A program made the translations under genes and the position numbers. From Stappia sp. TSB10P1A (lineage in GTDB: Bacteria > Pseudomonadota > Alphaproteobacteria > Rhizobiales > Stappiaceae), in the NCBI RefSeq assembly GCF_900185725.1, contig NZ_FYAU01000036.1, positions 682,001 through 746,000 of the forward strand: a stretch of 64,000 nt of DNA, in the 5' to 3' direction. Positions within the stretch are counted from its first letter, which is position 1. Each line of letters starts with the position of its first letter. Below, piece after piece: positions 1 through 64,000 of this stretch. The notes beneath the pieces were generated by a model, which did no database searches, was not told where the DNA came from, and worked only from the letters and a program-made list of their open reading frames with translations.

Positions 1-1
1 G

Positions 2-49
2 CGCATCTATTCCAACTGGGGCACGGAACGGCCGGCACCGAAGAAGTGA
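2..49 (+). CDS. C-terminal end of an upstream gene, probably ABC transporter permease (partial)
   Basis: An open frame enters from the left edge and ends RIYSNWGTERPAPKK before a TGA at 47-49. Only 15 residues are visible, so the family cannot be read directly. The basic tail, the same strand and the position 126 bp ahead of an importer ATPase fit the permease of an Fe(III)/polyamine-type ABC system; that identity is inference from operon order. Confidence 0.45.
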   Translation, partial: RIYSNWGTERPAPKK

Positions 50-175
50 GCCGGCGGATCCGCTGTCATGCGATCCTCACACAGTCATGCGAAGGGGCTC
101 GGCTGCGGGCGGCTCCCGCACCGCCGCGCCCCTCGTCAGGCCGCTTTCCCGATCCGAACACAGAACCGGAGTCCC

Positions 176-1228
176 ATGTCGGTTTCCCTTCGCGCGCTGA
201 CCAAGCGCTTCGGCCAGCAGACGGCCGTCCGCGACATCTCGCTGGACGTGGAGGCGGGCAGCTTCTTCGCCATTCTGGGTCCCTCCGGCTGCGGCAAATC
301 GACCTTGCTGCGGCTGATCGCCGGACTGGAGACGCCGGACGGAGGCGAGATCGCCATCGGCGGCGAGACGGTCGCCTCCCGCTCCCGCCATGTGCCGCCG
401 GAAGCGCGCAATGTCGGCGTCGTGTTCCAGTCCTATGCGCTGTGGCCGCATATGAGCGTGCGCGACAACGTCGCCTTTCCGGTCGAAAGCGCCGGCCTTG
501 CCGCCAGCGACCGCAAGCAACGGGTCGAGGGCAGCCTCGACAAGGTGGGGCTCTCGGCCTTCGCGGCGCGCAAGCCCGCCTCGCTGTCGGGCGGCCAACG
601 CCAGCGCGTCGCCCTCGCCCGCTGCCTTGCCCAGCAGGCCGGCACCATCCTGATGGACGAGCCGCTTGCCAATCTCGACCCGCATCTGCGCCAGTCGATG
701 GAGGAGGAACTGGCGCTGTTCCATCGCCAGACCGGGGCGACGACGCTCTACATCACCCACGACCAGCGCGAGGCGATGGCGCTGGCCGACCGCATCGCCA
801 TCCTGTGGGAGGGGCGCCTGCTGCAGGCGGCGAGCCCCGAGACGGTCTATCTGCGCCCGGCGAGCGAATCGGTGGCGCGCTTCATCGGCCGCACGGCGCT
901 GACCCGCGTCGAGGTGGAGACGGTGGGGGCCGGATTGGCCCGGGTGCGCGCCGGCGCCCACGCTCTCGAGGTTCGCGCCGCGCCGCAGGCGCGCGCCGGC
1001 GCGGGCACGGTGATGCTGCGGCCCGAAGACGTCGAGATTGCCGGAGACGATGGCGCGCCGCGCGCAAGGGTGCTGCATGCAAGCTATCGCGGCGGTTTCT
1101 TCGAGGCGACGGCGACCCTTGCCGGCATCGACGAACCGCTGGTGCTGCACCTTGCCCGCAGGGTGGCGCCCGGCGAGGAGGTGCCGGTGCGTCTCGCCGG
1201 CGGCTGGCTGCTGCCGCAGGACGGCTGA
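176..1228 (+). CDS. ABC transporter ATP-binding protein, FbpC/PotA type
   Basis: This 350-residue importer ATPase energises uptake of a small substrate (ferric iron, polyamine or similar) through an inner-membrane permease. Walker A GPSGCGKS is at about residues 35-42, the Q-loop Gln near 85, the LSGGQ signature at 137-141, Walker B ILMDEP near 158-163 and the switch His in ITHDQ near 195. The last ~110 residues match the TOBE-type regulatory domain of this class. The start at 176 is chosen because GGAG lies just upstream and homologues begin with MSxSLRxLTKRF-like sequence; an in-frame start at 68 lacks family support. The substrate cannot be read from the ATPase alone. Confidence 0.88.
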   Translation: MSVSLRALTKRFGQQTAVRDISLDVEAGSFFAILGPSGCGKSTLLRLIAGLETPDGGEIAIGGETVASRSRHVPPEARNVGVVFQSYALWPHMSVRDNVAFPVESAGLAASDRKQRVEGSLDKVGLSAFAARKPASLSGGQRQRVALARCLAQQAGTILMDEPLANLDPHLRQSMEEELALFHRQTGATTLYITHDQREAMALADRIAILWEGRLLQAASPETVYLRPASESVARFIGRTALTRVEVETVGAGLARVRAGAHALEVRAAPQARAGAGTVMLRPEDVEIAGDDGAPRARVLHASYRGGFFEATATLAGIDEPLVLHLARRVAPGEEVPVRLAGGWLLPQDG

Positions 1229-1232
1229 TCCC

Positions 1233-1270
1233 CAATCGCCGGGCCCCAATCGCCGGATCACAATCGCCGG
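1233..1270. repeat. 14-bp-period tandem repeat behind a stop codon
   Basis: The core CAATCGCCGG occurs at 1233-1242, 1247-1256 and 1261-1270, exactly 14 bp apart, beginning a few bases after the ATPase stop codon. It lies ahead of the shared terminator and codes for nothing visible. Confidence 0.8.
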
Positions 1271-1310
1271 CCGGCACGCGCCCCCTTCAAAAGGGGCAAG
1301 CCCCTCAAAA

Positions 1311-1348
1311 GCAAAGACCGCCGCGGAGGGATCCGCGGCGGTCTTTGC
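1311..1348. terminator. Bidirectional hairpin terminator
   Basis: A perfect 17-bp stem (arms 1311-1327 and 1332-1348) encloses a GGGA loop, with short A and T tracts on the flanks. It sits between the convergent ABC ATPase gene and mucR and can serve both. Confidence 0.85.
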
Positions 1349-1413
1349 TTTATGGCCGAAATCTCAAGGTCGACGTTCCGGCCCTACAGCCGCGCCAGAC
1401 CTTTCGGCAGGGC

Positions 1414-1830
1414 TTAGCGGCCGCGCTTGCGCTGCTGGCCGAGGCCCATCTTCTTGGCCAGTTCCGAACGGGCCGCCGCGTAGTTCGGCGCGACCATCGG
1501 ATAGTCGCTCGGCAGGCCCCACTTCTCGCGGTACTCTTCCGGCGACATGTCGTAATGGGTGCGCAGGTGCCGCTTGAGCGACTTGAACTTCTTTCCGTCC
1601 TCAAGGCAGATGATGTAGTCGGGCGTCACCGACTTCTTCACCGGAACGGCCGGACGCAGCGGCTCCGGCTCGGGCTCGACGGTCGAGCCGCTGGTCCGCT
1701 GGAGCGCATTGTAAACCTCGTTGATCAGACCGGCGAGGTCGGACGAGGCAACGGTGTTGTTGGACACATAGGCCGAGACGATTTCGGCGGTCAGGTCGAT
1801 GAGATTGTCGTCGGCGACCGTATCAGTCAT
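1414..1830 (-). CDS. mucR: MucR/Ros family transcriptional regulator
   Basis: MucR proteins are small zinc-finger, AT-rich-DNA-binding regulators that control surface polysaccharide, motility and cell-cycle genes in Hyphomicrobiales. The 138-residue product has an N-terminal oligomerisation half and the conserved core [20 protein letters not shown]. The zinc site reads C75-x2-D78-x9-H88-x3-H92, the Cys-Asp-His-His variant known in this family, followed by the conserved [19 protein letters not shown] block. The start at 1830 has GGTGGA upstream; a longer frame to 1878 adds 16 poorly conserved residues. Some 350 bp of AT-rich sequence lies upstream, a plausible site for autoregulation. Confidence 0.93.
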
Positions 1831-2180
1831 TATTCCACCCATCAGTTTATTCGGAACTTTTGCGAAATAGACCGACAAAAGTACGGTCAGACAAGCTCAG
1901 CGTACTGTTTCGTTACTGACGCGAGGCAATATCTGACTACGATTCTGCCGACCGAAAGCCATGTGTGTCGTATATATCGACAAAAAGGCAATCACAAGAG
2001 AAATTTTTGAATGAAACCCATGTAGCCAGATCGCGTTGCCAATCGATTGCCAAGGACGAACTAGATTTCGCAAAAACAAGAAAAGCAGATTGCGAATAAA
2101 AAGGCGAAATCAGGGCAGTTTCCCGGCCCGCCGCGAACCCGCACCCGCACAGCGGCGCGGACGCGCGGCGGCTTCGCCGT
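1831..2180. promoter_or_regulatory. AT-rich mucR upstream region
   Basis: This 350-bp gap separates mrpG from mucR, both on the minus strand. From about 1900 to 2110 it is markedly richer in A/T than the surroundings, with A- and T-tracts near 1980-2010 and 2070-2105. A 7-bp direct repeat TTGCCAA lies at 2036-2042 and 2047-2053, around the palindrome CAATCGATTG. It probably holds the mucR promoter and MucR binding sites; no start site can be fixed. Confidence 0.5.
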
Positions 2181-2516
2181 TCAGGTGTCGCGCTTGCCCA
2201 TCTCGTCGATATGGGTATCGGAGCAGGGCCGGTAGCCGACTTCGTAGGACGCCTTGGCCAGAAGATGCGCGGCGACGGGCGCCGTCAGCAGGAAGAACAC
2301 CACGCCTGCGAGCGCCCGCGTCAGCACGTCCACCTCGCCGGTATGGACCGCCAGGGCGATCAGCATGAGGCCCGAGCCGAGCGTACCGGCCTTCGATCCG
2401 GCATGCATCCGCATGTAGACGTCCTTCAGCCGCAACAGGCCGAGCGTGGCGATCAGCGAGAAGGCCGACCCGATCACGAGGACCAGACCGACGGCAATTT
2501 CGAGAAACGGGGTCAT
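2181..2516 (-). CDS. mrpG: Mrp/Pha Na+(K+)/H+ antiporter subunit G
   Basis: The last subunit (111 aa) of the multi-subunit Mrp cation/proton antiporter. Three hydrophobic segments are visible and the core [20 protein letters not shown] is the MnhG/PhaG signature. Its ATG overlaps the mrpF stop by 4 bp (ATGA), implying translational coupling. It is the promoter-distal gene of the operon transcribed leftward from about 8.15 kb. Confidence 0.93.
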
Positions 2517-2914
2517 CGTGCGCCCTCCCCTTGCGGTGCGGCAGAGCCGGCGACATTCGCTTTCGACCGCCCTTCGCGCAGTTCGGTCTCGCGGATCTCG
2601 TCGACGATCGTCGGATCGCGGGCAAGGCCGCGGTTGAGCACGAAACGGGCGAAGGCGACCGTCGCGAGGAACCCGACAAGGCCGAGCGCGATGGCGATGT
2701 CGACATAGAGGAAATAGTCGGTCTGCACGCCGATGGCGGCGATATAGCCGATGCCCACCGCCACCAGCATGTCGAGCGCGACAACCCGGTCCGGAAGGGT
2801 CGGCCCCCTGACGATGCGCAACACGATCAGCACGAAAGCCACCGTCAGCACGGCGAGCGAGATGTTGACACACACGTCCAGGAAAGCGGACGAGAATTCG
2901 GCAAGGCCGCTCAT
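2513..2914 (-). CDS. mrpF: Mrp/Pha antiporter subunit F
   Basis: This 133-residue membrane subunit has three predicted helices and the MrpF hallmark [18 protein letters not shown] between helices one and two. The C-terminal ~40 residues are charged and longer than in many MrpF proteins (roughly 90 aa). Start and stop overlap both neighbours by 4 bp, so it is part of one tightly coupled operon. Confidence 0.92.
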
Positions 2915-3387
2915 CGGAAGGCCTCCAGGATCTTGCGTTCGAAGCTGTTCTTGATGTCGTCGATGGTCGCCTGCTTGTCCGGCACGTCGATGCAGTGGAT
3001 GTAGAGCGTGCTGCGGTCGTCGGACACGTCGACGGACAGGGTGCCCGGCGTCAGCGTGATCAGATTGGCGAGCATGGTGATCTCGAAATCCCGGTCGACG
3101 GTGAGCGGATAGGCAATGATGCCGGGCTTCAGCTCGATCTTCGGCCGCAGGACGATGGAGGCGACCCTCACCGCCGACAGCACCAGTTCGTAGACGAATG
3201 TCATCGCCAGGACGAAAATCAGCCAGAACCGCCGCAGATAGCGATCGGACCCGGCCTGCTCGCGGATGAGGTAGAGCGCCATCGTGCCCAGCAGGAAGCC
3301 GAACAGCAGGTTGACTTCGGCAAAGCTGCCGGTGACCGCGCCCCAGGCAAGCGCCAGCAGGATGTTGATGAGGAAAAGGCCGGTCAT
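2911..3387 (-). CDS. mrpE: Mrp/Pha antiporter subunit E
   Basis: A 158-residue MrpE/MnhE/PhaE subunit with two or three N-terminal helices followed by a cytoplasmic domain. The segment [19 protein letters not shown] is the conserved MrpE block. Its start overlaps the mrpD stop (3384-3387) and its stop overlaps the mrpF start. Confidence 0.92.
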
Positions 3388-4967
3388 TGGACGGTATCTC
3401 CGAAGACGGACCGCAGGTAGCCGAGCGGCTCGACAAGGGTCAAGGCACCGCGCTGCGCCACCTGCATCATGAACTCGGGCTGCAGGCCGATCAGCACCAC
3501 CAGGCCGAGCAGCAGGCCGATGGGAAGCCAGACGCCGGGGCCGCGCACCTCGTCCGGGACGACAAGGGTCGCGGTCAACTGGCCGTCGGCGGTGCCTTCC
3601 GCGCCGCCGCGCCAGAACGCGTAGATCCAGACGCGGCCGACCGCGATGGTGGTCAGCAAGCCGGTGAGCAGGATGGCGCCGGCGATCCAGCCATGGCCGT
3701 CCTGCAGGGCCGCGTCGACCAGCAGCACCTTCGGCCAGAACCCGGAGAACGGCGGCAGGCCCGACACGGCGAAAGCCAGCATCAGGAAGACGGCGGCGAG
3801 CACCGGGCTCGCCCGGTAAAGGCCGCCGAGTTCGCGCATCGAATAGGAGCCGCCGAGCGCCCGCATGACGCCCGCCGCCATGTAGAGCGCCGTCATCACG
3901 AGGATCGAATGAACCGCGTAGAAGATCGCTCCGGCCATGGCCGGCGCGGTGCCGATGGCAAGGCCGGCCAGCATCGAGCCGATGCCGGAGATGACGAGAA
4001 AGCCGAGCAGGCGGCGCAGGTCCGTCTGGGCCAGCGCGCCGATCACGCCGGTCAGCATCGTCGCAATGGCGACGACGGCGATCAGGTCGGACAGCATCAG
4101 CCTTGCATCCGGCAGCAGCACGCCGAAGATCCGCAGCAGGGCATAGACGCCGACCTTGGTCAGCAGGCCGGCGAAGAGGGCCGCCACGACGATCCGCGGC
4201 GTATGGTAGGAGGCCGGCAGCCAGAAATTGACCGGGAAGGCCGCCGCCTTCATGGCGAAGGCCAGGAAATACAGCACCGCCACGGTCATCAGCGGCCCCT
4301 CGAAGCCGCCCGCCGCCGCCTTGCGCGCGATGTCGGCCATGTTCAGCGTGCCGAGGATGCCATAGAGCAGGCCGGTGGCGATCAGGAACAGGGTCGTGGC
4401 AACGATGTTGAGCAGGGCGTATTTCACCGCACCGTCGAGCTGCGCGCGCTCGTTGCCGAGCACCAGCATGCCGAAGGACGAGATCAGCAGAACCTCGAAC
4501 CAGACATAGAGATTGAAGATGTCGCCGGTCAGGAAGGCGCCGCAAACGCCGGTCATCAGCAACAGCAGGAACGGATAGAAGCCGTAGCGGCGGCCGGACT
4601 TGTCGATGTCGTTGATGCCGAAGACGGCCGCGGCGAGCGCCACGATCGACGACACCAGCGCCAGCGTCGCCCCCATGGCATCGACCGTGAACGCAATGCC
4701 GAAAGGCGGCAGCCAGTTGCCGGCGACCATGGTCAGCACGCCCTTGTCGAGCACGCGGGCAAGCAGGCCGGCGCAGGCGAGCACCAGCAGCGTCAGGAAG
4801 ATGATCGCCACCTTCGGCTGCGCGTCGGTGTTCTTGCGCGTCATCAGGCAGAGCGCACCGCCGAGGATGGTGATCAGCAGCGGCGCCACAATCAGCCAGT
4901 CGCCCGGCGGCACCGGATCCATCCGCATGGCCTGCGAGAGATCAACGGGGTAGTCGGAAGCGGCCAT
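3384..4967 (-). CDS. mrpD: Mrp/Pha antiporter subunit D (NuoN-like)
   Basis: A 527-residue polytopic subunit homologous to complex I NuoL/M/N proton channels. Around fourteen hydrophobic helices are visible. The segment [20 protein letters not shown] contains the family's conserved membrane glutamate, and [20 protein letters not shown] the NuoL/M/N-type lysine/histidine region. With MrpA it forms the likely ion-translocating core. It starts 2 bp after the mrpC stop and overlaps mrpE by 4 bp. Confidence 0.95.
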
Positions 4968-4969
4968 GC

Positions 4970-5347
4970 TCAGTATCCCTGCGGCGGGGCGGTTTCACCG
5001 GTGGGCTCGGCAACGCGCATCTCGACGACATTGTCGGTGCCCAGTTCCTGATAGGCGCGGTAGGCCAGCACCAGCAGGAAGGCGAAGAAGGAGAAGGAAA
5101 TGACGATCGCCGTCAGGATCAGCGCCTGCGGCAGCGGGTTGGCGATCGTCACGTCCGGCACCTGCAGCGCTGCCGGAATGACCGGCGGCACCTCTCGCAG
5201 CAGCCGGCCGGAGGTGAAGATCAGCAGGTTCACCGCATTGCCGAAAATGGCGACGCCGAGCAGCACGCGCACCAACTGGCGCGACATCAGCAGATACACG
5301 GCGACCGAGAAGAACAGGCCGATCAGAATGGCAAAGGCGGGTTCCAT
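4970..5347 (-). CDS. mrpC: Mrp/Pha antiporter subunit C (NuoK-like)
   Basis: A 125-residue NuoK-like subunit with three helices. GVAIFGNAVNLLIFTSGRL and PLPQALILTAIVISFSFFAF are the MnhC/PhaC signatures, the second carrying the conserved PLPQALILTAIVI. The ATG shares one base with the mrpB stop (TGATG), indicating coupled translation. Confidence 0.94.
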   Translation of the reverse strand: MEPAFAILIGLFFSVAVYLLMSRQLVRVLLGVAIFGNAVNLLIFTSGRLLREVPPVIPAALQVPDVTIANPLPQALILTAIVISFSFFAFLLVLAYRAYQELGTDNVVEMRVAEPTGETAPPQGY

Positions 5348-5766
5348 CAGTCGCTCTCCCGCTCTTCCAGGCCAAGCGCGATCGAGGTGATGGCCCCAAC
5401 CACGACGAGATAGACGCCGATGTCGAAGAACAGCGGCGTCGACAACGGCACCTCGACACCTAGCATATGCACATACCACCACTGGCTGGTCATGAAGGGC
5501 TGGCCGGTGAACAGCGAGGGCAGGCCCGACACGCCGCCGAGGAACAGGCCGGCAGCGGCGATGCTCATCGGATGGAAGGTGATGGCCCGGCGCACCGCGG
5601 CAACGCCGCAGCCGATGCCGTAGATGGCGAAGGCGGAGGCGGCGATCAGCCCGCCGATGAAGCCGCCGCCCGGTTCGTTATGGCCGCGCAGCAGCACGAA
5701 GATCGAGAAAAGCACCATCAGCGCGGCCAGATAGGGGGCGATGGTGCGGAAGATGACCGTTCTCAC
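5347..5766 (-). CDS. mrpB: Mrp/Pha antiporter subunit B
   Basis: A 139-residue MnhB/PhaB subunit with four helices. The motif [20 protein letters not shown] near residues 26-45 is diagnostic for MrpB and the homologous tail of MrpA. Its start overlaps the mrpA stop by 4 bp. A separate mrpB makes this a seven-gene operon rather than the six-gene type with fused AB. Confidence 0.94.
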
Positions 5767-8153
5767 AGGCGTGCCTCCCCGCTCTTCTGCAGCGCCTCGT
5801 CACCGGCGGCGCGGTCGAACGCCTCCTCCCTGGCATGTTTCGGCCGCACCCGGATCAGCGCCAGCACGCAGAGGCCGGCGAGCATGACCACGGCGATCTC
5901 GCCGAAGGTGTCGAAGCCGCGGAAGTCGACGAGGATCACGTTCACGATATTGCGCCCATGGGCGATGGTGCGGCTGTAGGTCTCGAAGAAGTCCGACAGC
6001 GACCGGTCGAAGGGCAGTTCGGTGACGCGCATCAGCAGCGCCGCCAGCCCGACGCCGACGCCGAGCGCGATGGTGCCCTGCACCACGCGGGGCACCAGCG
6101 GGCGGTGGTCGCGCGGGCGCAGGTTGAGGCGCGTCATCACCAGCGCCAGGATCACCACCGACAGGGTCTCGACCATGAACTGGGTGAAGGACAGGTCGGG
6201 GGCGCCGAACAGCATGAAGATGACCGCGACGGCAAAGCCCTGGATACCGAGCGAGACGATGGCGGTCAGGCGGGTCTTGGCGATCAGGACGGCGATGAGA
6301 CCGCTGACGGCGATCGCCAGGATGCCCCATTCGTAGAACCGCAGGTCCGGCATCGGCACGGCCGAGGGCCAGTTGCCGGTGAGCGTCAGCGGCACCAGGA
6401 GCGCCAGCGCCGTGACCAGGAAGGTCAGCGTCATATAGACGTCCAGCCGGCCGCCCTGGACCAGCCGGGTGAAGCTGCCGGAGAACGAGACGAGGCCGGC
6501 GATGACCTGGTCGAAACCCTTGTCCGGCCCCCAGCCGATGGCCGCGAGCAGGCGCTGCATCTGCGCCCGCAGGACATCGAGCTTGAGATAGAGGACAATG
6601 CCCAGCGCGACGGTGATCAGCGACAGGATGAGGGCCGCGCCGATATAGCCGGGCACGAGATGGACATCGACCACGGTCGCGGTGCCGAGCACCGAAGAGA
6701 CCACCGGCGAGATGAAGTAGACGCCGGTCGCATGGGCCATCACGGCCGCCGCGAGGCCGGCGAGCGAGAGGGCAACCGGCCCGGCATAGAGCAGCACCGG
6801 CCCCTCATGCGCGTGCTTCGGCGTCTCGACCTTCGGCCCGAGGAAGGGCTTCAGCGCCACCGCGGCGGCGATCACCAGCATCAGCGCATTGCCGATCACC
6901 GCGACGGCGGTGATCGTCAGGTGGGCGCCCGACGCCCCCCAGATGCCGTCATAGAGATATTCCTTGGCGATGAAGCCGACGAAGGGCGGCAGGCCCGACA
7001 TCGACAGGGCGGCAAGGCAGGCGGCGGCGAAGGTGATCGGCATCGCCCCGCGCAGGCCGCCGAGCCTGGTCACGTCGCGGGTGCCGGCCTCGTGATCGAT
7101 GGTGCCGGCGACCATGAACAGCGCGCCCTTGAACAGCGAGTGGGCGAGCAGATAGAGCACCGCGCCCTCGATCGCCTTGTCCCAGCTCGTGCCGGTCAGC
7201 ATCACCAGCAGGCCGAGCGAGGCGACCGTGGTGTAGGCGAGCATCAGCTTCAGGTCGGTCTGGCGCACGGCGAGCAGCGTGCCGACCAGCAGCGTGATGC
7301 CGCCGAAGATCGGCAGGATCGTCGTCCACAGCGCCGTGTCGCCGAGCACCGGATGCATGCGCATCAGCAGGTAGACGCCGGCCTTGACCATGGTCGCGGA
7401 GTGCAGGAAGGCGGAGACCGGGGTCGGCGCCTCCATCGCGTTCGGCAGCCAGAAATGGAACGGGAACTGCGCCGACTTGGTGAAGGCGCCGCCCAGCACC
7501 AGCAGCAGCACCAGCGGATAGAGCGCCTGTTCGCGCAGGATGTCGCCGCCGGCGAGCAGCGTCGCCATGTCGGTCACGCCGGTCAGCGCGATGATCATCA
7601 GGAAGCCGGCGAGCAGCAGCAGCCCGCCGCCGCCGGTCACCACCAGCGCCTGCAGCGCGGCGCGGCGCGAGGCGGCGCGCAGGTGATCGAAGCCGATCAG
7701 CAGGAACGAGGTGATCGAGGTCAGTTCCCAGAAGATGAACAGCGTGATCAGGTCGTTGCCGAGCACCAGGCCGAGCATCGCGCCCATGAACAGGAACAGG
7801 AAGGAGAGGAACCGCCCCTGGTGCGGATGGCCCTTCAGATAGCCGCCGGCATAGAGGATGATGAAGGTGCCGATGCCGGAAATGAGCAGCGCGAACAGCG
7901 TCGACAGGCCGTCGACATAGAAGGAGAAGCTGACCCCGTAGGCCGGCACCCAGTCCACCGCCGGCGCAAAACTGGCGCCGCCTGCGACCTCAGGCACGAG
8001 CCCTGCGAAGAACAGGAAGATCGCGGCCGGCACGAGGGCGAGCGGCCAGGCGGCATTGGCTCCCAGCAGCCGCGTCGCGAAGGGGGCGATCGCCGCCGCG
8101 GCAAAGGGAGCGAGGACGGCGGCGAAGGTCGCCTCGGGGCCTGTGATCGACAT
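5763..8153 (-). CDS. mrpA: Mrp/Pha antiporter subunit A (NuoL-like, long form)
   Basis: The largest subunit (796 aa), with an N-terminal NuoL-like proton-channel domain of about 500 residues and a C-terminal extension of MrpB/NuoJ-like helices. [20 protein letters not shown] and [20 protein letters not shown] are conserved NuoL/MrpA blocks, the latter carrying the functional membrane glutamate. [20 protein letters not shown] marks the C-terminal DUF4040-type part. The start at 8153 is preferred over one 12 bp upstream because GAGGAG then falls correctly before the ATG. It is the first gene of the operon; the complex exchanges Na+ or K+ for H+ under alkali or salt stress. Confidence 0.95.
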
Positions 8154-8389
8154 GTGCCTCCTCAAAAAGATGAAACGAACCGGACAGCCGGGCGATCTGA
8201 CGAATCAGCCCACCCTACGGAGTGTTCATGAAGATTTGCCTCACATATAACCAGCACAACAGGCCGGGCAAGCGATTTAGGGCCGGCGCGTGACAGTTTT
8301 CGCCATCGCCCGCCAAGCCTATTGTCGCAGCGGCCACAGGTTCCTATTTCTGGCAGTCGGAGTTGTCACTTCACCACCGGAGTGCGGAC
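8154..8389. promoter_or_regulatory. Divergent mrpA/msrB control region
   Basis: About 235 bp separate the divergent mrpA and msrB starts. GAGGAG lies just left of 8165 on the minus strand for mrpA and CCGGAG near 8377-8382 for msrB. A locally AT-rich stretch at 8225-8260 could hold promoter elements, but I cannot assign convincing -35/-10 pairs or a specific operator. Confidence 0.4.
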
Positions 8390-8800
8390 ATGACGAACGC
8401 GGACCAGCACAAGAAACTCATGAAGAGCGACGAGGAATGGCGCGCCGAACTGACGCCGGAGCAGTTCCACGTCTTGCGCCGGGCCGGCACGGAGCGCCCG
8501 TTCACCGGCCCTTACTGGAACGTCTTTCGCGGCGGCCTCTATTCCTGCGCCGGCTGCGGCACGCCGCTGTTCCGCTCCGATACCAAGTTCGATGCCGGCT
8601 GCGGCTGGCCGAGCTTCTTCGAGCCGGTGACGCCGGACGCGGTCAGCGAGCACGAGGACCGCTCGCATTTCATGGTGCGCACGGAAGTGCGCTGCGGCAC
8701 CTGCGAGGGGCATCTCGGCCATGTCTTCCCGGACGGCCCGCCGCCGACCGGCCTGCGCTATTGCATGAACGGCACGGCGCTCACCTTCGAGGAAGAGTGA
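8390..8800 (+). CDS. msrB: Peptide-methionine (R)-S-oxide reductase
   Basis: MsrB reduces R-methionine sulfoxide in oxidised proteins with thioredoxin as reductant. The 136-residue protein has all family landmarks: two zinc-binding pairs (CAGC near residue 46 and CGTC near 95), the substrate block [10 protein letters not shown], the GHLGHVF segment and the catalytic Cys in RYCMNG near residue 118. It has no signal peptide, so it is cytoplasmic. The start at 8390 follows a GGAG; an upstream in-frame codon at 8363 has no family support. Confidence 0.96.
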
Positions 8801-8817
8801 GGGCCGTCGAGCCGTCC

Positions 8818-10794
8818 CTATTCATCCCGGCGGATGACGCCGGTGACCGCACCGGCGAAGATCGCCGCGACGATCCAGCCGAGGATCACGAAGACCTTCT
8901 GGGCATGGTGAGCGAACCAGCCCAACCAGCCGCGTGCGGGCGACGGCGCCCAGGCCGCCTCCTGGCCCAGCTCGACCAGCGGCAACACCACGTCGACGGC
9001 ATAGAACAGGGCGTTGAAGCTCTCGTAGTCGCGACCAGGCCCCGTCGCGGAGGACCAGATCGCGGCGGCGTTGACGGAAAGGCCCGGCAGCGACAGGCAC
9101 GGCTCGCCGCCACCCTCGCGCAAGCAGTTCGCATCAAGCGCCTGACCGCCCGGCGCATTGGCGATCTGCGTCCAGCCCTCCGACACCAGCACGACATCGG
9201 AATTCGGCGCGAAATCGCCGGCGCGCCAGGTGGCGAAGGATAGGCCGGCCATCACCGCGACCATGGCAAGCAGCGTCCAGATGCTGCGCATGGGAGCATG
9301 GCCATAGCCGGCGACGAGATTGAACAGCGCGTTGCGAAGCTGCAGCAAAGCCCCTGCCGTGCGCGCAACCGTGTTGGCCGCGAGCAACCGGTTGCGGAAA
9401 TCGAGCCGGGCCAGGTCCCGCTCATAGGCGCTGGTGCCGGCTTCGAAGGGACGGTCTTCATGGCGCAAATTGAAGGCCGGCGCCAATGTTCGGGCAAGAG
9501 CCGCGGCTTCGCGAGCCGACTTTTGAACCGCCTCAGAAGCGGCCTCCGAGCCCTCGCGGCTGAACCTCCGCACATCGCGCCGATGATGGATCTCCTGCCG
9601 CAATCGGCTTCGGACGCCCCGGTGCCGCTCCCGCTCCATGGCGATGAGCACCGCCCGCGCCTCGGCCCGGTGGCCACTGGCGTGCAGCACCTTGGCGAGT
9701 TGCTGGTAGGGCTGAGGGTGAAAGGCGCCGTTGGCCTTCGCGCCCTTGCGCAGCCAGGCGAGGCGCATCTCCTCGTCGAGCGGGCCAACGAGATTGTCAT
9801 AGGTCAGGCCGACAAGATGGAGAGCGTCCGGTTTCTCCCAGCTCTCGCTGTCATCGACTAGGTCGAAAACATGAGCCGAGACGAGGCCGACCGCGCCTGT
9901 CACCGAGGCCACACCGCGCCAGAGAAAGCTCCCCTCCACGCGCAGGCGCTGCGCGTGGAGCGCCTCACCTTTACTACCGTCAAGCTTGGTACCACCGTCG
10001 AGCCTGGCGCCCTCGCAGGAGAGCTGGCCGCCGATAACGGCGCCCGCAAAACTCACCTCCCCCGTCGAGTTCAAGCCGCGCAGAAACACATCGACCGAGA
10101 CCCCCGCGCCCTGCACGTTCAGCGCCGTGCCGCCACCGCCGTCGAGCGTCGCCCCCTCGAAGTCCAACTGGCCACCGATCGCGGCGACCGCAAAGCTCAC
10201 CTCCCCCCGTGAAATCAGGCCCCCCAGAAACACCCCGCCCGCAACTTGCGCGCTTTGCGCGTTCAGCGCCTTGCCATCACCACCGTCTAGTGCAGCGCCC
10301 GCACAAGCGAGTTGACCGCCGATGGAGGCGCCCGCGAGCAGGATCGATCCTGAAGACTCGATCCTGTCCAGCCACACATCGCCAGCGACATGGCAATAGT
10401 TGGCCGAAAGCCCTGTCAGCCGGCTCCCCTCGATATCGAGCCTTTGCAGATGGGCTTGCGTGGCGTCGATCTCCTCCGGAAACACGCAGTTATTAAGCAA
10501 TGTCGCACCGCGCGCGGTTGCGAAGGCGAGATCGAGAGTGCCCTCGACCCAGGCGCTTTCGACCCAGATGCCATGTTCATGGGTGCGGAAGGCCTCGCAG
10601 CCGCCCAGGATGAGATAGCGCAGCAGGTCGGCGCGGATCGTCCGCTCGGGCGAAGCGTGTTGCGGCCGCGTGCCGTCGCCCAGCACGACCGGCTCGCCGC
10701 TCCGGCATTCGGCGAGAAGCTGTTCCTCGGCCGGCGTCAATTCGCCGGCCCGGCGCCTCTCTTCAATCTGCGAATAGCTGCGGATAAGCGCCAT
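8818..10794 (-). CDS. Pentapeptide-like repeat membrane protein of unknown function
   Basis: A 658-residue protein with three visible parts. Residues 1-110 are soluble and contain RTIRADLLRYLILGGCEAF. Residues ~110-310 form a repetitive beta-helix-like region in which GxVSFAGAxIGGQLxxEGAxLDGG recurs about three times with roughly 40-residue spacing. Residues ~330-480 look helical. Two hydrophobic segments follow, at about 500-520 and 631-652, with a ~110-residue loop holding a Cys pair between them. Proteins of this appearance are sometimes labelled membrane-associated oxidoreductase in alphaproteobacterial genomes, but I see no cofactor motif and would not assign an enzyme activity. It lies 84 bp downstream of the cupin-XRE regulator on the same strand. 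Confidence 0.72.
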   Translation of the reverse strand: MALIRSYSQIEERRRAGELTPAEEQLLAECRSGEPVVLGDGTRPQHASPERTIRADLLRYLILGGCEAFRTHEHGIWVESAWVEGTLDLAFATARGATLLNNCVFPEEIDATQAHLQRLDIEGSRLTGLSANYCHVAGDVWLDRIESSGSILLAGASIGGQLACAGAALDGGDGKALNAQSAQVAGGVFLGGLISRGEVSFAVAAIGGQLDFEGATLDGGGGTALNVQGAGVSVDVFLRGLNSTGEVSFAGAVIGGQLSCEGARLDGGTKLDGSKGEALHAQRLRVEGSFLWRGVASVTGAVGLVSAHVFDLVDDSESWEKPDALHLVGLTYDNLVGPLDEEMRLAWLRKGAKANGAFHPQPYQQLAKVLHASGHRAEARAVLIAMERERHRGVRSRLRQEIHHRRDVRRFSREGSEAASEAVQKSAREAAALARTLAPAFNLRHEDRPFEAGTSAYERDLARLDFRNRLLAANTVARTAGALLQLRNALFNLVAGYGHAPMRSIWTLLAMVAVMAGLSFATWRAGDFAPNSDVVLVSEGWTQIANAPGGQALDANCLREGGGEPCLSLPGLSVNAAAIWSSATGPGRDYESFNALFYAVDVVLPLVELGQEAAWAPSPARGWLGWFAHHAQKVFVILGWIVAAIFAGAVTGVIRRDE

Positions 10795-10878
10795 CGGGTC
10801 CGGTCAATATCTGCCTGAAATACACCCCGAAGGATAGCAGGCGCGCGCGCCCTCACAAGGCTGGATATGCGACCGGAC

Positions 10879-11499
10879 TCACCAGACCGGCGGCGTGGTG
10901 ATCCAGAGAATGCGGGTCCTGCCATTGGCGATGTTGCGGAACTTGTGCGGCAGCGTGCTCTCGAAATAGAACGAGTCGCCCTCCGCCAGCCGGTAGACCG
11001 CGCCGTCGACATAGAGCTCCAGCCGCCCCTCCAGGACGACGCCGCATTCCTCGCCCTCGTGATTGTACGGGTCCTCGCCCGACCCGCCGTCAACCTCCAG
11101 CGCGATCTCCATCACCTGCAAGGCGCCCTCGTTGCGCGCGGTGAGGAATTCCTTGACCATGCCGCGGTCGCCGAAGTCGGCGCGGCGGCGCTGGTTGACG
11201 CGCACGATCCGGCGGCTCTCCTGCTCGAGCGCCGCCTCGGCATCGCCGAACAGCGCGTGCACGGGGATGTCCAGCGCGCTGCAGACCGCGCGCAGGGCGC
11301 GGATCGACGGCGAGGAGATGCCGCGCTCGATCTGGCTGAGCAGACCGACCGAGACATTGGCCGCCTCCGCGACACGCTGCAGGGACAGGCCGCGCGCCTG
11401 CCGCGCCCGCCGCACCGCCAGGCCCAAGGTGCGATCGTCGTCCGTCGTTTCATCGCCGATCTCGGCGATCCCGGGACCCGGCGATCCGGAATTCATCAT
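10879..11499 (-). CDS. XRE family regulator with C-terminal cupin domain (PuuR-like)
   Basis: An N-terminal helix-turn-helix (RRARQARGLSLQRVAEAANV, then VGLLSQIERGISSPSIRAL) is followed by a cupin ligand-binding barrel with EEC/LEGRLELYVDG and the closing LPHKFRN segment. This architecture is shared with PuuR and related repressors of amine and amino acid catabolism. The start at 11499 (or the adjacent ATG at 11496) has GGAGG upstream at 11511-11515. A longer frame from a GTG at 11550 would run through the inverted repeat at 11519-11532, so I reject it. It is divergent from the ABC/FAD-oxidase operon, which it probably controls. Confidence 0.88.
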   Translation of the reverse strand: MMNSGSPGPGIAEIGDETTDDDRTLGLAVRRARQARGLSLQRVAEAANVSVGLLSQIERGISSPSIRALRAVCSALDIPVHALFGDAEAALEQESRRIVRVNQRRRADFGDRGMVKEFLTARNEGALQVMEIALEVDGGSGEDPYNHEGEECGVVLEGRLELYVDGAVYRLAEGDSFYFESTLPHKFRNIANGRTRILWITTPPVW

Positions 11500-11518
11500 A
11501 CGCTCAAACGCCTCCAGG

Positions 11519-11532
11519 TTCACCTTGGTGAA
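11519..11532. promoter_or_regulatory. Candidate operator copy 1, TTCAC-N4-GTGAA
   Basis: A perfect inverted repeat TTCAC CTTG GTGAA lies 20 bp ahead of the cupin-XRE start codon. The same half-sites and 4-bp spacer recur at 11649 and 11699, which points to a specific dimeric repressor. Autoregulation is inferred. Confidence 0.72.
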
Positions 11533-11648
11533 AAAATCCGAATCCCTCACCAGATCGGCAGATCATGCGGTTTCGACCGGAAGTTTAAGCTGTATCAGCC
11601 GTATGGGCAATTCAAAACCTCCGCGCTGCGGCCTTCCAGAGAGCAAAA

Positions 11649-11662
11649 TTCACGACAGTGAA
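11649..11662. promoter_or_regulatory. Candidate operator copy 2, TTCAC-N4-GTGAA
   Basis: A perfect inverted repeat TTCAC GACA GTGAA in the middle of the divergent intergenic region. It is centred exactly 50 bp from copy 3, about five helical turns, so the two sites face the same side of the DNA. Confidence 0.72.
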
Positions 11663-11698
11663 CAATTTCAGCAGACTCCGATTGAAACCTTGTTCGTT

Positions 11699-11712
11699 TT
11701 CATTATGGTGAA
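11699..11712. promoter_or_regulatory. Candidate operator copy 3, TTCAT-N4-GTGAA
   Basis: The sequence TTCAT TATG GTGAA has one substitution from a perfect dyad. It lies about 93 bp ahead of the binding-protein start, in an AT-rich stretch suitable for the ABC operon promoter. Confidence 0.62.
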
Positions 11713-11804
11713 AAGTCGGATAGCCGAGCGGATATCCGCCCCATCGACGCCCGTCCGCCCGCGCGGCATGTGGCCGATGCAGCCAAACACCAGAGGAAAC
11801 CGCT

Positions 11805-12542
11805 ATGATAAAGAAGCTTGCAGCCACGCTGATCCTGTCGGTCGGACTGACCCTGCCGTCGCTCGCCAAGGACCTCACCGTCGGCGTGACCACGACCGGC
11901 GTGCCCTTCACCTTCGTCGACACCGCCACCCAGAAGCCGACCGGCGCCATGGTCGACATCGCCGAGGCCATCGCCGCCGAGGCCGGCCTGACCGTCAAGT
12001 TCGAGCTCTCCGCCTTCTCCGCGCTCATCCCGGCGCTGACGACGGGCAAGATCGACCTGATCTCCGCCGGCATGTTCGCCTCCGAAAAGCGCATGGAAGT
12101 CGTGGACTTCTCGACCGGCGTCTACACCTATGGCGATGCCATGTTCGTCGCGGCCGCGGACGACACCGCCTACACGCTCGACATGCTGAAGGGCGAGACC
12201 GTCGGCGCGCAGGTCGGCACCGTCTTCGCCGACAAGCTGAACAGCCTCGGCATCTTCAGCGAGGTGAAACAATACGACTCCCTCGCCGACATCATGCGCG
12301 AGGTGAAGCTCGGCCGGATCAAGGCCGGCTTCGGCGACAAGCCGATCATCGCCTATCAGATCGCCCAGAACCCGGACTTCGGCGTGCGCCTCGTCGAGGG
12401 TTACACGCCGATGAGCGAGGGGACGGTGGCGCTGGCGGTAGCCAAGGACAATCCCGAGCTGCTGGAGACGGTCAACGCCGCCCTCGCGAAGATGTCGGAC
12501 AGCGGCGAGCTCGCCAAGATCTTCGCCAAATACGGCCTCTGA
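11805..12542 (+). CDS. Polar amino acid/amine ABC transporter substrate-binding protein
   Basis: A 245-residue periplasmic binding protein of the family-3 (SBP_bac_3) type. A signal peptide occupies about residues 1-21 (MIKK, hydrophobic core, then SLA-KDL). The mature chain has the conserved start LTVGVTTTGVPFTFVD, the GAMVDIAEAIA segment, and the FDLISAGM-like strand LISAGMFASEKRMEVVDFS. It delivers a small amino acid or amine to the permease encoded next. Ligand identity is not readable; the downstream amine oxidase and PuuR-like regulator favour an amine or amino acid. Confidence 0.92.
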   Translation: MIKKLAATLILSVGLTLPSLAKDLTVGVTTTGVPFTFVDTATQKPTGAMVDIAEAIAAEAGLTVKFELSAFSALIPALTTGKIDLISAGMFASEKRMEVVDFSTGVYTYGDAMFVAAADDTAYTLDMLKGETVGAQVGTVFADKLNSLGIFSEVKQYDSLADIMREVKLGRIKAGFGDKPIIAYQIAQNPDFGVRLVEGYTPMSEGTVALAVAKDNPELLETVNAALAKMSDSGELAKIFAKYGL

Positions 12543-12622
12543 GACGGCCCACGCCTTCCGATACGGGGTGAACCGGCCGCCGGCTCACCCCACCTCGCTT
12601 TCCGTCACAGGCAGGCCCTTCG

Positions 12623-13279
12623 ATGAACAAGTTCCTCTCTCAGTCCGCCGAGTATCTTCCCTTCCTCCTGTCCGGCGTCTGGCTGACGATCGCCGTCACC
12701 GTGCTGTCGCTGACGCTGGCGACCGGGCTCGGCCTGTTCTGGGCGCTGTGCCGGACATCGGGGATCCGGGCACTGGCAACGCCGGTGCGCCTGCTTGTGG
12801 AGTTCATCCGCGGCATCCCGATCCTCGTCATCCTGTTCTACATCTATTTCGTGATGCCTGAGGTCGGCCTCGATCTCACCGCCTTCCAGGCCGGCGTCAT
12901 CGGCCTTGCCCTGACCTATTCCTGCTATATCGGCGAGACGTTCCGCGCCGGCATCGAGGCGGTCGACCGGGGCCAGGTCGAGGCGGCCAAGTCGATCGGC
13001 ATGCGCCAGGGCCTGATGATGCGCCGGGTGGTGCTGCCGCAGGCCTTCCGCATCGTCGTCCCGCCCTACACCAACAACATCGTGATGCTGCTGAAGGACT
13101 CCTCGCAGGTGTCCGTCATCTCGGTCGCAGAACTCACCATGCAGGGCAAGATGCTGGCCTCCTCCACCTTCAACAACCTGACGGTCTTCACGCTGGTCGC
13201 CCTGCTCTACCTGTGCCTGACGCTGCCGCTGAACTTCGTCATGCGCCGGGTGGAAGTGGCAATGGGGAAAGCCCGATGA
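12623..13279 (+). CDS. Amino acid ABC transporter permease (HisM/GlnP family)
   Basis: A 218-residue integral membrane permease with about five helices. LLVEFIRGIPILVILFYIYF is the typical N-terminal block and EAAKSIGMRQGLMMRRVVLP is the EAA loop that docks on the ATPase. A single permease gene implies a homodimeric pore. It is 80 bp after the binding-protein gene and overlaps the ATPase start by 4 bp (ATGA). Confidence 0.95.
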   Translation: MNKFLSQSAEYLPFLLSGVWLTIAVTVLSLTLATGLGLFWALCRTSGIRALATPVRLLVEFIRGIPILVILFYIYFVMPEVGLDLTAFQAGVIGLALTYSCYIGETFRAGIEAVDRGQVEAAKSIGMRQGLMMRRVVLPQAFRIVVPPYTNNIVMLLKDSSQVSVISVAELTMQGKMLASSTFNNLTVFTLVALLYLCLTLPLNFVMRRVEVAMGKAR

Positions 13280-14007
13280 TCACCTTCGAGAACGTTCACA
13301 AGGCCTATGGCTCCCACGAGGTGCTGAAGGGCATCGACGCCGAGATCGGCAAGGGCAAGGTGGTCTGCCTGATCGGCCCCTCCGGTTCGGGCAAGTCCAC
13401 CCTGCTTCGCTGCGTCAACGGGCTGGAGACCTACCAGCAGGGCCGCATCGCCATCAACGGCGAGCAGGTCGACGCGACCAGCTCGACGATCCACGCGATC
13501 CGCACCAGGGTTTCGATGGTGTTCCAGCGGTTCAACCTGTTTCCCCATCGCACTGCGCTGGAAAACGTCATGGAGGGGCCGATCCATGTGCTGCGCGAGG
13601 ATCGCCAAGTGGCGCGGCAACGCGCCGAGGACCTGCTGACGCGGGTGGGCCTGGCCGAGAAGATCGACGCCTATCCGGCCTCCCTGTCGGGCGGCCAGCA
13701 GCAGCGCGTGGCGATTGCCCGGGCGCTGGCCATGCGGCCGGAGGCGATCCTCTTCGACGAGCCGACCTCCGCCCTCGATCCGGAAATGGTGGGCGAGGTG
13801 CTGCAGGTGATGCGTTCGCTCGCCGAGGAGCACATGACGATGCTCGTCGTCACCCACGAGATCCAGTTCGCGCGCGAGGTCGCCGACAACGTGCTCTTCC
13901 TCGACGGCGGGCGCATCGTCGAGCAGGGGCCGGCCGCCGAGGTGCTGCGAAACCCGCAGCATGAACGCACCCAGGACTTCCTGCGCAGGGTCACCCATCC
14001 CGTCTGA
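13276..14007 (+). CDS. Amino acid ABC transporter ATP-binding protein (GlnQ/HisP family)
   Basis: A 243-residue ATPase with Walker A GPSGSGKS, the GlnQ-type Q-loop MVFQRFNLFPHRTALENV, signature LSGGQQQRVAIARALAM, Walker B ILFDEPTSALDPE and the switch His in VVTHEIQFA. The ATG overlaps the permease stop. An upstream in-frame start at 13213 would lie inside the permease gene and is rejected. The FAD oxidoreductase gene follows 11 bp later. Confidence 0.96.
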   Translation: MITFENVHKAYGSHEVLKGIDAEIGKGKVVCLIGPSGSGKSTLLRCVNGLETYQQGRIAINGEQVDATSSTIHAIRTRVSMVFQRFNLFPHRTALENVMEGPIHVLREDRQVARQRAEDLLTRVGLAEKIDAYPASLSGGQQQRVAIARALAMRPEAILFDEPTSALDPEMVGEVLQVMRSLAEEHMTMLVVTHEIQFAREVADNVLFLDGGRIVEQGPAAEVLRNPQHERTQDFLRRVTHPV

Positions 14008-14018
14008 GGCCGCCGACC

Positions 14019-15284
14019 ATGTCCCACACCATTCCCTCGCTCTGGGCCGCGACCGCCCGCCCGCCGCTGACCCTGCCGCCGCCCGAAGGCGATATGCGGG
14101 CCGATGTGGCGATCGTCGGCGCCGGCTATACCGGCCTTGCCGCGGCACTCAGCCTGTCCCGCGGCGGCGCCTCCGTCATCGTGCTCGACACGCAGGCGCC
14201 TGGCTTCGGCGCCTCGGGCCGCAATGGCGGTCAGGTCATTCCGGGCATCAAGATCGATCCGGACGAGATCGACACGGTCTTCGGCGAGGCGACCACCGAG
14301 TTTGTCGGCAAGACGGCCGAGACGACCTTCGCGCTGATCGAGGCGGAGGGAATCGCTTGCGAGGCAAGCCGCGACGGCTGGGTCCAGGGCAGCGTCAAGC
14401 GGGCACATCTCGGCCTGCTCGAGCGGCGGGCCAGGCAGTGGCAGGCTAGGGGCGCCGATGTCGACCTGCTCACCCGCGACGAGGTCCGTGCCCACACGGG
14501 AACGGCGATCTTCGAAGGCGGCTGGATCGACCGGCGGGCCGGCAGGCTCCACCCGCTGAACTATGCCACGGGCCTTGCGCAGGCCGCGCTCGCGCAAGGG
14601 GCGGACATCCGCGTCGGGGCGGCGGCAACCCGGCTGGCGCGTGAGGGACAGGGCTGGCGCGTGAGCCTTGCCAATGGCGCCAGCGTGCTCGCCGGCCAGG
14701 TGATCGTCGCGACCAACGGCTATAGCGGGGCGCTGTTTCCCAAGCTGAGGGCAAGCCTCGTGCCGGCGGGAAGCTTCCAGGTCGCGACCGCGCCGCTGCC
14801 GGACGCACTTCTGCAGCAGATCCTGCCCGGACGCTGCGTCGTCTCGGACACCCGCCGCGTTGGCAACTATTTCCGGATCGGGCCGGAAAACCGCTTGATG
14901 ATGGGCGGACGCGGCACCTTCTCCGACACCCCGGCGGACGCGGCCTACACCCGGCTGATCGGCAACCTGCACCGGACCTTCCCGGAAACCCGCGGCCTGC
15001 CGATCACCTATCGCTGGACCGGCCGGGTCGCCATGACGGCCGACCACCTGCCGCATGTCCACCAGCCGCTGCCGGGCCTCACCATGGCGGCGGGGTATAA
15101 CGGGCGCGGCGTGGCGCTTTCCAGCGCGCTTGGCACGGCGATCGGCGGCCACCTTCTCGACGGTGCGCAGCCCCTGCCGTTCCGCTTCACGGACATCCGC
15201 CCGCTTCCCGTCCACGCACTGCACCCGATCTATGCGACGCTGGCGATCTGGTACTATCGCCTGCGCGACGCGCTGGAGACCTGA
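14019..15284 (+). CDS. FAD-dependent oxidoreductase, DAO family (gamma-glutamylputrescine oxidase-like)
   Basis: A 421-residue flavoprotein that oxidises an amine or amino acid, probably releasing an aldehyde or oxo-acid, ammonia and H2O2. The dinucleotide-binding motif VAIVGAGYTGLAAALSLSRG lies near residues 30-49. FGASGRNGGQVIPG is the PuuB/glycine-oxidase-like FAD signature. The C-terminal MAAGYNGRGVALSSALG closes the flavin site. It is the last gene of the ABC operon, so the cassette imports and then oxidises the same class of substrate. The exact substrate is not known. Confidence 0.88.
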   Translation: MSHTIPSLWAATARPPLTLPPPEGDMRADVAIVGAGYTGLAAALSLSRGGASVIVLDTQAPGFGASGRNGGQVIPGIKIDPDEIDTVFGEATTEFVGKTAETTFALIEAEGIACEASRDGWVQGSVKRAHLGLLERRARQWQARGADVDLLTRDEVRAHTGTAIFEGGWIDRRAGRLHPLNYATGLAQAALAQGADIRVGAAATRLAREGQGWRVSLANGASVLAGQVIVATNGYSGALFPKLRASLVPAGSFQVATAPLPDALLQQILPGRCVVSDTRRVGNYFRIGPENRLMMGGRGTFSDTPADAAYTRLIGNLHRTFPETRGLPITYRWTGRVAMTADHLPHVHQPLPGLTMAAGYNGRGVALSSALGTAIGGHLLDGAQPLPFRFTDIRPLPVHALHPIYATLAIWYYRLRDALET

Positions 15285-15303
15285 CGGCGAGGCGCAGCCC
15301 CTT

Positions 15304-16125
15304 TCAGGCGACCGGCACCTGTCGCAGCATCGCCGCGACAATGGCTTCCGGGCAGTCCTCCTGCACCAGATGGCCGGCCTCGGGAATCGCGATCAGAGGC
15401 CGGTCGGAGATGCGTTCGGCAAGGTCGCGGCCCTTTTCCAGCGGGATCCAGTCGTCCTTCTCGCCCCACAGCACCGTGACCGGGCAATCCATCCGGCGAT
15501 AGAGCCTCTCGATCTCGTCGGTGTAGCGCTGGTCCATCTGGGCGATCTGCCGGTAGAAGGCGCGCTGCCCCACGTCTTCCGTCCAGGGGGCGGCATAGAC
15601 GCGCAGCGCCTCGTCATCGAGCACCCGGGCGGCCGAGGTCTGCAGATAGGCGGTCACGAGGGCCTCGTGCATATAGGCCGGCATGCCGGCGAAGGCCGCC
15701 TCATGCTGACGCACATGACGGACGAAGGGTGAGCCCCAGGGGGCCAGCGCCACCGCGTCGAAGATCGTCAGCGACCCATAGGCGAGGCCATCGAGGAAGT
15801 GACCGCGCAGCGCCGTCGCGCCGCCGAAGTCATGGGCCAGCACATTTGGCCGCTCCAGTCCCCACTCCCGCAGAAGCGCCGCGAGAACCCGGTTCTGCAC
15901 GCCGAGCGAGACATCCTGCCCCTCCCGCATCTCCGATTGGCCATAGCCGGCAAGATCGAACCAGTACACCGTCCAGTGCGGCGCCAGATGCGGCACGATC
16001 CGTCGCCAGACCTGAGAGGAGAACGGCGTCCCATGGATGGCAACCAGCGGCGGACCATTGCCTGCCCGCCCCCAGCGGATGGCGGATCCGTCGACGACGC
16101 TGGTGTACGGCAGGTCGAGAAGCAT
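15304..16125 (-). CDS. Alpha/beta hydrolase with Asp nucleophile (epoxide hydrolase/haloalkane dehalogenase-like)
   Basis: A 273-residue alpha/beta-hydrolase. VAIHGTPFSSQVWRR supplies the oxyanion-hole HG motif and YWFDLAGYGQSE the following conserved turn. At the nucleophile elbow the sequence is AHDFGG, which puts Asp where lipases and esterases have Ser; this is the pattern of haloalkane dehalogenases and epoxide hydrolases. VLWGEKDDWIP offers the acid region and IPEAGHLVQEDCPE the catalytic His. The start at 16125 has a strong GGGAGG. It is divergent from an ArsR regulator across a palindromic 53-bp gap and so probably repressed by it. Confidence 0.88.
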   Translation of the reverse strand: MLLDLPYTSVVDGSAIRWGRAGNGPPLVAIHGTPFSSQVWRRIVPHLAPHWTVYWFDLAGYGQSEMREGQDVSLGVQNRVLAALLREWGLERPNVLAHDFGGATALRGHFLDGLAYGSLTIFDAVALAPWGSPFVRHVRQHEAAFAGMPAYMHEALVTAYLQTSAARVLDDEALRVYAAPWTEDVGQRAFYRQIAQMDQRYTDEIERLYRRMDCPVTVLWGEKDDWIPLEKGRDLAERISDRPLIAIPEAGHLVQEDCPEAIVAAMLRQVPVA

Positions 16126-16150
16126 CCTTCGGCCCTCCCTGGCCTCGTCT

Positions 16151-16182
16151 TCATATTTACATTTAGCGAAATGACTATATGA
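16151..16182. promoter_or_regulatory. Interrupted palindrome, candidate ArsR operator
   Basis: Outer arms TCATAT (16151-16156) and ATATGA (16177-16182) and inner arms CATTT (16160-16164) and AAATG (16169-16173) form a symmetric site around AGCG. It fills the gap between the divergent hydrolase and ArsR genes and covers the first possible arsR start codon. Confidence 0.7.
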
Positions 16183-16529
16183 ATAAGCGCATGAGCGATG
16201 CAACCCCTGCCCCGGAAAATGCCCTGCGCGAGGCGCAACTGCGGGCGATTTCCAGCGATGTGCGGATGACGATCCTGCGCCTGCTCCGCGATCCGGCGGA
16301 GCATTTCTCCGGACAGGTTTCGGCGGACCCGGTCGCCTTCGGCGTCTGCATGACATTGATCGCCGAAGCTCTCGGGATCGCCCAGCCGACGGCGAGCCGC
16401 CATCTCGACCTGTTGCGGCAGGCGGGTTTTCTGACCGTCCGGCGGCAGGGAAAATGGTCCTATTGCCGCCGTGACGAAACCGCGATCCAGGACTTCCTTG
16501 CGTGGCTGGGGCAGGACCTCGGCGCATAA
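16179..16529 (+). CDS. ArsR-family winged-helix regulator
   Basis: A 116-residue winged-helix protein. LRAISSDVRMTILRLLRD begins the fold, LIAEALGIAQPTASRHLDLL is the recognition helix region and GFLTVRRQGKWSYCRRDE the wing. No clear metal-binding Cys cluster is present, so it probably senses a small molecule or simply dimerises. The start may be at 16179 or at the ATG at 16191; the first lies inside the palindromic operator. It likely represses itself and the divergent hydrolase. Confidence 0.87.
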   Translation: MNKRMSDATPAPENALREAQLRAISSDVRMTILRLLRDPAEHFSGQVSADPVAFGVCMTLIAEALGIAQPTASRHLDLLRQAGFLTVRRQGKWSYCRRDETAIQDFLAWLGQDLGA

Positions 16530-16562
16530 GGCGCGCAAGAAAGAACAAGCGCTCCCGTGTCC

Positions 16563-17030
16563 TTATTCTGCGGCGTCCTGCCTGTCGCGACGATGGCGCA
16601 TGATCTCCGGCATGCTGATCTCGATCCAGTCGGCAAGGGCGGCAACCCGCTGACCGGCCTCCCGGCCGAGGTCCGTCAGGCTGTATTCCACATGCGGCGG
16701 CACCACCGGCCGTGCGCGGCGGATGACCAGGCCGTCGGCCTCCAGCATCTGCAGCGTCTGGGCCAGCATCTTCTCGCTGACCCCGCCAATCCGGCGGCGC
16801 AGTTCGGCAAAGCGATGGGTGCCCTGCAGCAGGGCGAGCAAGACCAGCACGCCCCAGCGGCTGGTCACATGCTTCAGCACATCGCGCGAGGGGCAGGCGA
16901 CGTCAAAAAGCGCGCCGCGTCGCATTCGCTCAGAAAGCGTCTCGACGCTCGGCTCCGCTGCCGCTACCGCCGTCGCACCAATCTTCGCAGCATCCCTGTG
17001 CATCGCCACCCGTGCCTCGTTCGGCGCCAA
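16563..17030 (-). CDS. HxlR-family transcriptional regulator
   Basis: A winged-helix HxlR regulator (155 aa from the TTG at 17030, 146 aa from the ATG at 17003). The conserved opening CPSRDVLKHVTSRWGVLVLL carries the Cys and SRWG typical of the family, which often senses aldehydes, quinones or thiol stress. HRFAELRRRIGGVSEKMLAQ is the recognition helix region. The TTG start has GGAGGGAG at good spacing, the ATG only GAGG. It is divergent from an NAD(P)-binding oxidoreductase gene, a pairing like E. coli ytfH-qorB. Confidence 0.9.
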   Translation of the reverse strand: MAPNEARVAMHRDAAKIGATAVAAAEPSVETLSERMRRGALFDVACPSRDVLKHVTSRWGVLVLLALLQGTHRFAELRRRIGGVSEKMLAQTLQMLEADGLVIRRARPVVPPHVEYSLTDLGREAGQRVAALADWIEISMPEIMRHRRDRQDAAE

Positions 17031-17063
17031 TGCGCCGGCTCCCTCCCTCTCAAGCTAACCTTT

Positions 17064-17091
17064 ATGTACGTACTTACATTTCGAAAGTACA
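17064..17091. promoter_or_regulatory. Candidate HxlR operator
   Basis: The inverted repeat ATGTA (17064-17068) and TACAT (17075-17079) lies in the 123-bp divergent gap, and GTAC recurs three times to 17090. AT content is raised here, consistent with overlapping divergent promoters under HxlR control. Confidence 0.55.
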
Positions 17092-17153
17092 CCCTGCATA
17101 TGGATGTCATCCGATCCGAAAGATCGTCCCTGTGACCCCACACGGAGTGACCC

Positions 17154-18020
17154 ATGACCAAATTTGCAGTGACCGGTGCCAGCGGCGCCCTTGGCCGCCT
17201 CGTCATCGACGAGCTTGCGAAGAGCGAGGCGCCGCAGACGGTCCGCGCCCTTGTCCGCTCGCCGGAAAAGGCCGCCGATCTCGCCGCGCGCGGCATCGAG
17301 GTGGTGCGCGGAGATTACGACGCGCCCGAAACGCTGGCAGCGGCGCTTGCCGGCGTCGACCGGCTGCTGCTCGTCTCTTCCAGCGAAGTCGGCAAGCGCG
17401 CGCCTCAGCACGCGGCGGTGATCGAGGCGGCAAAGGCGGCCGGCGTCGAGCTTCTCGCCTATACCAGCATCCTGCATGCCGACAGCTCGCCGATGCTGCT
17501 GGCGAACGAGCACAAGGCAACGGAAGCACTGCTTGCCGACTATCCCGGCACGGTCGTACTGCTGCGCAACGGCTGGTATTTCGAGAATTACTTCGGCGAT
17601 GTCGCTGCCGCTCTCGCCCATGGCGCGGTGGCGGGGGCGTCTGGCGAAGGACGGATTTCGGCCGCCGCGCGGGCGGATTATGCGGCGGCCGCTGCCGCGG
17701 TCCTGCGCGATCCGCCGGCCTTCTCGACGACCTATGAGCTGGCCGGCGACAACGCCTTCACCCGCGCCGAACTGGCCGCCGAGATCGCCCGCCAGAGCGG
17801 CAAGCCGGTGAGTTTCGCCAGCATGAGCGAGGCTGATTTCTCTGCATTGCTGGTTCAGGCCGGACTGCCGGAAGGCTTCGCCGGTGTGGTGGCCGATGCC
17901 GATGCGGCGGCGGGGAAGGGCGCGCTCCACGACGACAGCCGCACCCTCTCCCGCTTGACCGGCCGTCCGACGGAAACACTGGCCAGTGCCGTCGCGCGGG
18001 CACTTGCAGCGCAAGGGTAA
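17154..18020 (+). CDS. NAD(P)H-binding oxidoreductase, QorB/NmrA-like atypical SDR
   Basis: A 288-residue Rossmann protein. It opens with FAVTGASGALGRLVIDEL, the NAD(P)-binding glycine motif, and continues with VRALVRSPEKAADLAARGIEVVRGDYDAP in the manner of NmrA/QorB proteins. YTSILHAD and LRNGWYFENY are conserved QorB segments. QorB enzymes reduce quinones using NADPH. Divergence from an HxlR gene supports a role in response to quinone or electrophile stress. It has the family's usual length. Confidence 0.9.
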   Translation: MTKFAVTGASGALGRLVIDELAKSEAPQTVRALVRSPEKAADLAARGIEVVRGDYDAPETLAAALAGVDRLLLVSSSEVGKRAPQHAAVIEAAKAAGVELLAYTSILHADSSPMLLANEHKATEALLADYPGTVVLLRNGWYFENYFGDVAAALAHGAVAGASGEGRISAAARADYAAAAAAVLRDPPAFSTTYELAGDNAFTRAELAAEIARQSGKPVSFASMSEADFSALLVQAGLPEGFAGVVADADAAAGKGALHDDSRTLSRLTGRPTETLASAVARALAAQG

Positions 18021-18031
18021 ATCCGCCACCG

Positions 18032-18063
18032 ACCGGACCGGCGACGTTCGTCGCCGGTCCGGT
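18032..18063. terminator. Hairpin terminator
   Basis: A perfect 14-bp GC-rich stem (18032-18045 with 18050-18063) closes on a GTTC loop and is followed by T residues on the plus strand. It separates the convergent oxidoreductase and CMD-family genes. Confidence 0.85.
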
Positions 18064-18081
18064 TTTCCTCAGTTCTGATGG

Positions 18082-18477
18082 TCAGCCCGGACCGCCGGGC
18101 GCGCGGCGCGCCTCGAAGACCTCGCGGGCCGCGTTCAGCCCGTTGATCGCCGCCGGCAGCCCGCCATAGACCGCCATCTGCCAAATCGCCTCGAGGATTT
18201 CGGTCTCGCTGGCTCCGGCCGCGAGCGTATGCTCGATGTTCACCTTGAGCTGCGGAGCCGTCTGGCCGCCGAGCACCGTCAGCGCGGCGACCGTGCAGAG
18301 CTGGCGCGTCCTGAGGTCGAGCCCCTCCCGCGCATAGTGGCGGCCATAGGCCCATTCGACCAGGCTTTCCGAAAAGCCCGGCAGCAGCGCGTCATAGCGC
18401 TCGGCGAGCGCCTCCTCCAGTTCGGGATTGAGCCGGGCGACGATCTGTCTCCCCTTCTCCAGCGCCGCCGGGATCAT
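18082..18477 (-). CDS. Carboxymuconolactone decarboxylase (CMD) family protein
   Basis: A 131-residue all-helical CMD/AhpD-like protein. [17 protein letters not shown] carries the family Cys and is followed by LKVNIEHTLAAGASETEILE and [15 protein letters not shown], all hallmark segments. Only one Cys is seen rather than the CxxC of AhpD peroxidases, so a decarboxylase-like or unknown role is more likely. The ATG overlaps the merR stop by 4 bp. A truncated paralogue lies about 1 kb away at 19486. Confidence 0.9.
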   Translation of the reverse strand: MIPAALEKGRQIVARLNPELEEALAERYDALLPGFSESLVEWAYGRHYAREGLDLRTRQLCTVAALTVLGGQTAPQLKVNIEHTLAAGASETEILEAIWQMAVYGGLPAAINGLNAAREVFEARRAPGGPG

Positions 18478-18911
18478 GCGACCTCCTTCCGGCGACGGGC
18501 CGCGCCGCCGCCGATGGCTGCCTCCGCCATCGGCGCGACCGGGTCAGCCACCTCGCCGCTCTCGATCCGGCGGTAGAGCGCCACCTTGTCGTCCAGCAGC
18601 GCAAGAGTATCGGTCAGGCGCTGCAGATCCGCCGCCACCTTGTCGCGATGCTGCTCCAGCATCTCGCGACGCTCGCGCACCGAGGCAACGCCAGGGCGCA
18701 CGCGCAATTCCGCATAGCGAAGCCGCTCGCGCATGCCGAGACCGGTCGCCTTGAGCCGCTCCAGAAAGCCGAGCCAGCGGAGCGCCGCCGCATCATAGAC
18801 GCGCCGGCCGCCGGTATCCCGCAAGGGCGGCGGGACCAGCCCGATCTTCTCGTAATAGCGCAGCGTATCGACACTGAGGCCGCTGTGCCGCGCGAGTTCA
18901 CCGATCATCAT
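18474..18911 (-). CDS. MerR-family transcriptional regulator
   Basis: A 145-residue MerR regulator. MMIGELARHSGLSVDTLRYY is the canonical helix-turn-helix start and EKIGLVPPPLRDTGGRRVYD the wing. A coiled-coil dimerisation helix lies at about residues 80-120. No Cys is available for a metal site, so it resembles the stress/small-molecule MerR branch. AGGAG lies 8 bp upstream of the ATG. Its promoter holds a perfect dyad inside a 19-bp spacer, so it probably activates its own operon with the CMD gene. Confidence 0.93.
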   Translation of the reverse strand: MMIGELARHSGLSVDTLRYYEKIGLVPPPLRDTGGRRVYDAAALRWLGFLERLKATGLGMRERLRYAELRVRPGVASVRERREMLEQHRDKVAADLQRLTDTLALLDDKVALYRRIESGEVADPVAPMAEAAIGGGAARRRKEVA

Positions 18912-18941
18912 ATGGCTGTCTCCTGTGTCAACGGCTTCGCA

Positions 18942-18975
18942 TCCTGGGAGCTGGAGCGCGCTCCAGGTCAACAGG
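18942..18975 (-). promoter_or_regulatory. MerR-type promoter with 19-bp spacer (copy 1)
   Basis: On the minus strand TTGACC and CAGGAT are separated by 19 bp, and the perfect dyad CTGGAGCGCGCTCCAG (18951-18966) fills the spacer. The long spacer with a central dyad is the standard arrangement of MerR-activated promoters. It reads toward merR-CMD. Confidence 0.8.
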
Positions 18976-19134
18976 GTATCTCGATTTTTCCGCTCGGCAC
19001 CGCAAGGCTTGCTCCGGCGCCGCTCAGGGCGATAATGGCGCCAGCCAGAGCCGGCGGCCGCAGGGACCGCCGCACGAGCAAGCGGACCGGACGCGCCCGC
19101 CCCTCCCCCATCCCTGACCTTCAGCCGAAAGCCC

Positions 19135-19434
19135 ATGACCGACACGCAAAAGCCCGCCCTGACAATCACCTATTGCCGCCAGTGCAACTGGATGCTGCGC
19201 GCCGCCTGGATGGCGCAGGAACTGCTCTCGACGTTTTCCGAGGAGATCGGCTCCGTCACCTTGGTGCCCGGCACCGGCGGCACCTTCACCATCACCTGCG
19301 ACGGGGCGACCATTTGGGACCGCAAGGCGGACGGCGGCTTTCCCGAGGCGAAGGTGCTGAAGGCGCGCGTGCGCGACCTCGTCTGGCCGGACATGAGCCT
19401 CGGCCACAATGACGGGCACAAGGGAGAGGGGTGA
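19135..19434 (+). CDS. SelT/SelW/SelH family (Rdx-type) protein, Cys form
   Basis: A 99-residue thioredoxin-like-fold protein. The redox motif CRQC lies in ITYCRQCNWMLRAAWMAQEL near residue 14, and GGTFTITCDGATIWDRK followed by GGFPEAKVLKARVRDLV is the Rdx family core. Both active-site positions are Cys, not selenocysteine. It is presumably a small cytoplasmic thiol oxidoreductase of unknown partner. It lies between the intact MerR/CMD operon and the decayed second copy. Confidence 0.88.
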   Translation: MTDTQKPALTITYCRQCNWMLRAAWMAQELLSTFSEEIGSVTLVPGTGGTFTITCDGATIWDRKADGGFPEAKVLKARVRDLVWPDMSLGHNDGHKGEG

Positions 19435-19485
19435 GCGTGAAACGCTCACCCTAACAAGCCACACGTCAAGATGTCGCCAGGCGGC

Positions 19486-19831
19486 CTATCCGCCGCGGTC
19501 CGCCGCCTGAAAGACCTCCTGTGCTGCATTGAGGCCGTTGATGGAGGCGGGCAGTCCGCCGTAGACGGCCATCTGCCAGATCGCCTTGATGATCTCCGTT
19601 CGGCTGGCGCCGGCGGCGATCATATGCTCGATGTTGATCTTGAGTTGCGGGCCCGTCTGGCCGCCCAGAACCGTCAGCGCCGCGACCGTGCTGTGAACCG
19701 GCGTGCAAAGCTGTCGCGTCTTCAGATCGAGCTCTCCGCGCGCAGCGGTGCCGGAATAAGCCGATCGTCTCGTAGTGGCGCAGGGTATCGGCTCTCAGGC
19801 CGGTCCGCTGCGGCGGGTCGCCTATCATCAT
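19486..19831 (-). pseudogene. MerR'-CMD' fusion remnant of a duplicated regulator operon
   Basis: The first ~27 codons encode a MerR N terminus ([20 protein letters not shown], then ETIGLF) matching the intact regulator at 18911. The reading frame then shifts, near 19745-19755, into the C-terminal ~85 codons of a CMD protein (KTRQLC, then [26 protein letters not shown] and [18 protein letters not shown]) ending in TAG at 19486-19488. Four extra codons (PVHS) interrupt the CMD Cys motif. The rest of merR and the start of the CMD gene are missing, so neither product can be whole. The remnant ATG overlaps the stop of the SnoaL-like gene upstream. Confidence 0.87.
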
Positions 19832-20241
19832 CACACAGCCTCGGCCGTCGACACCCCGAAGGCCGCTTCCAGTCGGGCCGTGTCCTCGAAAAACAGATAG
19901 TGCTCGATCTTCCCGTCGCACAGCTTCGCTCGCAAGGCCCAAGTGGACACGAACAGGCGCCCGGTGTGGCGGACGCGGTGCCGGAAGTGCCCCGATGCGA
20001 AGCCGAGCTTCGGGCTTTCCAGAGAATCCTCGACCTCGAAGGCCTCCGTTTCGAAGGCCGCGCGCAGCTCTCCAAGGAAGGCCCGCATCCCCTCCTGTCC
20101 GTGATAGGTGCCGTAGATCGGCAGGCGCGGGTCGGATGTCGCGCGAACCCCGACGATGATCGCGTCCGCTGCGATGAAGGGCAGAACCCTCTCCACATCG
20201 CCGCTCGTCAGGGCCGAGAAAAACGCTTCAATAACGCTCAT
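19831..20241 (-). CDS. SnoaL-like (NTF2-fold) protein
   Basis: A 136-residue NTF2-fold protein. [29 protein letters not shown] is the usual first helix and cone entry, followed by [16 protein letters not shown] and the closing strands. Such proteins include ketosteroid-isomerase-like and epoxide-hydrolase-like enzymes, but no specific catalytic set can be assigned here. AGGAG precedes the start, and the leader resembles that of the intact merR gene. It is controlled by the second MerR-type promoter and followed directly by the MerR/CMD remnant. Confidence 0.85.
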
Positions 20242-20273
20242 GGAGCTGTCTCCTGTTGGAACCAGCCTCGGAC

Positions 20274-20303
20274 CCTGGGAGCTGGGGTGCGCTCCAGGTC
20301 AAG
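20274..20303 (-). promoter_or_regulatory. MerR-type promoter with 19-bp spacer (copy 2)
   Basis: This is the same layout as at 18942-18975: TTGACC, a 19-bp spacer and CAGGGT on the minus strand. The dyad (20282-20297) is imperfect here, with two changes in one arm. It reads toward the SnoaL-like gene, so the MerR at 18474 may act here in trans. Confidence 0.75.
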
Positions 20304-20420
20304 AGGAAAATCTCAATCCGCCCCCTCCTGACACCGTTGTGTCAGCATGGTGCGGGTTTCCGGCGGACAAAGCCGGAACACGGGGTTTCCCAAACGCGGC
20401 TTTGGGACCATATTGCCGCC

Positions 20421-23291
<2,871 letters not shown>

Positions 23292-23457
23292 GGCGCCAGT
23301 GGTGGCCAGTCGGTGTCATCAAGTAAAAATCTGCGCGGGCTTTGCCCGCACTGATATCTGGATGCCGGATCGCGACATGCGGCTACGCCGGCAGGCGGTC
23401 CGGCATCCAGCAAATCAGCCACTCCAAAGGCGTGACAGAAATCCGCCAGGTCAGTGC
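23292..23457. other. Intergenic region downstream of uvrB
   Basis: A small inverted repeat GCGGGC-TTT-GCCCGC lies near 23335-23350 and may help termination of uvrB, although no T-run follows it. Nothing else is recognised. Confidence 0.35.
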
Positions 23458-23775
23458 ATGACTTATCGAGTTATATGTGTCCTCGCATTGTTACTCCTAC
23501 CCGTCCTGCCGGCAGCGGCGCAGGACCTGCCGGCCTGCGCGGTCACGGGCGCCGCGTCGGTGATGATCAACGGCCGACCCGCCTTGCGGCTGTCGGATGT
23601 GGCGGCCTGTCCGCCGGGCCTGTTCGAGCCGGTGCCGGGCGTTTTCGTCGAAGGCGAGCCGGCCGTGCGCTTCGTCGCGCCGGCGCAGGGCTGCGTCGCG
23701 GCGGGCTCCGCCAACGTGACCATCGAGGGGACGGGCGCGGCGCGCACCGGCGACGTGGCCTGCCCGGCCAAATGA
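23458..23775 (+). CDS. Small secreted protein with two PAAR-like motifs
   Basis: A 105-residue protein with a signal peptide (residues 1-22, cut after AAA-QD). The mature chain repeats one motif: GAASVMINGRPALRLSDVAAC near residue 29 and GSANVTIEGTGAARTGDVAC near 81. Each resembles the V-x-I-N/E-G-x-P/G-A-x-R-x-S/G-D core of PAAR-repeat proteins and ends in a Cys. Four Cys in the mature part suggest disulfides. PAAR proteins normally cap type VI secretion spikes in the cytoplasm; here export to the periplasm and lack of T6SS genes nearby argue for another role. The function is unknown. Confidence 0.7.
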   Translation: MTYRVICVLALLLLPVLPAAAQDLPACAVTGAASVMINGRPALRLSDVAACPPGLFEPVPGVFVEGEPAVRFVAPAQGCVAAGSANVTIEGTGAARTGDVACPAK

Positions 23776-23910
23776 TCCGGAAGCCCTGGGTCCGGGCTAA
23801 AAAGACGCAGCGTTATCCCGTGATTCCAGCGCTCCTCCGGGGACTTCCCCATGTCGCGCCACTGCGGCATGCGCTATAGAAGCGGAAGGTCCCGGCCCGG
23901 AGTCCGCTGC

Positions 23911-24639
23911 GTGAGCCTTCGCAAACTTGCCAATCGTTTTCGTGCCCGCCGCGCCGGGCTGGTCTCGCCTCCCCTTGCCGACGGGCATGACGAGGTGATC
24001 ACCGCCGGCGGGGCGCGCGAGCTTTATCATTCGCGGTTCAATCCGGCCTGGTTCGGCGAACTCGGCATCGCTCCGAAGGTGATCGTCGACCTCGGCTCCT
24101 TCGACGGCGGCGACGCCTTCCGCTTCGCCCGCGCCTTTCCCGATTGCCGGGTGGTGACGGTGGAGGCCGACCCGCAGCGTTTCGCGCTGGTCAGCAACAA
24201 TCTCGCCGGCGAGCGGGTTGAGGTGCTCAACTGTGCCGCCTGTGCCACGGACGGGCCGGTCGACTGGCATCCGGCGACCATCGATGGAGAAGTGTACGGC
24301 CAGGGCTCGCTCTACGCCCATACCGACACCTATCGCAGCCGCTTCTCCCATGTGGCGCAGCAGGCGGCGACGCAGGTGGAAGGGCGGCGCTTCGACACGC
24401 TGTGTGCCCGGCTCGGCATCACCGCCATCGACCTGCTGCACATGGATATCGAGGGCGCGGAGGCCGCCGTGCTGTCGAGCGTCGGCTCGGTGCGGCCGAC
24501 GCTGATCTACATGGAGTTCAGCAAGGGCTATTTCGCCGGCGCACCGGACGGGCGCGCGACCCATCGCCGGCTGGAGGAGTTGGGCTACCGGATGGTGCTC
24601 GACCTGTCCAGCGATCGGCTCTATCTGCGCGCCCGCTAA
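23911..24639 (+). CDS. FkbM-family methyltransferase
   Basis: A SAM-dependent O-methyltransferase-like protein of about 242 residues. VIVDLGSFDGGDAFRFARAF is the SAM-binding motif I, VVTVEADPQRFALVSNNL the acidic motif II and DLLHMDIEGAEAAVLSS the FkbM signature strand. Targets are usually sugars, lipids or secondary metabolites, and none is evident here. The GTG at 23911 has GGAG at good spacing; in-frame ATGs at 23851 and 23869 are alternatives. No polysaccharide genes adjoin it. Confidence 0.82.
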   Translation: MSLRKLANRFRARRAGLVSPPLADGHDEVITAGGARELYHSRFNPAWFGELGIAPKVIVDLGSFDGGDAFRFARAFPDCRVVTVEADPQRFALVSNNLAGERVEVLNCAACATDGPVDWHPATIDGEVYGQGSLYAHTDTYRSRFSHVAQQAATQVEGRRFDTLCARLGITAIDLLHMDIEGAEAAVLSSVGSVRPTLIYMEFSKGYFAGAPDGRATHRRLEELGYRMVLDLSSDRLYLRAR

Positions 24640-24650
24640 GGGGTGAGGCT

Positions 24651-24956
24651 TCAGGTCTCCGGCTCGGTCTCGAAGCGCAGCGGAAAGCCGTTGGCGCGCC
24701 CGGCCTCGGTCGCGCGGGTCGCCTTGGTCTCGGCGACGTCGCGCGGAAAGACGGCAACGACGCACACGCCCTGTTGATGCGCGGTGAGCATCACCCGCAC
24801 CGCCTCGTCCTCGCTCATGCGGAATTCCGCCGCGAGCACCGCCACGACGAATTCGCGCGGCGTGAAGTCGTCGTTGAGAAGCAGCACCTTGTAAAGGCGC
24901 GGCCGCTCCGTCCGCGTCTTCGCGGACGGCTGCAGCGTTGTGGACCTGTCGCTCAT
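24651..24956 (-). CDS. clpS: ATP-dependent Clp protease adaptor ClpS (ClpS2 type)
   Basis: ClpS binds N-degron substrates and delivers them to ClpAP. The 101-residue protein has the conserved LYKVLLLNDDFTPREFVVAV, forming the hydrophobic pocket, and VMLTAHQQGVCVVAVFPRDV for ClpA contact. TPREFV (not TPMEFV) and the ETKATRATEAGRANGFPL ending match the second alphaproteobacterial paralogue, ClpS2. A clpA neighbour is absent, as expected for that paralogue. It is divergent from an oligopeptidase gene. Confidence 0.92.
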   Translation of the reverse strand: MSDRSTTLQPSAKTRTERPRLYKVLLLNDDFTPREFVVAVLAAEFRMSEDEAVRVMLTAHQQGVCVVAVFPRDVAETKATRATEAGRANGFPLRFETEPET

Positions 24957-25075
24957 GGTCGTGCTTTTATCATATAGCAGCGCGCTTGTGCACCGGGCGC
25001 GAAGACTGAGGATGCGCACGCGCGCAAGCGGGCGCCGCTCTTGCCAAGCCCCACGAAAGCGCCTACCTCCGCTCC

Positions 25076-27223
25076 ATGTTGAAGACACCTCACAGCCCCC
25101 TTTCCGATGCCGCGGCTGCGCCGGCGCCGCGGGCGGACCAGCGCCCCCTCACCCTCATCGCCCATGGCATCGCCCGCGAGGATCCCTACCACTGGCTCCG
25201 CGCGGAGAACTGGCAGGAGGTGATGCGGGCGCCCGACACGCTCGATCCCGCCATCCGCGCCTATCTGGAGGCGGAAAACGCTCATCTCGAAGCCGGCATG
25301 GCCGACACGAAGGGTCTGCAGGAGACGCTGTTTTCCGAGATGAAGGGGCGGATCAAGGAAGACGACAGCAGCGTGCCGATGGCCGACGGGCCCTATGCCT
25401 ATGGCTTTGCCTATATCGCCGGCGGCCAGCATCCGCGCCTCGTCCGCATGGCGCGCGAGACGGCCGAGCGCGGCGGCGAAGCCGAGGAGATCCTGATCGA
25501 CGGCGACAAGGAGGCAGCGGGCAAGGCCTATTTCCGTCTCGGCGGCGCCATGCACTCGCCCGACCATTCGCGCCTTGCCTGGGCCTTCGACGACACCGGC
25601 TCGGAGTTCTACACCCTCCTGGTGCGGGACCTTGCCAGCGGGCGCGATCTCGACCAGCGGATCGAGGACACCGGCGGCGGCGGCGTCTGGTCCGCCTGCG
25701 GCCGCTATCTCTTCTATGTGCGGCTCGATGCCAACCACCGGCCCTCGAAGCTGTTCCGTCATGAGGTCGGCACCGACCCGGCCGGCGACGTGCTGGTCTA
25801 CGAGGAGGCCGATCCGGGCTTCTTCATGAGCATCGGCAAGACCCAGTCCGGCCGCTTGCTGACCATCGACATCCACGACCACGAGACCTCCGAGGTCCGC
25901 CTGATCCCGGCCGATGCGCCGCTTGACGCCCCCGTCACGGTGGCGGAGCGCATCACCGGCACCGAGTATTCGGTGGAGGACGACGGCGGCGACACGCTGC
26001 TGATCCTGACCAATCACGGCGGGGCGGAGGACTTCCGCATCATGAGTCTGCCGCTCGCCGCTCTGCGCGCGGGCGCCGGCCCGGAGGCCTGGCGGGACGT
26101 GGTGCCGCATCGCGAGGGGCGGCTGATCCTCTCCTTCACCTGCTACGCCAAGCACATGGTGCGGCTGGAGCGCGAGGACGGGCTGCCGCGCATCGTCGTG
26201 CGCCGCATCGCCGACGGGCTGGAACATGCCATCGCCTTCGACGAGGAGGCTTATTCGCTCGGGCTTTCCGACGGCTACGAGTTCAACACCAACCGGATCC
26301 GCTTCTCCTACTCGTCGATGACGACGCCGGCCCAGGTGTTCGACTACGACATGGAGACGCGCGCGCGCACCCTGCGCAAGACGCAGGAGGTTCCGTCCGG
26401 CCACGATCCGCAGGCCTATGTGACGCGGCGGCTCCAGGTGCCGGCCGGCGACGGCGAGACGGTGCCGGTGTCGCTGCTCTACCGCAAGGACACGCCGCTG
26501 GACGGCAGCGCGCCCTGCCTGCTCTACGGTTACGGCTCCTACGGCATCACCATCCCGGCGAGCTTCAACACCAACTGCCTGTCGCTGGTCGACCGCGGCT
26601 TCGTCTATGCCATCGCGCATGTCCGCGGCGGCAAGGACAAGGGCTTCCGCTGGTATCGGGACGGTCGCCGGCAGGCGAAGATGAACACGTTCACCGACTT
26701 CATCGCCGCCGCCCGCCACCTTGCCGAGGCGGGCTTCACCTCGTCCGACCGCATCATCGCGCAGGGCGGCTCGGCCGGCGGGATGCTGATGGGCGCGGTC
26801 GTCAACATGGCGCCGGAGGCCTTCGGCGGCATCATCGCCGAGGTGCCCTTCGTCGACGTGCTCAACACCATGCTCGACGACACGCTGCCGCTGACGCCGC
26901 CCGAATGGCCGGAATGGGGCAATCCCATCGCGTCGCAAGAGGACTACCGGACGATCGCGGCTTACTCGCCTTACGACAATGTCGCGGCGCAGGCCTATCC
27001 GCCGATCCTGGCGGTGGCCGGCCTCACCGATCCGCGCGTCACCTATTGGGAGCCGGCCAAGTGGGTCGCGCGCCTGCGCGAGCGACGCAGCAACGAGGCC
27101 GCCCTCTTCCTGAAGACCAACATGGAAGCCGGCCATGGCGGCGCCTCGGGCCGCTTCGACCGGCTCAAGGAAGTGGCCTTGGTCTATGCCTTCGCGCTGA
27201 AGGTGGCCGGCGCCACGGACTGA
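25076..27223 (+). CDS. ptrB: Oligopeptidase B-like S9 family peptidase
   Basis: A 715-residue prolyl-oligopeptidase-family serine peptidase cleaving small peptides, often after basic residues. An N-terminal beta-propeller (to about residue 430) includes RADQRPLTLIAHGIAREDPYHWLR. The catalytic domain shows YGSYGITIPASFNTNCLSLV, AHVRGGKDKGFRWYRDGR and the nucleophile Ser in AQGGSAGGMLMG near residue 567. The acid lies in GLTDPRVTYWEPAKW and the His in EAGHGGASGRFDRLKE. There is no signal peptide, so it is cytoplasmic. It is divergent from clpS across 119 bp. Confidence 0.93.
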   Translation: MLKTPHSPLSDAAAAPAPRADQRPLTLIAHGIAREDPYHWLRAENWQEVMRAPDTLDPAIRAYLEAENAHLEAGMADTKGLQETLFSEMKGRIKEDDSSVPMADGPYAYGFAYIAGGQHPRLVRMARETAERGGEAEEILIDGDKEAAGKAYFRLGGAMHSPDHSRLAWAFDDTGSEFYTLLVRDLASGRDLDQRIEDTGGGGVWSACGRYLFYVRLDANHRPSKLFRHEVGTDPAGDVLVYEEADPGFFMSIGKTQSGRLLTIDIHDHETSEVRLIPADAPLDAPVTVAERITGTEYSVEDDGGDTLLILTNHGGAEDFRIMSLPLAALRAGAGPEAWRDVVPHREGRLILSFTCYAKHMVRLEREDGLPRIVVRRIADGLEHAIAFDEEAYSLGLSDGYEFNTNRIRFSYSSMTTPAQVFDYDMETRARTLRKTQEVPSGHDPQAYVTRRLQVPAGDGETVPVSLLYRKDTPLDGSAPCLLYGYGSYGITIPASFNTNCLSLVDRGFVYAIAHVRGGKDKGFRWYRDGRRQAKMNTFTDFIAAARHLAEAGFTSSDRIIAQGGSAGGMLMGAVVNMAPEAFGGIIAEVPFVDVLNTMLDDTLPLTPPEWPEWGNPIASQEDYRTIAAYSPYDNVAAQAYPPILAVAGLTDPRVTYWEPAKWVARLRERRSNEAALFLKTNMEAGHGGASGRFDRLKEVALVYAFALKVAGATD

Positions 27224-27304
27224 GAAGCGATCCGGCGCGGGCCAGCCGCCGTAAACGGTATTAAGGGCAGCAGCAGGCTGCCCAGGCCGGTTACGGAGGT
27301 TACC

Positions 27305-27865
27305 ATGCCCGCGCTGATCTTCTGCCGCGAGGCGGCCCGCGCCAACATTCCCGCTCTGGCGGCCGTGCTCGCGTTTCTCCTCCTGCTCCCGGTGCTCGCT
27401 GCCGGCTCTGCCCATGCAGACGGCAAGCCGCTGGTGCTGGAGGACTATTTCCGGGGACGCACTGTCGGGGAAGGCGTGTTCGAGAGCCGGATCGCCGGCA
27501 TCCGCCGCCCCTTCACCGTGGTCACTCATGGCACCTGGAACCCGAAAACCTTCACGCTCCGGCTTCGCGAGGACTTTCGGTTCGCGGACGGCGAGCGTGA
27601 CACCAAGGTCTGGTTCTTCCAGAAGGTGGCGGAGAACCGCTATATCGCCACCCGTTCAGACGTGCTCAACCCGGTGACGATCACCACCGGCGGGTCGAGC
27701 ATCCGCTTCGACTATGCGGCCAGGCTGGAGACCGAGAGCGGCCCGGTGGCGGTGCGCTTCTTCGACACGCTGACCCGCGTCGACGCCCGCACCTTGCGCA
27801 ACACGGCAGAGGTGCGGAAATACGGCATCACGGTCGGCACCGTCGATCTGACTTTCCGCAGATAA
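27305..27865 (+). CDS. DUF3833-family exported protein
   Basis: A 186-residue protein with a signal sequence (hydrophobic run to about residue 37, AHA-DGK). The mature part shows the DUF3833 pattern: LEDYFRGRTVGEGVFESRIAG, then FTLREDFRFADGERDTKVWF and the DVLNPVTIT segment. It lacks the lipobox Cys found in many members, so it is predicted to be soluble in the periplasm. The family's role is unknown. An AGGTTACC ribosome site precedes the ATG. Confidence 0.85.
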   Translation: MPALIFCREAARANIPALAAVLAFLLLLPVLAAGSAHADGKPLVLEDYFRGRTVGEGVFESRIAGIRRPFTVVTHGTWNPKTFTLRLREDFRFADGERDTKVWFFQKVAENRYIATRSDVLNPVTITTGGSSIRFDYAARLETESGPVAVRFFDTLTRVDARTLRNTAEVRKYGITVGTVDLTFRR

Positions 27866-27949
27866 CGCGTTCCCGAGCAAGACGCGTCACGTTGCTGTCA
27901 CGAAAGGGGGGAAGGATTATTTTCCCGAATCCGACCTGCCTTTCGCCCA

Positions 27950-28711
27950 ATGCCATCTTTCCAGTCCTACATTCTCTGCACCTCACCGCGCAGCGGCAGC
28001 ACACTGCTGTGCCGGCTTCTGGCCGCGACCGGCGTCGCCGGCAGGCCGGCATCCCTGTTTCATGAGCCGTCGCTGGACGACTGGCGCGAGCGCTTTGGTC
28101 TTTCCGGCGAAAAGGAACGCGGCGAGCGCGACATGCTCGCCCAGATCTTCACCTCTGCCCTCGAGCGTGGGCGCGGCGGCACCGGCCTGTTCGGCCTGCG
28201 CCTGCAGCGGCACAGCTTCGCCTTCTTCAGCGAGAAACTCGCGGTTCTCCACCCGGACCGACCGGACGATGCCGCGCGCCTTGAAGCGGCCTTCGGCCCG
28301 ACGCTGTTCATTCACCTGACGCGCCTCGACAAGATTGGCCAGGCGGTTTCCTATGTGAAGGCGCAACAGAGCGGGCTGTGGCACAGGGCCTCGGATGGCA
28401 CGGAGCTGGAGCGGTTGTCGCCGCCGCGCGAGCCGGTCTACGACGCCGCGCTGCTGCGCAGCACCCACGACACGATGGTGACCGCCGACCGGGATTGGGA
28501 AGCCTGGTTCACGGGCCATGGCATCGCCCCGCTGCGCCTCACCTATGAGGCGCTTTCGGCCGATCCGCGAGGGACGCTGCGCCATGTTCTTGAAGCGCTC
28601 GGTCTCGATCCGGCAACAGCGGACACCGTCACGCCGGACGTCGCCAAGCTCGCCGACGCAACGAGCCGGGAGTGGGCGGAGCGGCTGCGCACGGATCTCG
28701 GGTTCGCGTGA
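27950..28711 (+). CDS. Stf0-family sulfotransferase
   Basis: A 253-residue PAPS-dependent sulfotransferase similar to trehalose sulfotransferase Stf0. YILCTSPRSGSTLLCRLL at the N terminus is the 5'-phosphosulfate loop. FGLRLQRHSFAFF and IHLTRLDKIGQAVSYVKA (the 3'-phosphate-binding Arg/Ser region) follow, with LRLTYEALSADPRGTLRHVL near the end. Homologues sulfate trehalose or other carbohydrates. No glycan genes flank it, so the acceptor is not known. Confidence 0.88.
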   Translation: MPSFQSYILCTSPRSGSTLLCRLLAATGVAGRPASLFHEPSLDDWRERFGLSGEKERGERDMLAQIFTSALERGRGGTGLFGLRLQRHSFAFFSEKLAVLHPDRPDDAARLEAAFGPTLFIHLTRLDKIGQAVSYVKAQQSGLWHRASDGTELERLSPPREPVYDAALLRSTHDTMVTADRDWEAWFTGHGIAPLRLTYEALSADPRGTLRHVLEALGLDPATADTVTPDVAKLADATSREWAERLRTDLGFA

Positions 28712-28813
28712 CGGCACGGCTCCCGCCGCAGATGCAGCCGTGCTAAACCTGAGGTGGCAGGTGGAGGGTTTCCCTCGGAAGTCGGGTGGTTGCAAGATCA
28801 GGCAGGAGTCGCC

Positions 28814-29581
28814 ATGCCCCTGAACATCGTCCGCCGCCTCATTCCCGACTGGGGCACGACCTATGGCCCGCCGGGCGATGGACCGTTTCCTGCCGTCATG
28901 ATCCTGCATGGGTCGGAAGGCGCCTGGTCGGGCTGGAGCCATCGCAATGCGGTCCTGCTCGCCGCCCATGGCTTCCTGGCCTTTCCCTTCCCCTATTCGA
29001 AAGGCGGCAACGCGTGGAACGCCGGCAGCATCGCCGACGTGTCGCTGGACCGGACCGCCGAGGCCCTGGCGGCGCTTCGGGGATTTGCCCCATCGGGCGG
29101 CAAGGTCGGCATCTACGGCGTGTCACGCGGGGCGGAACATGCCTTGCTGCTTGCATCGCTGATGCTGCGGGACGGCGTTGCCGGCGTGCCGGATGCCATC
29201 GCCGTGCACAGCGCGCCGGATGTCATTTGCGGTGCCTTCGATGCCCGCCGCTGGCGGGATGCGGGCGACCCCGGCTGGCAGGTCTGGGACCCTGGCGAGC
29301 GTGCCTGGTCCTGGCGCGGATCGAGCGACGACCTTCTGCCCACAACGCCGATCGAGATCGAGCGCTATGACGGACCGCTGTTTCTCAGCCATGGCACGGC
29401 GGACAAGGTCTGGTCGGTCGAAACGACCAGACGGCTCGCCGAGCGGCTGCGGCGCCAAGGCCTCACGCCTGAGGTTCACTATTATCAAGACGAAGACCAC
29501 CTGCCGCGGAGCGAGGCGGAAAACCGGCACCACGAGAAGCTGATCGCGTTCCTGGAGCGCAATCTGACCTCTTGCGACTGA
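28814..29581 (+). CDS. Dienelactone hydrolase-like alpha/beta hydrolase
   Basis: A 255-residue alpha/beta-hydrolase. VMILHGSEGAWSGWSHRNAV forms the oxyanion region, VGIYGVSRGAEHALLLASL contains a GxSxG nucleophile Ser, LFLSHGTADKVWSVETTRR supplies the acid and YQDEDHLPRSE the catalytic His. It resembles acyl-CoA thioester/BAAT-type and dienelactone hydrolases; the substrate cannot be read. The start at 28814 has AGGAG. Confidence 0.85.
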   Translation: MPLNIVRRLIPDWGTTYGPPGDGPFPAVMILHGSEGAWSGWSHRNAVLLAAHGFLAFPFPYSKGGNAWNAGSIADVSLDRTAEALAALRGFAPSGGKVGIYGVSRGAEHALLLASLMLRDGVAGVPDAIAVHSAPDVICGAFDARRWRDAGDPGWQVWDPGERAWSWRGSSDDLLPTTPIEIERYDGPLFLSHGTADKVWSVETTRRLAERLRRQGLTPEVHYYQDEDHLPRSEAENRHHEKLIAFLERNLTSCD

Positions 29582-29602
29582 CCCGGCCCTCGTCTGGCCT
29601 TC

Positions 29603-29809
29603 CTACTTGCCGCAGGTATTGATGCCGAGCAGCGTGTAGGCCGGGCACCATTTCAGGAAGGCGGTCAGCAGCGGCACGACGCCGATCCAGCCGACCCATT
29701 TCCAGGTGATGTCCGCCGGTCCGAACAGGGCAAAGGCGATCAGTGCCAGCCCTACGACGATACGGGCGATCCGGTCGGCACTGCCGACATTGGTGGTGAT
29801 CATCGACAT
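29603..29809 (-). CDS. DUF2892-family inner-membrane protein
   Basis: A 68-residue protein with two hydrophobic segments and the DUF2892 (YgaP C-terminal-like) pattern: TTNVGSADRIARIVVGLALI at the start and FLKWCPAYTLLGINTCGK at the end, with both conserved Cys. Homologues occur alone or fused to rhodanese domains. GGAG precedes the start at 29809. Confidence 0.92.
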   Translation of the reverse strand: MSMITTNVGSADRIARIVVGLALIAFALFGPADITWKWVGWIGVVPLLTAFLKWCPAYTLLGINTCGK

Positions 29810-30093
29810 ATCAGCTACTCCTTCGGGGGCTGCGACAGGAGGCGCCTCGCGCTTTCCCGCAGCGTTCCCCTGCCCCACTTCCTGTCCGGCGGTCCACGTG
29901 CGGCACGCCGGCAGATCCGAAATTTTCTATTATTCGAATATACTTGAAGCCCCTACCCGCCCGCAAGCCACCCTGCTGCGGCAGGTTGGCGCGCGATCTC
30001 GCCGAGGGGCGGCCGGCGGCAATGGACAGGAGCATCATGCCTCGGCTATGCGGAGGCATGCAATGCTCGCCTCCTTCGACACGTCCCACCGCG
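29810..30093. other. Divergent intergenic region
   Basis: This stretch lies between the divergent DUF2892 and alpha/beta-hydrolase genes. An AT-rich patch at about 29918-29945 could carry a promoter. No RNA gene or repeat is recognised, and part of it may belong to the hydrolase if translation begins earlier, for example at 30037. Confidence 0.35.
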
Positions 30094-30894
30094 ATGCCCG
30101 CCGTGACCGATCCAGTACCCACCCACGACCTGCGGATCGAGACCGGCCGGGGCGCGCTGTTCGTGCGACTCTGGTGGCATGAGCCATCCCTGAGGGACGC
30201 GCCGCCGCCGGTGGTGCTGTTTCACGACTCGCTGGGTGCCGTCGAGCTCTGGCGCAGCTTCCCCCAAGCACTTTGCGAGGCGACCGGCCGGCCGGTGATC
30301 GCCTATGATCGGCTCGGCTTCGGCCGCTCGGATGCCTTTCCCGGCGCGCTGCCTGCGGATTTCATCGCGGCGGAAGGGCGGGACACGCTGCCGCTGCTGC
30401 GCGATGCCTTGGGCTTCACGCAGTTCATCGCCTGCGGCCATAGTGTCGGCGGCGGCATGGCGGTGGAAACGGCTGCAAACCACCGCGCGACCTGCCTTGC
30501 GGTCATCACGATGGGCGCGCAGGCGTTCATCGAGGAGCACACGCTGGCCGGTATCCGCGCGGCGCAAGCGGTCTTCGAGCGGCCGCAGGACCTGGCGCGG
30601 CTCGCCCGATATCACGGCGACAAGGCGCGCTGGGTGGTCGACGCCTGGATCGGGACCTGGCTCTCCCCCGCCTTTGCCGGCTGGACGCTCGATGACGCGC
30701 TGGCGGGCGTCGCCTGCCCGCTTCTGGCAATTCATGGCGAGGCGGACGAGTTCGGCTCGCCCGAACACCCCCGCCGGATTGCCGGGGCGCAGGGGCGTTT
30801 CGTGCTGCTGCCGGCGATCGGTCACAATCCCCATCGCGAGGCGGAAGCGGAGGCGGCCGGGCTGATTGGATCGTTCCTCGCCGAACGCCTCTGA
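30094..30894 (+). CDS. Alpha/beta hydrolase
   Basis: A 266-residue alpha/beta-hydrolase. VVLFHDSLGAVELWRSFPQ is the oxyanion-loop strand, VIAYDRLGFGRSD the following turn, and FIACGHSVGGGMAVETA the GxSxG elbow with a Ser nucleophile. LLAIHGEADEFGSPEHPR and LPAIGHNPHRE give the acid and His. The start is uncertain: 30094 matches where homology begins, but an ATG at 30037 has a better AGGAG. The substrate is unknown. Confidence 0.82.
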   Translation: MPAVTDPVPTHDLRIETGRGALFVRLWWHEPSLRDAPPPVVLFHDSLGAVELWRSFPQALCEATGRPVIAYDRLGFGRSDAFPGALPADFIAAEGRDTLPLLRDALGFTQFIACGHSVGGGMAVETAANHRATCLAVITMGAQAFIEEHTLAGIRAAQAVFERPQDLARLARYHGDKARWVVDAWIGTWLSPAFAGWTLDDALAGVACPLLAIHGEADEFGSPEHPRRIAGAQGRFVLLPAIGHNPHREAEAEAAGLIGSFLAERL

Positions 30895-30980
30895 TCTACG
30901 TGCGAGGATGCTGCCCCACATATGCCAGTGTCGCGTAACCGGCCTTAAACGAAAGACGATTACACAATGGAGTGACCCGT

Positions 30981-30994
30981 CGCCGGTACCGGCG
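30981..30994. repeat. Perfect 14-bp palindrome
   Basis: CGCCGGTACCGGCG is perfectly self-complementary and lies 121 bp ahead of a small secreted protein gene. It is followed by a (CAT)n-like run. It may be a protein-binding site. Confidence 0.45.
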
Positions 30995-31114
30995 CATCAT
31001 CATCATTCCGCCCCAGTCCTTGCGCCAGATGGCAAGGATGAGGGACCGCAGGGCACAGCTTGCAGGACCGGTTACCTGACACTGCCGCCCCCCAGAAGAC
31101 AGTCGAGGATCGTC

Positions 31115-31486
31115 ATGCCCGCTTCCAGCCTCTCCTTCCGCAAGACCGGAACCAAGCCCGGCCGCGCCGTGGCCCTCGCTCTGGCAGCCACGCTTTGCCT
31201 GTCCCAGGCGGGACCCGCGCAGGCAAGCTTCCTCGGCGACTTGCTGTTCGCGCCGACCTATAACGAGGAATATGTGCCGGGCACCTACGGTACGCGGGCC
31301 GACTGCCGCAACCCAAATTCCGGCCCCTGGCGCGGCATTGTCGGCGGACGCAAGAGCGTCGACCTGCGCACCGTGCAGTTCTCGCGCGAAGGCTGCTTCC
31401 AGACCGAAGCCGAGTGCCGCGCATTTCTCAACTATATTTCCGCGTACCTCACCCTGGTCTTCACTGCCCAGTGCAGCCGGCGCTGA
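31115..31486 (+). CDS. Small secreted Cys-containing protein, unknown function
   Basis: A 123-residue protein with a signal peptide (residues ~1-39, ending AQA-SFLG). The mature ~85 residues contain four Cys (ADCRNP, EGCFQ, AECRAF, AQCSRR), probably forming two disulfides. GAGGAT precedes the ATG. I do not recognise a family. Confidence 0.75.
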   Translation: MPASSLSFRKTGTKPGRAVALALAATLCLSQAGPAQASFLGDLLFAPTYNEEYVPGTYGTRADCRNPNSGPWRGIVGGRKSVDLRTVQFSREGCFQTEAECRAFLNYISAYLTLVFTAQCSRR

Positions 31487-31513
31487 CGAGGACATCACGC
31501 GCGCAGGAATTGA

Positions 31514-31543
31514 AAAAGGCGGGCCCGCGCGGACCCGCCTTTT
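31514..31543. terminator. Bidirectional hairpin terminator
   Basis: A perfect stem of AAAAGGCGGG with CCCGCCTTTT around a 10-nt loop gives A/T tails on both strands. It lies between the secreted-protein gene and sod, which converge. Confidence 0.88.
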
Positions 31544-31567
31544 CCGTTTGATGCGTTGCGCCAAAGC

Positions 31568-32167
31568 TTACGAGGCAGCCTGGAACAACTCGTCGACATA
31601 GTCCCAGTTGATCAGGTTGTCGACGAAGGCCTCCAGATACTTCGGGCGGGCGTTGCGGTAGTCGATGTAGTAGGAGTGCTCCCACACGTCGACGCCGAGC
31701 AGCGGCGTTGCGCCATGCACCAAGGGGCTCTCCCCGTTCGGCGTCTTCATGACGGCCAGCTTGCCGTCCTTCAGCGCCAGCCAGGCCCAGCCGGAGCCGA
31801 ACTGCGTGGTGCCGGCGGCGATGAAGTCGGCGCGGAACTTGTCGAAACCACCGAGATCGGAGTCGATACGCGAAGCCAGGCCGCCCGGCAGCTTGTTGCC
31901 GCCGCCATTCGGCTTCATCCACTTCCAGAAATGGATGTGGTTGTAGTGCTGACCCGCATTGTTGAAGAGACCGGCGTTCTTGCCGAAGCTCTCCTTGACC
32001 ACGTCCTCCAGCGACTTGCCCTCAAGGCCGGAATCCTTCAGCAGATTGTTGCCGTTGGTGACATAGGCCTGGTGGTGCTTGTCGTGGTGATACTCCAGCG
32101 TCTCGGCCGACATATAGGGTCCGAGCGCATCGTAGGCATAGGGCAGGTCCGGGAGTTCGAAAGCCAT
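31568..32167 (-). CDS. sodB: Superoxide dismutase, Fe/Mn family
   Basis: A 199-residue Fe/Mn superoxide dismutase that converts superoxide to O2 and H2O2 in the cytoplasm. Metal ligands are the His in LEYHHDKHHQAY, the His in GQHYNHIHFWKWM, and Asp and His in DVWEHSYYIDY. Gln in NNAGQHYNH is at the position typical of iron enzymes, and Gly replaces the Mn-type Gln in KTPNGESPL, so iron is more likely, though cambialistic enzymes exist. GAGGAGG lies 4-10 bp before the ATG. Confidence 0.95.
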   Translation of the reverse strand: MAFELPDLPYAYDALGPYMSAETLEYHHDKHHQAYVTNGNNLLKDSGLEGKSLEDVVKESFGKNAGLFNNAGQHYNHIHFWKWMKPNGGGNKLPGGLASRIDSDLGGFDKFRADFIAAGTTQFGSGWAWLALKDGKLAVMKTPNGESPLVHGATPLLGVDVWEHSYYIDYRNARPKYLEAFVDNLINWDYVDELFQAAS

Positions 32168-32580
32168 GAAAACCTCCTCAGGGCGGAACGAGAGATCAAT
32201 GCCGTCCGGGCGGACAGCACCCGCAGGCGGAAGCCGGAGCGCCTTTGCCACGGCGGCCTTGCACGGGTTGTAAACCATTCGGTCCGACAGCCGGATGACG
32301 GCCGGGCCGGGATGTCGGCATCTTCCGCGAAACGCGGTTGCTGCCTGTCACACAAGGCAAAATAGGCACGTGACCGGCAATCGGCAACGGGCTTATACCC
32401 CTTTTTCCCAAGGCCCTGATCCGGCCCCGCCGACCATGGCCAGTTCTCTCGATGCCCCGCCGGTTACCATACGCTCACCGCTTTCTTGGGCTCCGAGGCG
32501 ATTTTTCCTCTCGGCGATCTACCACCCACGCTAGATTTGCCTGCCCGCCTTTCGCGCCACGTTCCCAAGGCCGTCTCCGC
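32168..32580. promoter_or_regulatory. Divergent sod/MFS control region
   Basis: This 413-bp gap between divergent genes presumably carries both promoters. I see no convincing Fur/Irr box, SoxR dyad or RNA element. No credible small gene was found. Confidence 0.35.
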
Positions 32581-33774
32581 ATGCCCGCCAAGCCTCGCCC
32601 TGCCTCCGCCTCCCCCGTGCTGCTCGCCTTCGGAGGCTTCTGCGCCTTGGCCGCAGCCATGGGCATCGGCCGCTTCGCGCTGACGCCGGTGCTGCCGTTC
32701 ATGAGCGAGGCCATTCCACTCTCCGCCTATGAGGCCGGCCTCATCGCCTCGTCCAACTATCTCGGCTACCTGATCGGCGCGCTGGCGGTCATGGCCGTCG
32801 ACAAGGAGCGGATCGGTCTCGGCTTCCTGTTGAGCCTTGCCGGCAGCGCGGGAACATCCGCCCTGATGGCGATCGACGGCGGCCTCGTCTGGCTGGCTCT
32901 GGTGCGCTTTCTCGGCGGCATCGCCAGCGCGGGCGTGCTGGTGTTCTGCTCGGTGCTGGTGCTCGACCGGCTCGCCGCCGCCGGGCGCGGCGACCTTTCC
33001 CAACTCTACTTTTCAGGCGTCGGCATCGGCATCGCGCTCTCCGCCGTCACCGTCGGCTGGCTGGCCCGCGAAGGCGCCGGCTGGCAGGGCCTGTGGGCGG
33101 CCTGCGGCCTCGTCTCGGCCGTCCTGTGCACGGGGGCGGCCACCTTCGTGGTCACGCGGGCGCCGCGTGGCGCGGCGGCTCCGGCCTCAAGCCCGCCCCC
33201 GCCCCGCGCCCACATATCGCCGGCGCTTATGCGCCTCGCCGCCGCCTATGCGCTGTTCGGGATCGGCTATGTGGTGACCGTCACTTTCCTAACCTCCATC
33301 CTGCGCCAGTCGGAAACCCTGGCGCCGTTCGAGGCACCGGCCTGGGCGGCGGTGGGAATGGCGGCGGCCGGTTCCGTCTGGGTCTGGGGACGGGTGTCGG
33401 CCTGGATCGGAGGAGCCTGGGCCTTCTCGCTCGCCTGCCTCGCTGAGGCCATCGGCGTTGCCGCCAGCGTCCTGTTTTCCAGCATGGCCGGCATGGCGCT
33501 CGCCGCCGTTCTGCTTGGCGGCACCTTCATGGGCATCACGTCGCTGGGGCTGATCGAGGGGCGGCGCCTGGCCGGCGGTGATCCGCGCAAGGTGATGGCG
33601 CTGATGACCGCCTGCTTCGGCACCGGCCAGATGGTCGGCCCGACCCTTGCCGGGCTGATCGCCGATGCAACCGGCAGCTTCTACTGGCCATCGATGGCGG
33701 CGGCTGCCCTGCTGGTTGTCGCCGCCGCGCTGGTCGGCCCGCTGTCGGGCCCGCGGCCGGCGCGCCCTTCGTGA
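32581..33774 (+). CDS. YbfB/YjiJ-family MFS transporter
   Basis: A 397-residue major-facilitator protein with about twelve helices. It starts with LLAFGGFCALAAAMGIGRFALTPVLPFM, the YbfB/YjiJ signature, followed by ISxYEAGLIASSNYLGYLIGA-like sequence. A loop rich in Pro (residues ~205-215) separates the two six-helix halves. The substrate is not known. A start at 32452 would add 43 uncharged-to-basic residues without homology, so 32581 is used. Confidence 0.9.
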   Translation: MPAKPRPASASPVLLAFGGFCALAAAMGIGRFALTPVLPFMSEAIPLSAYEAGLIASSNYLGYLIGALAVMAVDKERIGLGFLLSLAGSAGTSALMAIDGGLVWLALVRFLGGIASAGVLVFCSVLVLDRLAAAGRGDLSQLYFSGVGIGIALSAVTVGWLAREGAGWQGLWAACGLVSAVLCTGAATFVVTRAPRGAAAPASSPPPPRAHISPALMRLAAAYALFGIGYVVTVTFLTSILRQSETLAPFEAPAWAAVGMAAAGSVWVWGRVSAWIGGAWAFSLACLAEAIGVAASVLFSSMAGMALAAVLLGGTFMGITSLGLIEGRRLAGGDPRKVMALMTACFGTGQMVGPTLAGLIADATGSFYWPSMAAAALLVVAAALVGPLSGPRPARPS

Positions 33775-33779
33775 AATGA

Positions 33780-33813
33780 AAGCGGCGGCGCAGCCCATGC
33801 TGCACCGCCGCTT
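33780..33813. terminator. Bidirectional hairpin terminator
   Basis: AAGCGGCGG (33780-33788) pairs with CCGCCGCTT (33805-33813), extended by inner GCAGC/GCTGC pairs. It separates the convergent MFS and aminotransferase genes. Confidence 0.82.
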
Positions 33814-33842
33814 CGATCGTCCGTCCGGTTCGCCCGACCCGT

Positions 33843-34700
33843 TCAACCGTGGGCGAACTCCCAATAGAGGTCGCGGGCGCGCTGAGCGACCGGGCCCGGC
33901 TGCAATTCGCGATCCTCAATGCGCTTGACCGGCACGACCTTGTTGTAGTTGCCGGTCGAGAAGATCTCGTCAGCATCCAGAAAGTCGCCATAGCCGAGCG
34001 TGCGCTCATAGACCTCGGTGCCGGCATCGCGCAGCAGCTTGATGATCCGCTGGCGGGTGATACCGTTGAGGAACGTTCCGTTCCAGGCCGGGGTATGGAC
34101 CGCGCCGTCCTTGACCATGAAGACGTTGGCGGTGGTCAGTTCCGCGACATTGCCGAGCATGTCGAGCACGATGGCATTGTCGAAGCCGCGCGACTTGGCC
34201 TCGACGATCGCCCTCGCATTGTTGGGATAGAGGCAGCCGGCCTTGGCGTTGACCGGCATGGTCTCCAGCGTCGGCCGGCGGAACGGCGAGAGCGTCAGGG
34301 TGATCGCCGCATCCTTCGGCGCCAGCGCCGCCTCGAACAGGCAGAGCGCGAAACGGGTCGAATCGGCGTCGCCGGCGATGGTGCCGATGCCATCGCCCTC
34401 GGCCCAGTACATCGGCTTCACATAGACCGGCGTGTTGGGAGCAAAGCGCGACAAGCCGTCCTTGGTGAGTTCCATCATCTCGCCCGCCTTCATCACCGGC
34501 TTGAGGCCGAGGGCGCGGGCGGAATCGTTGAGCCGCTGGCAATGCAGGTCGAGGTCCGGCGTCACTCCCTCGAAGGCGCGCGCACCGTCGAACACCGACG
34601 AACCGAGCCAGGCCGCGTGGGTGCGCGTCCCCATGATCGGAGCATTGCCCTCGATCCAGTTTCCGTCGATCCAGTTCCAGGTCTGCGACCACTCGCTCAT
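33843..34700 (-). CDS. Branched-chain amino acid aminotransferase-like (PLP fold type IV)
   Basis: A 285-residue class-IV aminotransferase of the IlvE/D-amino-acid-transaminase fold. WIEGNAPIMGTRTHAAWLGSS opens the fold. The PLP lysine is in MPVNAKAGCLYPNNARA near residue 150, and DMLGNVAELTTANVFMVKDG plus GTFLNGITRQRIIKLL are the IlvE signature region. It probably transfers amino groups between glutamate and branched-chain oxo-acids, but the related D-amino-acid and aminodeoxychorismate lyase groups cannot be wholly excluded. Branched-chain biosynthetic genes are not adjacent. Confidence 0.88.
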   Translation of the reverse strand: MSEWSQTWNWIDGNWIEGNAPIMGTRTHAAWLGSSVFDGARAFEGVTPDLDLHCQRLNDSARALGLKPVMKAGEMMELTKDGLSRFAPNTPVYVKPMYWAEGDGIGTIAGDADSTRFALCLFEAALAPKDAAITLTLSPFRRPTLETMPVNAKAGCLYPNNARAIVEAKSRGFDNAIVLDMLGNVAELTTANVFMVKDGAVHTPAWNGTFLNGITRQRIIKLLRDAGTEVYERTLGYGDFLDADEIFSTGNYNKVVPVKRIEDRELQPGPVAQRARDLYWEFAHG

Positions 34701-34972
34701 CTTGTGCTCCCGATCCGTTTTCTCGCGATTGGAGGGGGATCGAACGCCCTTCGCCGGCGAAGGTCAAGGCCTCGCCTCGGTGTCTCCGGAAAAGGACAGA
34801 TTTGTTCCACCGGTCCGGCGCTCCCTTTCAGATCAATCCGGATTCAGCAGATTTTCGGAATGTTGTTGCGCCCCCTTCCGCTTCATCACCAGGCCGCCAC
34901 ACGCAGCCTCTGGAATTATCGTTCCTGATATGTTCTAAATTCACTGCAACACACGCAAAAGGCCCAGAACTC

Positions 34973-35431
34973 ATGGAACAGCGACTGACCCTGGTAACAC
35001 TCGGCGTCGATGACGTCGCCGAAGCGCGGCGCTTCTTCGAGGAGGGGCTCGGATGGCGGGCGGCAGCCGTTGATAGCGACGAGGTCGCCTTTTTCGACTG
35101 CGGCACCTGCGCGCTCGCCCTGTTCGGTCGCGGCTCTCTGGCGCATGACGCTACGGTCACGGATGACGGCGGTCGCTTCGTACCGGTCTCTATCGCCTGG
35201 AACGGACGCAGCCGAGCCGAAGTGGATGCCGCCTTTGCCAAGGCGGTTGCGGCGGGCGGCGACCCGGTCAAGGCGCCGGAGGAGGTCTTCTGGGGCGGTT
35301 ACTCGGGCTATGTGCGCATCCCGGGAGGCCATCTGCTGGAGCTTGCCCATAACCCGGACTGGTCTCTCGACGAGACCGGGCGCATGCAGCTTCCTGAGCC
35401 GGCTTCTTGTGCGCCGCACAAGAAGCCTTGA
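34973..35431 (+). CDS. VOC-family (glyoxalase-like) protein
   Basis: A 152-residue vicinal-oxygen-chelate fold protein. RLTLVTLGVDDVAEARRFFE and the closing YSGYVRIPGGHLLELAHNP are the paired beta-alpha-beta modules, with Glu in LLELAHNP as a possible metal ligand. Members include glyoxalases, dioxygenases and antibiotic-resistance proteins; no activity can be assigned. A haloacid dehalogenase gene follows 104 bp downstream on the same strand. Confidence 0.85.
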   Translation: MEQRLTLVTLGVDDVAEARRFFEEGLGWRAAAVDSDEVAFFDCGTCALALFGRGSLAHDATVTDDGGRFVPVSIAWNGRSRAEVDAAFAKAVAAGGDPVKAPEEVFWGGYSGYVRIPGGHLLELAHNPDWSLDETGRMQLPEPASCAPHKKP

Positions 35432-35535
35432 CCTGCGGGCGGGATGGCTGTTTGCTTGGCAGGTGAACAAAATTGCGGCACCGCCGCCACAGAGCTCCCG
35501 CCATCGGGCGCTCGTCCCGCCAAGGCCCCGACCTC

Positions 35536-36216
35536 ATGTCCCGTTCTGCGACCCGCCCCGTCTCCGCCTATGTCTTCGATGCCTATGGCACGCTGTTCGA
35601 TGTGCATGCGGCAGTGCGCCGTCATGCCGGCGACCTCGGGCCCGAGGCGGTGCACCTGTCGACCCTGTGGCGGCAGAAACAGCTCGAATATTCCTGGACC
35701 CGGGCGCTGATGGGCCGCTACCTGGATTTCTGGACCCTCACCGAGCAGGCCCTCGATACGGCGATGGCGATGACAGGCAAGAGCGATGCCGACCTGCGCC
35801 AGAGGCTGCTCGACGCCTATTGGAAGCTCGATTGCTACCAGGAAGTTCCGACCGTGCTGAAGCGTCTCAAGGACGACGGCAACCGGCTGGCAATCCTGTC
35901 GAATGGCTCCCCCGCGATGCTGGAGGCGGCCGCGCGCGCGGCCGGCATCGAAGACCTGCTCGACGAGGTTTTTTCCACCGATCTGCTGAAGACCTACAAG
36001 ACCCGGCAGGATGTCTACGAACTGGTGACCAACCACTTCCGTATCTATCCCGAAGCGGTGTCGTTCCAGTCGTCCAACCGCTGGGACATCGCCGGCGCGA
36101 CCGCCTTCGGCTTCCGGAGCGTGTGGATCAACCGCATCGGCGCGGCAGACGAGTATGCCGACCTGCCGCCGGTGGCGGTACTGGCCGATCTGGAAGGTCT
36201 GCTGGCGCTGGCGTGA
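35536..36216 (+). CDS. (S)-2-haloacid dehalogenase, type II
   Basis: A 226-residue HAD-superfamily hydrolase that removes halide from L-2-haloacids by nucleophilic Asp attack. AYVFDAYGTLFDVHAAVRRH has the nucleophile Asp near residue 15. LAILSNGSPAMLEAA is motif II, KTYKTRQDVYELV carries the Lys of motif III, and FQSSNRWDIAGATAFGF has the type-II-specific SSNxWD with the motif IV Asp. All catalytic residues are present. Confidence 0.92.
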   Translation: MSRSATRPVSAYVFDAYGTLFDVHAAVRRHAGDLGPEAVHLSTLWRQKQLEYSWTRALMGRYLDFWTLTEQALDTAMAMTGKSDADLRQRLLDAYWKLDCYQEVPTVLKRLKDDGNRLAILSNGSPAMLEAAARAAGIEDLLDEVFSTDLLKTYKTRQDVYELVTNHFRIYPEAVSFQSSNRWDIAGATAFGFRSVWINRIGAADEYADLPPVAVLADLEGLLALA

Positions 36217-36304
36217 GAGGGGCGCGCACCTTGCGCGCCCGCGAAACGCCGCTCCGACCCTCATTCAGGCCAGAGCGGATGACGCTGACAGGTCTTTCTG
36301 GCCG

Positions 36305-36712
36305 TCAATAGGTCATGGTCGGGGGCAGGCTCTTGGCCTGCTCCACCCATTTCTCCACCGCCGACTCGCTCGGAAGCTGACGAACGAGCTTCTTGGCCTC
36401 GTTCACTTCCTTCATCTTCGCGTGAAGGTTGGCCGGAACCCGGTGCTTGAGTTCCTTGACCGTGTCGACGCCGGCAGCCTCGAGCAGCTCGGAATACTCC
36501 TCGCCAACGCCGCTGATGCGCATCAGGTCGGCCATGTTGGCCCATTTGAGGATGCGCTTGTCGTCGATGCCAGTCTCCTCGGCCAGCGCCTTGCGCCCCT
36601 TCGGATCCTTCGCCCGCTCCAGATAGGCGTCCGTGGTCCTGATGCCGATGGCCTGAAGCTTGCCGGCATAGACCGGGCCGATACCCTCGATCTCGTCAAT
36701 GGAATAAGACAT
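36305..36712 (-). CDS. DUF4332-family helix-hairpin-helix protein
   Basis: A 135-residue protein made of two helix-hairpin-helix-like repeats: IDEIEGIGPVYAGKLQAIGI near the start and MRISGVGEEYSELLEAAGVD in the middle. DUF4332 proteins look like nonspecific DNA binders, but their role is unknown. AGGTGGTG precedes the ATG. A second small gene lies 70 bp upstream on the same strand. Confidence 0.88.
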   Translation of the reverse strand: MSYSIDEIEGIGPVYAGKLQAIGIRTTDAYLERAKDPKGRKALAEETGIDDKRILKWANMADLMRISGVGEEYSELLEAAGVDTVKELKHRVPANLHAKMKEVNEAKKLVRQLPSESAVEKWVEQAKSLPPTMTY

Positions 36713-36782
36713 CACCACCTCCACATTGCCCCGGCACTGATCGCCGAGCTTGACCCCGAGCCGCGCGGGGACCGCGAACCTC

Positions 36783-37178
36783 TCACAGAACCTGGCCGAG
36801 CCCCGGGATCGAGGCGACCACCCGGTCGACCACATCGGCCCCCACATGTTCGCGTGCCGCCTGGATCAGTTCCCGCGTGACGGCCTGAACCTCCCCCATG
36901 TCGAGACCGGCGTCGGTCAGTTCGTTGAGGGCGGCCATGGCTCCCATGCCACCGCCAATGCTGCCGCCGAGCTTGCCGGCAAGACTGCCGAGCAACCCGC
37001 CACCGCCACCCTGCTCCGCCATCAGAGCAGATGCTCCCGGCAGCGCCGCAACGATACGGGCGACCGCGTCCTGCGGCCCATCTCGATTGAGAAAATTGAG
37101 GATGATGCCAATGGCCTGGCGCGCGAGGTCCTCGCTGATGCCGGCAGCCGAGGCAATGCGGCCAATAAGCTCGTCCAT
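36783..37178 (-). CDS. DUF2267/DUF2780-like small protein
   Basis: A 131-residue protein. The N-terminal part is helical (MDELIGRIASAAGISEDLAR), a Gly-rich linker follows (GGGGGLLGSLAGKLGGSIGG, residues ~77-96), and the C terminus is helical again. The pattern resembles DUF2267/DUF2780 proteins of unknown function. GGGAGAGG precedes the start at 37178. Confidence 0.78.
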   Translation of the reverse strand: MDELIGRIASAAGISEDLARQAIGIILNFLNRDGPQDAVARIVAALPGASALMAEQGGGGGLLGSLAGKLGGSIGGGMGAMAALNELTDAGLDMGEVQAVTRELIQAAREHVGADVVDRVVASIPGLGQVL

Positions 37179-37347
37179 CTGTCCTCTCCCGCTTGAGGAA
37201 TCATCGAGCGTCTGCCTGCCAATCTGGCACGAGAGCGCGCGCCGCGACAACCGCTATACACAGGTTCGTCCGCGGGTTACATGAGATTTCGGGCGCACTG
37301 CCAGGGTTGGCGGTGCGCACGCCACGCAACGCAGCGGAGACGGCAAG

Positions 37348-38952
37348 GTGCAGCAGGACGCAGACAGGATCTTCATCGGCGCTTCGGACAAGCCGGAATA
37401 TCTGACGCTGAAGCTCGCCAACCGGCACGGACTGATCACCGGCGCCACCGGCACCGGCAAGACCGTGTCGCTGCAGATCCTCGCGGAAGGCTTCTCCAAT
37501 GCCGGCGTGCCGGTCTTCTGCGCCGATGTGAAAGGCGATCTCGCCGGCATCGCCGCGGCCGGCGACCCCAAGGACTTCCTCGAAAAACGCGCCGCCCAGA
37601 TCGGCTTTCTGGAAGATTACATCTACGAAGACTTCCCCACCCTGTTCTGGGACCTGTTCGGCGAGCAGGGCCACCCGATCCGTGCCACGGTCTCCGAAAT
37701 GGGCCCGCTGCTGCTGTCGCGTCTGATGGACCTCAATCCGACGCAGGAAGGTGTCCTCAACATCGCCTTCAAGCTGGCCGACGACGAAGGGCTGCTGCTG
37801 CTCGACCTGAAGGACCTGCAGGCGCTGCTCGCCCATGTGGCCGAGCGCTCGTCCGAACTCTCCGGCCTCTACGGCAATGTCACCAAGGCCTCGGTCGGCG
37901 CCATCCAGCGCCAGTTGCTGGTGCTGGAACGCCAGGGCGGCAACGCCTTCTTCGGCGAACCGGCCCTCGACATCCGCGACATGATGCGCACCACCCGCGA
38001 CGGGCGCGGCGTCGTGTCGGTGCTGGCCGCCGACAAGCTGATGGGCGCACCGCGCCTCTACGCCACCTTCCTGTTGTGGCTCCTGTCGGAACTGTTTGAA
38101 GAGTTGCCCGAGATCGGCGACCCGGAGAAGCCGAAGCTCGTCTTCTTTTTCGACGAGGCGCACCTGCTGTTCTCGGAAGCCCCCAAGGCGCTGCTGGAGA
38201 AGGTCGAGCGGGTGGTCCGCCTGATCCGCTCCAAAGGCGTCGGCGTCTATTTCGTCACCCAGAACCCGCTCGACGTGCCGGACACGGTGCTGGCCCAGCT
38301 CGGCAACCGGGTGCAGCATGCCCTGCGCGCCTACACACCGCGCGAGCAGAAGGCCGTGAAGGCGGCGGCGCAAACCTTCCGCCCCAATCCGGACCTCGAC
38401 ACCGAGCGCACGATCATGGAGCTCGGCGTCGGCGAGGCGCTGGTCTCCATGCTGGAAGGCAAGGGCGTACCCTCCATCGTGCAACGGACCCTGATCCGCC
38501 CGCCCTCCTCGCGGCTCGGTGTGCTGAGCGCCGAGGAACGGGCCGAGATGCTCAAGGCAAGCCCGCTTGCCGGCGTCTATGACGAGACGATCGACCGACA
38601 TTCCGCTTTCGAGATGCTGCAGCAGCGGGCGGAGGAATCGGTGATGCTGGAGGAGCGCCAGCGCATGCGCGAAGAACAGGAAGCGGCACGTCGCGGCGGC
38701 GTTCCGCGCCGCACCCGCTCCGGCTTCGAGATCCCCGACTTCGACCGAGCTCCGCGGCCGATGCCGCAGGTGCCGGAGCCGGTGCGAACCCCGTCGCGCA
38801 CGACGTCGCGGCCGCCGGCCACCCGCCCCACCCGCTCGCGAACCGACAGCGTCGCCGATGCCGCGGTGAAGTCGGTGGTCCGCTCGCTCGGCTCGGCGCT
38901 CGGCCGTGCGCTGGCCCGGGGCGTGCTCGGCTCCATCAAGCGGGGAAGCTGA
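37348..38952 (+). CDS. HerA-like ATPase, DUF853/YjgR family
   Basis: A 534-residue P-loop ATPase of the HerA/FtsK-like superfamily. Walker A is in ITGATGTGKTVSLQILAEGF near residue 35, Walker B in KLVFFFDEAHLLFSEAPK near 268, and the sensor/arginine-finger region in RSKGVGVYFVTQNPLDVPD. The C-terminal ~90 residues are basic and Pro/Arg rich. YjgR-family proteins are unstudied apart from predicted ATPase activity. The start is a GTG preceded by GGAGACGG. Confidence 0.9.
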   Translation: MQQDADRIFIGASDKPEYLTLKLANRHGLITGATGTGKTVSLQILAEGFSNAGVPVFCADVKGDLAGIAAAGDPKDFLEKRAAQIGFLEDYIYEDFPTLFWDLFGEQGHPIRATVSEMGPLLLSRLMDLNPTQEGVLNIAFKLADDEGLLLLDLKDLQALLAHVAERSSELSGLYGNVTKASVGAIQRQLLVLERQGGNAFFGEPALDIRDMMRTTRDGRGVVSVLAADKLMGAPRLYATFLLWLLSELFEELPEIGDPEKPKLVFFFDEAHLLFSEAPKALLEKVERVVRLIRSKGVGVYFVTQNPLDVPDTVLAQLGNRVQHALRAYTPREQKAVKAAAQTFRPNPDLDTERTIMELGVGEALVSMLEGKGVPSIVQRTLIRPPSSRLGVLSAEERAEMLKASPLAGVYDETIDRHSAFEMLQQRAEESVMLEERQRMREEQEAARRGGVPRRTRSGFEIPDFDRAPRPMPQVPEPVRTPSRTTSRPPATRPTRSRTDSVADAAVKSVVRSLGSALGRALARGVLGSIKRGS

Positions 38953-39305
38953 GCCGCACGCTGTCCACACCTTCGTCACGCCCAGAAACTCCTTCACACC
39001 CTGAAAACTGACTGCCGTTGCGGCGCCGCGACGGCAGTCGTGTGCCGCTGGCTGGCAGATTGCACGAGGCAGCGCAGGCCAAAACCAGACTTATTGACTC
39101 ATGTTTTTGCAGGGGTTATGCCTCCCCTTGCCGAGCGGACCCGAGGTGTCCGCTCCCGATCCTCCGGCCCGCCCGAGCAAGCGATACGCAGCAAGGTCTG
39201 GCCCATCCCGGACATTTCAAAAAGAAGACCGCGCGGACCTGCGCGCCGCGGCCGGGCGTGTCTGCCCGGGCGCAGTCGCGCCCGTTTGCCCGAAAAAGGT
39301 GAGGC
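38953..39305. other. Intergenic region before the surface protein gene
   Basis: At 39010-39039 two 15-nt arms pair with one G-U, a probable terminator for the HerA-like gene. Downstream lies a promoter-like pair at 39094-39121. The remaining ~180 nt would be the 5' leader of the surface protein; no known RNA element is recognised. Confidence 0.5.
39094..39121 (+). promoter_or_regulatory. Candidate sigma-70 promoter of the surface protein
   Basis: TTGACT and TTATGC are separated by 16 bp. The pair lies about 185 bp ahead of the inverse-autotransporter-like gene. The -35 is close to consensus and the -10 is moderate. Confidence 0.45.
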
Positions 39306-41498
39306 ATGACGTCAAGCAGATCGAAGCTCATGCGCGCGACCGCGCTGTGCACCGCCCTGTGCGGTTCCCTCCTCAGCGCCATGCCGGCCGGCGCCCAGCA
39401 GGCAGCAACGCCGCTGCCCGAGGCTCCGTTGTGGGGACCGCATCTGGAGATCGGCGGCAAGGCAGGCACGAAGGGCAGTTCCAGTACCGGCGAGACGACC
39501 CTGTTCGTACCGCTGTTCCAGACCTTCGACCGGCTGATCTATACCGATATTCGCGGCACGTTCGGCGCGGCAGGATCGCAGGAAGTCAATGCCGGTCTCG
39601 GCATCCGCCAGATCATCGACAACCGTTGGATCGTCGGCACCTATGGCTTCCTCGATTACCGCCGCTCGCACTACAACAACCACTTCCTGCAGATGACGCT
39701 CGGCGCCGAACTGATGACCGAGCGCTTCAACCTGCGGGCCAATGCCTATCTGCCGGTCGGCAAGACCAAGCATCAGCTCTCCTCCCACGACACGGCTCGC
39801 GTCGGCCCGGCCTCGATCACGGTGCGCGGCGGCGAGGAGCGCGCCCTGCGCGGTCTCGACCTGGAAGCAGGCGCGCTGACCGGCCTCAGCCTGCTGGGCA
39901 ACGGGCGCGACGAGTTCTGGGTACATGGCGGCGGCTATGCCTTCTGGGAGGACAAGGCCGAGACGGTGTGGGGACCGCGCGTGCGGGCCGAATACCGAAT
40001 GAACGACGTGCTCGTCGAAGGCAGCCGCGTCAGCCTGCTTGCCGAATATCAGTATGACAGCCCGCGCGGCTCGCAGGGCTTCTTCGGTGCTCGGCTGCGT
40101 CTGCCGCTGCAGCGGGTGATCGGCCGGGAGGAGAGCGGCACTCGCCTCACCGCACTCCAGCGCCGGATGACCGAAACGGTGGTCCGCGATGTCGACGTGG
40201 TCACTCAGGCAGGTGCCTTCGGGGCCGAGGTGACGGGCGTCGACGCCCGCACCGGAGCTGCGCTCGACAACCTCGTGGTGATCGATCCCGCGACAGGCGA
40301 CATCGGACAGGCCATCGGAGCGGCGGCCCCCGGCCAGCAGGTGTTCGTCAACGGCACTGGCGCGGTGATCGAGATCGACGACACCATCTCGCTTGCCGCC
40401 AACCAGAGGGTTGCCGGCGCCTTCGATGTGCGCAACCCCTTGACCGGTCGCATCCTTCGCGTCGGCGACACCCGCCTGCATGGCAGCGACGCCACGCGCG
40501 ACCTGTTCCAGATGGCCGACGACACGGCACTTTCGGGCTTTTCCCTGTCCGGCGGGCGCCATGCCATCACTTCCAACGGTGCCAGCAGGGTCTCGCTCAC
40601 CGACCTCAGCATCTCGAACGTTGCCGGCGCGGGCATCAATTTCGAGAACGGCTCGGATCTCACCATCGCCCGCCTCGCCTTGTCGGAGATCGCCTTCGAC
40701 ACCGCCCATGGCTTCAGCAACTTCTCGCCGACCGCGACCGTAAGGGGCGTCGGCATCCGCCTCAATCGTGCCAACGGCGTCGCGGTGGAGGACGTTACCG
40801 CCGACCGGGTCGGCATGGGCATCTTCGCGAATGTGTCGCAGGACCTTGCCTTCAGGAACGTCAGCATCTCCAACGCCGCCAAGGAAGGTCTTGTCTTCCA
40901 TTACGTGCACCGCGCCGATCTCGACAAGGTCGACATTGCCCAGACCACGGCGGACGGCGCAGCCTTCGTCGCCTCCGGCGAGATCGCCTACCGAAACTCG
41001 GTGCTGACAGGCCTTGGCGCCCTTCCCAGTCTTGGGGTTCGCAGCGGCGTCAATATCAGTTCCTTCAGCGGCGACTGGTCGATCATCGTCGGATCCGAAT
41101 CCAACCATGGCTACCGCTTCGACAACCTGACCATCGATGGCGCCACCAATAGCGGCATGATGATCATGGGCATCCGCGACTCCAGCTTCACCAATATCGA
41201 CATCGCCAATGTCGACATGATCGGCATTCAGCTCATGCAGATGCTCAACCCGTCCGACGCCCTGACGTTCGAGACTGTCGCCATCGATCAGGCGGGCCGA
41301 GCCGGCTTCTGGCTGATGGGTGACTTCGCGGCTCTCAATGGCAACGTCACCGTGACCGGAACGGCGGAGGCCTGCGGCCGATCGCCGTTCATGCCGACGA
41401 GCCTGGCTCAATCGGGCGGTGCCGCCCTGGTGATCAACGGCGCGGAAATCACCACTGCGGACGTCATGAGCGCCTGCGCGCCGGTCAACAACTACTGA
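39306..41498 (+). CDS. Inverse autotransporter-like outer-membrane protein with beta-helix passenger
   Basis: A 730-residue surface protein. A signal peptide ends near residue 31 (AGA-QQA). Residues ~45-275 resemble the intimin/invasin-type (inverse autotransporter) beta-barrel: GLGIRQIIDNRWIVGTYGFL, then LRANAYLPVG and VSLLAEYQYDSPRGSQGFFG. After a short linker, residues ~300-730 form a right-handed beta-helix rich in short repeats such as ITSNGASRVSLTDLSISNVA. The last ~50 residues hold two Cys (EACGRS and MSACAP) that may form a disulfide. The barrel-first order fits type Ve secretion, with the C-terminal passenger exposed on the cell surface. Adhesion or glycan binding is plausible but inferred. 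Confidence 0.85.
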   Translation: MTSSRSKLMRATALCTALCGSLLSAMPAGAQQAATPLPEAPLWGPHLEIGGKAGTKGSSSTGETTLFVPLFQTFDRLIYTDIRGTFGAAGSQEVNAGLGIRQIIDNRWIVGTYGFLDYRRSHYNNHFLQMTLGAELMTERFNLRANAYLPVGKTKHQLSSHDTARVGPASITVRGGEERALRGLDLEAGALTGLSLLGNGRDEFWVHGGGYAFWEDKAETVWGPRVRAEYRMNDVLVEGSRVSLLAEYQYDSPRGSQGFFGARLRLPLQRVIGREESGTRLTALQRRMTETVVRDVDVVTQAGAFGAEVTGVDARTGAALDNLVVIDPATGDIGQAIGAAAPGQQVFVNGTGAVIEIDDTISLAANQRVAGAFDVRNPLTGRILRVGDTRLHGSDATRDLFQMADDTALSGFSLSGGRHAITSNGASRVSLTDLSISNVAGAGINFENGSDLTIARLALSEIAFDTAHGFSNFSPTATVRGVGIRLNRANGVAVEDVTADRVGMGIFANVSQDLAFRNVSISNAAKEGLVFHYVHRADLDKVDIAQTTADGAAFVASGEIAYRNSVLTGLGALPSLGVRSGVNISSFSGDWSIIVGSESNHGYRFDNLTIDGATNSGMMIMGIRDSSFTNIDIANVDMIGIQLMQMLNPSDALTFETVAIDQAGRAGFWLMGDFAALNGNVTVTGTAEACGRSPFMPTSLAQSGGAALVINGAEITTADVMSACAPVNNY

Positions 41499-41715
41499 CC
41501 CCTTCCGAGCGCCGTCGCACCCTTGCGGCGGCGTTCGCGGGCGCTCATCTGATCGAGTGCGACGACGGCACGGCGCAGGCTGCCCGGAGTGCGGGACAGC
41601 GACGCGCCGTGCCTTGCCTTGGCTCCTGATCTGTGTCCATGCTGGGCCTCCTCCTTGGCGTGCCGGCGGCAGTCATGCCGGCCCAACGCCCACCCTTTCA
41701 CAGCGGAGCCCAACC

Positions 41716-43107
41716 ATGTCCGATCTCGACCGGGTCCTGTCTCGAATCGACGCCGATTTCGACGCCTCCCTCACCCGCCTCTTCGATCTCGTTCGGATCA
41801 AGAGCATCTCCACCGACCCCGCCTTCAAGGCTGACTGCCGGCAGGCGGCGGAGTGGCTGGCGAGCGAACTGACGGCGATCGGCATTCCGGCAAGCGTGCG
41901 CGACACCGCCGGCCATCCCATGGTCGTCGGCCATCGCAAGGAGGACGGGAAGAGCGGCCCGCATGTGCTGTTCTACGGCCATTACGACGTCCAGCCGGTC
42001 GATCCGCTCGACCTGTGGGAGCGCGATCCGTTCGATCCGGCCGTGGTGACCCGGCCCGACGGCTCGAAGATGATCGTGGCCCGCGGCGCCGCCGACGACA
42101 AGGGCCAGCTCATGACCTTCGTCGAGGCCGCGCGTGCCTGGATCGCCGAGACCGGCAGCCTGCCGGTGTCGGTCTCCGTGTTGCTGGAGGGCGAGGAGGA
42201 GTCCGGTTCGCCGTCGCTCCATCCATTCCTGACCGCCAACAAGGACGAACTCGCCTGCGATCTGGCGCTGGTCTGCGACACCGGCATGTGGGACCGCGAG
42301 ACGCCCGGCATCACCACCATGCTGCGCGGCCTCGTCGGCGAAGAGATCACCGTCACCGCCGCCGACAAGGATCTGCATTCGGGCATGTATGGCGGGGCCG
42401 CGCGCAACCCGCTGCATGTGCTCGCCGATATTCTCTCCGGCCTGCATGACGAGACCGGCAAGGTCACCCTGCCCGGCTTCTATGACGGCGTCATAGAGAT
42501 GCCGGAGGACGTGCGCGCCCTTTGGGACAAGCTCGGCTTCGACCACGAGGCCTTCCTCGGCGGCGTCGACCTGAAATACCCGGCCGGCGAGAAGGACCGC
42601 ACCGCGCTGGAGCAGATCTGGACGCGCCCGACCTGCGAGGTCAACGGCGTGTGGGGCGGCTACAACGGTGCCGGCTTCAAGACCGTGATCGCCTCGCAGG
42701 CCCATGCCAAGATCTCCTTCCGCCTGGTCGGCGACCAGGATCCGGACAAGGTGCGTGCCGCCTTCCGTGCCTATGTGGAGGCAAAACTGCCGGCCGACTG
42801 CACCGTCACCTTCCAAAAGCATGGCGGCAGCCCGGCCCTGCGCCTGCCGTTCGACAGTCCGGCGCTCGCCAAGGGCCGCAAGGCGCTGTCCGACGAGTGG
42901 GGCCGCGAGGCTGCGCTGATCGGCTGCGGCGGTTCCATTCCCATCGTCGGCGACTTCAAGACCATGCTGGGCATGGACTCGCTGCTGATCGGCTTCGGTC
43001 TCGACGACGATTGCGTCCACTCGCCCAACGAGAAATACGAGATGACCAGCTATCACAAGGGCATCCGCTCCTGGGCCCGCGTGCTCGACGAACTGGCGAA
43101 GGGCTGA
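41716..43107 (+). CDS. M20-family dipeptidase/deacylase
   Basis: A 463-residue zinc-dependent M20 peptidase. VLFYGHYDVQPVDPLDLWER holds the first metal His and the bridging region's Asp, GAADDKGQLMTF the bridging Asp, and LLEGEEESGSPSLHPFL the catalytic Glu pair. HSPNEKYEMTSYHKG near the C terminus gives the last His ligand, and a lid/dimerisation domain lies between. Relatives include carnosinase-like dipeptidases and DapE/ArgE. It is cytoplasmic. GGAG precedes the ATG at 41716. A LOG-family gene follows 9 bp downstream. Confidence 0.92.
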   Translation: MSDLDRVLSRIDADFDASLTRLFDLVRIKSISTDPAFKADCRQAAEWLASELTAIGIPASVRDTAGHPMVVGHRKEDGKSGPHVLFYGHYDVQPVDPLDLWERDPFDPAVVTRPDGSKMIVARGAADDKGQLMTFVEAARAWIAETGSLPVSVSVLLEGEEESGSPSLHPFLTANKDELACDLALVCDTGMWDRETPGITTMLRGLVGEEITVTAADKDLHSGMYGGAARNPLHVLADILSGLHDETGKVTLPGFYDGVIEMPEDVRALWDKLGFDHEAFLGGVDLKYPAGEKDRTALEQIWTRPTCEVNGVWGGYNGAGFKTVIASQAHAKISFRLVGDQDPDKVRAAFRAYVEAKLPADCTVTFQKHGGSPALRLPFDSPALAKGRKALSDEWGREAALIGCGGSIPIVGDFKTMLGMDSLLIGFGLDDDCVHSPNEKYEMTSYHKGIRSWARVLDELAKG

Positions 43108-43116
43108 CGGATATCA

Positions 43117-43710
43117 ATGGCGACGGACATGAAATCCATCTGCGTCTTTTGCGGCTCCAGCATGGGATCGAAACCCGCCTATCGCGAGGCGGCCATCGCA
43201 ACCGGCGCAGCCATTGCCCGCTCCGGCCGGCGTCTTGTCTATGGCGGGGCGAAGGTCGGGCTGATGGGTGCGGTCGCTGACGGCGCGCTAGCGGCCGGCG
43301 GCGAGGTCATCGGCGTGCTGCCGCTCTCCCTGCAGGAAAAGGAACTGGCCCATCCAGGCCTCAGCGAGTTGCATATCGTCGCCTCGATGCACGAGCGCAA
43401 GGCAATGATGGCCGACTTCTCCGACGGGTTCGTCGCGCTTCCGGGCGGCGCCGGCACGCTGGAGGAACTGTTCGAGATCTGGACCTGGGGCCAGCTCGGC
43501 TACCATCGCAAGCCCTGCGGCTTCCTCAATGTCGATGGCTTCTACGACGGTCTGCTGACCTTCCTCGACCTGCAGCGCGACGAGGAATTCGTCAAGCCGG
43601 TGATGCGCGACATGGTGCTGGTGGCAAGCGATCCGGCCGAGCTGATCGCCAGGTTCGAGCGCTACGAGCCGCCGGCAACGCCCAAGTGGATCAAGCGCGA
43701 CGAGACCTGA
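43117..43710 (+). CDS. LOG family protein (TIGR00730), nucleoside 5'-monophosphate phosphoribohydrolase-like
   Basis: A 197-residue Rossmann-like protein. SICVFCGSSMGSKPAYREAA opens the fold, VYGGAKVGLMGAVADGAL follows, and ALPGGAGTLEELFEIWTW is the PGGxGTxxE catalytic motif. Members hydrolyse nucleoside monophosphates, including cytokinin ribotides, to base and ribose phosphate; in most bacteria the natural role is unclear. It sits 9 bp after the M20 peptidase gene, so the two are co-transcribed. Confidence 0.93.
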   Translation: MATDMKSICVFCGSSMGSKPAYREAAIATGAAIARSGRRLVYGGAKVGLMGAVADGALAAGGEVIGVLPLSLQEKELAHPGLSELHIVASMHERKAMMADFSDGFVALPGGAGTLEELFEIWTWGQLGYHRKPCGFLNVDGFYDGLLTFLDLQRDEEFVKPVMRDMVLVASDPAELIARFERYEPPATPKWIKRDET

Positions 43711-43742
43711 CGCACCGGCACCGATCCGCGCGGACACAAATC

Positions 43743-43778
43743 AAACGGCCACCTGGAGGATCCTCCAGGTGGCCGTTT
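43743..43778. terminator. Perfect 36-bp palindromic terminator
   Basis: The 36 bases are an exact palindrome of two 18-bp arms meeting at 43760/43761, with flanking A and T tracts. It ends the M20/LOG operon and the convergent luxR gene. Confidence 0.9.
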
Positions 43779-43834
43779 TCGTTCCGCTTACCGGCTGCGC
43801 CTTTCGGCTCAGCCTGTCGGAGCCGCCTCCGGCA

Positions 43835-44536
43835 TCAGAGCCGGATCTGGCCGTAGCGCAGGGCCTCGACCACCGTATGGGTCTTGTTGGAGGCGTTGAG
43901 CTTGGCGCTGGCGTTCTGCAGATGCGCATGCACGGTGCGCTGCGAAATGTCGAGCAGGCCGGCAATGTCGCTCGCCGTCTTGCCGAGCGCAGTGAGTTCC
44001 AGCACGCGCCGCTCACGCGCGGACAGATCGCCGGGACGCTGCGTCGACAGCACACCGAGGTCGATCAGACGCCGGAAGGCGGTGTTGCAGAGCAGTTCCA
44101 GGTTGGACAGTTCCACCGACCCCGCCTCGAGGTGGACGCCGCCGCCCATCACCATGGCCTGGAAGGGATGCGTTTCCGTCACCGGCACCACCACAACGCG
44201 GGTGTCCCGCCCCAGCGAGGCGAACAGTTCGGAATGCTCCATATCGCCCTGGGTCACGTCCCAGAGGAACGCGCGGGTCCGCATCAGGCCGAGCATCAGC
44301 GCTCCATCTTCAGTATCGAGGTCGCTGCGCTCGATGCCGCCGGCCCGCTCGTCGGCCCAGCGGAAGCGATGCACCAGCCCGTCGATCGGCCTGTTCGGCA
44401 TCGGCAGTCCGGTCACCAGAATATGTGTTGCCCCCAGTCTGCGAAGCTGGGCCTCGACAATGTCGAGAACATGCTTGCCCGTCTGGGCTTCGGCAATCGC
44501 CGCCGCCTTGGACTGCGTCTCCATCGGGTCAGCCAT
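43835..44536 (-). CDS. LuxR-family transcriptional regulator
   Basis: A 233-residue regulator. The C-terminal helix-turn-helix reads LSARERRVLELTALGKTASD and then VHAHLQNASAKLNASNKTHT, the GerE/LuxR signature. The N-terminal ~165 residues resemble the autoinducer-binding fold loosely (HRFRWADERAGGIERSDL). No luxI-type synthase is in the window, so it would be a LuxR solo if it binds a homoserine lactone at all. GGGAAGAG supports the start at 44536. Inverted repeats lie upstream at 44618-44681. Confidence 0.9.
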   Translation of the reverse strand: MADPMETQSKAAAIAEAQTGKHVLDIVEAQLRRLGATHILVTGLPMPNRPIDGLVHRFRWADERAGGIERSDLDTEDGALMLGLMRTRAFLWDVTQGDMEHSELFASLGRDTRVVVVPVTETHPFQAMVMGGGVHLEAGSVELSNLELLCNTAFRRLIDLGVLSTQRPGDLSARERRVLELTALGKTASDIAGLLDISQRTVHAHLQNASAKLNASNKTHTVVEALRYGQIRL

Positions 44537-45158
44537 CTCTTCCCTGCCTTTCGTCTTCACAAGTGCCTTACCAGTTCGGGCTTGGCATCTTCGACCATGC
44601 ATACAGCCGCAAATTGCGCCAGTTTGAAGGCTCGAGGCCGTCCGACGGCTGTTCGCGCCAGATTGCCTCGGTCAAACTGGCAAGAACTTCACCGCCTTAC
44701 GGTCGTACTCCCTCGTCGAAAATCCCTGCCCCGAGAGACGAGAAAGTGACCGAAACATGGATATGCGTGCAGTACCGAGTGCCCTCCCTCCCCCGGGAAA
44801 GCGACCGGTCCCGATTTTCCGATTCCATGCCGAGCGGCGAACCTTGTCCGAGTTGATCAGACCACGGAATACCGGAGCTCTGCAACCCTCTGTTACCAAT
44901 AGTTTTTACTGCAACGACAGAAAAGCGCGAAGAACGCCTCGCGTTTCAGTCGCAACGCCACCTTTTCAAGAGGCGCGACAACCGAAACAGCCGCGAGCGC
45001 GGGCAACCGCTTTTCAAGGGCTTGTCAATTGCGCGAAGGACAAACCCGCCAAGGGCTGCGACAGAAGGAACAGGCTCGAGGCTGCGCGAGGGGGTTCCGT
45101 GTCGGGCTCATGAATGCTATCTGCCGGGCCGGGCACAGTCGAGGAGATCCTGTTCAAG
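44537..45158. promoter_or_regulatory. luxR / lipoprotein divergent region with inverted repeat
   Basis: GCCAGTTTGA (44618-44627) and TCAAACTGGC (44672-44681) are perfect inverted copies 44 bp apart in the luxR upstream region. An AT-rich patch lies at 44895-44925. This 622-bp region holds no convincing gene; short open frames here lack coding character. Confidence 0.45.
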
Positions 45159-45746
45159 ATGAAACTGCCATATCCCGCCCTCTGCCTTCTCCTGCCACTG
45201 CTTGCCGCATGCTCGCCGAGCGCAGATCTCGACACGGTCAGTTCGGTGCGCACGCAGCCCGGCCCGCAGGTGCGGATCACCGAGGCCGGTGCCGGCGGCA
45301 TCAATGCCGGCACCCCCTACTCCGCAAAGGCCATTGCCGCCGCGCTGCCCGGCTTCACCACCGAGGGCTTCCAGGCCGCGACCGAGGACAACACCGAATG
45401 GGCCATCGGCGCCTATAACGCGCAAGGGTTCCAGGTCCTGCATTTCTACAAGGACAGCGACGGGAAGCTGCGCGAGATGCATGGCGTGACCCATCACCTG
45501 CAAGGCCCCAATGGCGAGCGTATCGGCATGAGCTTCGCCGAGATCGGCACCGCACGCAGCGATTGCCGGGTCGGTCGCAACCTGTGGCGCGGCATGGCGA
45601 TCTGCAAGGCGCGCGGCGCCAGCAACATCACGCTCGTCTATGCCATCCCGCAATATCCCGGCCCGTTCGATCAACTGGCACCTGGCGACCAGTTGCGCGA
45701 GGCCGTGCTGCAGCGGATCATCTGGACCCCCCTCGGCAGAACCTGA
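45159..45746 (+). CDS. DUF1131 (YfeY-like) lipoprotein
   Basis: A 195-residue lipoprotein with a lipobox LLAAC near residue 18. ITEAGAGGINAGTPYSAKAI, then LHFYKDSDGKLREMHGV, the C-terminal EIGTARSDCRVG, and QYPGPFDQLAPGDQL followed by IIWTP match the DUF1131 layout of E. coli YfeY, a sigma-E-regulated lipoprotein. Two internal Cys (SDCRVG and AICKARG) may form a disulfide. The role is unknown; an envelope location is predicted. Confidence 0.85.
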   Translation: MKLPYPALCLLLPLLAACSPSADLDTVSSVRTQPGPQVRITEAGAGGINAGTPYSAKAIAAALPGFTTEGFQAATEDNTEWAIGAYNAQGFQVLHFYKDSDGKLREMHGVTHHLQGPNGERIGMSFAEIGTARSDCRVGRNLWRGMAICKARGASNITLVYAIPQYPGPFDQLAPGDQLREAVLQRIIWTPLGRT

Positions 45747-45835
45747 CCGGTCGCATCTCCGCGCCATGACCTGTGTCCCATTTCGGGACGCAGATGTCGG
45801 CATGCCGCTTGCGTGGCTGCCGGCGGGGAGAGTGG

Positions 45836-47281
45836 ATGGGCATGAAACGAGACAGGCAAGCACGAGTGCGGCAGGCGCCCTCCGAGGCGCAAGCGGAACC
45901 GACGCGCCGCGGTTTGCTGCGCGGCGGACTTGCTCTTGCCGGTCTCGTTTCACCTCTTCTACTGCCACAGGCGGCAAGACCCGTCGCCGCTGCGGTGCGG
46001 GTCGCCGACCTGCGCGGCACCATCGAGGCGAGCGAATTCGGCGTGCGCCCCGGCGCTGCCGACGACCAGAGCGCCCTGTTGCAGCAGGCGATCAATGCCG
46101 CGGCGGATCGCGGGCGGGCGCTGTTCCTGCCCGGCGGCCGCTACACCGTCGCCAACCTCCGCCTGCCCCCCGGCACCCGCCTTGTCGGCCTGCCCGGCCA
46201 GACTCGGCTCGACTACCAGGGCGGCGGCCATCTGGTGTTCGCCCAAGGACCGGGAACCATCGGCATGGAGGGCATCCATTTCGACGGCGACAACCGGCTG
46301 CTCGGCGAGTACACGCCGGCTCTGCTGCATTTCGCCGATGTCGACGACCTGTTGATCGAGGGCTGCGCTATTACCGGCAGTTCGCAGGCCGGCCTGGCGC
46401 TCGATCGCTGCGGCGGGCGCATCACCGGCAACGCGATCTCCGGCGCGCGCACGGCGGGCCTGCGCTCGATCGAGGCGCGCGGCCTGTCGATCACCGACAA
46501 TCACGTCCATGACTGCGCCAATGGCGGCATCCTCGTGCATCGCTGGAGCGAAGGCGAGGACGGCAGCATCGTCTCCGGCAACCGGATCGAGCGGATCTCC
46601 TCGCGCGATGGCGGAACGGGCCAGAACGGCAACGGCATCAACATCTTCCGCGCCCATGGCGTCATCGTTAGGGGCAACCGCGTTGCCGACTGCGCCTTTT
46701 CGGCTATCCGTTCCAATGCCGGCTCCAACGTGCTGATCGAGGGCAATTCCTGCCTCCGCTCGGGCGAGACGGCGATCTATTCCGAGTTCGCGTTCCAGGG
46801 GGCGGTGATCGCCAGCAACCTTGTCGATGGCGGCGCCATCGGCATTTCCATCGCCAACTTTCTCGATGGCGGCCGGCTTGCCACCTGCTCCGGCAACATC
46901 GTCCGCAACATCGCCGATACCGGCCCCTATCCGGCCGAGGTGCAGGGTTTCGGCATCGGCATCGCGGTGGAAGCCGACACCGCCGTCACCGGCAATGTGG
47001 TGGAAAAGGTGGCCCGCTTCGGTCTGAACCTGGGCTGGGGGCCTTACCTGCGCGACGTCAGCGTCGCCTCCAATGTTATCCGCGACTGTCCCGTTGGCGC
47101 GGCGGTGACGGTGGTGGAGGGCGCCGGCTCGGTGCTGATTTCCGGCAATATCTTCTCCGGCACGCCGGGCGGTGCCATTATCGGACATCGCTGGAAGGAG
47201 GCCGTCACCGGCGATCTCACAAGGCCGAACGCCGCAGACGGCTTCGGCCACCTCGCCATTCAGGGCAACATGGTGCGGTAA
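45836..47281 (+). CDS. Tat-exported right-handed beta-helix protein (TIGR03808-like)
   Basis: A 481-residue protein. The N terminus carries a twin-arginine signal (TRRGLLRGGLALAGL, residues ~22-36) followed by a hydrophobic run to AAA. LRGTIEASEFGVRPGAADDQ is the pectate-lyase-3-like start, and the rest is a parallel beta-helix with repeated RITGNAISG/VASNVIRD-type turns. TIGR03808 describes such alphaproteobacterial Tat-translocated repeat proteins. No catalytic residues are evident; a role with periplasmic polysaccharide is a guess. GGGGAG precedes the start at 45836. Confidence 0.88.
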   Translation: MGMKRDRQARVRQAPSEAQAEPTRRGLLRGGLALAGLVSPLLLPQAARPVAAAVRVADLRGTIEASEFGVRPGAADDQSALLQQAINAAADRGRALFLPGGRYTVANLRLPPGTRLVGLPGQTRLDYQGGGHLVFAQGPGTIGMEGIHFDGDNRLLGEYTPALLHFADVDDLLIEGCAITGSSQAGLALDRCGGRITGNAISGARTAGLRSIEARGLSITDNHVHDCANGGILVHRWSEGEDGSIVSGNRIERISSRDGGTGQNGNGINIFRAHGVIVRGNRVADCAFSAIRSNAGSNVLIEGNSCLRSGETAIYSEFAFQGAVIASNLVDGGAIGISIANFLDGGRLATCSGNIVRNIADTGPYPAEVQGFGIGIAVEADTAVTGNVVEKVARFGLNLGWGPYLRDVSVASNVIRDCPVGAAVTVVEGAGSVLISGNIFSGTPGGAIIGHRWKEAVTGDLTRPNAADGFGHLAIQGNMVR

Positions 47282-47317
47282 GGCGGCCTTGCGGCCTTGG
47301 GCAAGACGCCGGCCGCC

Positions 47318-47370
47318 AGATCTCTCAGGTCAGATCTCTCAGGTCAAATCTCTCAGGCCAGATCTCTCAG
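47318..47370. repeat. 14-bp tandem repeat (3.8 copies) at the asparaginase gene end
   Basis: AGATCTCTCAGGTC is repeated at 47318, 47332, 47346 (two changes) and 47360 (partial). The last units encode the C-terminal RDLA of the asparaginase and the rest extend past its stop codon at 47353. Confidence 0.85.
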
Positions 47371-48378
47371 CGGAGCAAAGGCCTCCTCAACGGCGCGAAT
47401 GTCGCCGACATGGCGGCCGTTCCAGTTCTCCAGCCGCGGGGCGCGCCAGCGGGCAAGCGCCTGTGCCTCGTCCTCGTCGAGATCGAGCAGCGCGTCGATG
47501 ACGGCCGCCATCATCGTCTCGGCCGCGCGCGTTGCCCCGTCGTCGCATTTCAGCGCCACGCCGAAGCCAAGTTCCGGGATCGCGGCCGTGAACACCCCTT
47601 CGGCGCCGGTCTTGACGAAGACGCGCCCGCCGAGCGCCGCCATCACCTCGGTGCAGAAGCGCCCGGTCCCCGCCACCATGAACGGGTTCCCGACACAGGC
47701 ATTGTAGATCCGCTTCGCCGCCTCGGCCCGCAAGGGCTCCAGCCCGTCGCCGGTGCCGAGACAGGCGAAGCCGCGCGCCAGCGGCGCCAGCGGCATGGCA
47801 TAGGTGGGGATCGAGCAGCCGTCGGTGCCGCGCGCCATGTCCGTCAGATCGACGCCGCAGATCTCGCCGATGGCCGCCCGGACCTCCCGTTGCACGGGGT
47901 GGTCCGGCTCGACATAGCCGCGCGTCGGCACGCCGAGCGTGCGGGCCAGCCCGAGGAATCCGGCATGCTTGCCGGAGCAGTTGTTGTGCAGCGGACAGGG
48001 ATTGGCGTCGGCGCGGTGCAGGACGGCGACGTCCTCCATGCGCTGCGGCCAGTGGCTTCCGCATTCCAGCGCGTCCTCGTCGAGGCCGGCCTTCATCAGC
48101 ATCACCCGGGCAGCGCTGACATGCACCGCCTCGCCGCTGTGCGAGGCGCAGGCGAGCGCCAGTTCCGCGTCGTCGAGGTCGAGCGCATCCGCCGCCCCCG
48201 ACTCCACCAGCGGCAGCGCCTGCAGCGCCTTCACCGAAGAGCGCGGGAAGACCGGGCGCGCGTGGTCGCCAAGCGCAGCAACGACACGGCCCGCCGCGTC
48301 GACCACCACCAGCGCGCCGCGATGCCGGCTTTCCACCGTCTCGCCGCGCAGCACCTCAACCAGCACGGGATTTCCCAT
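47353..48378 (-). CDS. Rhizobial-type L-asparaginase (asparaginase II family)
   Basis: A 341-residue amidohydrolase converting asparagine to aspartate and ammonia, of the Rhizobium etli type rather than the E. coli AnsA/B fold. PRSSVKALQALPLVES supplies the Ser-x-x-Lys pair, ACASHSGE the second Ser, NNCSGKHAGFLGLA and NACVGNPFMVAGTGRFC the conserved Cys residues, and GRVFVKTGAEGVF the second Lys. The ATG lies 1 bp after the stop of the aminotransferase gene, so the two are co-transcribed. Confidence 0.9.
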   Translation of the reverse strand: MGNPVLVEVLRGETVESRHRGALVVVDAAGRVVAALGDHARPVFPRSSVKALQALPLVESGAADALDLDDAELALACASHSGEAVHVSAARVMLMKAGLDEDALECGSHWPQRMEDVAVLHRADANPCPLHNNCSGKHAGFLGLARTLGVPTRGYVEPDHPVQREVRAAIGEICGVDLTDMARGTDGCSIPTYAMPLAPLARGFACLGTGDGLEPLRAEAAKRIYNACVGNPFMVAGTGRFCTEVMAALGGRVFVKTGAEGVFTAAIPELGFGVALKCDDGATRAAETMMAAVIDALLDLDEDEAQALARWRAPRLENWNGRHVGDIRAVEEAFAPLRDLA

Positions 48379-48379
48379 T

Positions 48380-49606
48380 TCAGGCCCTTTCGGCTGCCGC
48401 CTGCACGGACCCGGGCGCGGCCAGCACGGCGGAGACGCCGCCGCCGCGCGCCGACAGGAAGGCGCCCAGCCGTTGCAGCGCCCCGTCCAGCACCTCGTCC
48501 TTCTTGCAGAAGCAGAAGCGCACGAAATTGGTTGGCGCATCGGCGACATAGAAGGCCGAGACCGGCACAGCGGCAACGCCCGCCTCCTCGACCAGTTGCC
48601 GGCAGATGTCGACGTCCGTGCCCTGAAGCCCGAGAGTGGAGACATCGCAGGTCAGGAAATAAGTGCCCTCGCAAGGCAGCACGCCAAAGCCGAGCGCGGC
48701 GAGCCCGCTGGCGAAGCGATCGCGCTTGGCCTGCATCTCCTCGCGCAGGGAGACGAAATAGCTGTCTTCCTTGCCGAACCCATAGGCCACCGCCTTCTGC
48801 AGGTTGGGCGGCGTCGTGAAGGTGACGAACTGATGCGCCTTGGCGATCGGGTCGAGCAGGTTCGGCGCGGCCGTGACATAGCCGACCTTCCAGCCGGTCA
48901 GCGAGAAGGTCTTGCCGGCCGAGCCGATGCGCACCGCGCGCTCGCGCATGCCCGGAAACGCCATCAGCGGCAGGTGCTGGCGGCCGTCGAACAGCAGGTG
49001 CTCATAGACCTCGTCGCAGATCGCATAGACGCCATGCTCGTTGCACAGCCGCGCGATCGCCGCCAGTTCCTCCTCTTCGAACACCTTGCCGGCCGGGTTC
49101 ATCGGATTGTTGATGAGAATCGCCTTGGTGTTTTCGGTGAAGGCGTCGGCGAGCTTGCCGAGGTCGAGCTTCCATTGCGGCGGGGTGACGCGCAGACGCA
49201 CCGGAATGCCGCCCGCCCGCTTCACCAGCGGCAGGTAGCAGTCATAGAGCGGCTCGATCAGGATGACCTCGTCGCCCGGCTCCAACAGCGCCAGCAGCAC
49301 GTCGGCCAGCGCCTCGGTCGCGCCCGAGGTCACCATCACCTCGCTCTGCCAGTCGACATCGAGGCCGTAGAACCGCTTGGTCGAGGCGGCGACCGCCTGG
49401 CGCAGTTCCGGCAGGCCCAGCATCGGCGGATACTGGTTGGGGCCGGCCATCAGCGCATCGGCAGCGGCCTGTCGCACATCCTGCGGTCCGTCCACATCCG
49501 GAAAGCCCTGGCCGAGATTGATCGCCCCATGGGCGATGGCGAGCCGCGACATGGTCTCGAAGATCGTCGTCGGCAGTCCGGTAAAGACGGGATTTGTCGG
49601 CTTCAT
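48380..49606 (-). CDS. PLP-dependent aminotransferase (fold type I, class I/II)
   Basis: A 408-residue aminotransferase. INLGQGFPDVDGPQDV, NQYPPMLGLPELRQAVA, the NPMNPAGKVF motif, ICDEVYEHLLFDG and the PLP Lys in SAGKTFSLTGWKVGYV near residue 235 place it near methionine/kynurenine aminotransferases (YbdL-like). The substrate is not fixed. The start at 49606 (MKPTNPVF) matches homologues; an ATG at 49627 adds seven residues. It is the first gene of an operon with asparaginase. Confidence 0.9.
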   Translation of the reverse strand: MKPTNPVFTGLPTTIFETMSRLAIAHGAINLGQGFPDVDGPQDVRQAAADALMAGPNQYPPMLGLPELRQAVAASTKRFYGLDVDWQSEVMVTSGATEALADVLLALLEPGDEVILIEPLYDCYLPLVKRAGGIPVRLRVTPPQWKLDLGKLADAFTENTKAILINNPMNPAGKVFEEEELAAIARLCNEHGVYAICDEVYEHLLFDGRQHLPLMAFPGMRERAVRIGSAGKTFSLTGWKVGYVTAAPNLLDPIAKAHQFVTFTTPPNLQKAVAYGFGKEDSYFVSLREEMQAKRDRFASGLAALGFGVLPCEGTYFLTCDVSTLGLQGTDVDICRQLVEEAGVAAVPVSAFYVADAPTNFVRFCFCKKDEVLDGALQRLGAFLSARGGGVSAVLAAPGSVQAAAERA

Positions 49607-49759
49607 GCTGTGCTTGCGTTCCCACATGGCGACGGTATCCGGGGGTTGTAGCCATTCGCGGCGGCTGCGTCGAGTGAGGATGCGCGAACGGCCCGCGCCG
49701 CCCTTCCTTCTGGAAAGATCGGCACGGGCCGCCGGAGTGTCCGTCCTGCTGCGAAAAGG

Positions 49760-51277
49760 TCAGCGCACCAGGATGTTGCGGAACTGCCAGGGATCGCTCT
49801 CGTCGAGATCCTCCGGGAACAGGCCCGGCCGATCCGTCAGCGGCGTCCAGTCGGTGTAGTAGCCCTTGACCGGACCGAGATAGGGCCGCTGGACCTCCAG
49901 GCAGCGCCTGTAGTCCATCTCATCGGCCTCGACGATGCCCGAGGTCGGGTTCTCCAGCGCCCAGACCATGCCGGCAAGCACGGCCGAGGTCACCTGCAGG
50001 CCCGTCGCGTTCTGGTAGGGAGCGATCTCGCGGGTCTCCTCGATGGAGAGCTGCGAGCCGTACCAGTAGGCGTTCTTCTCGTGGCCGTAGAGCAGCACGC
50101 CGAGTTCGTCGATGCCGTCGACGATCTCGTCCTCGCCGAGCACATGCAGCGTCTCCTGCATCTTGCCGGCGGCGCCGAACAGTTCGTGCAGCGACAGCAC
50201 CGCGTCATTGGCCGGGTGGTAGGCATAGTGGCAGGTCGGGCGGTAGACGACCTTGCCGTCCTCCTTCAGCGTGAAGAAGTCGGCGATGGAGATCGACTCG
50301 TTGTGGGTGACCAGGAAGCCGTACTGGGCGCCCGGCGTCGGGCACCAGGTGCGCACGCGGGTGTTGGCGCCCGGCTGCTCCAGGTAGATCGCCGCCTTGC
50401 AGCCCTTCTTGTGCTTGCGGGCGTTCTTCGGCATCCAGGTCTCGTGCGTGCCCCAGCCCAGTTCGGACGGCTGAAAGCCCTCGGAGAGGAAGCCCTCGAC
50501 CGACCAGGTGTTCCAGAACGCGCCCATGGGCTTCGGCTTCCTGGCCCGCTGGGTGTCGCGCTCGGCGATGTGCACGCCCTTGACGCCGACCTTCTTCATG
50601 AGCTTCGCCCAGCCCTTGCGGGTGGTCGGCTCCTCGAACTTGGTGCCGGTATCGCGGGCAATGTCGATCAGGGCCTGCTTGACGAACCAGGAGACCATGC
50701 CGGGGTTGGCGCCGCAGCAGGACACGGCGGTGGTGCCGCCGGGGCTCTTCTTCTTCTCGCGGCGCACGGTCTCGCGCAGGGCATAGTTGGTGCGCGAGGC
50801 GTTGTCGGCATTCTCGTCGAAATAGAAGCCGAGCCACGGCTCGACCACCGTATCGATGTAGAGGACGCCGAGTTCGCGGCACAGCTTCATCAACTCCAGC
50901 GAGGAGGTGTCGACCGACAGGTTGACGCAGAAGCCCTGGCCCTCGCCTTCCGTCAGGAGCGGCGTGAGAACCTCGCGGTAGTTGTCCTTGGTGATCGCCT
51001 GCTTGAGGAACTTGTAGCCGCGCTCGTCGACCAGCTTGCGGTCGGCATCGACCGGGTCGATCACTGTGAAGCGGGACGTATCGAAGCGGAAATGCCGCTC
51101 GATCAGCGGCAGCGTGCCCTTGCCGATGGAGCCGAAGCCGATCATCACGATCGGGCCGGAAATCGTTCCGTGAACGGGCCAGGACTTCTCCGCCGCGGTG
51201 GCGGTCGCGGCCGCCTCGAGCGCCGGGGCGGGCTTCGTCGTCTTCTTCTTCGCCGCCGGCTTCTTCGCTTCGGTCAT
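49760..51277 (-). CDS. hss: Homospermidine synthase
   Basis: Homospermidine synthase (505 aa) makes sym-homospermidine from putrescine using NAD+, the main triamine route in many Hyphomicrobiales. The NAD-binding motif MIGFGSIGKGTLPLIERHF lies near residue 45, after an Ala/Lys/Pro-rich leader of about 30 residues. TTAVSCCGANPGMVSWFVKQ, VEPWLGFYFDENADNASRTN and ETWMPKNARKHKKG are conserved family blocks. It lies 146 bp downstream of the ornithine decarboxylase gene, which supplies putrescine. Confidence 0.94.
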   Translation of the reverse strand: MTEAKKPAAKKKTTKPAPALEAAATATAAEKSWPVHGTISGPIVMIGFGSIGKGTLPLIERHFRFDTSRFTVIDPVDADRKLVDERGYKFLKQAITKDNYREVLTPLLTEGEGQGFCVNLSVDTSSLELMKLCRELGVLYIDTVVEPWLGFYFDENADNASRTNYALRETVRREKKKSPGGTTAVSCCGANPGMVSWFVKQALIDIARDTGTKFEEPTTRKGWAKLMKKVGVKGVHIAERDTQRARKPKPMGAFWNTWSVEGFLSEGFQPSELGWGTHETWMPKNARKHKKGCKAAIYLEQPGANTRVRTWCPTPGAQYGFLVTHNESISIADFFTLKEDGKVVYRPTCHYAYHPANDAVLSLHELFGAAGKMQETLHVLGEDEIVDGIDELGVLLYGHEKNAYWYGSQLSIEETREIAPYQNATGLQVTSAVLAGMVWALENPTSGIVEADEMDYRRCLEVQRPYLGPVKGYYTDWTPLTDRPGLFPEDLDESDPWQFRNILVR

Positions 51278-51349
51278 GGCGGGTGTCCTTCTACTTGCAA
51301 CTGTCTGCCTGGCGGCACCGGGCAGGCACCGTCCGTGCTGGACCATAAC

Positions 51350-51379
51350 GCCGGCCGGCCGCTTTCGCGACCGGCCGGC
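51350..51379 (-). terminator. GC-rich hairpin between odc and hss
   Basis: GCCGGCCGG (51350-51358) and CCGGCCGGC (51371-51379) can form a very stable stem. With no U-tract it may act as an attenuator or RNA-stabilising element between the two polyamine genes rather than a full terminator. Confidence 0.55.
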
Positions 51380-51423
51380 CCGGATTTGTCAGGGGATTTA
51401 TTGGGCCCGATTCGGGGTGACCG

Positions 51424-52557
51424 TCAGATGACGTAAGAGCGCAGGGGCTCGAAGCCGTTGAAGGCCACCGCCGAATAGGTGGTGGTATAGGCGCCGCAGG
51501 ACTCGATCAGCACCTTGTCGCCGATCGAAAGGCTGACGGGCAGCTCGTACGGGGTCTTCTCGTAGAGCACGTCGACGCTGTCGCAGGTCGGGCCGGCGAG
51601 CACGCAAGGGGTCTTGCGGTCCGCATCCTTGTCCGTGCGGATCGGATAGCGGATCGCCTCGTCCATGGTCTCGGCCAGGCCGTTGAACTTGCCGATGTCG
51701 AGGTAGACCCAACGGATCTCGTCCTCGGCTTCGGACTTCTTCGAGATCAGGACGACCTCGGCCTCGATCATGCCGGCATCGCCGACCATGCCGCGGCCCG
51801 GCTCGATGATGGTCTGCGGGATGCGGTTGCCGAAATGCGTCGCGAGACCGCGCAGGATCGCCTCGCCGTAGCGCGGCACGCCCGGCACGTCCTTCAGGTA
51901 GCGCGCGGGGAAACCGCCACCCAGGTTGACCATCGACAGCATGATGCCGCGCTCGGCCATCTCGCGGAAGATCGCGGCGGCAGAGCCCAGAGCCGTGTCC
52001 CAGGCCTCGACATTGGCCTGCTGCGAACCGACATGGAACGACACGCCGTGGGCGATCAGGCCGAGACGGTGGGCGTGCTCCAGCACCTGCGGCGCCATGG
52101 AGGGCGCGCAGCCGAACTTGCGAGACAGCGGCCAGTCGGCGCCGGCACCATCGCACAGGATGCGGCAGAACACCTGCGCGCCGGGCGCGGCGCGGGCGAT
52201 CTTCTCGACCTCGGCCTCGCAGTCGACGGCGAACAGGCGCACGCCCAGCTCGAAGGCGCGCGCGACGTCGCGCTCCTTCTTGATGGTGTTGCCGAAGGAA
52301 ATGCGCTCGGGTCCGGCGCCGGCAGCCAGGGCCATCTCGATCTCCGGCACCGAGGCGCAGTCGAAGGAGGAGCCGAGGCTGGCGAGCAGCGCCAGGATCT
52401 CGGGAGCCGGGTTGGCCTTCACCGCGTAGAACACGCGGGTGTCCGGCAGCGCCCGCTCGAAGGCGACATAGTTGTCCTTGACGATGTCAAGGTCGACGAC
52501 AACGCAAGGCCCGTCGCCTCGTCGCTGCCGGAGGAAGTTCTTGATGCGCTCGGTCAT
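51424..52557 (-). CDS. Ornithine/lysine decarboxylase, PLP fold type III
   Basis: A 377-residue eukaryotic-type decarboxylase that makes putrescine from ornithine (cadaverine from lysine in bifunctional members). The PLP Lys is in FYAVKANPAPEILALL near residue 48. HVGSQQANVEAWDTAL and MVNLGGGFPARYL bind PLP phosphate, EPGRGMVGDAG follows, and AGPTCDSVDVLYEK contains the catalytic Cys and the Asp that recognises the substrate amine. The start at 52557 gives the family length. A longer frame reaches 52761 but runs through the structured leader. Confidence 0.92.
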   Translation of the reverse strand: MTERIKNFLRQRRGDGPCVVVDLDIVKDNYVAFERALPDTRVFYAVKANPAPEILALLASLGSSFDCASVPEIEMALAAGAGPERISFGNTIKKERDVARAFELGVRLFAVDCEAEVEKIARAAPGAQVFCRILCDGAGADWPLSRKFGCAPSMAPQVLEHAHRLGLIAHGVSFHVGSQQANVEAWDTALGSAAAIFREMAERGIMLSMVNLGGGFPARYLKDVPGVPRYGEAILRGLATHFGNRIPQTIIEPGRGMVGDAGMIEAEVVLISKKSEAEDEIRWVYLDIGKFNGLAETMDEAIRYPIRTDKDADRKTPCVLAGPTCDSVDVLYEKTPYELPVSLSIGDKVLIESCGAYTTTYSAVAFNGFEPLRSYVI

Positions 52558-53223
52558 GGCATTCACCCGCAAGTCCGAATTCCGGTACAGGTGCATATGC
52601 GATCGCGTCTCCCGCCCGCGTTGGAGACGGGGAGAAAACGGACGCCATATGCAACGGTCGGGTTCGACGCCTGCATACGCGCAAGCGTGTCGCCGTTCCG
52701 CGATTGCTGCCTTGGATTGGATCGGGTGTCCCGAACCGCACGGCCGGCAATGATGTAACAAGTGCCTCTTCAGTGACCCCGGGACTTGGAAACCCGGCAG
52801 AGACCAAAAAAGCCCTCTTACGTCGTTGCTTTAAGCCATCCGTTTTGTCGCTCTATTCCGGACAGGTCCGGGCCCTTTTGAGCGACTGCCACCTTTCGGT
52901 TGGACGACCACGGGCACGTGCGAATTTGGGCAAGCGGAGATATGAATCAGGAGCCTGTCTTAATCAAGGGGAAAATCCTCCGGCCGGGCGCATTTTTTGC
53001 GCTTTCCCGATGCATTCCCGCTTTTCGCTGTGACTTTTGCCGATAGGCGAAACGGGCCGGGCCGCACGAGACGGGCGCGGCGCCGGCGCCGCAGGGGAAT
53101 CAGGCTCTCCCGGCCGGTACAGACGCCTCCTTGCGGACGTCTCCTTGCAGACGCGAACGGCGGGACACGAGGTCCCGCCGCTTGCACGGTTCAGTGACGA
53201 GGTCGCGCGGGGAAGGCGCGTCC
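52558..53223 (-). promoter_or_regulatory. Structured leader of the ornithine decarboxylase gene
   Basis: GCATATGC at 52593-52600 pairs with its complement at 52656-52662, extended by GCGTC/GACGC and TCCC/GGGA pairs into a long hairpin ending 36 nt before the ATG. A second stem, CCGGG with CCCGG, lies at about 52778-52797. The speF RNA motif is known upstream of alphaproteobacterial ornithine decarboxylase genes, so this is a candidate member, not confirmed by consensus. Right of about 52860 I see only a short CGGAC-CT-GTCCG-type palindrome and nothing coding. Confidence 0.45.
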
Positions 53224-54129
53224 TCAGTCGTTGCCGCCACGCGGGCCTTCACCACGCGGGCCTTCACCACGCGGGCCTTCGCCCTGCCAGCGCTTGCCGT
53301 CGCGATCCCGCATGCCGCCGCGCGGGCGGTCTTCACGCGACAGGGCACCGTCGCCGTTGCGGTCCATGCGGGCCACGAGGCCTGCGAAGGGACGCGCTGC
53401 TTCCTCTCGGGTGATGGCAAGGTCCCCATCGCGGTCGAGGCGCTGGAAGGCCCGAACCATGCGCCCGTCGATGCGCTCGGCCCACAGCGTTGCGAACTCC
53501 TCGAGCGTCAGCGCCTTGTCGCCATCGGCATCAGCCTTGGCGAAGGCCTCGGCGCGGGAGGCACGGATCTCGTCGGCGGTCACGTTGCCGTCGCCGTCCA
53601 TGTCGAAGCGCTCCATCATCCGGCCGTGACCGCGCGGGCCCGGGCCGCGCTTGCCGCTGTCGTCGCCGCGTCGCTCCATGCGCGCCGCCATCCGATCCAT
53701 CGGACGGTTGTATTCCGCCTCGGTGATCTTGCCGTCGCCGTCACGGTCGAGGCGCTGGAAAGCGCGCACCCGCTGCTCGCTGAACTCGTTCTGGTAGGCG
53801 ACCTTGAACTCGTCCAGCGTCACCTTGCCGTCGCCATTGGTGTCGGCGGCTGCGAAGGTCGCCTCCACCTTGGCGTCGATCTCGGCCTGGGTCACCTTGC
53901 CGTCGCCATCGGTGTCGAAGCGCTCCATGAACATGCGCGCCATGTCGCCGCGGCGGCCGTGATGCCAGCCCTTCTTGCCACCACGATGGGACTGGTGCCA
54001 GCCCGGCTTGCCGCCATCGCGGCCCCAGCCGTACTTGCCGCCGTCGCGGTCGGCAAAGGCGGGCATGGCGGTGGTCCCGACCAGCGCCGCGGCGAGGGCG
54101 GCGAGCGTGATCTTCCTGAAAGTCGTCAT
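53224..54129 (-). CDS. Exported EF-hand protein with seven calcium loops
   Basis: A 301-residue exported protein (signal peptide ~1-26, AFA-DRD). A Gly/His/Lys-rich segment (residues ~28-60) is followed by seven canonical 12-residue EF loops: D72-E83, D96-E107, D128-E139, D176-E187, D200-E211, D232-E243 and D256-D267, most with DxDGDG spacing. The loops fall in two sets separated by a Gly/Arg/His linker near 155-170. The tail is a GEGPR repeat. It should bind several Ca2+ ions in the periplasm. AGGAG precedes the start. It is divergent from a two-component system. Confidence 0.88.
   Translation of the reverse strand: MTTFRKITLAALAAALVGTTAMPAFADRDGGKYGWGRDGGKPGWHQSHRGGKKGWHHGRRGDMARMFMERFDTDGDGKVTQAEIDAKVEATFAAADTNGDGKVTLDEFKVAYQNEFSEQRVRAFQRLDRDGDGKITEAEYNRPMDRMAARMERRGDDSGKRGPGPRGHGRMMERFDMDGDGNVTADEIRASRAEAFAKADADGDKALTLEEFATLWAERIDGRMVRAFQRLDRDGDLAITREEAARPFAGLVARMDRNGDGALSREDRPRGGMRDRDGKRWQGEGPRGEGPRGEGPRGGND
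53239..53283. repeat. 15-bp tandem repeat, 3 copies
   Basis: Three consecutive 15-bp units (53239, 53254, 53269), differing by one base, encode the GEGPR repeats at the C terminus of the EF-hand protein. They remain in frame, so copy number can change without breaking the gene. Confidence 0.88.
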
Positions 54130-54328
54130 CGCGTCATCTCCTTGTCGGTCACTGCGATGACACCGGTCTAGCGGCCGCTTGTCGCTGAAATGTGCCCGCA
54201 AGACCGCCTTTGTGTCGCAAGCTGTCACGTGCCGCGCACCCGTTACATCTGGATACAATTGCGGTTTCCCTGCTCGTTCGGGCGGAGATATCTAGAGTGG
54301 GAGGCAGACAGTCGAAGCGGAAGCAAGC
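54130..54328. promoter_or_regulatory. Divergent EF-hand / response-regulator control region
   Basis: A 199-bp gap with divergent promoters. The stretch TGTGTCGCAAGCTGTCACG near 54211-54229 has imperfect TGTC direct repeats, as OmpR-type regulators use, but this is weak. No firm -10/-35 is assigned. Confidence 0.4.
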
Positions 54329-55057
54329 ATGAGCGAAAGCGGGCCCCACATTCTCGTCGTCGACGACCACCGCGACATTCGCGAGTCGCTGGCGCGCTAC
54401 CTGCGCAAGAACGGGTTGCGCGCCTCGGTCTCGGAAAACGCCGCGCAGGCGCGCAAGTTTCTGAAGGCGGCGGCGGTGGACCTTGTCGTGCTCGACATCA
54501 TGATGCCCGGCGAGGACGGCCTGTCGCTGTGCCGGTCGCTGGTGGAAAGCGGCACCATGCCGGTGATCCTGCTCACCGCCATGGCCGAGGACACCGACCG
54601 CATCGTCGGACTGGAGATCGGCGCCGACGATTATGTCACCAAGCCGTTCAACCCGCGCGAACTGCTCGCCCGCATCCGGGCGGTGCTGCGCCGCTCCTCG
54701 CAGGTGCCGAAGCCGCGCGATCCGGTCGAGGCCGAGACCCTGGCCTTCGCCGGCTGGCGGCTCGACGTGCCGCGGCGCCTGCTGACCGGCGAGGACGGCG
54801 TCGCCACGCCGCTGTCGAGCGGCGAGTTCCAGCTTCTCATCGCCTTCCTGAAACGCCCGCGCATGGTGCTGTCGCGCGACCAGTTGCTCGACATCACCTC
54901 GGGCCGCAGCCCCGCCGCCTTCGACCGCTCCATCGACAATCAGGTCAGCCGGCTGCGCCGCAAGATCGAGCCCGATCCGAAGAATCCGGAGCTGATCAAG
55001 ACCGTGTGGGGCGGCGGCTACACCTTCACCGCCGAGGTGGAGGACATCGGAGCATGA
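54329..55057 (+). CDS. OmpR-family response regulator
   Basis: A 242-residue response regulator. The receiver has the acidic pair in ILVVDDHRDIRESLARYL, the phosphoacceptor Asp in VVLDIMMPGEDGLSL (residue 56) and the Lys in DYVTKPFNPRELLARI. The C-terminal winged helix includes LSSGEFQLLIAFLKRPRMVL and VSRLRRKIEPDPKNPELIKT. Its stop overlaps the start of the sensor kinase gene by 4 bp. Confidence 0.96.
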   Translation: MSESGPHILVVDDHRDIRESLARYLRKNGLRASVSENAAQARKFLKAAAVDLVVLDIMMPGEDGLSLCRSLVESGTMPVILLTAMAEDTDRIVGLEIGADDYVTKPFNPRELLARIRAVLRRSSQVPKPRDPVEAETLAFAGWRLDVPRRLLTGEDGVATPLSSGEFQLLIAFLKRPRMVLSRDQLLDITSGRSPAAFDRSIDNQVSRLRRKIEPDPKNPELIKTVWGGGYTFTAEVEDIGA

Positions 55058-56523
55058 CGACCCGCTTTCGCCCCTGGCCGCGTTCCCTGGCCGGCCAGCT
55101 CGTCGCCCTGCTGCTGATCGCGGTGGTCCTTGCCCAGGCGCTCACGCTGTGGCTGTTTGCCGGCGAGCGGCGGGTGGCGCTGGTGGAGCTCGCCCGCAAC
55201 ACCATCGTCTCGCGCACCGTCTCCCTGGTACGCCTGGTCGAGGCCGCGCCCGAAAGCCAGCATCCGGACATGCTGCGGGCCATCTCCAGCCGCTTCCTCT
55301 GGTATTGGATCGACGAGACCCCTGCCCTGGCCGAGGCCGGCCGCGGCAAGACCGACCAGCGCATCGCCACCGTCCTTGGCGAAGAACTCGGCACCGACAA
55401 GACGATCCGGGTCGACGTATCCCGCCGCGAGGTGTCGCATGCGCCCCCCGCGCGCCGGCGCATCGATGTCGGCGACGGCGAGGGAGAGGACGACGAGGGG
55501 GAACTCTACGGAGATGACGGCGCGCGCGGCCATCCCGGCCCGCATCGCCACGGCCAGTGGCGCTCGGCCCCCGTCTCGCTGACCCTGTCCGTCCAGCTCT
55601 CGGACGGGCGCTGGCTCAACGGCGCCAGTCGTTTCCGCGTGCCGCGCAACACCATGCTGCCGGTGTTCGTCACGGTGGCGCTGATGGCGGCGGCCATCGT
55701 CCTGGTCATCGGGCTCACCGTGCGCCGCCTCACCCGCCCGTTGCGGGAGCTGGCGGCCGCGGCCGAACGGCTGGGGCGCGGCGAGGATGTGGAACTCTTG
55801 CGCGAGGGGGGACCGCTGGAGGTGCGCGGCACCATTCACGCCTTCAACGTCATGCAGGATCGCCTGACCCGCTTCGTGCGCGACCGCACGCGCATGCTGG
55901 GGGCCATCAGCCACGACCTGCGCACGCCGATCACCTCGCTGCGGATCCGCGCCGAGTTCATCGACGACGACGAGAACCGCGAGAAGATGATCGAGACCCT
56001 CGACGAGATGCAGCGCATGGTCGAGGCGACGCTTGCCTTCGCCCGCGACGAGGCTTCGCGCGAAGTCGGCGCGCCGACCGATCTCGGCGACTTCATCGAT
56101 GCCATCGCCGAGGACTATCGCGATATCGGCCGGCCGGTCGCCTTCGATCCTCCGGAGCGGCGCTGCGTGGTCTCCTGTCGGCCGCTCAGCCTGAAGCGGG
56201 CGCTACGCAACCTGATCGACAACGCCGTGCGCTATGGAGGAGACGCTGAGATGGCACTCGCGGTCGAGGGGGGGCAGGCGATCATCACCGTGCGCGATCA
56301 CGGCCCCGGCATCCCCGAGGAGCGGCTCAAGGACGTCTTCGAACCCTTCGTGCGGCTGGAGGAATCGCGCTCGGAGGAAACCGGCGGCATCGGCCTCGGC
56401 CTCTCCATCGCCCGTTCCATCGTGCATGCCCACGGCGGCACGCTGACGCTCGGCAATCACCCGGCGGGAGGTCTGGAGGCGCGGATCGCGCTGCCGATGG
56501 ACGACTGGCCCGGCCGCCGCTGA
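55054..56523 (+). CDS. Sensor histidine kinase with acidic, His-rich periplasmic loop
   Basis: A 489-residue membrane kinase. Helix 1 spans ~13-36 and helix 2 ~203-225, bounding a periplasmic domain of about 165 residues. Within it residues ~138-168 are unusually acidic (GDGEGEDDEGELYGDD) and then His/Pro rich (GHPGPHRHGQ). HAMP follows, then the H-box GAISHDLRTPITSLRIR with His287, the N-box LIDNAVRYGG, and the G-boxes DHGPGIPEE and GGIGLGLSIA. It phosphorylates the response regulator encoded just upstream. The acidic/His stretch suggests cation sensing, which is inferred. Confidence 0.94.
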   Translation: MTTRFRPWPRSLAGQLVALLLIAVVLAQALTLWLFAGERRVALVELARNTIVSRTVSLVRLVEAAPESQHPDMLRAISSRFLWYWIDETPALAEAGRGKTDQRIATVLGEELGTDKTIRVDVSRREVSHAPPARRRIDVGDGEGEDDEGELYGDDGARGHPGPHRHGQWRSAPVSLTLSVQLSDGRWLNGASRFRVPRNTMLPVFVTVALMAAAIVLVIGLTVRRLTRPLRELAAAAERLGRGEDVELLREGGPLEVRGTIHAFNVMQDRLTRFVRDRTRMLGAISHDLRTPITSLRIRAEFIDDDENREKMIETLDEMQRMVEATLAFARDEASREVGAPTDLGDFIDAIAEDYRDIGRPVAFDPPERRCVVSCRPLSLKRALRNLIDNAVRYGGDAEMALAVEGGQAIITVRDHGPGIPEERLKDVFEPFVRLEESRSEETGGIGLGLSIARSIVHAHGGTLTLGNHPAGGLEARIALPMDDWPGRR

Positions 56524-56826
56524 ACGCCCGCCACCGCTGCTCGTCCCAGGCGAAGGAACGCGCTCGCGGCAGTTTGCCACGTCGCCCCCGCCCAGCATCG
56601 ATTCCGCAGGGGAAAATATTGGATTCCGTTGCGGTAATTTAAAATTTTAGCTCAATTTTAATCTATATACGCCCCCAATATCAGCATTAAGTGAGCTTTC
56701 GCGCCGCTTAATCTCCAACGCACGGGTCAACCGGGAGGGAGCGCATCCCAGGCGGGAGAACATTCTCTCCTTTTCACAGTGCCAGGACATGGGAGGGCGG
56801 GGGCCCTGTCACCACGAAACCGCTAC
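56524..56826. promoter_or_regulatory. AT-rich island upstream of a PilZ gene
   Basis: From about 56608 to 56715 the sequence becomes strikingly AT-rich, with TTTAAAATTTTAGC-type runs and four TTAA tetramers. It precedes the PilZ gene and probably holds its promoter and protein-binding sites such as MucR targets. Spacing of the TTAA pairs (15 and 17 bp) does not fit the CtrA box. Confidence 0.45.
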
Positions 56827-57189
56827 ATGCCATCGACGATGGCGCAAAAGGAACGCCGACAGTCACCCAGGGTGGCGGGCGAGGTTCGGGTCGTCATCAT
56901 GACCATGCGCGGGCCAATGGCTGCGAGCATGACCGATCTCAGCCTGACGGGATGCCGGATCCGTTGTGCCGACCTGCCGAACTTCGCGCTCAGCGTGCGC
57001 ATCTCAATCTGCGGGCACGGGCTGGACCTGCGCGCCGAACAGCGCTGGCGGCGGGGCAACGAGACCGGCTGGCGCTTCATCTACAGCGACCGCGAGCAGG
57101 AGCGCCTGAAGGACGCGCTGCACCGGATCGAGAGCGGCCGCAAGACGGGGCAGACCATCGTCCAGCCCTTCCGCCCCTCCGGACGCTAA
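56827..57189 (+). CDS. PilZ-domain protein (c-di-GMP binding)
   Basis: A 120-residue single-domain PilZ protein. KERRQSPRVAGEVRVVIM has the RxxxR arm and MTDLSLTGCRIRCADLPNF the D-x-S-x-x-G motif that binds cyclic di-GMP. QRWRRGNETGWRFIYSD is the closing strand. Both halves of the binding site are present. The start may be 56827 or 56839; both lack a clear ribosome site. It presumably links c-di-GMP to surface behaviour. Confidence 0.87.
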   Translation: MPSTMAQKERRQSPRVAGEVRVVIMTMRGPMAASMTDLSLTGCRIRCADLPNFALSVRISICGHGLDLRAEQRWRRGNETGWRFIYSDREQERLKDALHRIESGRKTGQTIVQPFRPSGR

Positions 57190-57223
57190 CCCCTCGCCGG
57201 ACCCAAAGCGCCTTGAAACGAAA

Positions 57224-57253
57224 AAGCCTCCCGACCTGTCGGCCGGGAGGCTT
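57224..57253. terminator. Bidirectional hairpin terminator
   Basis: AAGCCTCCCG (57224-57233) pairs with CGGGAGGCTT (57244-57253); AAAAA flanks the left side. It separates the convergent PilZ and glcB genes. Confidence 0.88.
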
Positions 57254-57279
57254 GGCGGGTTCTCGTGTCGTGGGACGGA

Positions 57280-59454
57280 TCAGGCGCCGGCAGCGGCCTT
57301 CGCCTCCAGGCGGCGGGCATGCAGCACCGGCTCGGTGTAGCCGGACGGCTGCTCGCGGCCCTTGAACACCAGGTCGCAGGCCGCCTGGAAAGCGATCGAG
57401 CCGTCGAAATCCGCAGCCATCGGCCGGTAGAGCGGGTCGCCGGCGTTCTGGCCGTCGACCACCTTGGCCATGCGCTTCATCGTCTCCATCACCTGCGCCT
57501 CGCTGCAGACGCCATGGCGCAGCCAGTTGGCGATGTGCTGGGAGGAGATGCGCAGCGTCGCGCGGTCTTCCATCAGGCCGACATTGTTGATGTCCGGCAC
57601 CTTTGAGCAGCCGACGCCCTGGTCGACCCAGCGCACCACATAGCCGAGAATCCCTTGCGCGTTGTTGTCGAGCTCGGCCTGGATCTCCTCCGCCGACCAG
57701 TTCGGCCGTTCGGCGACCGGGATCGACAGGATGTCGTCGAGGCTGGCGCGGCCGCGCGCCCGCAGTTCCTGCTGACGGGCGGCGACGTCGACCACATGAT
57801 AATGCAGCGCGTGCAGGGTGGCGGCGGTCGGTGAGGGCACCCAGGCGGTGTTGGCGCCGGCCTTCGGGTGGCCGATCTTCTGCTCCAGCATCGCCTGCAT
57901 CAGGTCGGGCATCGCCCACATGCCCTTGCCGATCTGGGCGTGGCCCGGCAGGCCGCATTCCAGGCCGATATCGACATTCCAGTTCTCATAAGCCTGGATC
58001 CAGGCGGCCTGCTTCATGTCGCCCTTGCGGATCATCGGCCCGGCCTCCATCGAGGTGTGCATCTCGTCGCCGGTACGGTCGAGGAAGCCGGTGTTGATGA
58101 AGCACACGCGCGAGGAGGCCGCACGGATGCACTCCTTGAGGTTGACGGTGGTGCGCCGTTCCTCGTCCATGATGCCCATCTTCAACGTGTCGGCGGCAAG
58201 GCCCAGCGCCTGCTCGATCCGGCCGAACAGCCGGTCGGCGAAGGCGACCTCGTCGGGGCCGTGCATCTTCGGCTTGACGATGTAGAGCGACCCGGCGCGC
58301 GAGTTCATCCGCCGTCCGCCGCCGGACGGGCCGCCGGTGCCGATGTCGTGCATGGCGATCAGCGCCGTCATCATGCCGTCGAGAATGCCTTCCGGCACCT
58401 CGTTGCCGTCGCGGTCGAGGATCGCCGGCGTCGTCATCAGGTGACCGACATTGCGCACCAGCATCAGCGAGCGGCCGTGCAGCACCGTCTCGCCGCCCGT
58501 CGGCGTCGTGTAGGTCCGGTCGCCGTCCATGCGGCGCACCATCTCGCGCCCGCCTTTTGCGAAGGAGGCGGTCAGGTCGCCCTTCAGCAGGCCCAGCCAG
58601 TTGCGATAGGCGACGACCTTGTCTTCCGCATCGACGGCAGCGACGGAGTCTTCGCAGTCCATGATGGTGGAGACGGCCGCCTCCAGCACCACGTCGGAGA
58701 TACCCGCCGGATCGGTCTTGCCGATCGGATTGTTCCGGTCGATGGCGACCTCGATATGCATGCCGTTCTTGACGAAGAGCACGGCCTCGGGGGCGGAGGC
58801 CTCGCCGCGATAGCCGACGAATTGCGCCGGATCGGACAGGGCAAGGGCTGCACCGCCCTCGCCCGCGACGGTCAGCTTGCCGCCCTCGACGGAAAACCCG
58901 GTGACGCTCGCCCAGGGCGCCGACAGCGGCACCCGCGCGTCGAGCAGTGCCTTGGCATGAGCGACCACCTCGGCGCCGCGCGCCGGATCGTAGCCGCCGC
59001 CCTGCGGCAGGCTGCCCATGGCATCGGTGCCGTAGAGCGCGTCATAGAGCGAACCCCAGCGGGCATTCGCCGCGTTCAGCGCGTAACGGGCGTTGGTGAT
59101 CGGAACGACGAGCTGCGGGCCGGCGATGGCGGCGATTTCCGGGTCGACATTCTCCGTCGTCACCGCGAAAGCCTCGCCCTCCTCCACCAGATAGCCGATC
59201 TCGCTGAGAAAGGCCTTGTAGGCGGCAAGGTCGACCGGGCCGGGATGGGCACGGTGCCAGTCGTCGATCTTTGCCTGCAGCGCATCGCGCCTTGCCAGCA
59301 ACTCGCGATTTTCCGGCGCCATATCGTGAACGATGGCCGACAAGCCCTCCCAGAACGCGTCCGCCGTCACGCCGGTGCCCGGCAGGGCCTCCTGCTCGAC
59401 GAAATCCCGCAGTTCCGGGGTGATCTTCAGGCCGGCAATCTCGATACGGTCCAT
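57280..59454 (-). CDS. glcB: Malate synthase G
   Basis: Malate synthase G (724 aa) condenses glyoxylate with acetyl-CoA to malate in the glyoxylate bypass. [17 protein letters not shown] and [20 protein letters not shown] hold the Mg2+ ligand and catalytic Arg regions. [20 protein letters not shown] carries the catalytic Asp, and [16 protein letters not shown] the CoA-binding block. Length equals the E. coli GlcB. The start at 59454 has GGGAG upstream; frames reaching 59586 add residues without homology. No isocitrate lyase gene is in the window. Confidence 0.96.
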
Positions 59455-59731
59455 GGCGTCGGCACTCCCTGATGACATCTGGCGCGGGTGGCAACGCCAG
59501 CCCCGCGATCCTTGTTCGAACCGGCCCCGCACGGCAAGAGGCCGAGGCAGAGGAGCCCGCGCGAAACGGTTCGCCATGAAACCCAAGCCCCCTCACCCGG
59601 TCAATCTTGCACAAATCGAAAAGACTTGATCCTGAAAGGAAACAATCGCGAGATCCTCGCCGCCCCTGCTCATCCGGCAGGCAGAAGCGGTTTGCATTTC
59701 TCGAAAATACCGGTCCAAATTTCCCCATGGT

Positions 59732-60268
59732 GTGATCGCCGGATCATTGCCGCGGGGGAACTGGATCGTGGAAGACGGGAGGCCGGATGCCAAGCCGGAT
59801 AGGGCCGGGAGCGTCCTGAAACATATCGACAGCGTGCTGAAACTGTCCGCCGCGGCGCTGCTGCTGGTGGGTCTCGCCTCGGCCGTTCCTGGAGTGTCGG
59901 GCGCGGTCAAGGTCGTCTATGGCACGTTGTTCGGCATCACCGGTGCCGTCTTCTATGAGATCGGCCAAAACGGCAATCCAACAGGAGGCACCGAAGGCAG
60001 CCACCTGCATCTGCTGCGCGGCGGGGCACGCAGCTACGACGATCTTCGTTGGGGCGATGTCCTACAGGCCGGCGGAACCCAGTATTTCCGCGATCTCACC
60101 ACGCCCTCCGACAGCACCCCCTATCGTGACCGACCCCGCATTTTCGTACTGGGGAGGGGCGAATGCGTCGTGGTTCGCCGCAGGATCAACGATGCTTCGG
60201 TGTCGACATCGCCGAACTCCGGCGGCTGGCTGAAAGTGTCGACCGTGGCCTGTGGCCTCTTCAACTGA
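59732..60268 (+). CDS. Hypothetical membrane-anchored protein
   Basis: A protein of up to 178 residues. One long hydrophobic stretch (LSAAALLLVGLASAVPGVSG and on to about residue 75) may form two helices. The following ~100 residues are soluble, with YDDLRWGDVLQAGGTQYFRD and RPRIFVLGRGECVVVRRRIN. I recognise no family. The start is uncertain, with GTG at 59732 or 59768; the second has GGGGAA. Coding potential is moderate. Confidence 0.5.
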   Translation: MIAGSLPRGNWIVEDGRPDAKPDRAGSVLKHIDSVLKLSAAALLLVGLASAVPGVSGAVKVVYGTLFGITGAVFYEIGQNGNPTGGTEGSHLHLLRGGARSYDDLRWGDVLQAGGTQYFRDLTTPSDSTPYRDRPRIFVLGRGECVVVRRRINDASVSTSPNSGGWLKVSTVACGLFN

Positions 60269-60488
60269 ACCTGCTCCCGGTCCAGAAGCCCCGCGTTTGG
60301 CGCAATCCCCCCACCCGGCCAGGCGGCTTGCAACGCCTGCCGCAATTCGTCATACGATAGGGCTGTTTCTTCGCTCCCGCGCCGGCATGCCACGCCTACG
60401 GTGCGGGCCACCCCAGCAAGTCCGGAAGACGGAATGCCCCGGCACAACGGCCGGCGCGCATCCTGCTCCGGCGCGGATCCATCGGCCC

Positions 60489-61418
60489 ATGTCGCACTCC
60501 GGTTCCTCCCTGCTCGCGCGCTTCTTCGACCGGCCGATCCTGCTGCTGGTGCTCACCACGATATTCTGGGGCGGCAACACCATCGCCGGGCGGCTGGCCA
60601 TCGGCGAGGTCTCGCCGATGGCGGTGGTGTTGCTGCGCTGGATCGGTGTCACCGGGTTGCTGCTCGTGCTCTATGGCCGCCAGATGCAGGCTGAATGGCC
60701 GACCCTGCGGCGTCACCTGCCGCTCCTCATCGCCACCAGCGTATGCGGCTTCACCGGGTTCAACGCCCTGTTCTATATCGCCGCCCACGGCACCACCGCG
60801 GTCAATCTCGGCATCATCCAGGGCTCGATGCCGATGTTCGTGCTGCTCGGCGCGCTGGTGATCCTGCGCAGCCCGATCCGGCCGTTGCAGGCGGCCGGCG
60901 TGGTGGTCACCATGGCCGGCGTCGCCTTCATCGCCGCCCAGGGCGACCTGTCGCGGCTGGCGGGTCTTCAGGTCAATATCGGCGATGCGCTGATGATCGT
61001 CGCCTGCGTTCTCTATTCGCTCTACGCGGTGCTGCTGCGCAAACGCCCGCAAGTGTCCGCCATGGTCTTCTTCACCTTCCTGGCGGTGATCGCGGCCATC
61101 ACCTCCCTGCCCCTCTTCGCCATCGAGGTGGCGCAGGGCACATTGCAATGGCCGACCCCGAAGGGCTGGCTGGTGATTGCCTATATCGCGATCTTCCCCT
61201 CCTTCCTGTCGCAGATCTTCTTCATGCGCGGGGTCGAACTGGTCGGGCCGGGTCGGGCCGGCGTCTTCATCAACCTGGTGCCGATCTTTTCCTCGCTGCT
61301 CGCCGTCGGACTGCTCGGCGAGCCGTTCCACCTCTACCACGCCGCCGCCCTGGGCCTGGTGCTGATCGGAATCGCCCTTTCGGAGCGCAAGCCGCGCAAG
61401 ATCGCCCCAATCGGGTGA
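60489..61418 (+). CDS. EamA/DMT-superfamily transporter
   Basis: A 309-residue drug/metabolite transporter with ten predicted helices in two EamA repeats. ILLLVLTTIFWGGNTIAGRL starts repeat one and INIGDALMIVACVLYSLYAV-like sequence repeat two, with FINLVPIFSSLLAVGLLGEP the closing EamA motif. Substrates range from amino acids to purines; none is indicated. The start at 60489 is the first ATG before helix one. Confidence 0.9.
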   Translation: MSHSGSSLLARFFDRPILLLVLTTIFWGGNTIAGRLAIGEVSPMAVVLLRWIGVTGLLLVLYGRQMQAEWPTLRRHLPLLIATSVCGFTGFNALFYIAAHGTTAVNLGIIQGSMPMFVLLGALVILRSPIRPLQAAGVVVTMAGVAFIAAQGDLSRLAGLQVNIGDALMIVACVLYSLYAVLLRKRPQVSAMVFFTFLAVIAAITSLPLFAIEVAQGTLQWPTPKGWLVIAYIAIFPSFLSQIFFMRGVELVGPGRAGVFINLVPIFSSLLAVGLLGEPFHLYHAAALGLVLIGIALSERKPRKIAPIG

Positions 61419-61503
61419 GCCTTCGCAAAATCAACATGGAAAATCTCGGGGGACGACGCGAAACCGTCGCGCGCTTGTCGAAATGTGGCAAGATAGAGAG
61501 GAC

Positions 61504-64000
61504 ATGCAAGCGCCTCTCTTCATCGCCGCCATCGCCGGCCTCCTCGTCGTCATCTCGCTCATCCAGCCGCTCGCACGGCGGCTGAAGGTGGCCCCGTCCG
61601 TGGTGCTGGCGCTTGTCGGCACCGCGATCGGCGTCCTGGCGAGCTGGCTGCTCTACACGCCCAGCACGGACGCCTTCAACCAGATCGCCTCCGTCTTCGT
61701 GAACCTGCCGCTCAACTCGCAGGGCATTCTCCACCTGTTCCTGCCGGTGCTGCTGTTCCAGACGACGCTGACCCTCGACGTCCGCCGGATGGCCGACGAC
61801 GCCGGCGTCATCTTCGTGATGGCCGTGGTCGCGGTGGTTGTGGCGACTGCCTTCATCGGCTTCGCCCTTAGTCCGTTCACCGCCGTGCCGCTGGTCGCCT
61901 GCCTGCTGCTCGGCGCCATTGTCGCCACCACAGATCCGGTCGCCGTCGTCGCGATCTTCCGCGACATCGGCGCGCCCGCACGCCTCGGCCGGCTGGTCGA
62001 GGGCGAGAGCCTGCTCAACGACGCGGCCGCCATCGCCCTCTTCGTCATCCTGCTCGGCTCGCTGACCGGCACGTCGGCGCCGACGCTGGCCGGCGGGCTG
62101 GAACTGTTTCTGTGGAGCTTTTCCGGCGGCATCGCGCTCGGCTATATCGGCGGACAGGTCCTGGTGCGGCTGCTGCCGCTGGTGCGCGACTTCCGCCTCG
62201 CCCAGGTGACGCTCAGCGTCGCCATGCCCTATCTCGTCTACACGATCGCGGAAAACCTCGTCGGCGTGTCCGGCGTCGTTGCCGTCGTCGTCGCCGGCAT
62301 CGTCATCAATCTCGCCGGCCCTTCGCGCGTGACCCCGGACGGCTGGACCTATCTCAACGATGTCTGGGACCAGATGGCGTTCTGGGCCTCGTCGCTGATC
62401 TTCATGCTGGCCTCGATCCTGATTCCCAAGCTGCTCGTGGATGTCGGCTGGTATGACATCGCGCTGCTGGCCATCGTCGTCGTCGCGGCCCTTGCCGCGC
62501 GCGCCGTGATCCTGTTCGGCCTGCTGCCGTTGATGAGCCTGCTGCAACTGTCCCAGCCGGTCAGCACGCCCTTCAAGACGGTGATGCTGTGGGGCGGGAT
62601 GCGCGGCGCCATCACGCTGACGCTGGCACTCGGCGTCACCGAGAACCTCGCTATCGACCCGCAGGTGAAGCGGTTCGTGGCCGTGCTGGCGACCGGCTTC
62701 GTGCTCTTCACGCTGCTCGTCTACGGCACCACACTGAAACCCTTGATCCGTGTGTTCGGCCTCGACAAGCTGCCGCCGCTCGACAGCGCGATGCGGGCGC
62801 AGGTTCTCGCGCTGGCGCTGACCAATGTGCGCGAGGGCGTGGCGCGGGCGGCGGCCGAGTACCATATCGCTCCCGCGGCAGTGGAGGAGACCGACCGGCG
62901 CTACCGCGAGCGACTTGCCGAGTCCTCCGGCGCCGGCAGCGGCCTGGACGAGATCCTCGACCGCGATCGGATCACCATCGGTCTCGTGTCCATCTCCAAC
63001 CGGGAACGGGAGATCGTGCTGCGCCACTTGCGCGAGCGCACCGCCTCGATCCACACCGCCGAGGAACTGCTGGCCCGTATCGGCCGCATCGCCGACCGCG
63101 CGCGCGCCGGCGGCCGGATCGAGTACAACCGCGCCGCCCGTCAGGCTCTCGCCTTCCCGCGCACCATGCGGCTTGCGCAGTGGTTCCAGCGATCCCTGAA
63201 ATACGACCGCTGGCTCGCCCGCCTGCTCGGCGATCGCTACGAGATGCTGCTGCTCAACCGCATCGTCCTCGATGAACTGATCGCCTTTACCGGCGAAAAG
63301 ATCGAGCCGCTGCTCGGCCACCGCGTCGTCGAGATCCTGACCGAGATCCTGCTCGGCCGGCGCGAGGCGACGACGACGGCGCTGGAAGCCCTGCGCCTGC
63401 AATATCCCGACTATGCCGACAGTCTCGACCAACGCTTCCTGCAGAAGGCGGCGCTGCGGCTGGAGGAGGACGCCTATCGCTCGCTGCACGCGCAGAACCT
63501 CATCGGCACCGAGCTCTATTCCAACCTGTCGCAAAGCGTGCGGGACGGGCGCGAGGAGGCCGATGCCCGACCGCAGCTCGACATGGGCATGCGCACCGAG
63601 GACCTCACCGCGCAACTGCCGCTGTTCCGCGACCTCAGCGAGGACCGAATCCGCGCCATCTCCAAGCTGATGCGTCCGCTTTTCGCGGTTCCCGGCGAGG
63701 TGCTGATCCGCAAGGGCGAGCGTGGCGACACCGCCTATTTCATTTCCTCGGGCGCCGTGGAGGTCATCACCGAACACGTGCGCGTGCGCCTCGGCCGCGG
63801 CGATGTCTTCGGCGAGATCGCCCTGCTGACCGGTCAGCCGCGCACGGCGGACGTCCGGGCTCTCGGTTACTGCAACCTGCTCGTCCTGTCGCGCAGCGAT
63901 TTCCGCAGCCTCATCGACAAGGATCCGGCACTGAAACAGCACATGGCCAACATGGCGGCCGAACGCCGGCAGATGAATGCCAGCGCCTTGGAGGACGACT
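61504..64000 (+). CDS. CPA1-type Na+/H+ antiporter with C-terminal cyclic-nucleotide-binding domain (partial)
   Basis: The frame is open from 61504 to the right edge (832 codons, no stop). Residues ~1-420 are a CPA1 (NhaP/NHE) antiporter with about twelve helices. AIVATTDPVAVVAIFRDIGA and LVEGESLLNDAAAIALF hold the ion-binding Asp and family signature, and WGGMRGAITLTLAL the conserved Arg. A helical cytoplasmic region (~430-700) follows. From residue ~704, LPLFRDLSEDRIRAIS, VPGEVLIRKGERGDTAYFIS and GDVFGEIALLTGQPRTADVR make a cyclic-nucleotide-binding domain with the GEIALL cassette and its Arg. Transport probably responds to cAMP or cGMP. GAGAGGAC precedes the ATG. Confidence 0.93.
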   Translation, partial: MQAPLFIAAIAGLLVVISLIQPLARRLKVAPSVVLALVGTAIGVLASWLLYTPSTDAFNQIASVFVNLPLNSQGILHLFLPVLLFQTTLTLDVRRMADDAGVIFVMAVVAVVVATAFIGFALSPFTAVPLVACLLLGAIVATTDPVAVVAIFRDIGAPARLGRLVEGESLLNDAAAIALFVILLGSLTGTSAPTLAGGLELFLWSFSGGIALGYIGGQVLVRLLPLVRDFRLAQVTLSVAMPYLVYTIAENLVGVSGVVAVVVAGIVINLAGPSRVTPDGWTYLNDVWDQMAFWASSLIFMLASILIPKLLVDVGWYDIALLAIVVVAALAARAVILFGLLPLMSLLQLSQPVSTPFKTVMLWGGMRGAITLTLALGVTENLAIDPQVKRFVAVLATGFVLFTLLVYGTTLKPLIRVFGLDKLPPLDSAMRAQVLALALTNVREGVARAAAEYHIAPAAVEETDRRYRERLAESSGAGSGLDEILDRDRITIGLVSISNREREIVLRHLRERTASIHTAEELLARIGRIADRARAGGRIEYNRAARQALAFPRTMRLAQWFQRSLKYDRWLARLLGDRYEMLLLNRIVLDELIAFTGEKIEPLLGHRVVEILTEILLGRREATTTALEALRLQYPDYADSLDQRFLQKAALRLEEDAYRSLHAQNLIGTELYSNLSQSVRDGREEADARPQLDMGMRTEDLTAQLPLFRDLSEDRIRAISKLMRPLFAVPGEVLIRKGERGDTAYFISSGAVEVITEHVRVRLGRGDVFGEIALLTGQPRTADVRALGYCNLLVLSRSDFRSLIDKDPALKQHMANMAAERRQMNASALEDD

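Follow-up and report, generated by a model that had tools for sequence, protein, structure and literature searches.

The 305-bp gap between a putative regulator gene and the transport genes divergent from it in this Stappia genome contains three copies of one inverted repeat, raising the question of which protein, if any, docks there and what it controls. Within the window (the whole 64,000-nucleotide stretch of DNA that we analyzed), the initial annotation had described three identically built dyads at 11519, 11649, and 11699, two of them perfect and one carrying a single change, and the sequence agrees. Dyad 1 (11519–11532; TTCACCTTGGTGAA, read as TTCAC-CTTG-GTGAA) is a perfect 5-4-5 repeat proximal to the regulator, dyad 2 (11649–11662; TTCACGACAGTGAA, TTCAC-GACA-GTGAA) is likewise perfect and forms the promoter-distal partner in a pair, and dyad 3 (11699–11712; TTCATTATGGTGAA, TTCAT-TATG-GTGAA) has one change in the dyad and overlaps the predicted −10 element of the transport operon. 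The start-to-start distance between dyads 2 and 3 is exactly 50 bp, as annotated, and the likely ATG codons at 11499 (minus strand) and 11805 reproduce the annotated length of the divergent region. We consider, with a probability of roughly 0.87, that the three dyads are operators of the divergent XRE-cupin protein, which would most likely repress both the operon encoding a substrate-binding protein (SBP), permease, ATPase, and oxidase and its own gene.

The candidate regulator is encoded on the minus strand (10879–11499) and comprises 206 residues from its likely ATG, with an N-terminal HTH_3 domain (47.9 bits against a cut-off of 23, E = 1.3e-12) and a C-terminal Cupin_2 domain (68.8 bits against a cut-off of 27.2, E = 3.3e-19). 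Judged by sequence conservation, it has the palindromic site beside its own gene that is characteristic of XRE-cupin proteins. Its best NCBIfam match is Escherichia coli PuuR (NF007408, model positions 3–182 of 185), which is described as sensing putrescine in passages of PMC7901475. At 84 bits, below the curated cut-off of 211, identity with PuuR was ruled out, and the earlier label "PuuR-like" holds as a resemblance only. The reading frame remains open up to an alternative GTG start at 11550, which would yield a 223-residue protein whose frame runs through dyad 1, so that dyad 1 could be annotated as part of the gene; the ATG at 11499 is favored by the start codons of relatives. Dyad 1 lies 19 bp upstream of this ATG, and at 13 of the 14 loci with at least 64% identity a dyad (strict or with one change) occupies positions −100 to −115 from residue 24, the exception being locus L038. 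By this position dyad 1 probably gives the regulator control over itself, in keeping with the annotated placement of copy 1 on the regulator's leader; counting against that part of the claim, a survey of 26 loci revealed no conserved regulator-side promoter beside the regulator-proximal dyad. Adjoining the regulator is a gene (8818–10794, minus strand) for a 658-residue protein with a pentapeptide-repeat match, and in the nearest relative (L037) this protein was matched in two parts, one 58% and the other 39% identical.

One explanation for the dyads is coincidence in an A+T-richer intergenic stretch. Shuffled windows indeed averaged 2.53 strand-matches to TTCAYN4GTGAA at up to one mismatch, against nine in the 64-kb window itself, a number reached by 2 of 100 shuffles. 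Exact matches in the window are confined to dyads 1–3, and no further match with up to one mismatch lies between the regulator and SBP genes. The genome-wide search proposed in the initial annotation (5.13 Mb) found TTCAYN4GTGAA at 11 places and TTCAYN4RTGAA at 17, three at this locus and 14 elsewhere. At 14 sites per 5.13 Mb, 0.0008 would be expected per 305 bp, so for a region set in advance the probability of three by chance is of the order of 1e-10. Thirteen of the 14 outside dyads were inspected, and these lie within long open frames; since a chance 503-codon frame likewise covers the dyads at the locus, an open frame is a weak test of the other genomic dyads.

To place the dyads in an evolutionary context, we searched for the regulator in 14 genomes of the genus, 87 of the family, 397 of the order, and 385 of the class, and a search of genome contigs returned 27 loci; ortholog loci are drawn from among the matches listed (the best rows of each search). 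At 123 loci we extracted the DNA preceding the regulator, to a maximum of 600 bp, and ten whose upstream end was already counted were dropped, leaving 113 regions that were scored for the strict dyad TTCAYN4RTGAA. The initial annotation had staked its reading on conservation upstream of orthologous regulator/ABC pairs, and conservation is what we found: among the matches listed, the strict dyad is present in 14 of 14 regions at 250 bits or more (at least 64% identity; 33 sites), in 4 of 4 at 180–250 bits (49–53% identity; 7 sites), in 8 of 54 at 110–180 bits (13 sites), and in 0 of 41 below 110 bits. In shuffled regions (20 shuffles per similarity set), mean site counts were 0, 0, 0.05, and 0.05 from the closest to the most distant set, and in the same order the regulator genes plus the DNA downstream of them held 0 dyads in 21,590 bases, 0 in 6,400, 2 in 84,968, and 0 in 64,150. 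Because the loci are related and were taken from the matches listed, these counts are not independent events. In the nearest relative (L008 and L037, on one contig), all three dyads occur at the same spacings and their inner bases differ. The close loci include named Stappia, Insolitispirillum, Tistrella, Hoeflea, and a Hyphomicrobiales bacterium. Counting against the reading, L038 has a single strict site, located where the SBP gene begins, and an intergenic pair with one change in each dyad.

We next compared regulator loci with and without the transport operon. For this comparison, 78 extra stretches were hand-picked from the family, order, and class matches listed; 174 loci with a regulator match were reduced to 131 by removing copies and short ends and then to 113 with at least 110 bits and at least 300 bp (18 dropped), a set that differs from the 113 upstream regions above. 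A divergent SBP and permease are found at 29 of the 113 loci, and at least two dyads (strict or with one change) occur at 27 of these 29 versus 7 of the 84 others. At least one strict dyad is present at the same 27 operon loci versus 10 of 84 others, and these ten, which carry a strict dyad without the SBP operon, count against the operator reading. When the 99 more distant loci are considered alone, at least two dyads occur at 14 of 16 operon loci versus 6 of 83 others (Fisher p = 1e-10, uncorrected for relatedness). The two exceptional operon loci (L132 and L092) also count against the reading: each is missing the strict dyad and has, upstream of the regulator, one TTCA-N7-TGAA instead of the N6 pair. 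A quick tree of the regulators, with SH-aLRT support only and several long branches, places 26 of the 29 operon-linked proteins in two separate groups of 13 and three outside, with four changes of label. The recognition helix S[VI]GxxSQ[IV]ERG is found in all 29 operon-linked regulators; it is also present at the dyad-less loci L217 and L105, which counts against the operator reading.

We also searched without reference to any protein, using two TTCAN6TGAA dyads separated by 35–38 bases. Matches occurred in 22 of 397 order genomes and 8 of 385 class genomes; five genomes belong to both samples (two with a match), which gives 777 distinct genomes and 28 that match. Of the 28 dyad-pair loci, 22 lie at a regulator with SBP and permease genes and six have none of these, while the backward control of the search gave 0 among the matches listed in both samples. 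The presence of the dyad in all 14 of the close ortholog regions and the outcome of this pattern-first search led us to reject a chance origin, which they in effect refute and to which we assign negligible probability. A further alternative is that the dyads are bound by another regulator of the operon rather than by the adjacent XRE-cupin protein. In its favor, the sites also accompany the operon at loci whose XRE-cupin protein has only 37–45% identity; against it, all 22 pattern-first matches beside an SBP gene also hold an XRE-cupin gene, none of the 28 has an SBP without one, and passages of PMC7901475 describe XRE-cupin proteins as binding beside their own genes. We therefore regard another regulator as improbable. 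The ortholog, co-occurrence, and pattern-first results agree in tying the dyads to the XRE-cupin regulator and the divergent transporter/oxidase operon, as the initial annotation had predicted. Since the same repeats, often paired about 50 bases apart, precede the same transporter/oxidase genes in many relatives, the dyads are very probably docking sites of the neighboring regulator.

The position of dyad 3 bears on the direction of control. TTGAAA (predicted −35, 11682–11687, plus strand) and TATGGT (predicted −10, 11704–11709, plus strand, inside dyad 3), separated by 16 bases, form the only promoter-like match in 11480–11810, a finding that is weak alone (shuffles give 0.3). When the promoter register is compared over the 27 operon loci with dyads, a TTG begins at exactly −17 from the promoter dyad at all 13 close operon loci, so that a predicted −10 falls inside that dyad, and likewise at L171. 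In each of the 13 close loci, the second base of the hexamer within the dyad is A and the sixth is T. For five of these 13 (L133–L136 and L074, with pairs 104–106 bp apart), the middle dyad was taken as the promoter dyad after the sequences had been viewed. In the other 13 loci, which form a second clade, the TTG precedes the proximal dyad by 30 bases in 11 and by 32 in two. No structured RNA was found in 11300–12000 in Rfam at gathering scores, nor any terminator-like site in 11480–11810. The protein might instead activate the operon from dyad 2, which lies upstream of the predicted −35, while repressing itself from dyad 1, and NceR, an XRE protein that activates its target according to passages of PMC10470515, counts against the repressor reading. 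The dyad covering the predicted −10 at 13 of 13 close operon loci speaks against activation, as does the description, in parts of PMC7901475, of Pseudomonas XRE-cupin proteins with determined regulons as inhibitors; we consider activation quite unlikely.

The 50-bp pair raises a separate question, namely whether its spacing is a property of the protein or of the promoter. Among the 29 operon loci, with dyads carrying one change counted, the spacing is 49–52 bp in 21, 104–106 bp in five, and 37 bp in one (L171), and two have no pair. In the five loci of the longest class (L133, L134, L135, L136, and L074, one family), the outermost dyad sits at the SBP start codon. The dyads may be operators on which dimers act singly, with the 50-bp distance set by where sites are placed around a promoter. 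The second-clade dyads closely bracket the predicted −35 and −10 elements (13 of 13), where the distance could thus be fixed by promoter length; spacings of 49–52 bp are not whole turns at 10.5 bp per turn; and the pair in L171 is 13 bp shorter than 50, exactly the amount by which the two promoter registers differ. Against this, eight close operon loci keep 49–50 bp although their TTG lies at −17 rather than −30, so that one spacing exists with two promoter registers. In addition, the bases between dyads in the window are 41–50% identical to those of ten other loci, compared with 45–47% for shuffled spacers; identity thus lies at background among these relatives, where the distance is shared and the sequence is not. 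Spacers within the second regulator group are 47–75% identical, and some between-group comparisons reach 56–61%. We regard singly acting dimers as possible, if rather doubtful.

The recurrence of 49–52 bp with two promoter registers, together with a window spacer at the shuffled background, suggests contact between bound dimers. The occurrence of the pair with two registers 13 bp apart, and with L171 13 bp shorter, is an argument, short of proof, that the protein rather than the promoter underlies the distance. The annotated "about five helical turns" was loose, as 50 bp corresponds to 4.76 turns at 10.5 bp per turn, and binding on one DNA face is therefore doubtful for 49–52 bp even as the recurring spacing favors the accompanying idea of dimer contact. 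From the two regulator groups, the 49–52-bp spacing, and the two registers 13 bp apart, we tentatively propose, at somewhat short of even odds, that this branch of XRE-cupin proteins forms a fixed two-dimer complex whose dimers meet across about 4.75 turns of DNA, bending or clasping the promoter between them.

In the mechanism that we favor, one dimer would sit on each TTTCA-N6-TGAAA-like dyad. The dimer at dyad 3 would cover the −10 element and keep RNA polymerase off, the dimer at dyad 2, 50 bp upstream, would probably help by dimer-dimer contact, and a third dimer at dyad 1 would block the leader of the regulator gene itself. Release from the DNA may follow when the cupin domain binds a small nitrogen compound that the operon's products import or oxidize.

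This arrangement resembles known systems in part. Passages of PMC7901475, and of PMC12724383 for DbuR, describe XRE-cupin repressors whose palindromic binding sites lie next to their own genes and within core promoters. Of the described arrangements that we found, that of DbuR in Pseudomonas putida comes nearest: as passages of PMC12724383 describe it, DbuR is an XRE-cupin repressor whose gene diverges from an operon for an amino acid oxidase and a transporter, and its palindrome region includes the predicted −10. Unlike the sites here, the DbuR palindrome is 20 bp long and of other sequence, there is one 44-bp protected region, and a 50-bp pair does not appear in the described passages of that paper. 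The DbuR-type gene set (oxidase DbuA, Rid2 protein DbuB, transporter DbuC) was not matched either, as the operon here consists of SBP, permease, ATPase, and DAO-family genes. Pseudomonas aeruginosa PauR, PsdR, PA0535, PA4987, and others, as characterized in parts of PMC7901475, share the domain layout, local action, and palindromic sites, with targets in amine and amino acid uptake and oxidation; the PsdR site differs, being TTAAG-N5-CTTAA in the relevant passage of PMC10965056. The terms cooperativ-, tetramer, spacing, and 50 bp are absent from the main text of PMC7901475, and a word search of the available text of that paper and PMC10965056 gave no mention of dimer cooperation. Among the papers listed, none described this operator or the 50-bp pair in its title or the beginning of its abstract; a survey of XRE palindromes exists (PMC12565409), and its figures or supplements, beyond the portion of text available, might include the motif.

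What the regulator would control is partly legible from the operon. On the plus strand follow the SBP gene (SBP_bac_3, 11805–12542), which is the divergent partner in relatives too, an ABC permease gene (BPD_transp_1/HEQRo_perm_3TM, 12623–13279), an ABC ATPase gene of the polar amino acid type (13276–14007, its start codon chosen by hand from the open frame), and a gene for a DAO-family FAD oxidoreductase (14019–15284; DAO E = 6.5e-61). The annotated amine uptake/oxidation operon is thus borne out as to transporter and oxidase, while "amine" is plausible only, the oxidase's best NCBIfam model being the pipecolate oxidase AmaA at 272 bits, below a cut-off of 600. At L137 the regulator and two strict dyads adjoin an oxidase and a PotA-type ATPase (391.6 bits, above its cut-off of 355.6), and L131 has an SBP_bac_8 protein with ABC genes at a strict-dyad locus. 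Together with the AmaA match, these loci favor amines or amino acids in general as the substrate class. Sequence searches of solved structures returned general relatives only and did not settle the substrate. At L137 and L131, and also at L009 and L010, strict dyads directly face the oxidase gene.

Overall, the locus appears to be a solid case of mostly ordinary local gene control, in which the fixed pair is the most interesting detail. An unstudied regulator gains an exact, testable candidate operator together with a predicted target operon, whose substrate could be sought with a reporter built on the operator. The recurring spacing provides a direct test of cooperation between XRE-cupin dimers. 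The dyad and its 49–52-bp pair also constitute a simple DNA signature by which the same module can be recognized in the raw DNA of other Alphaproteobacteria.
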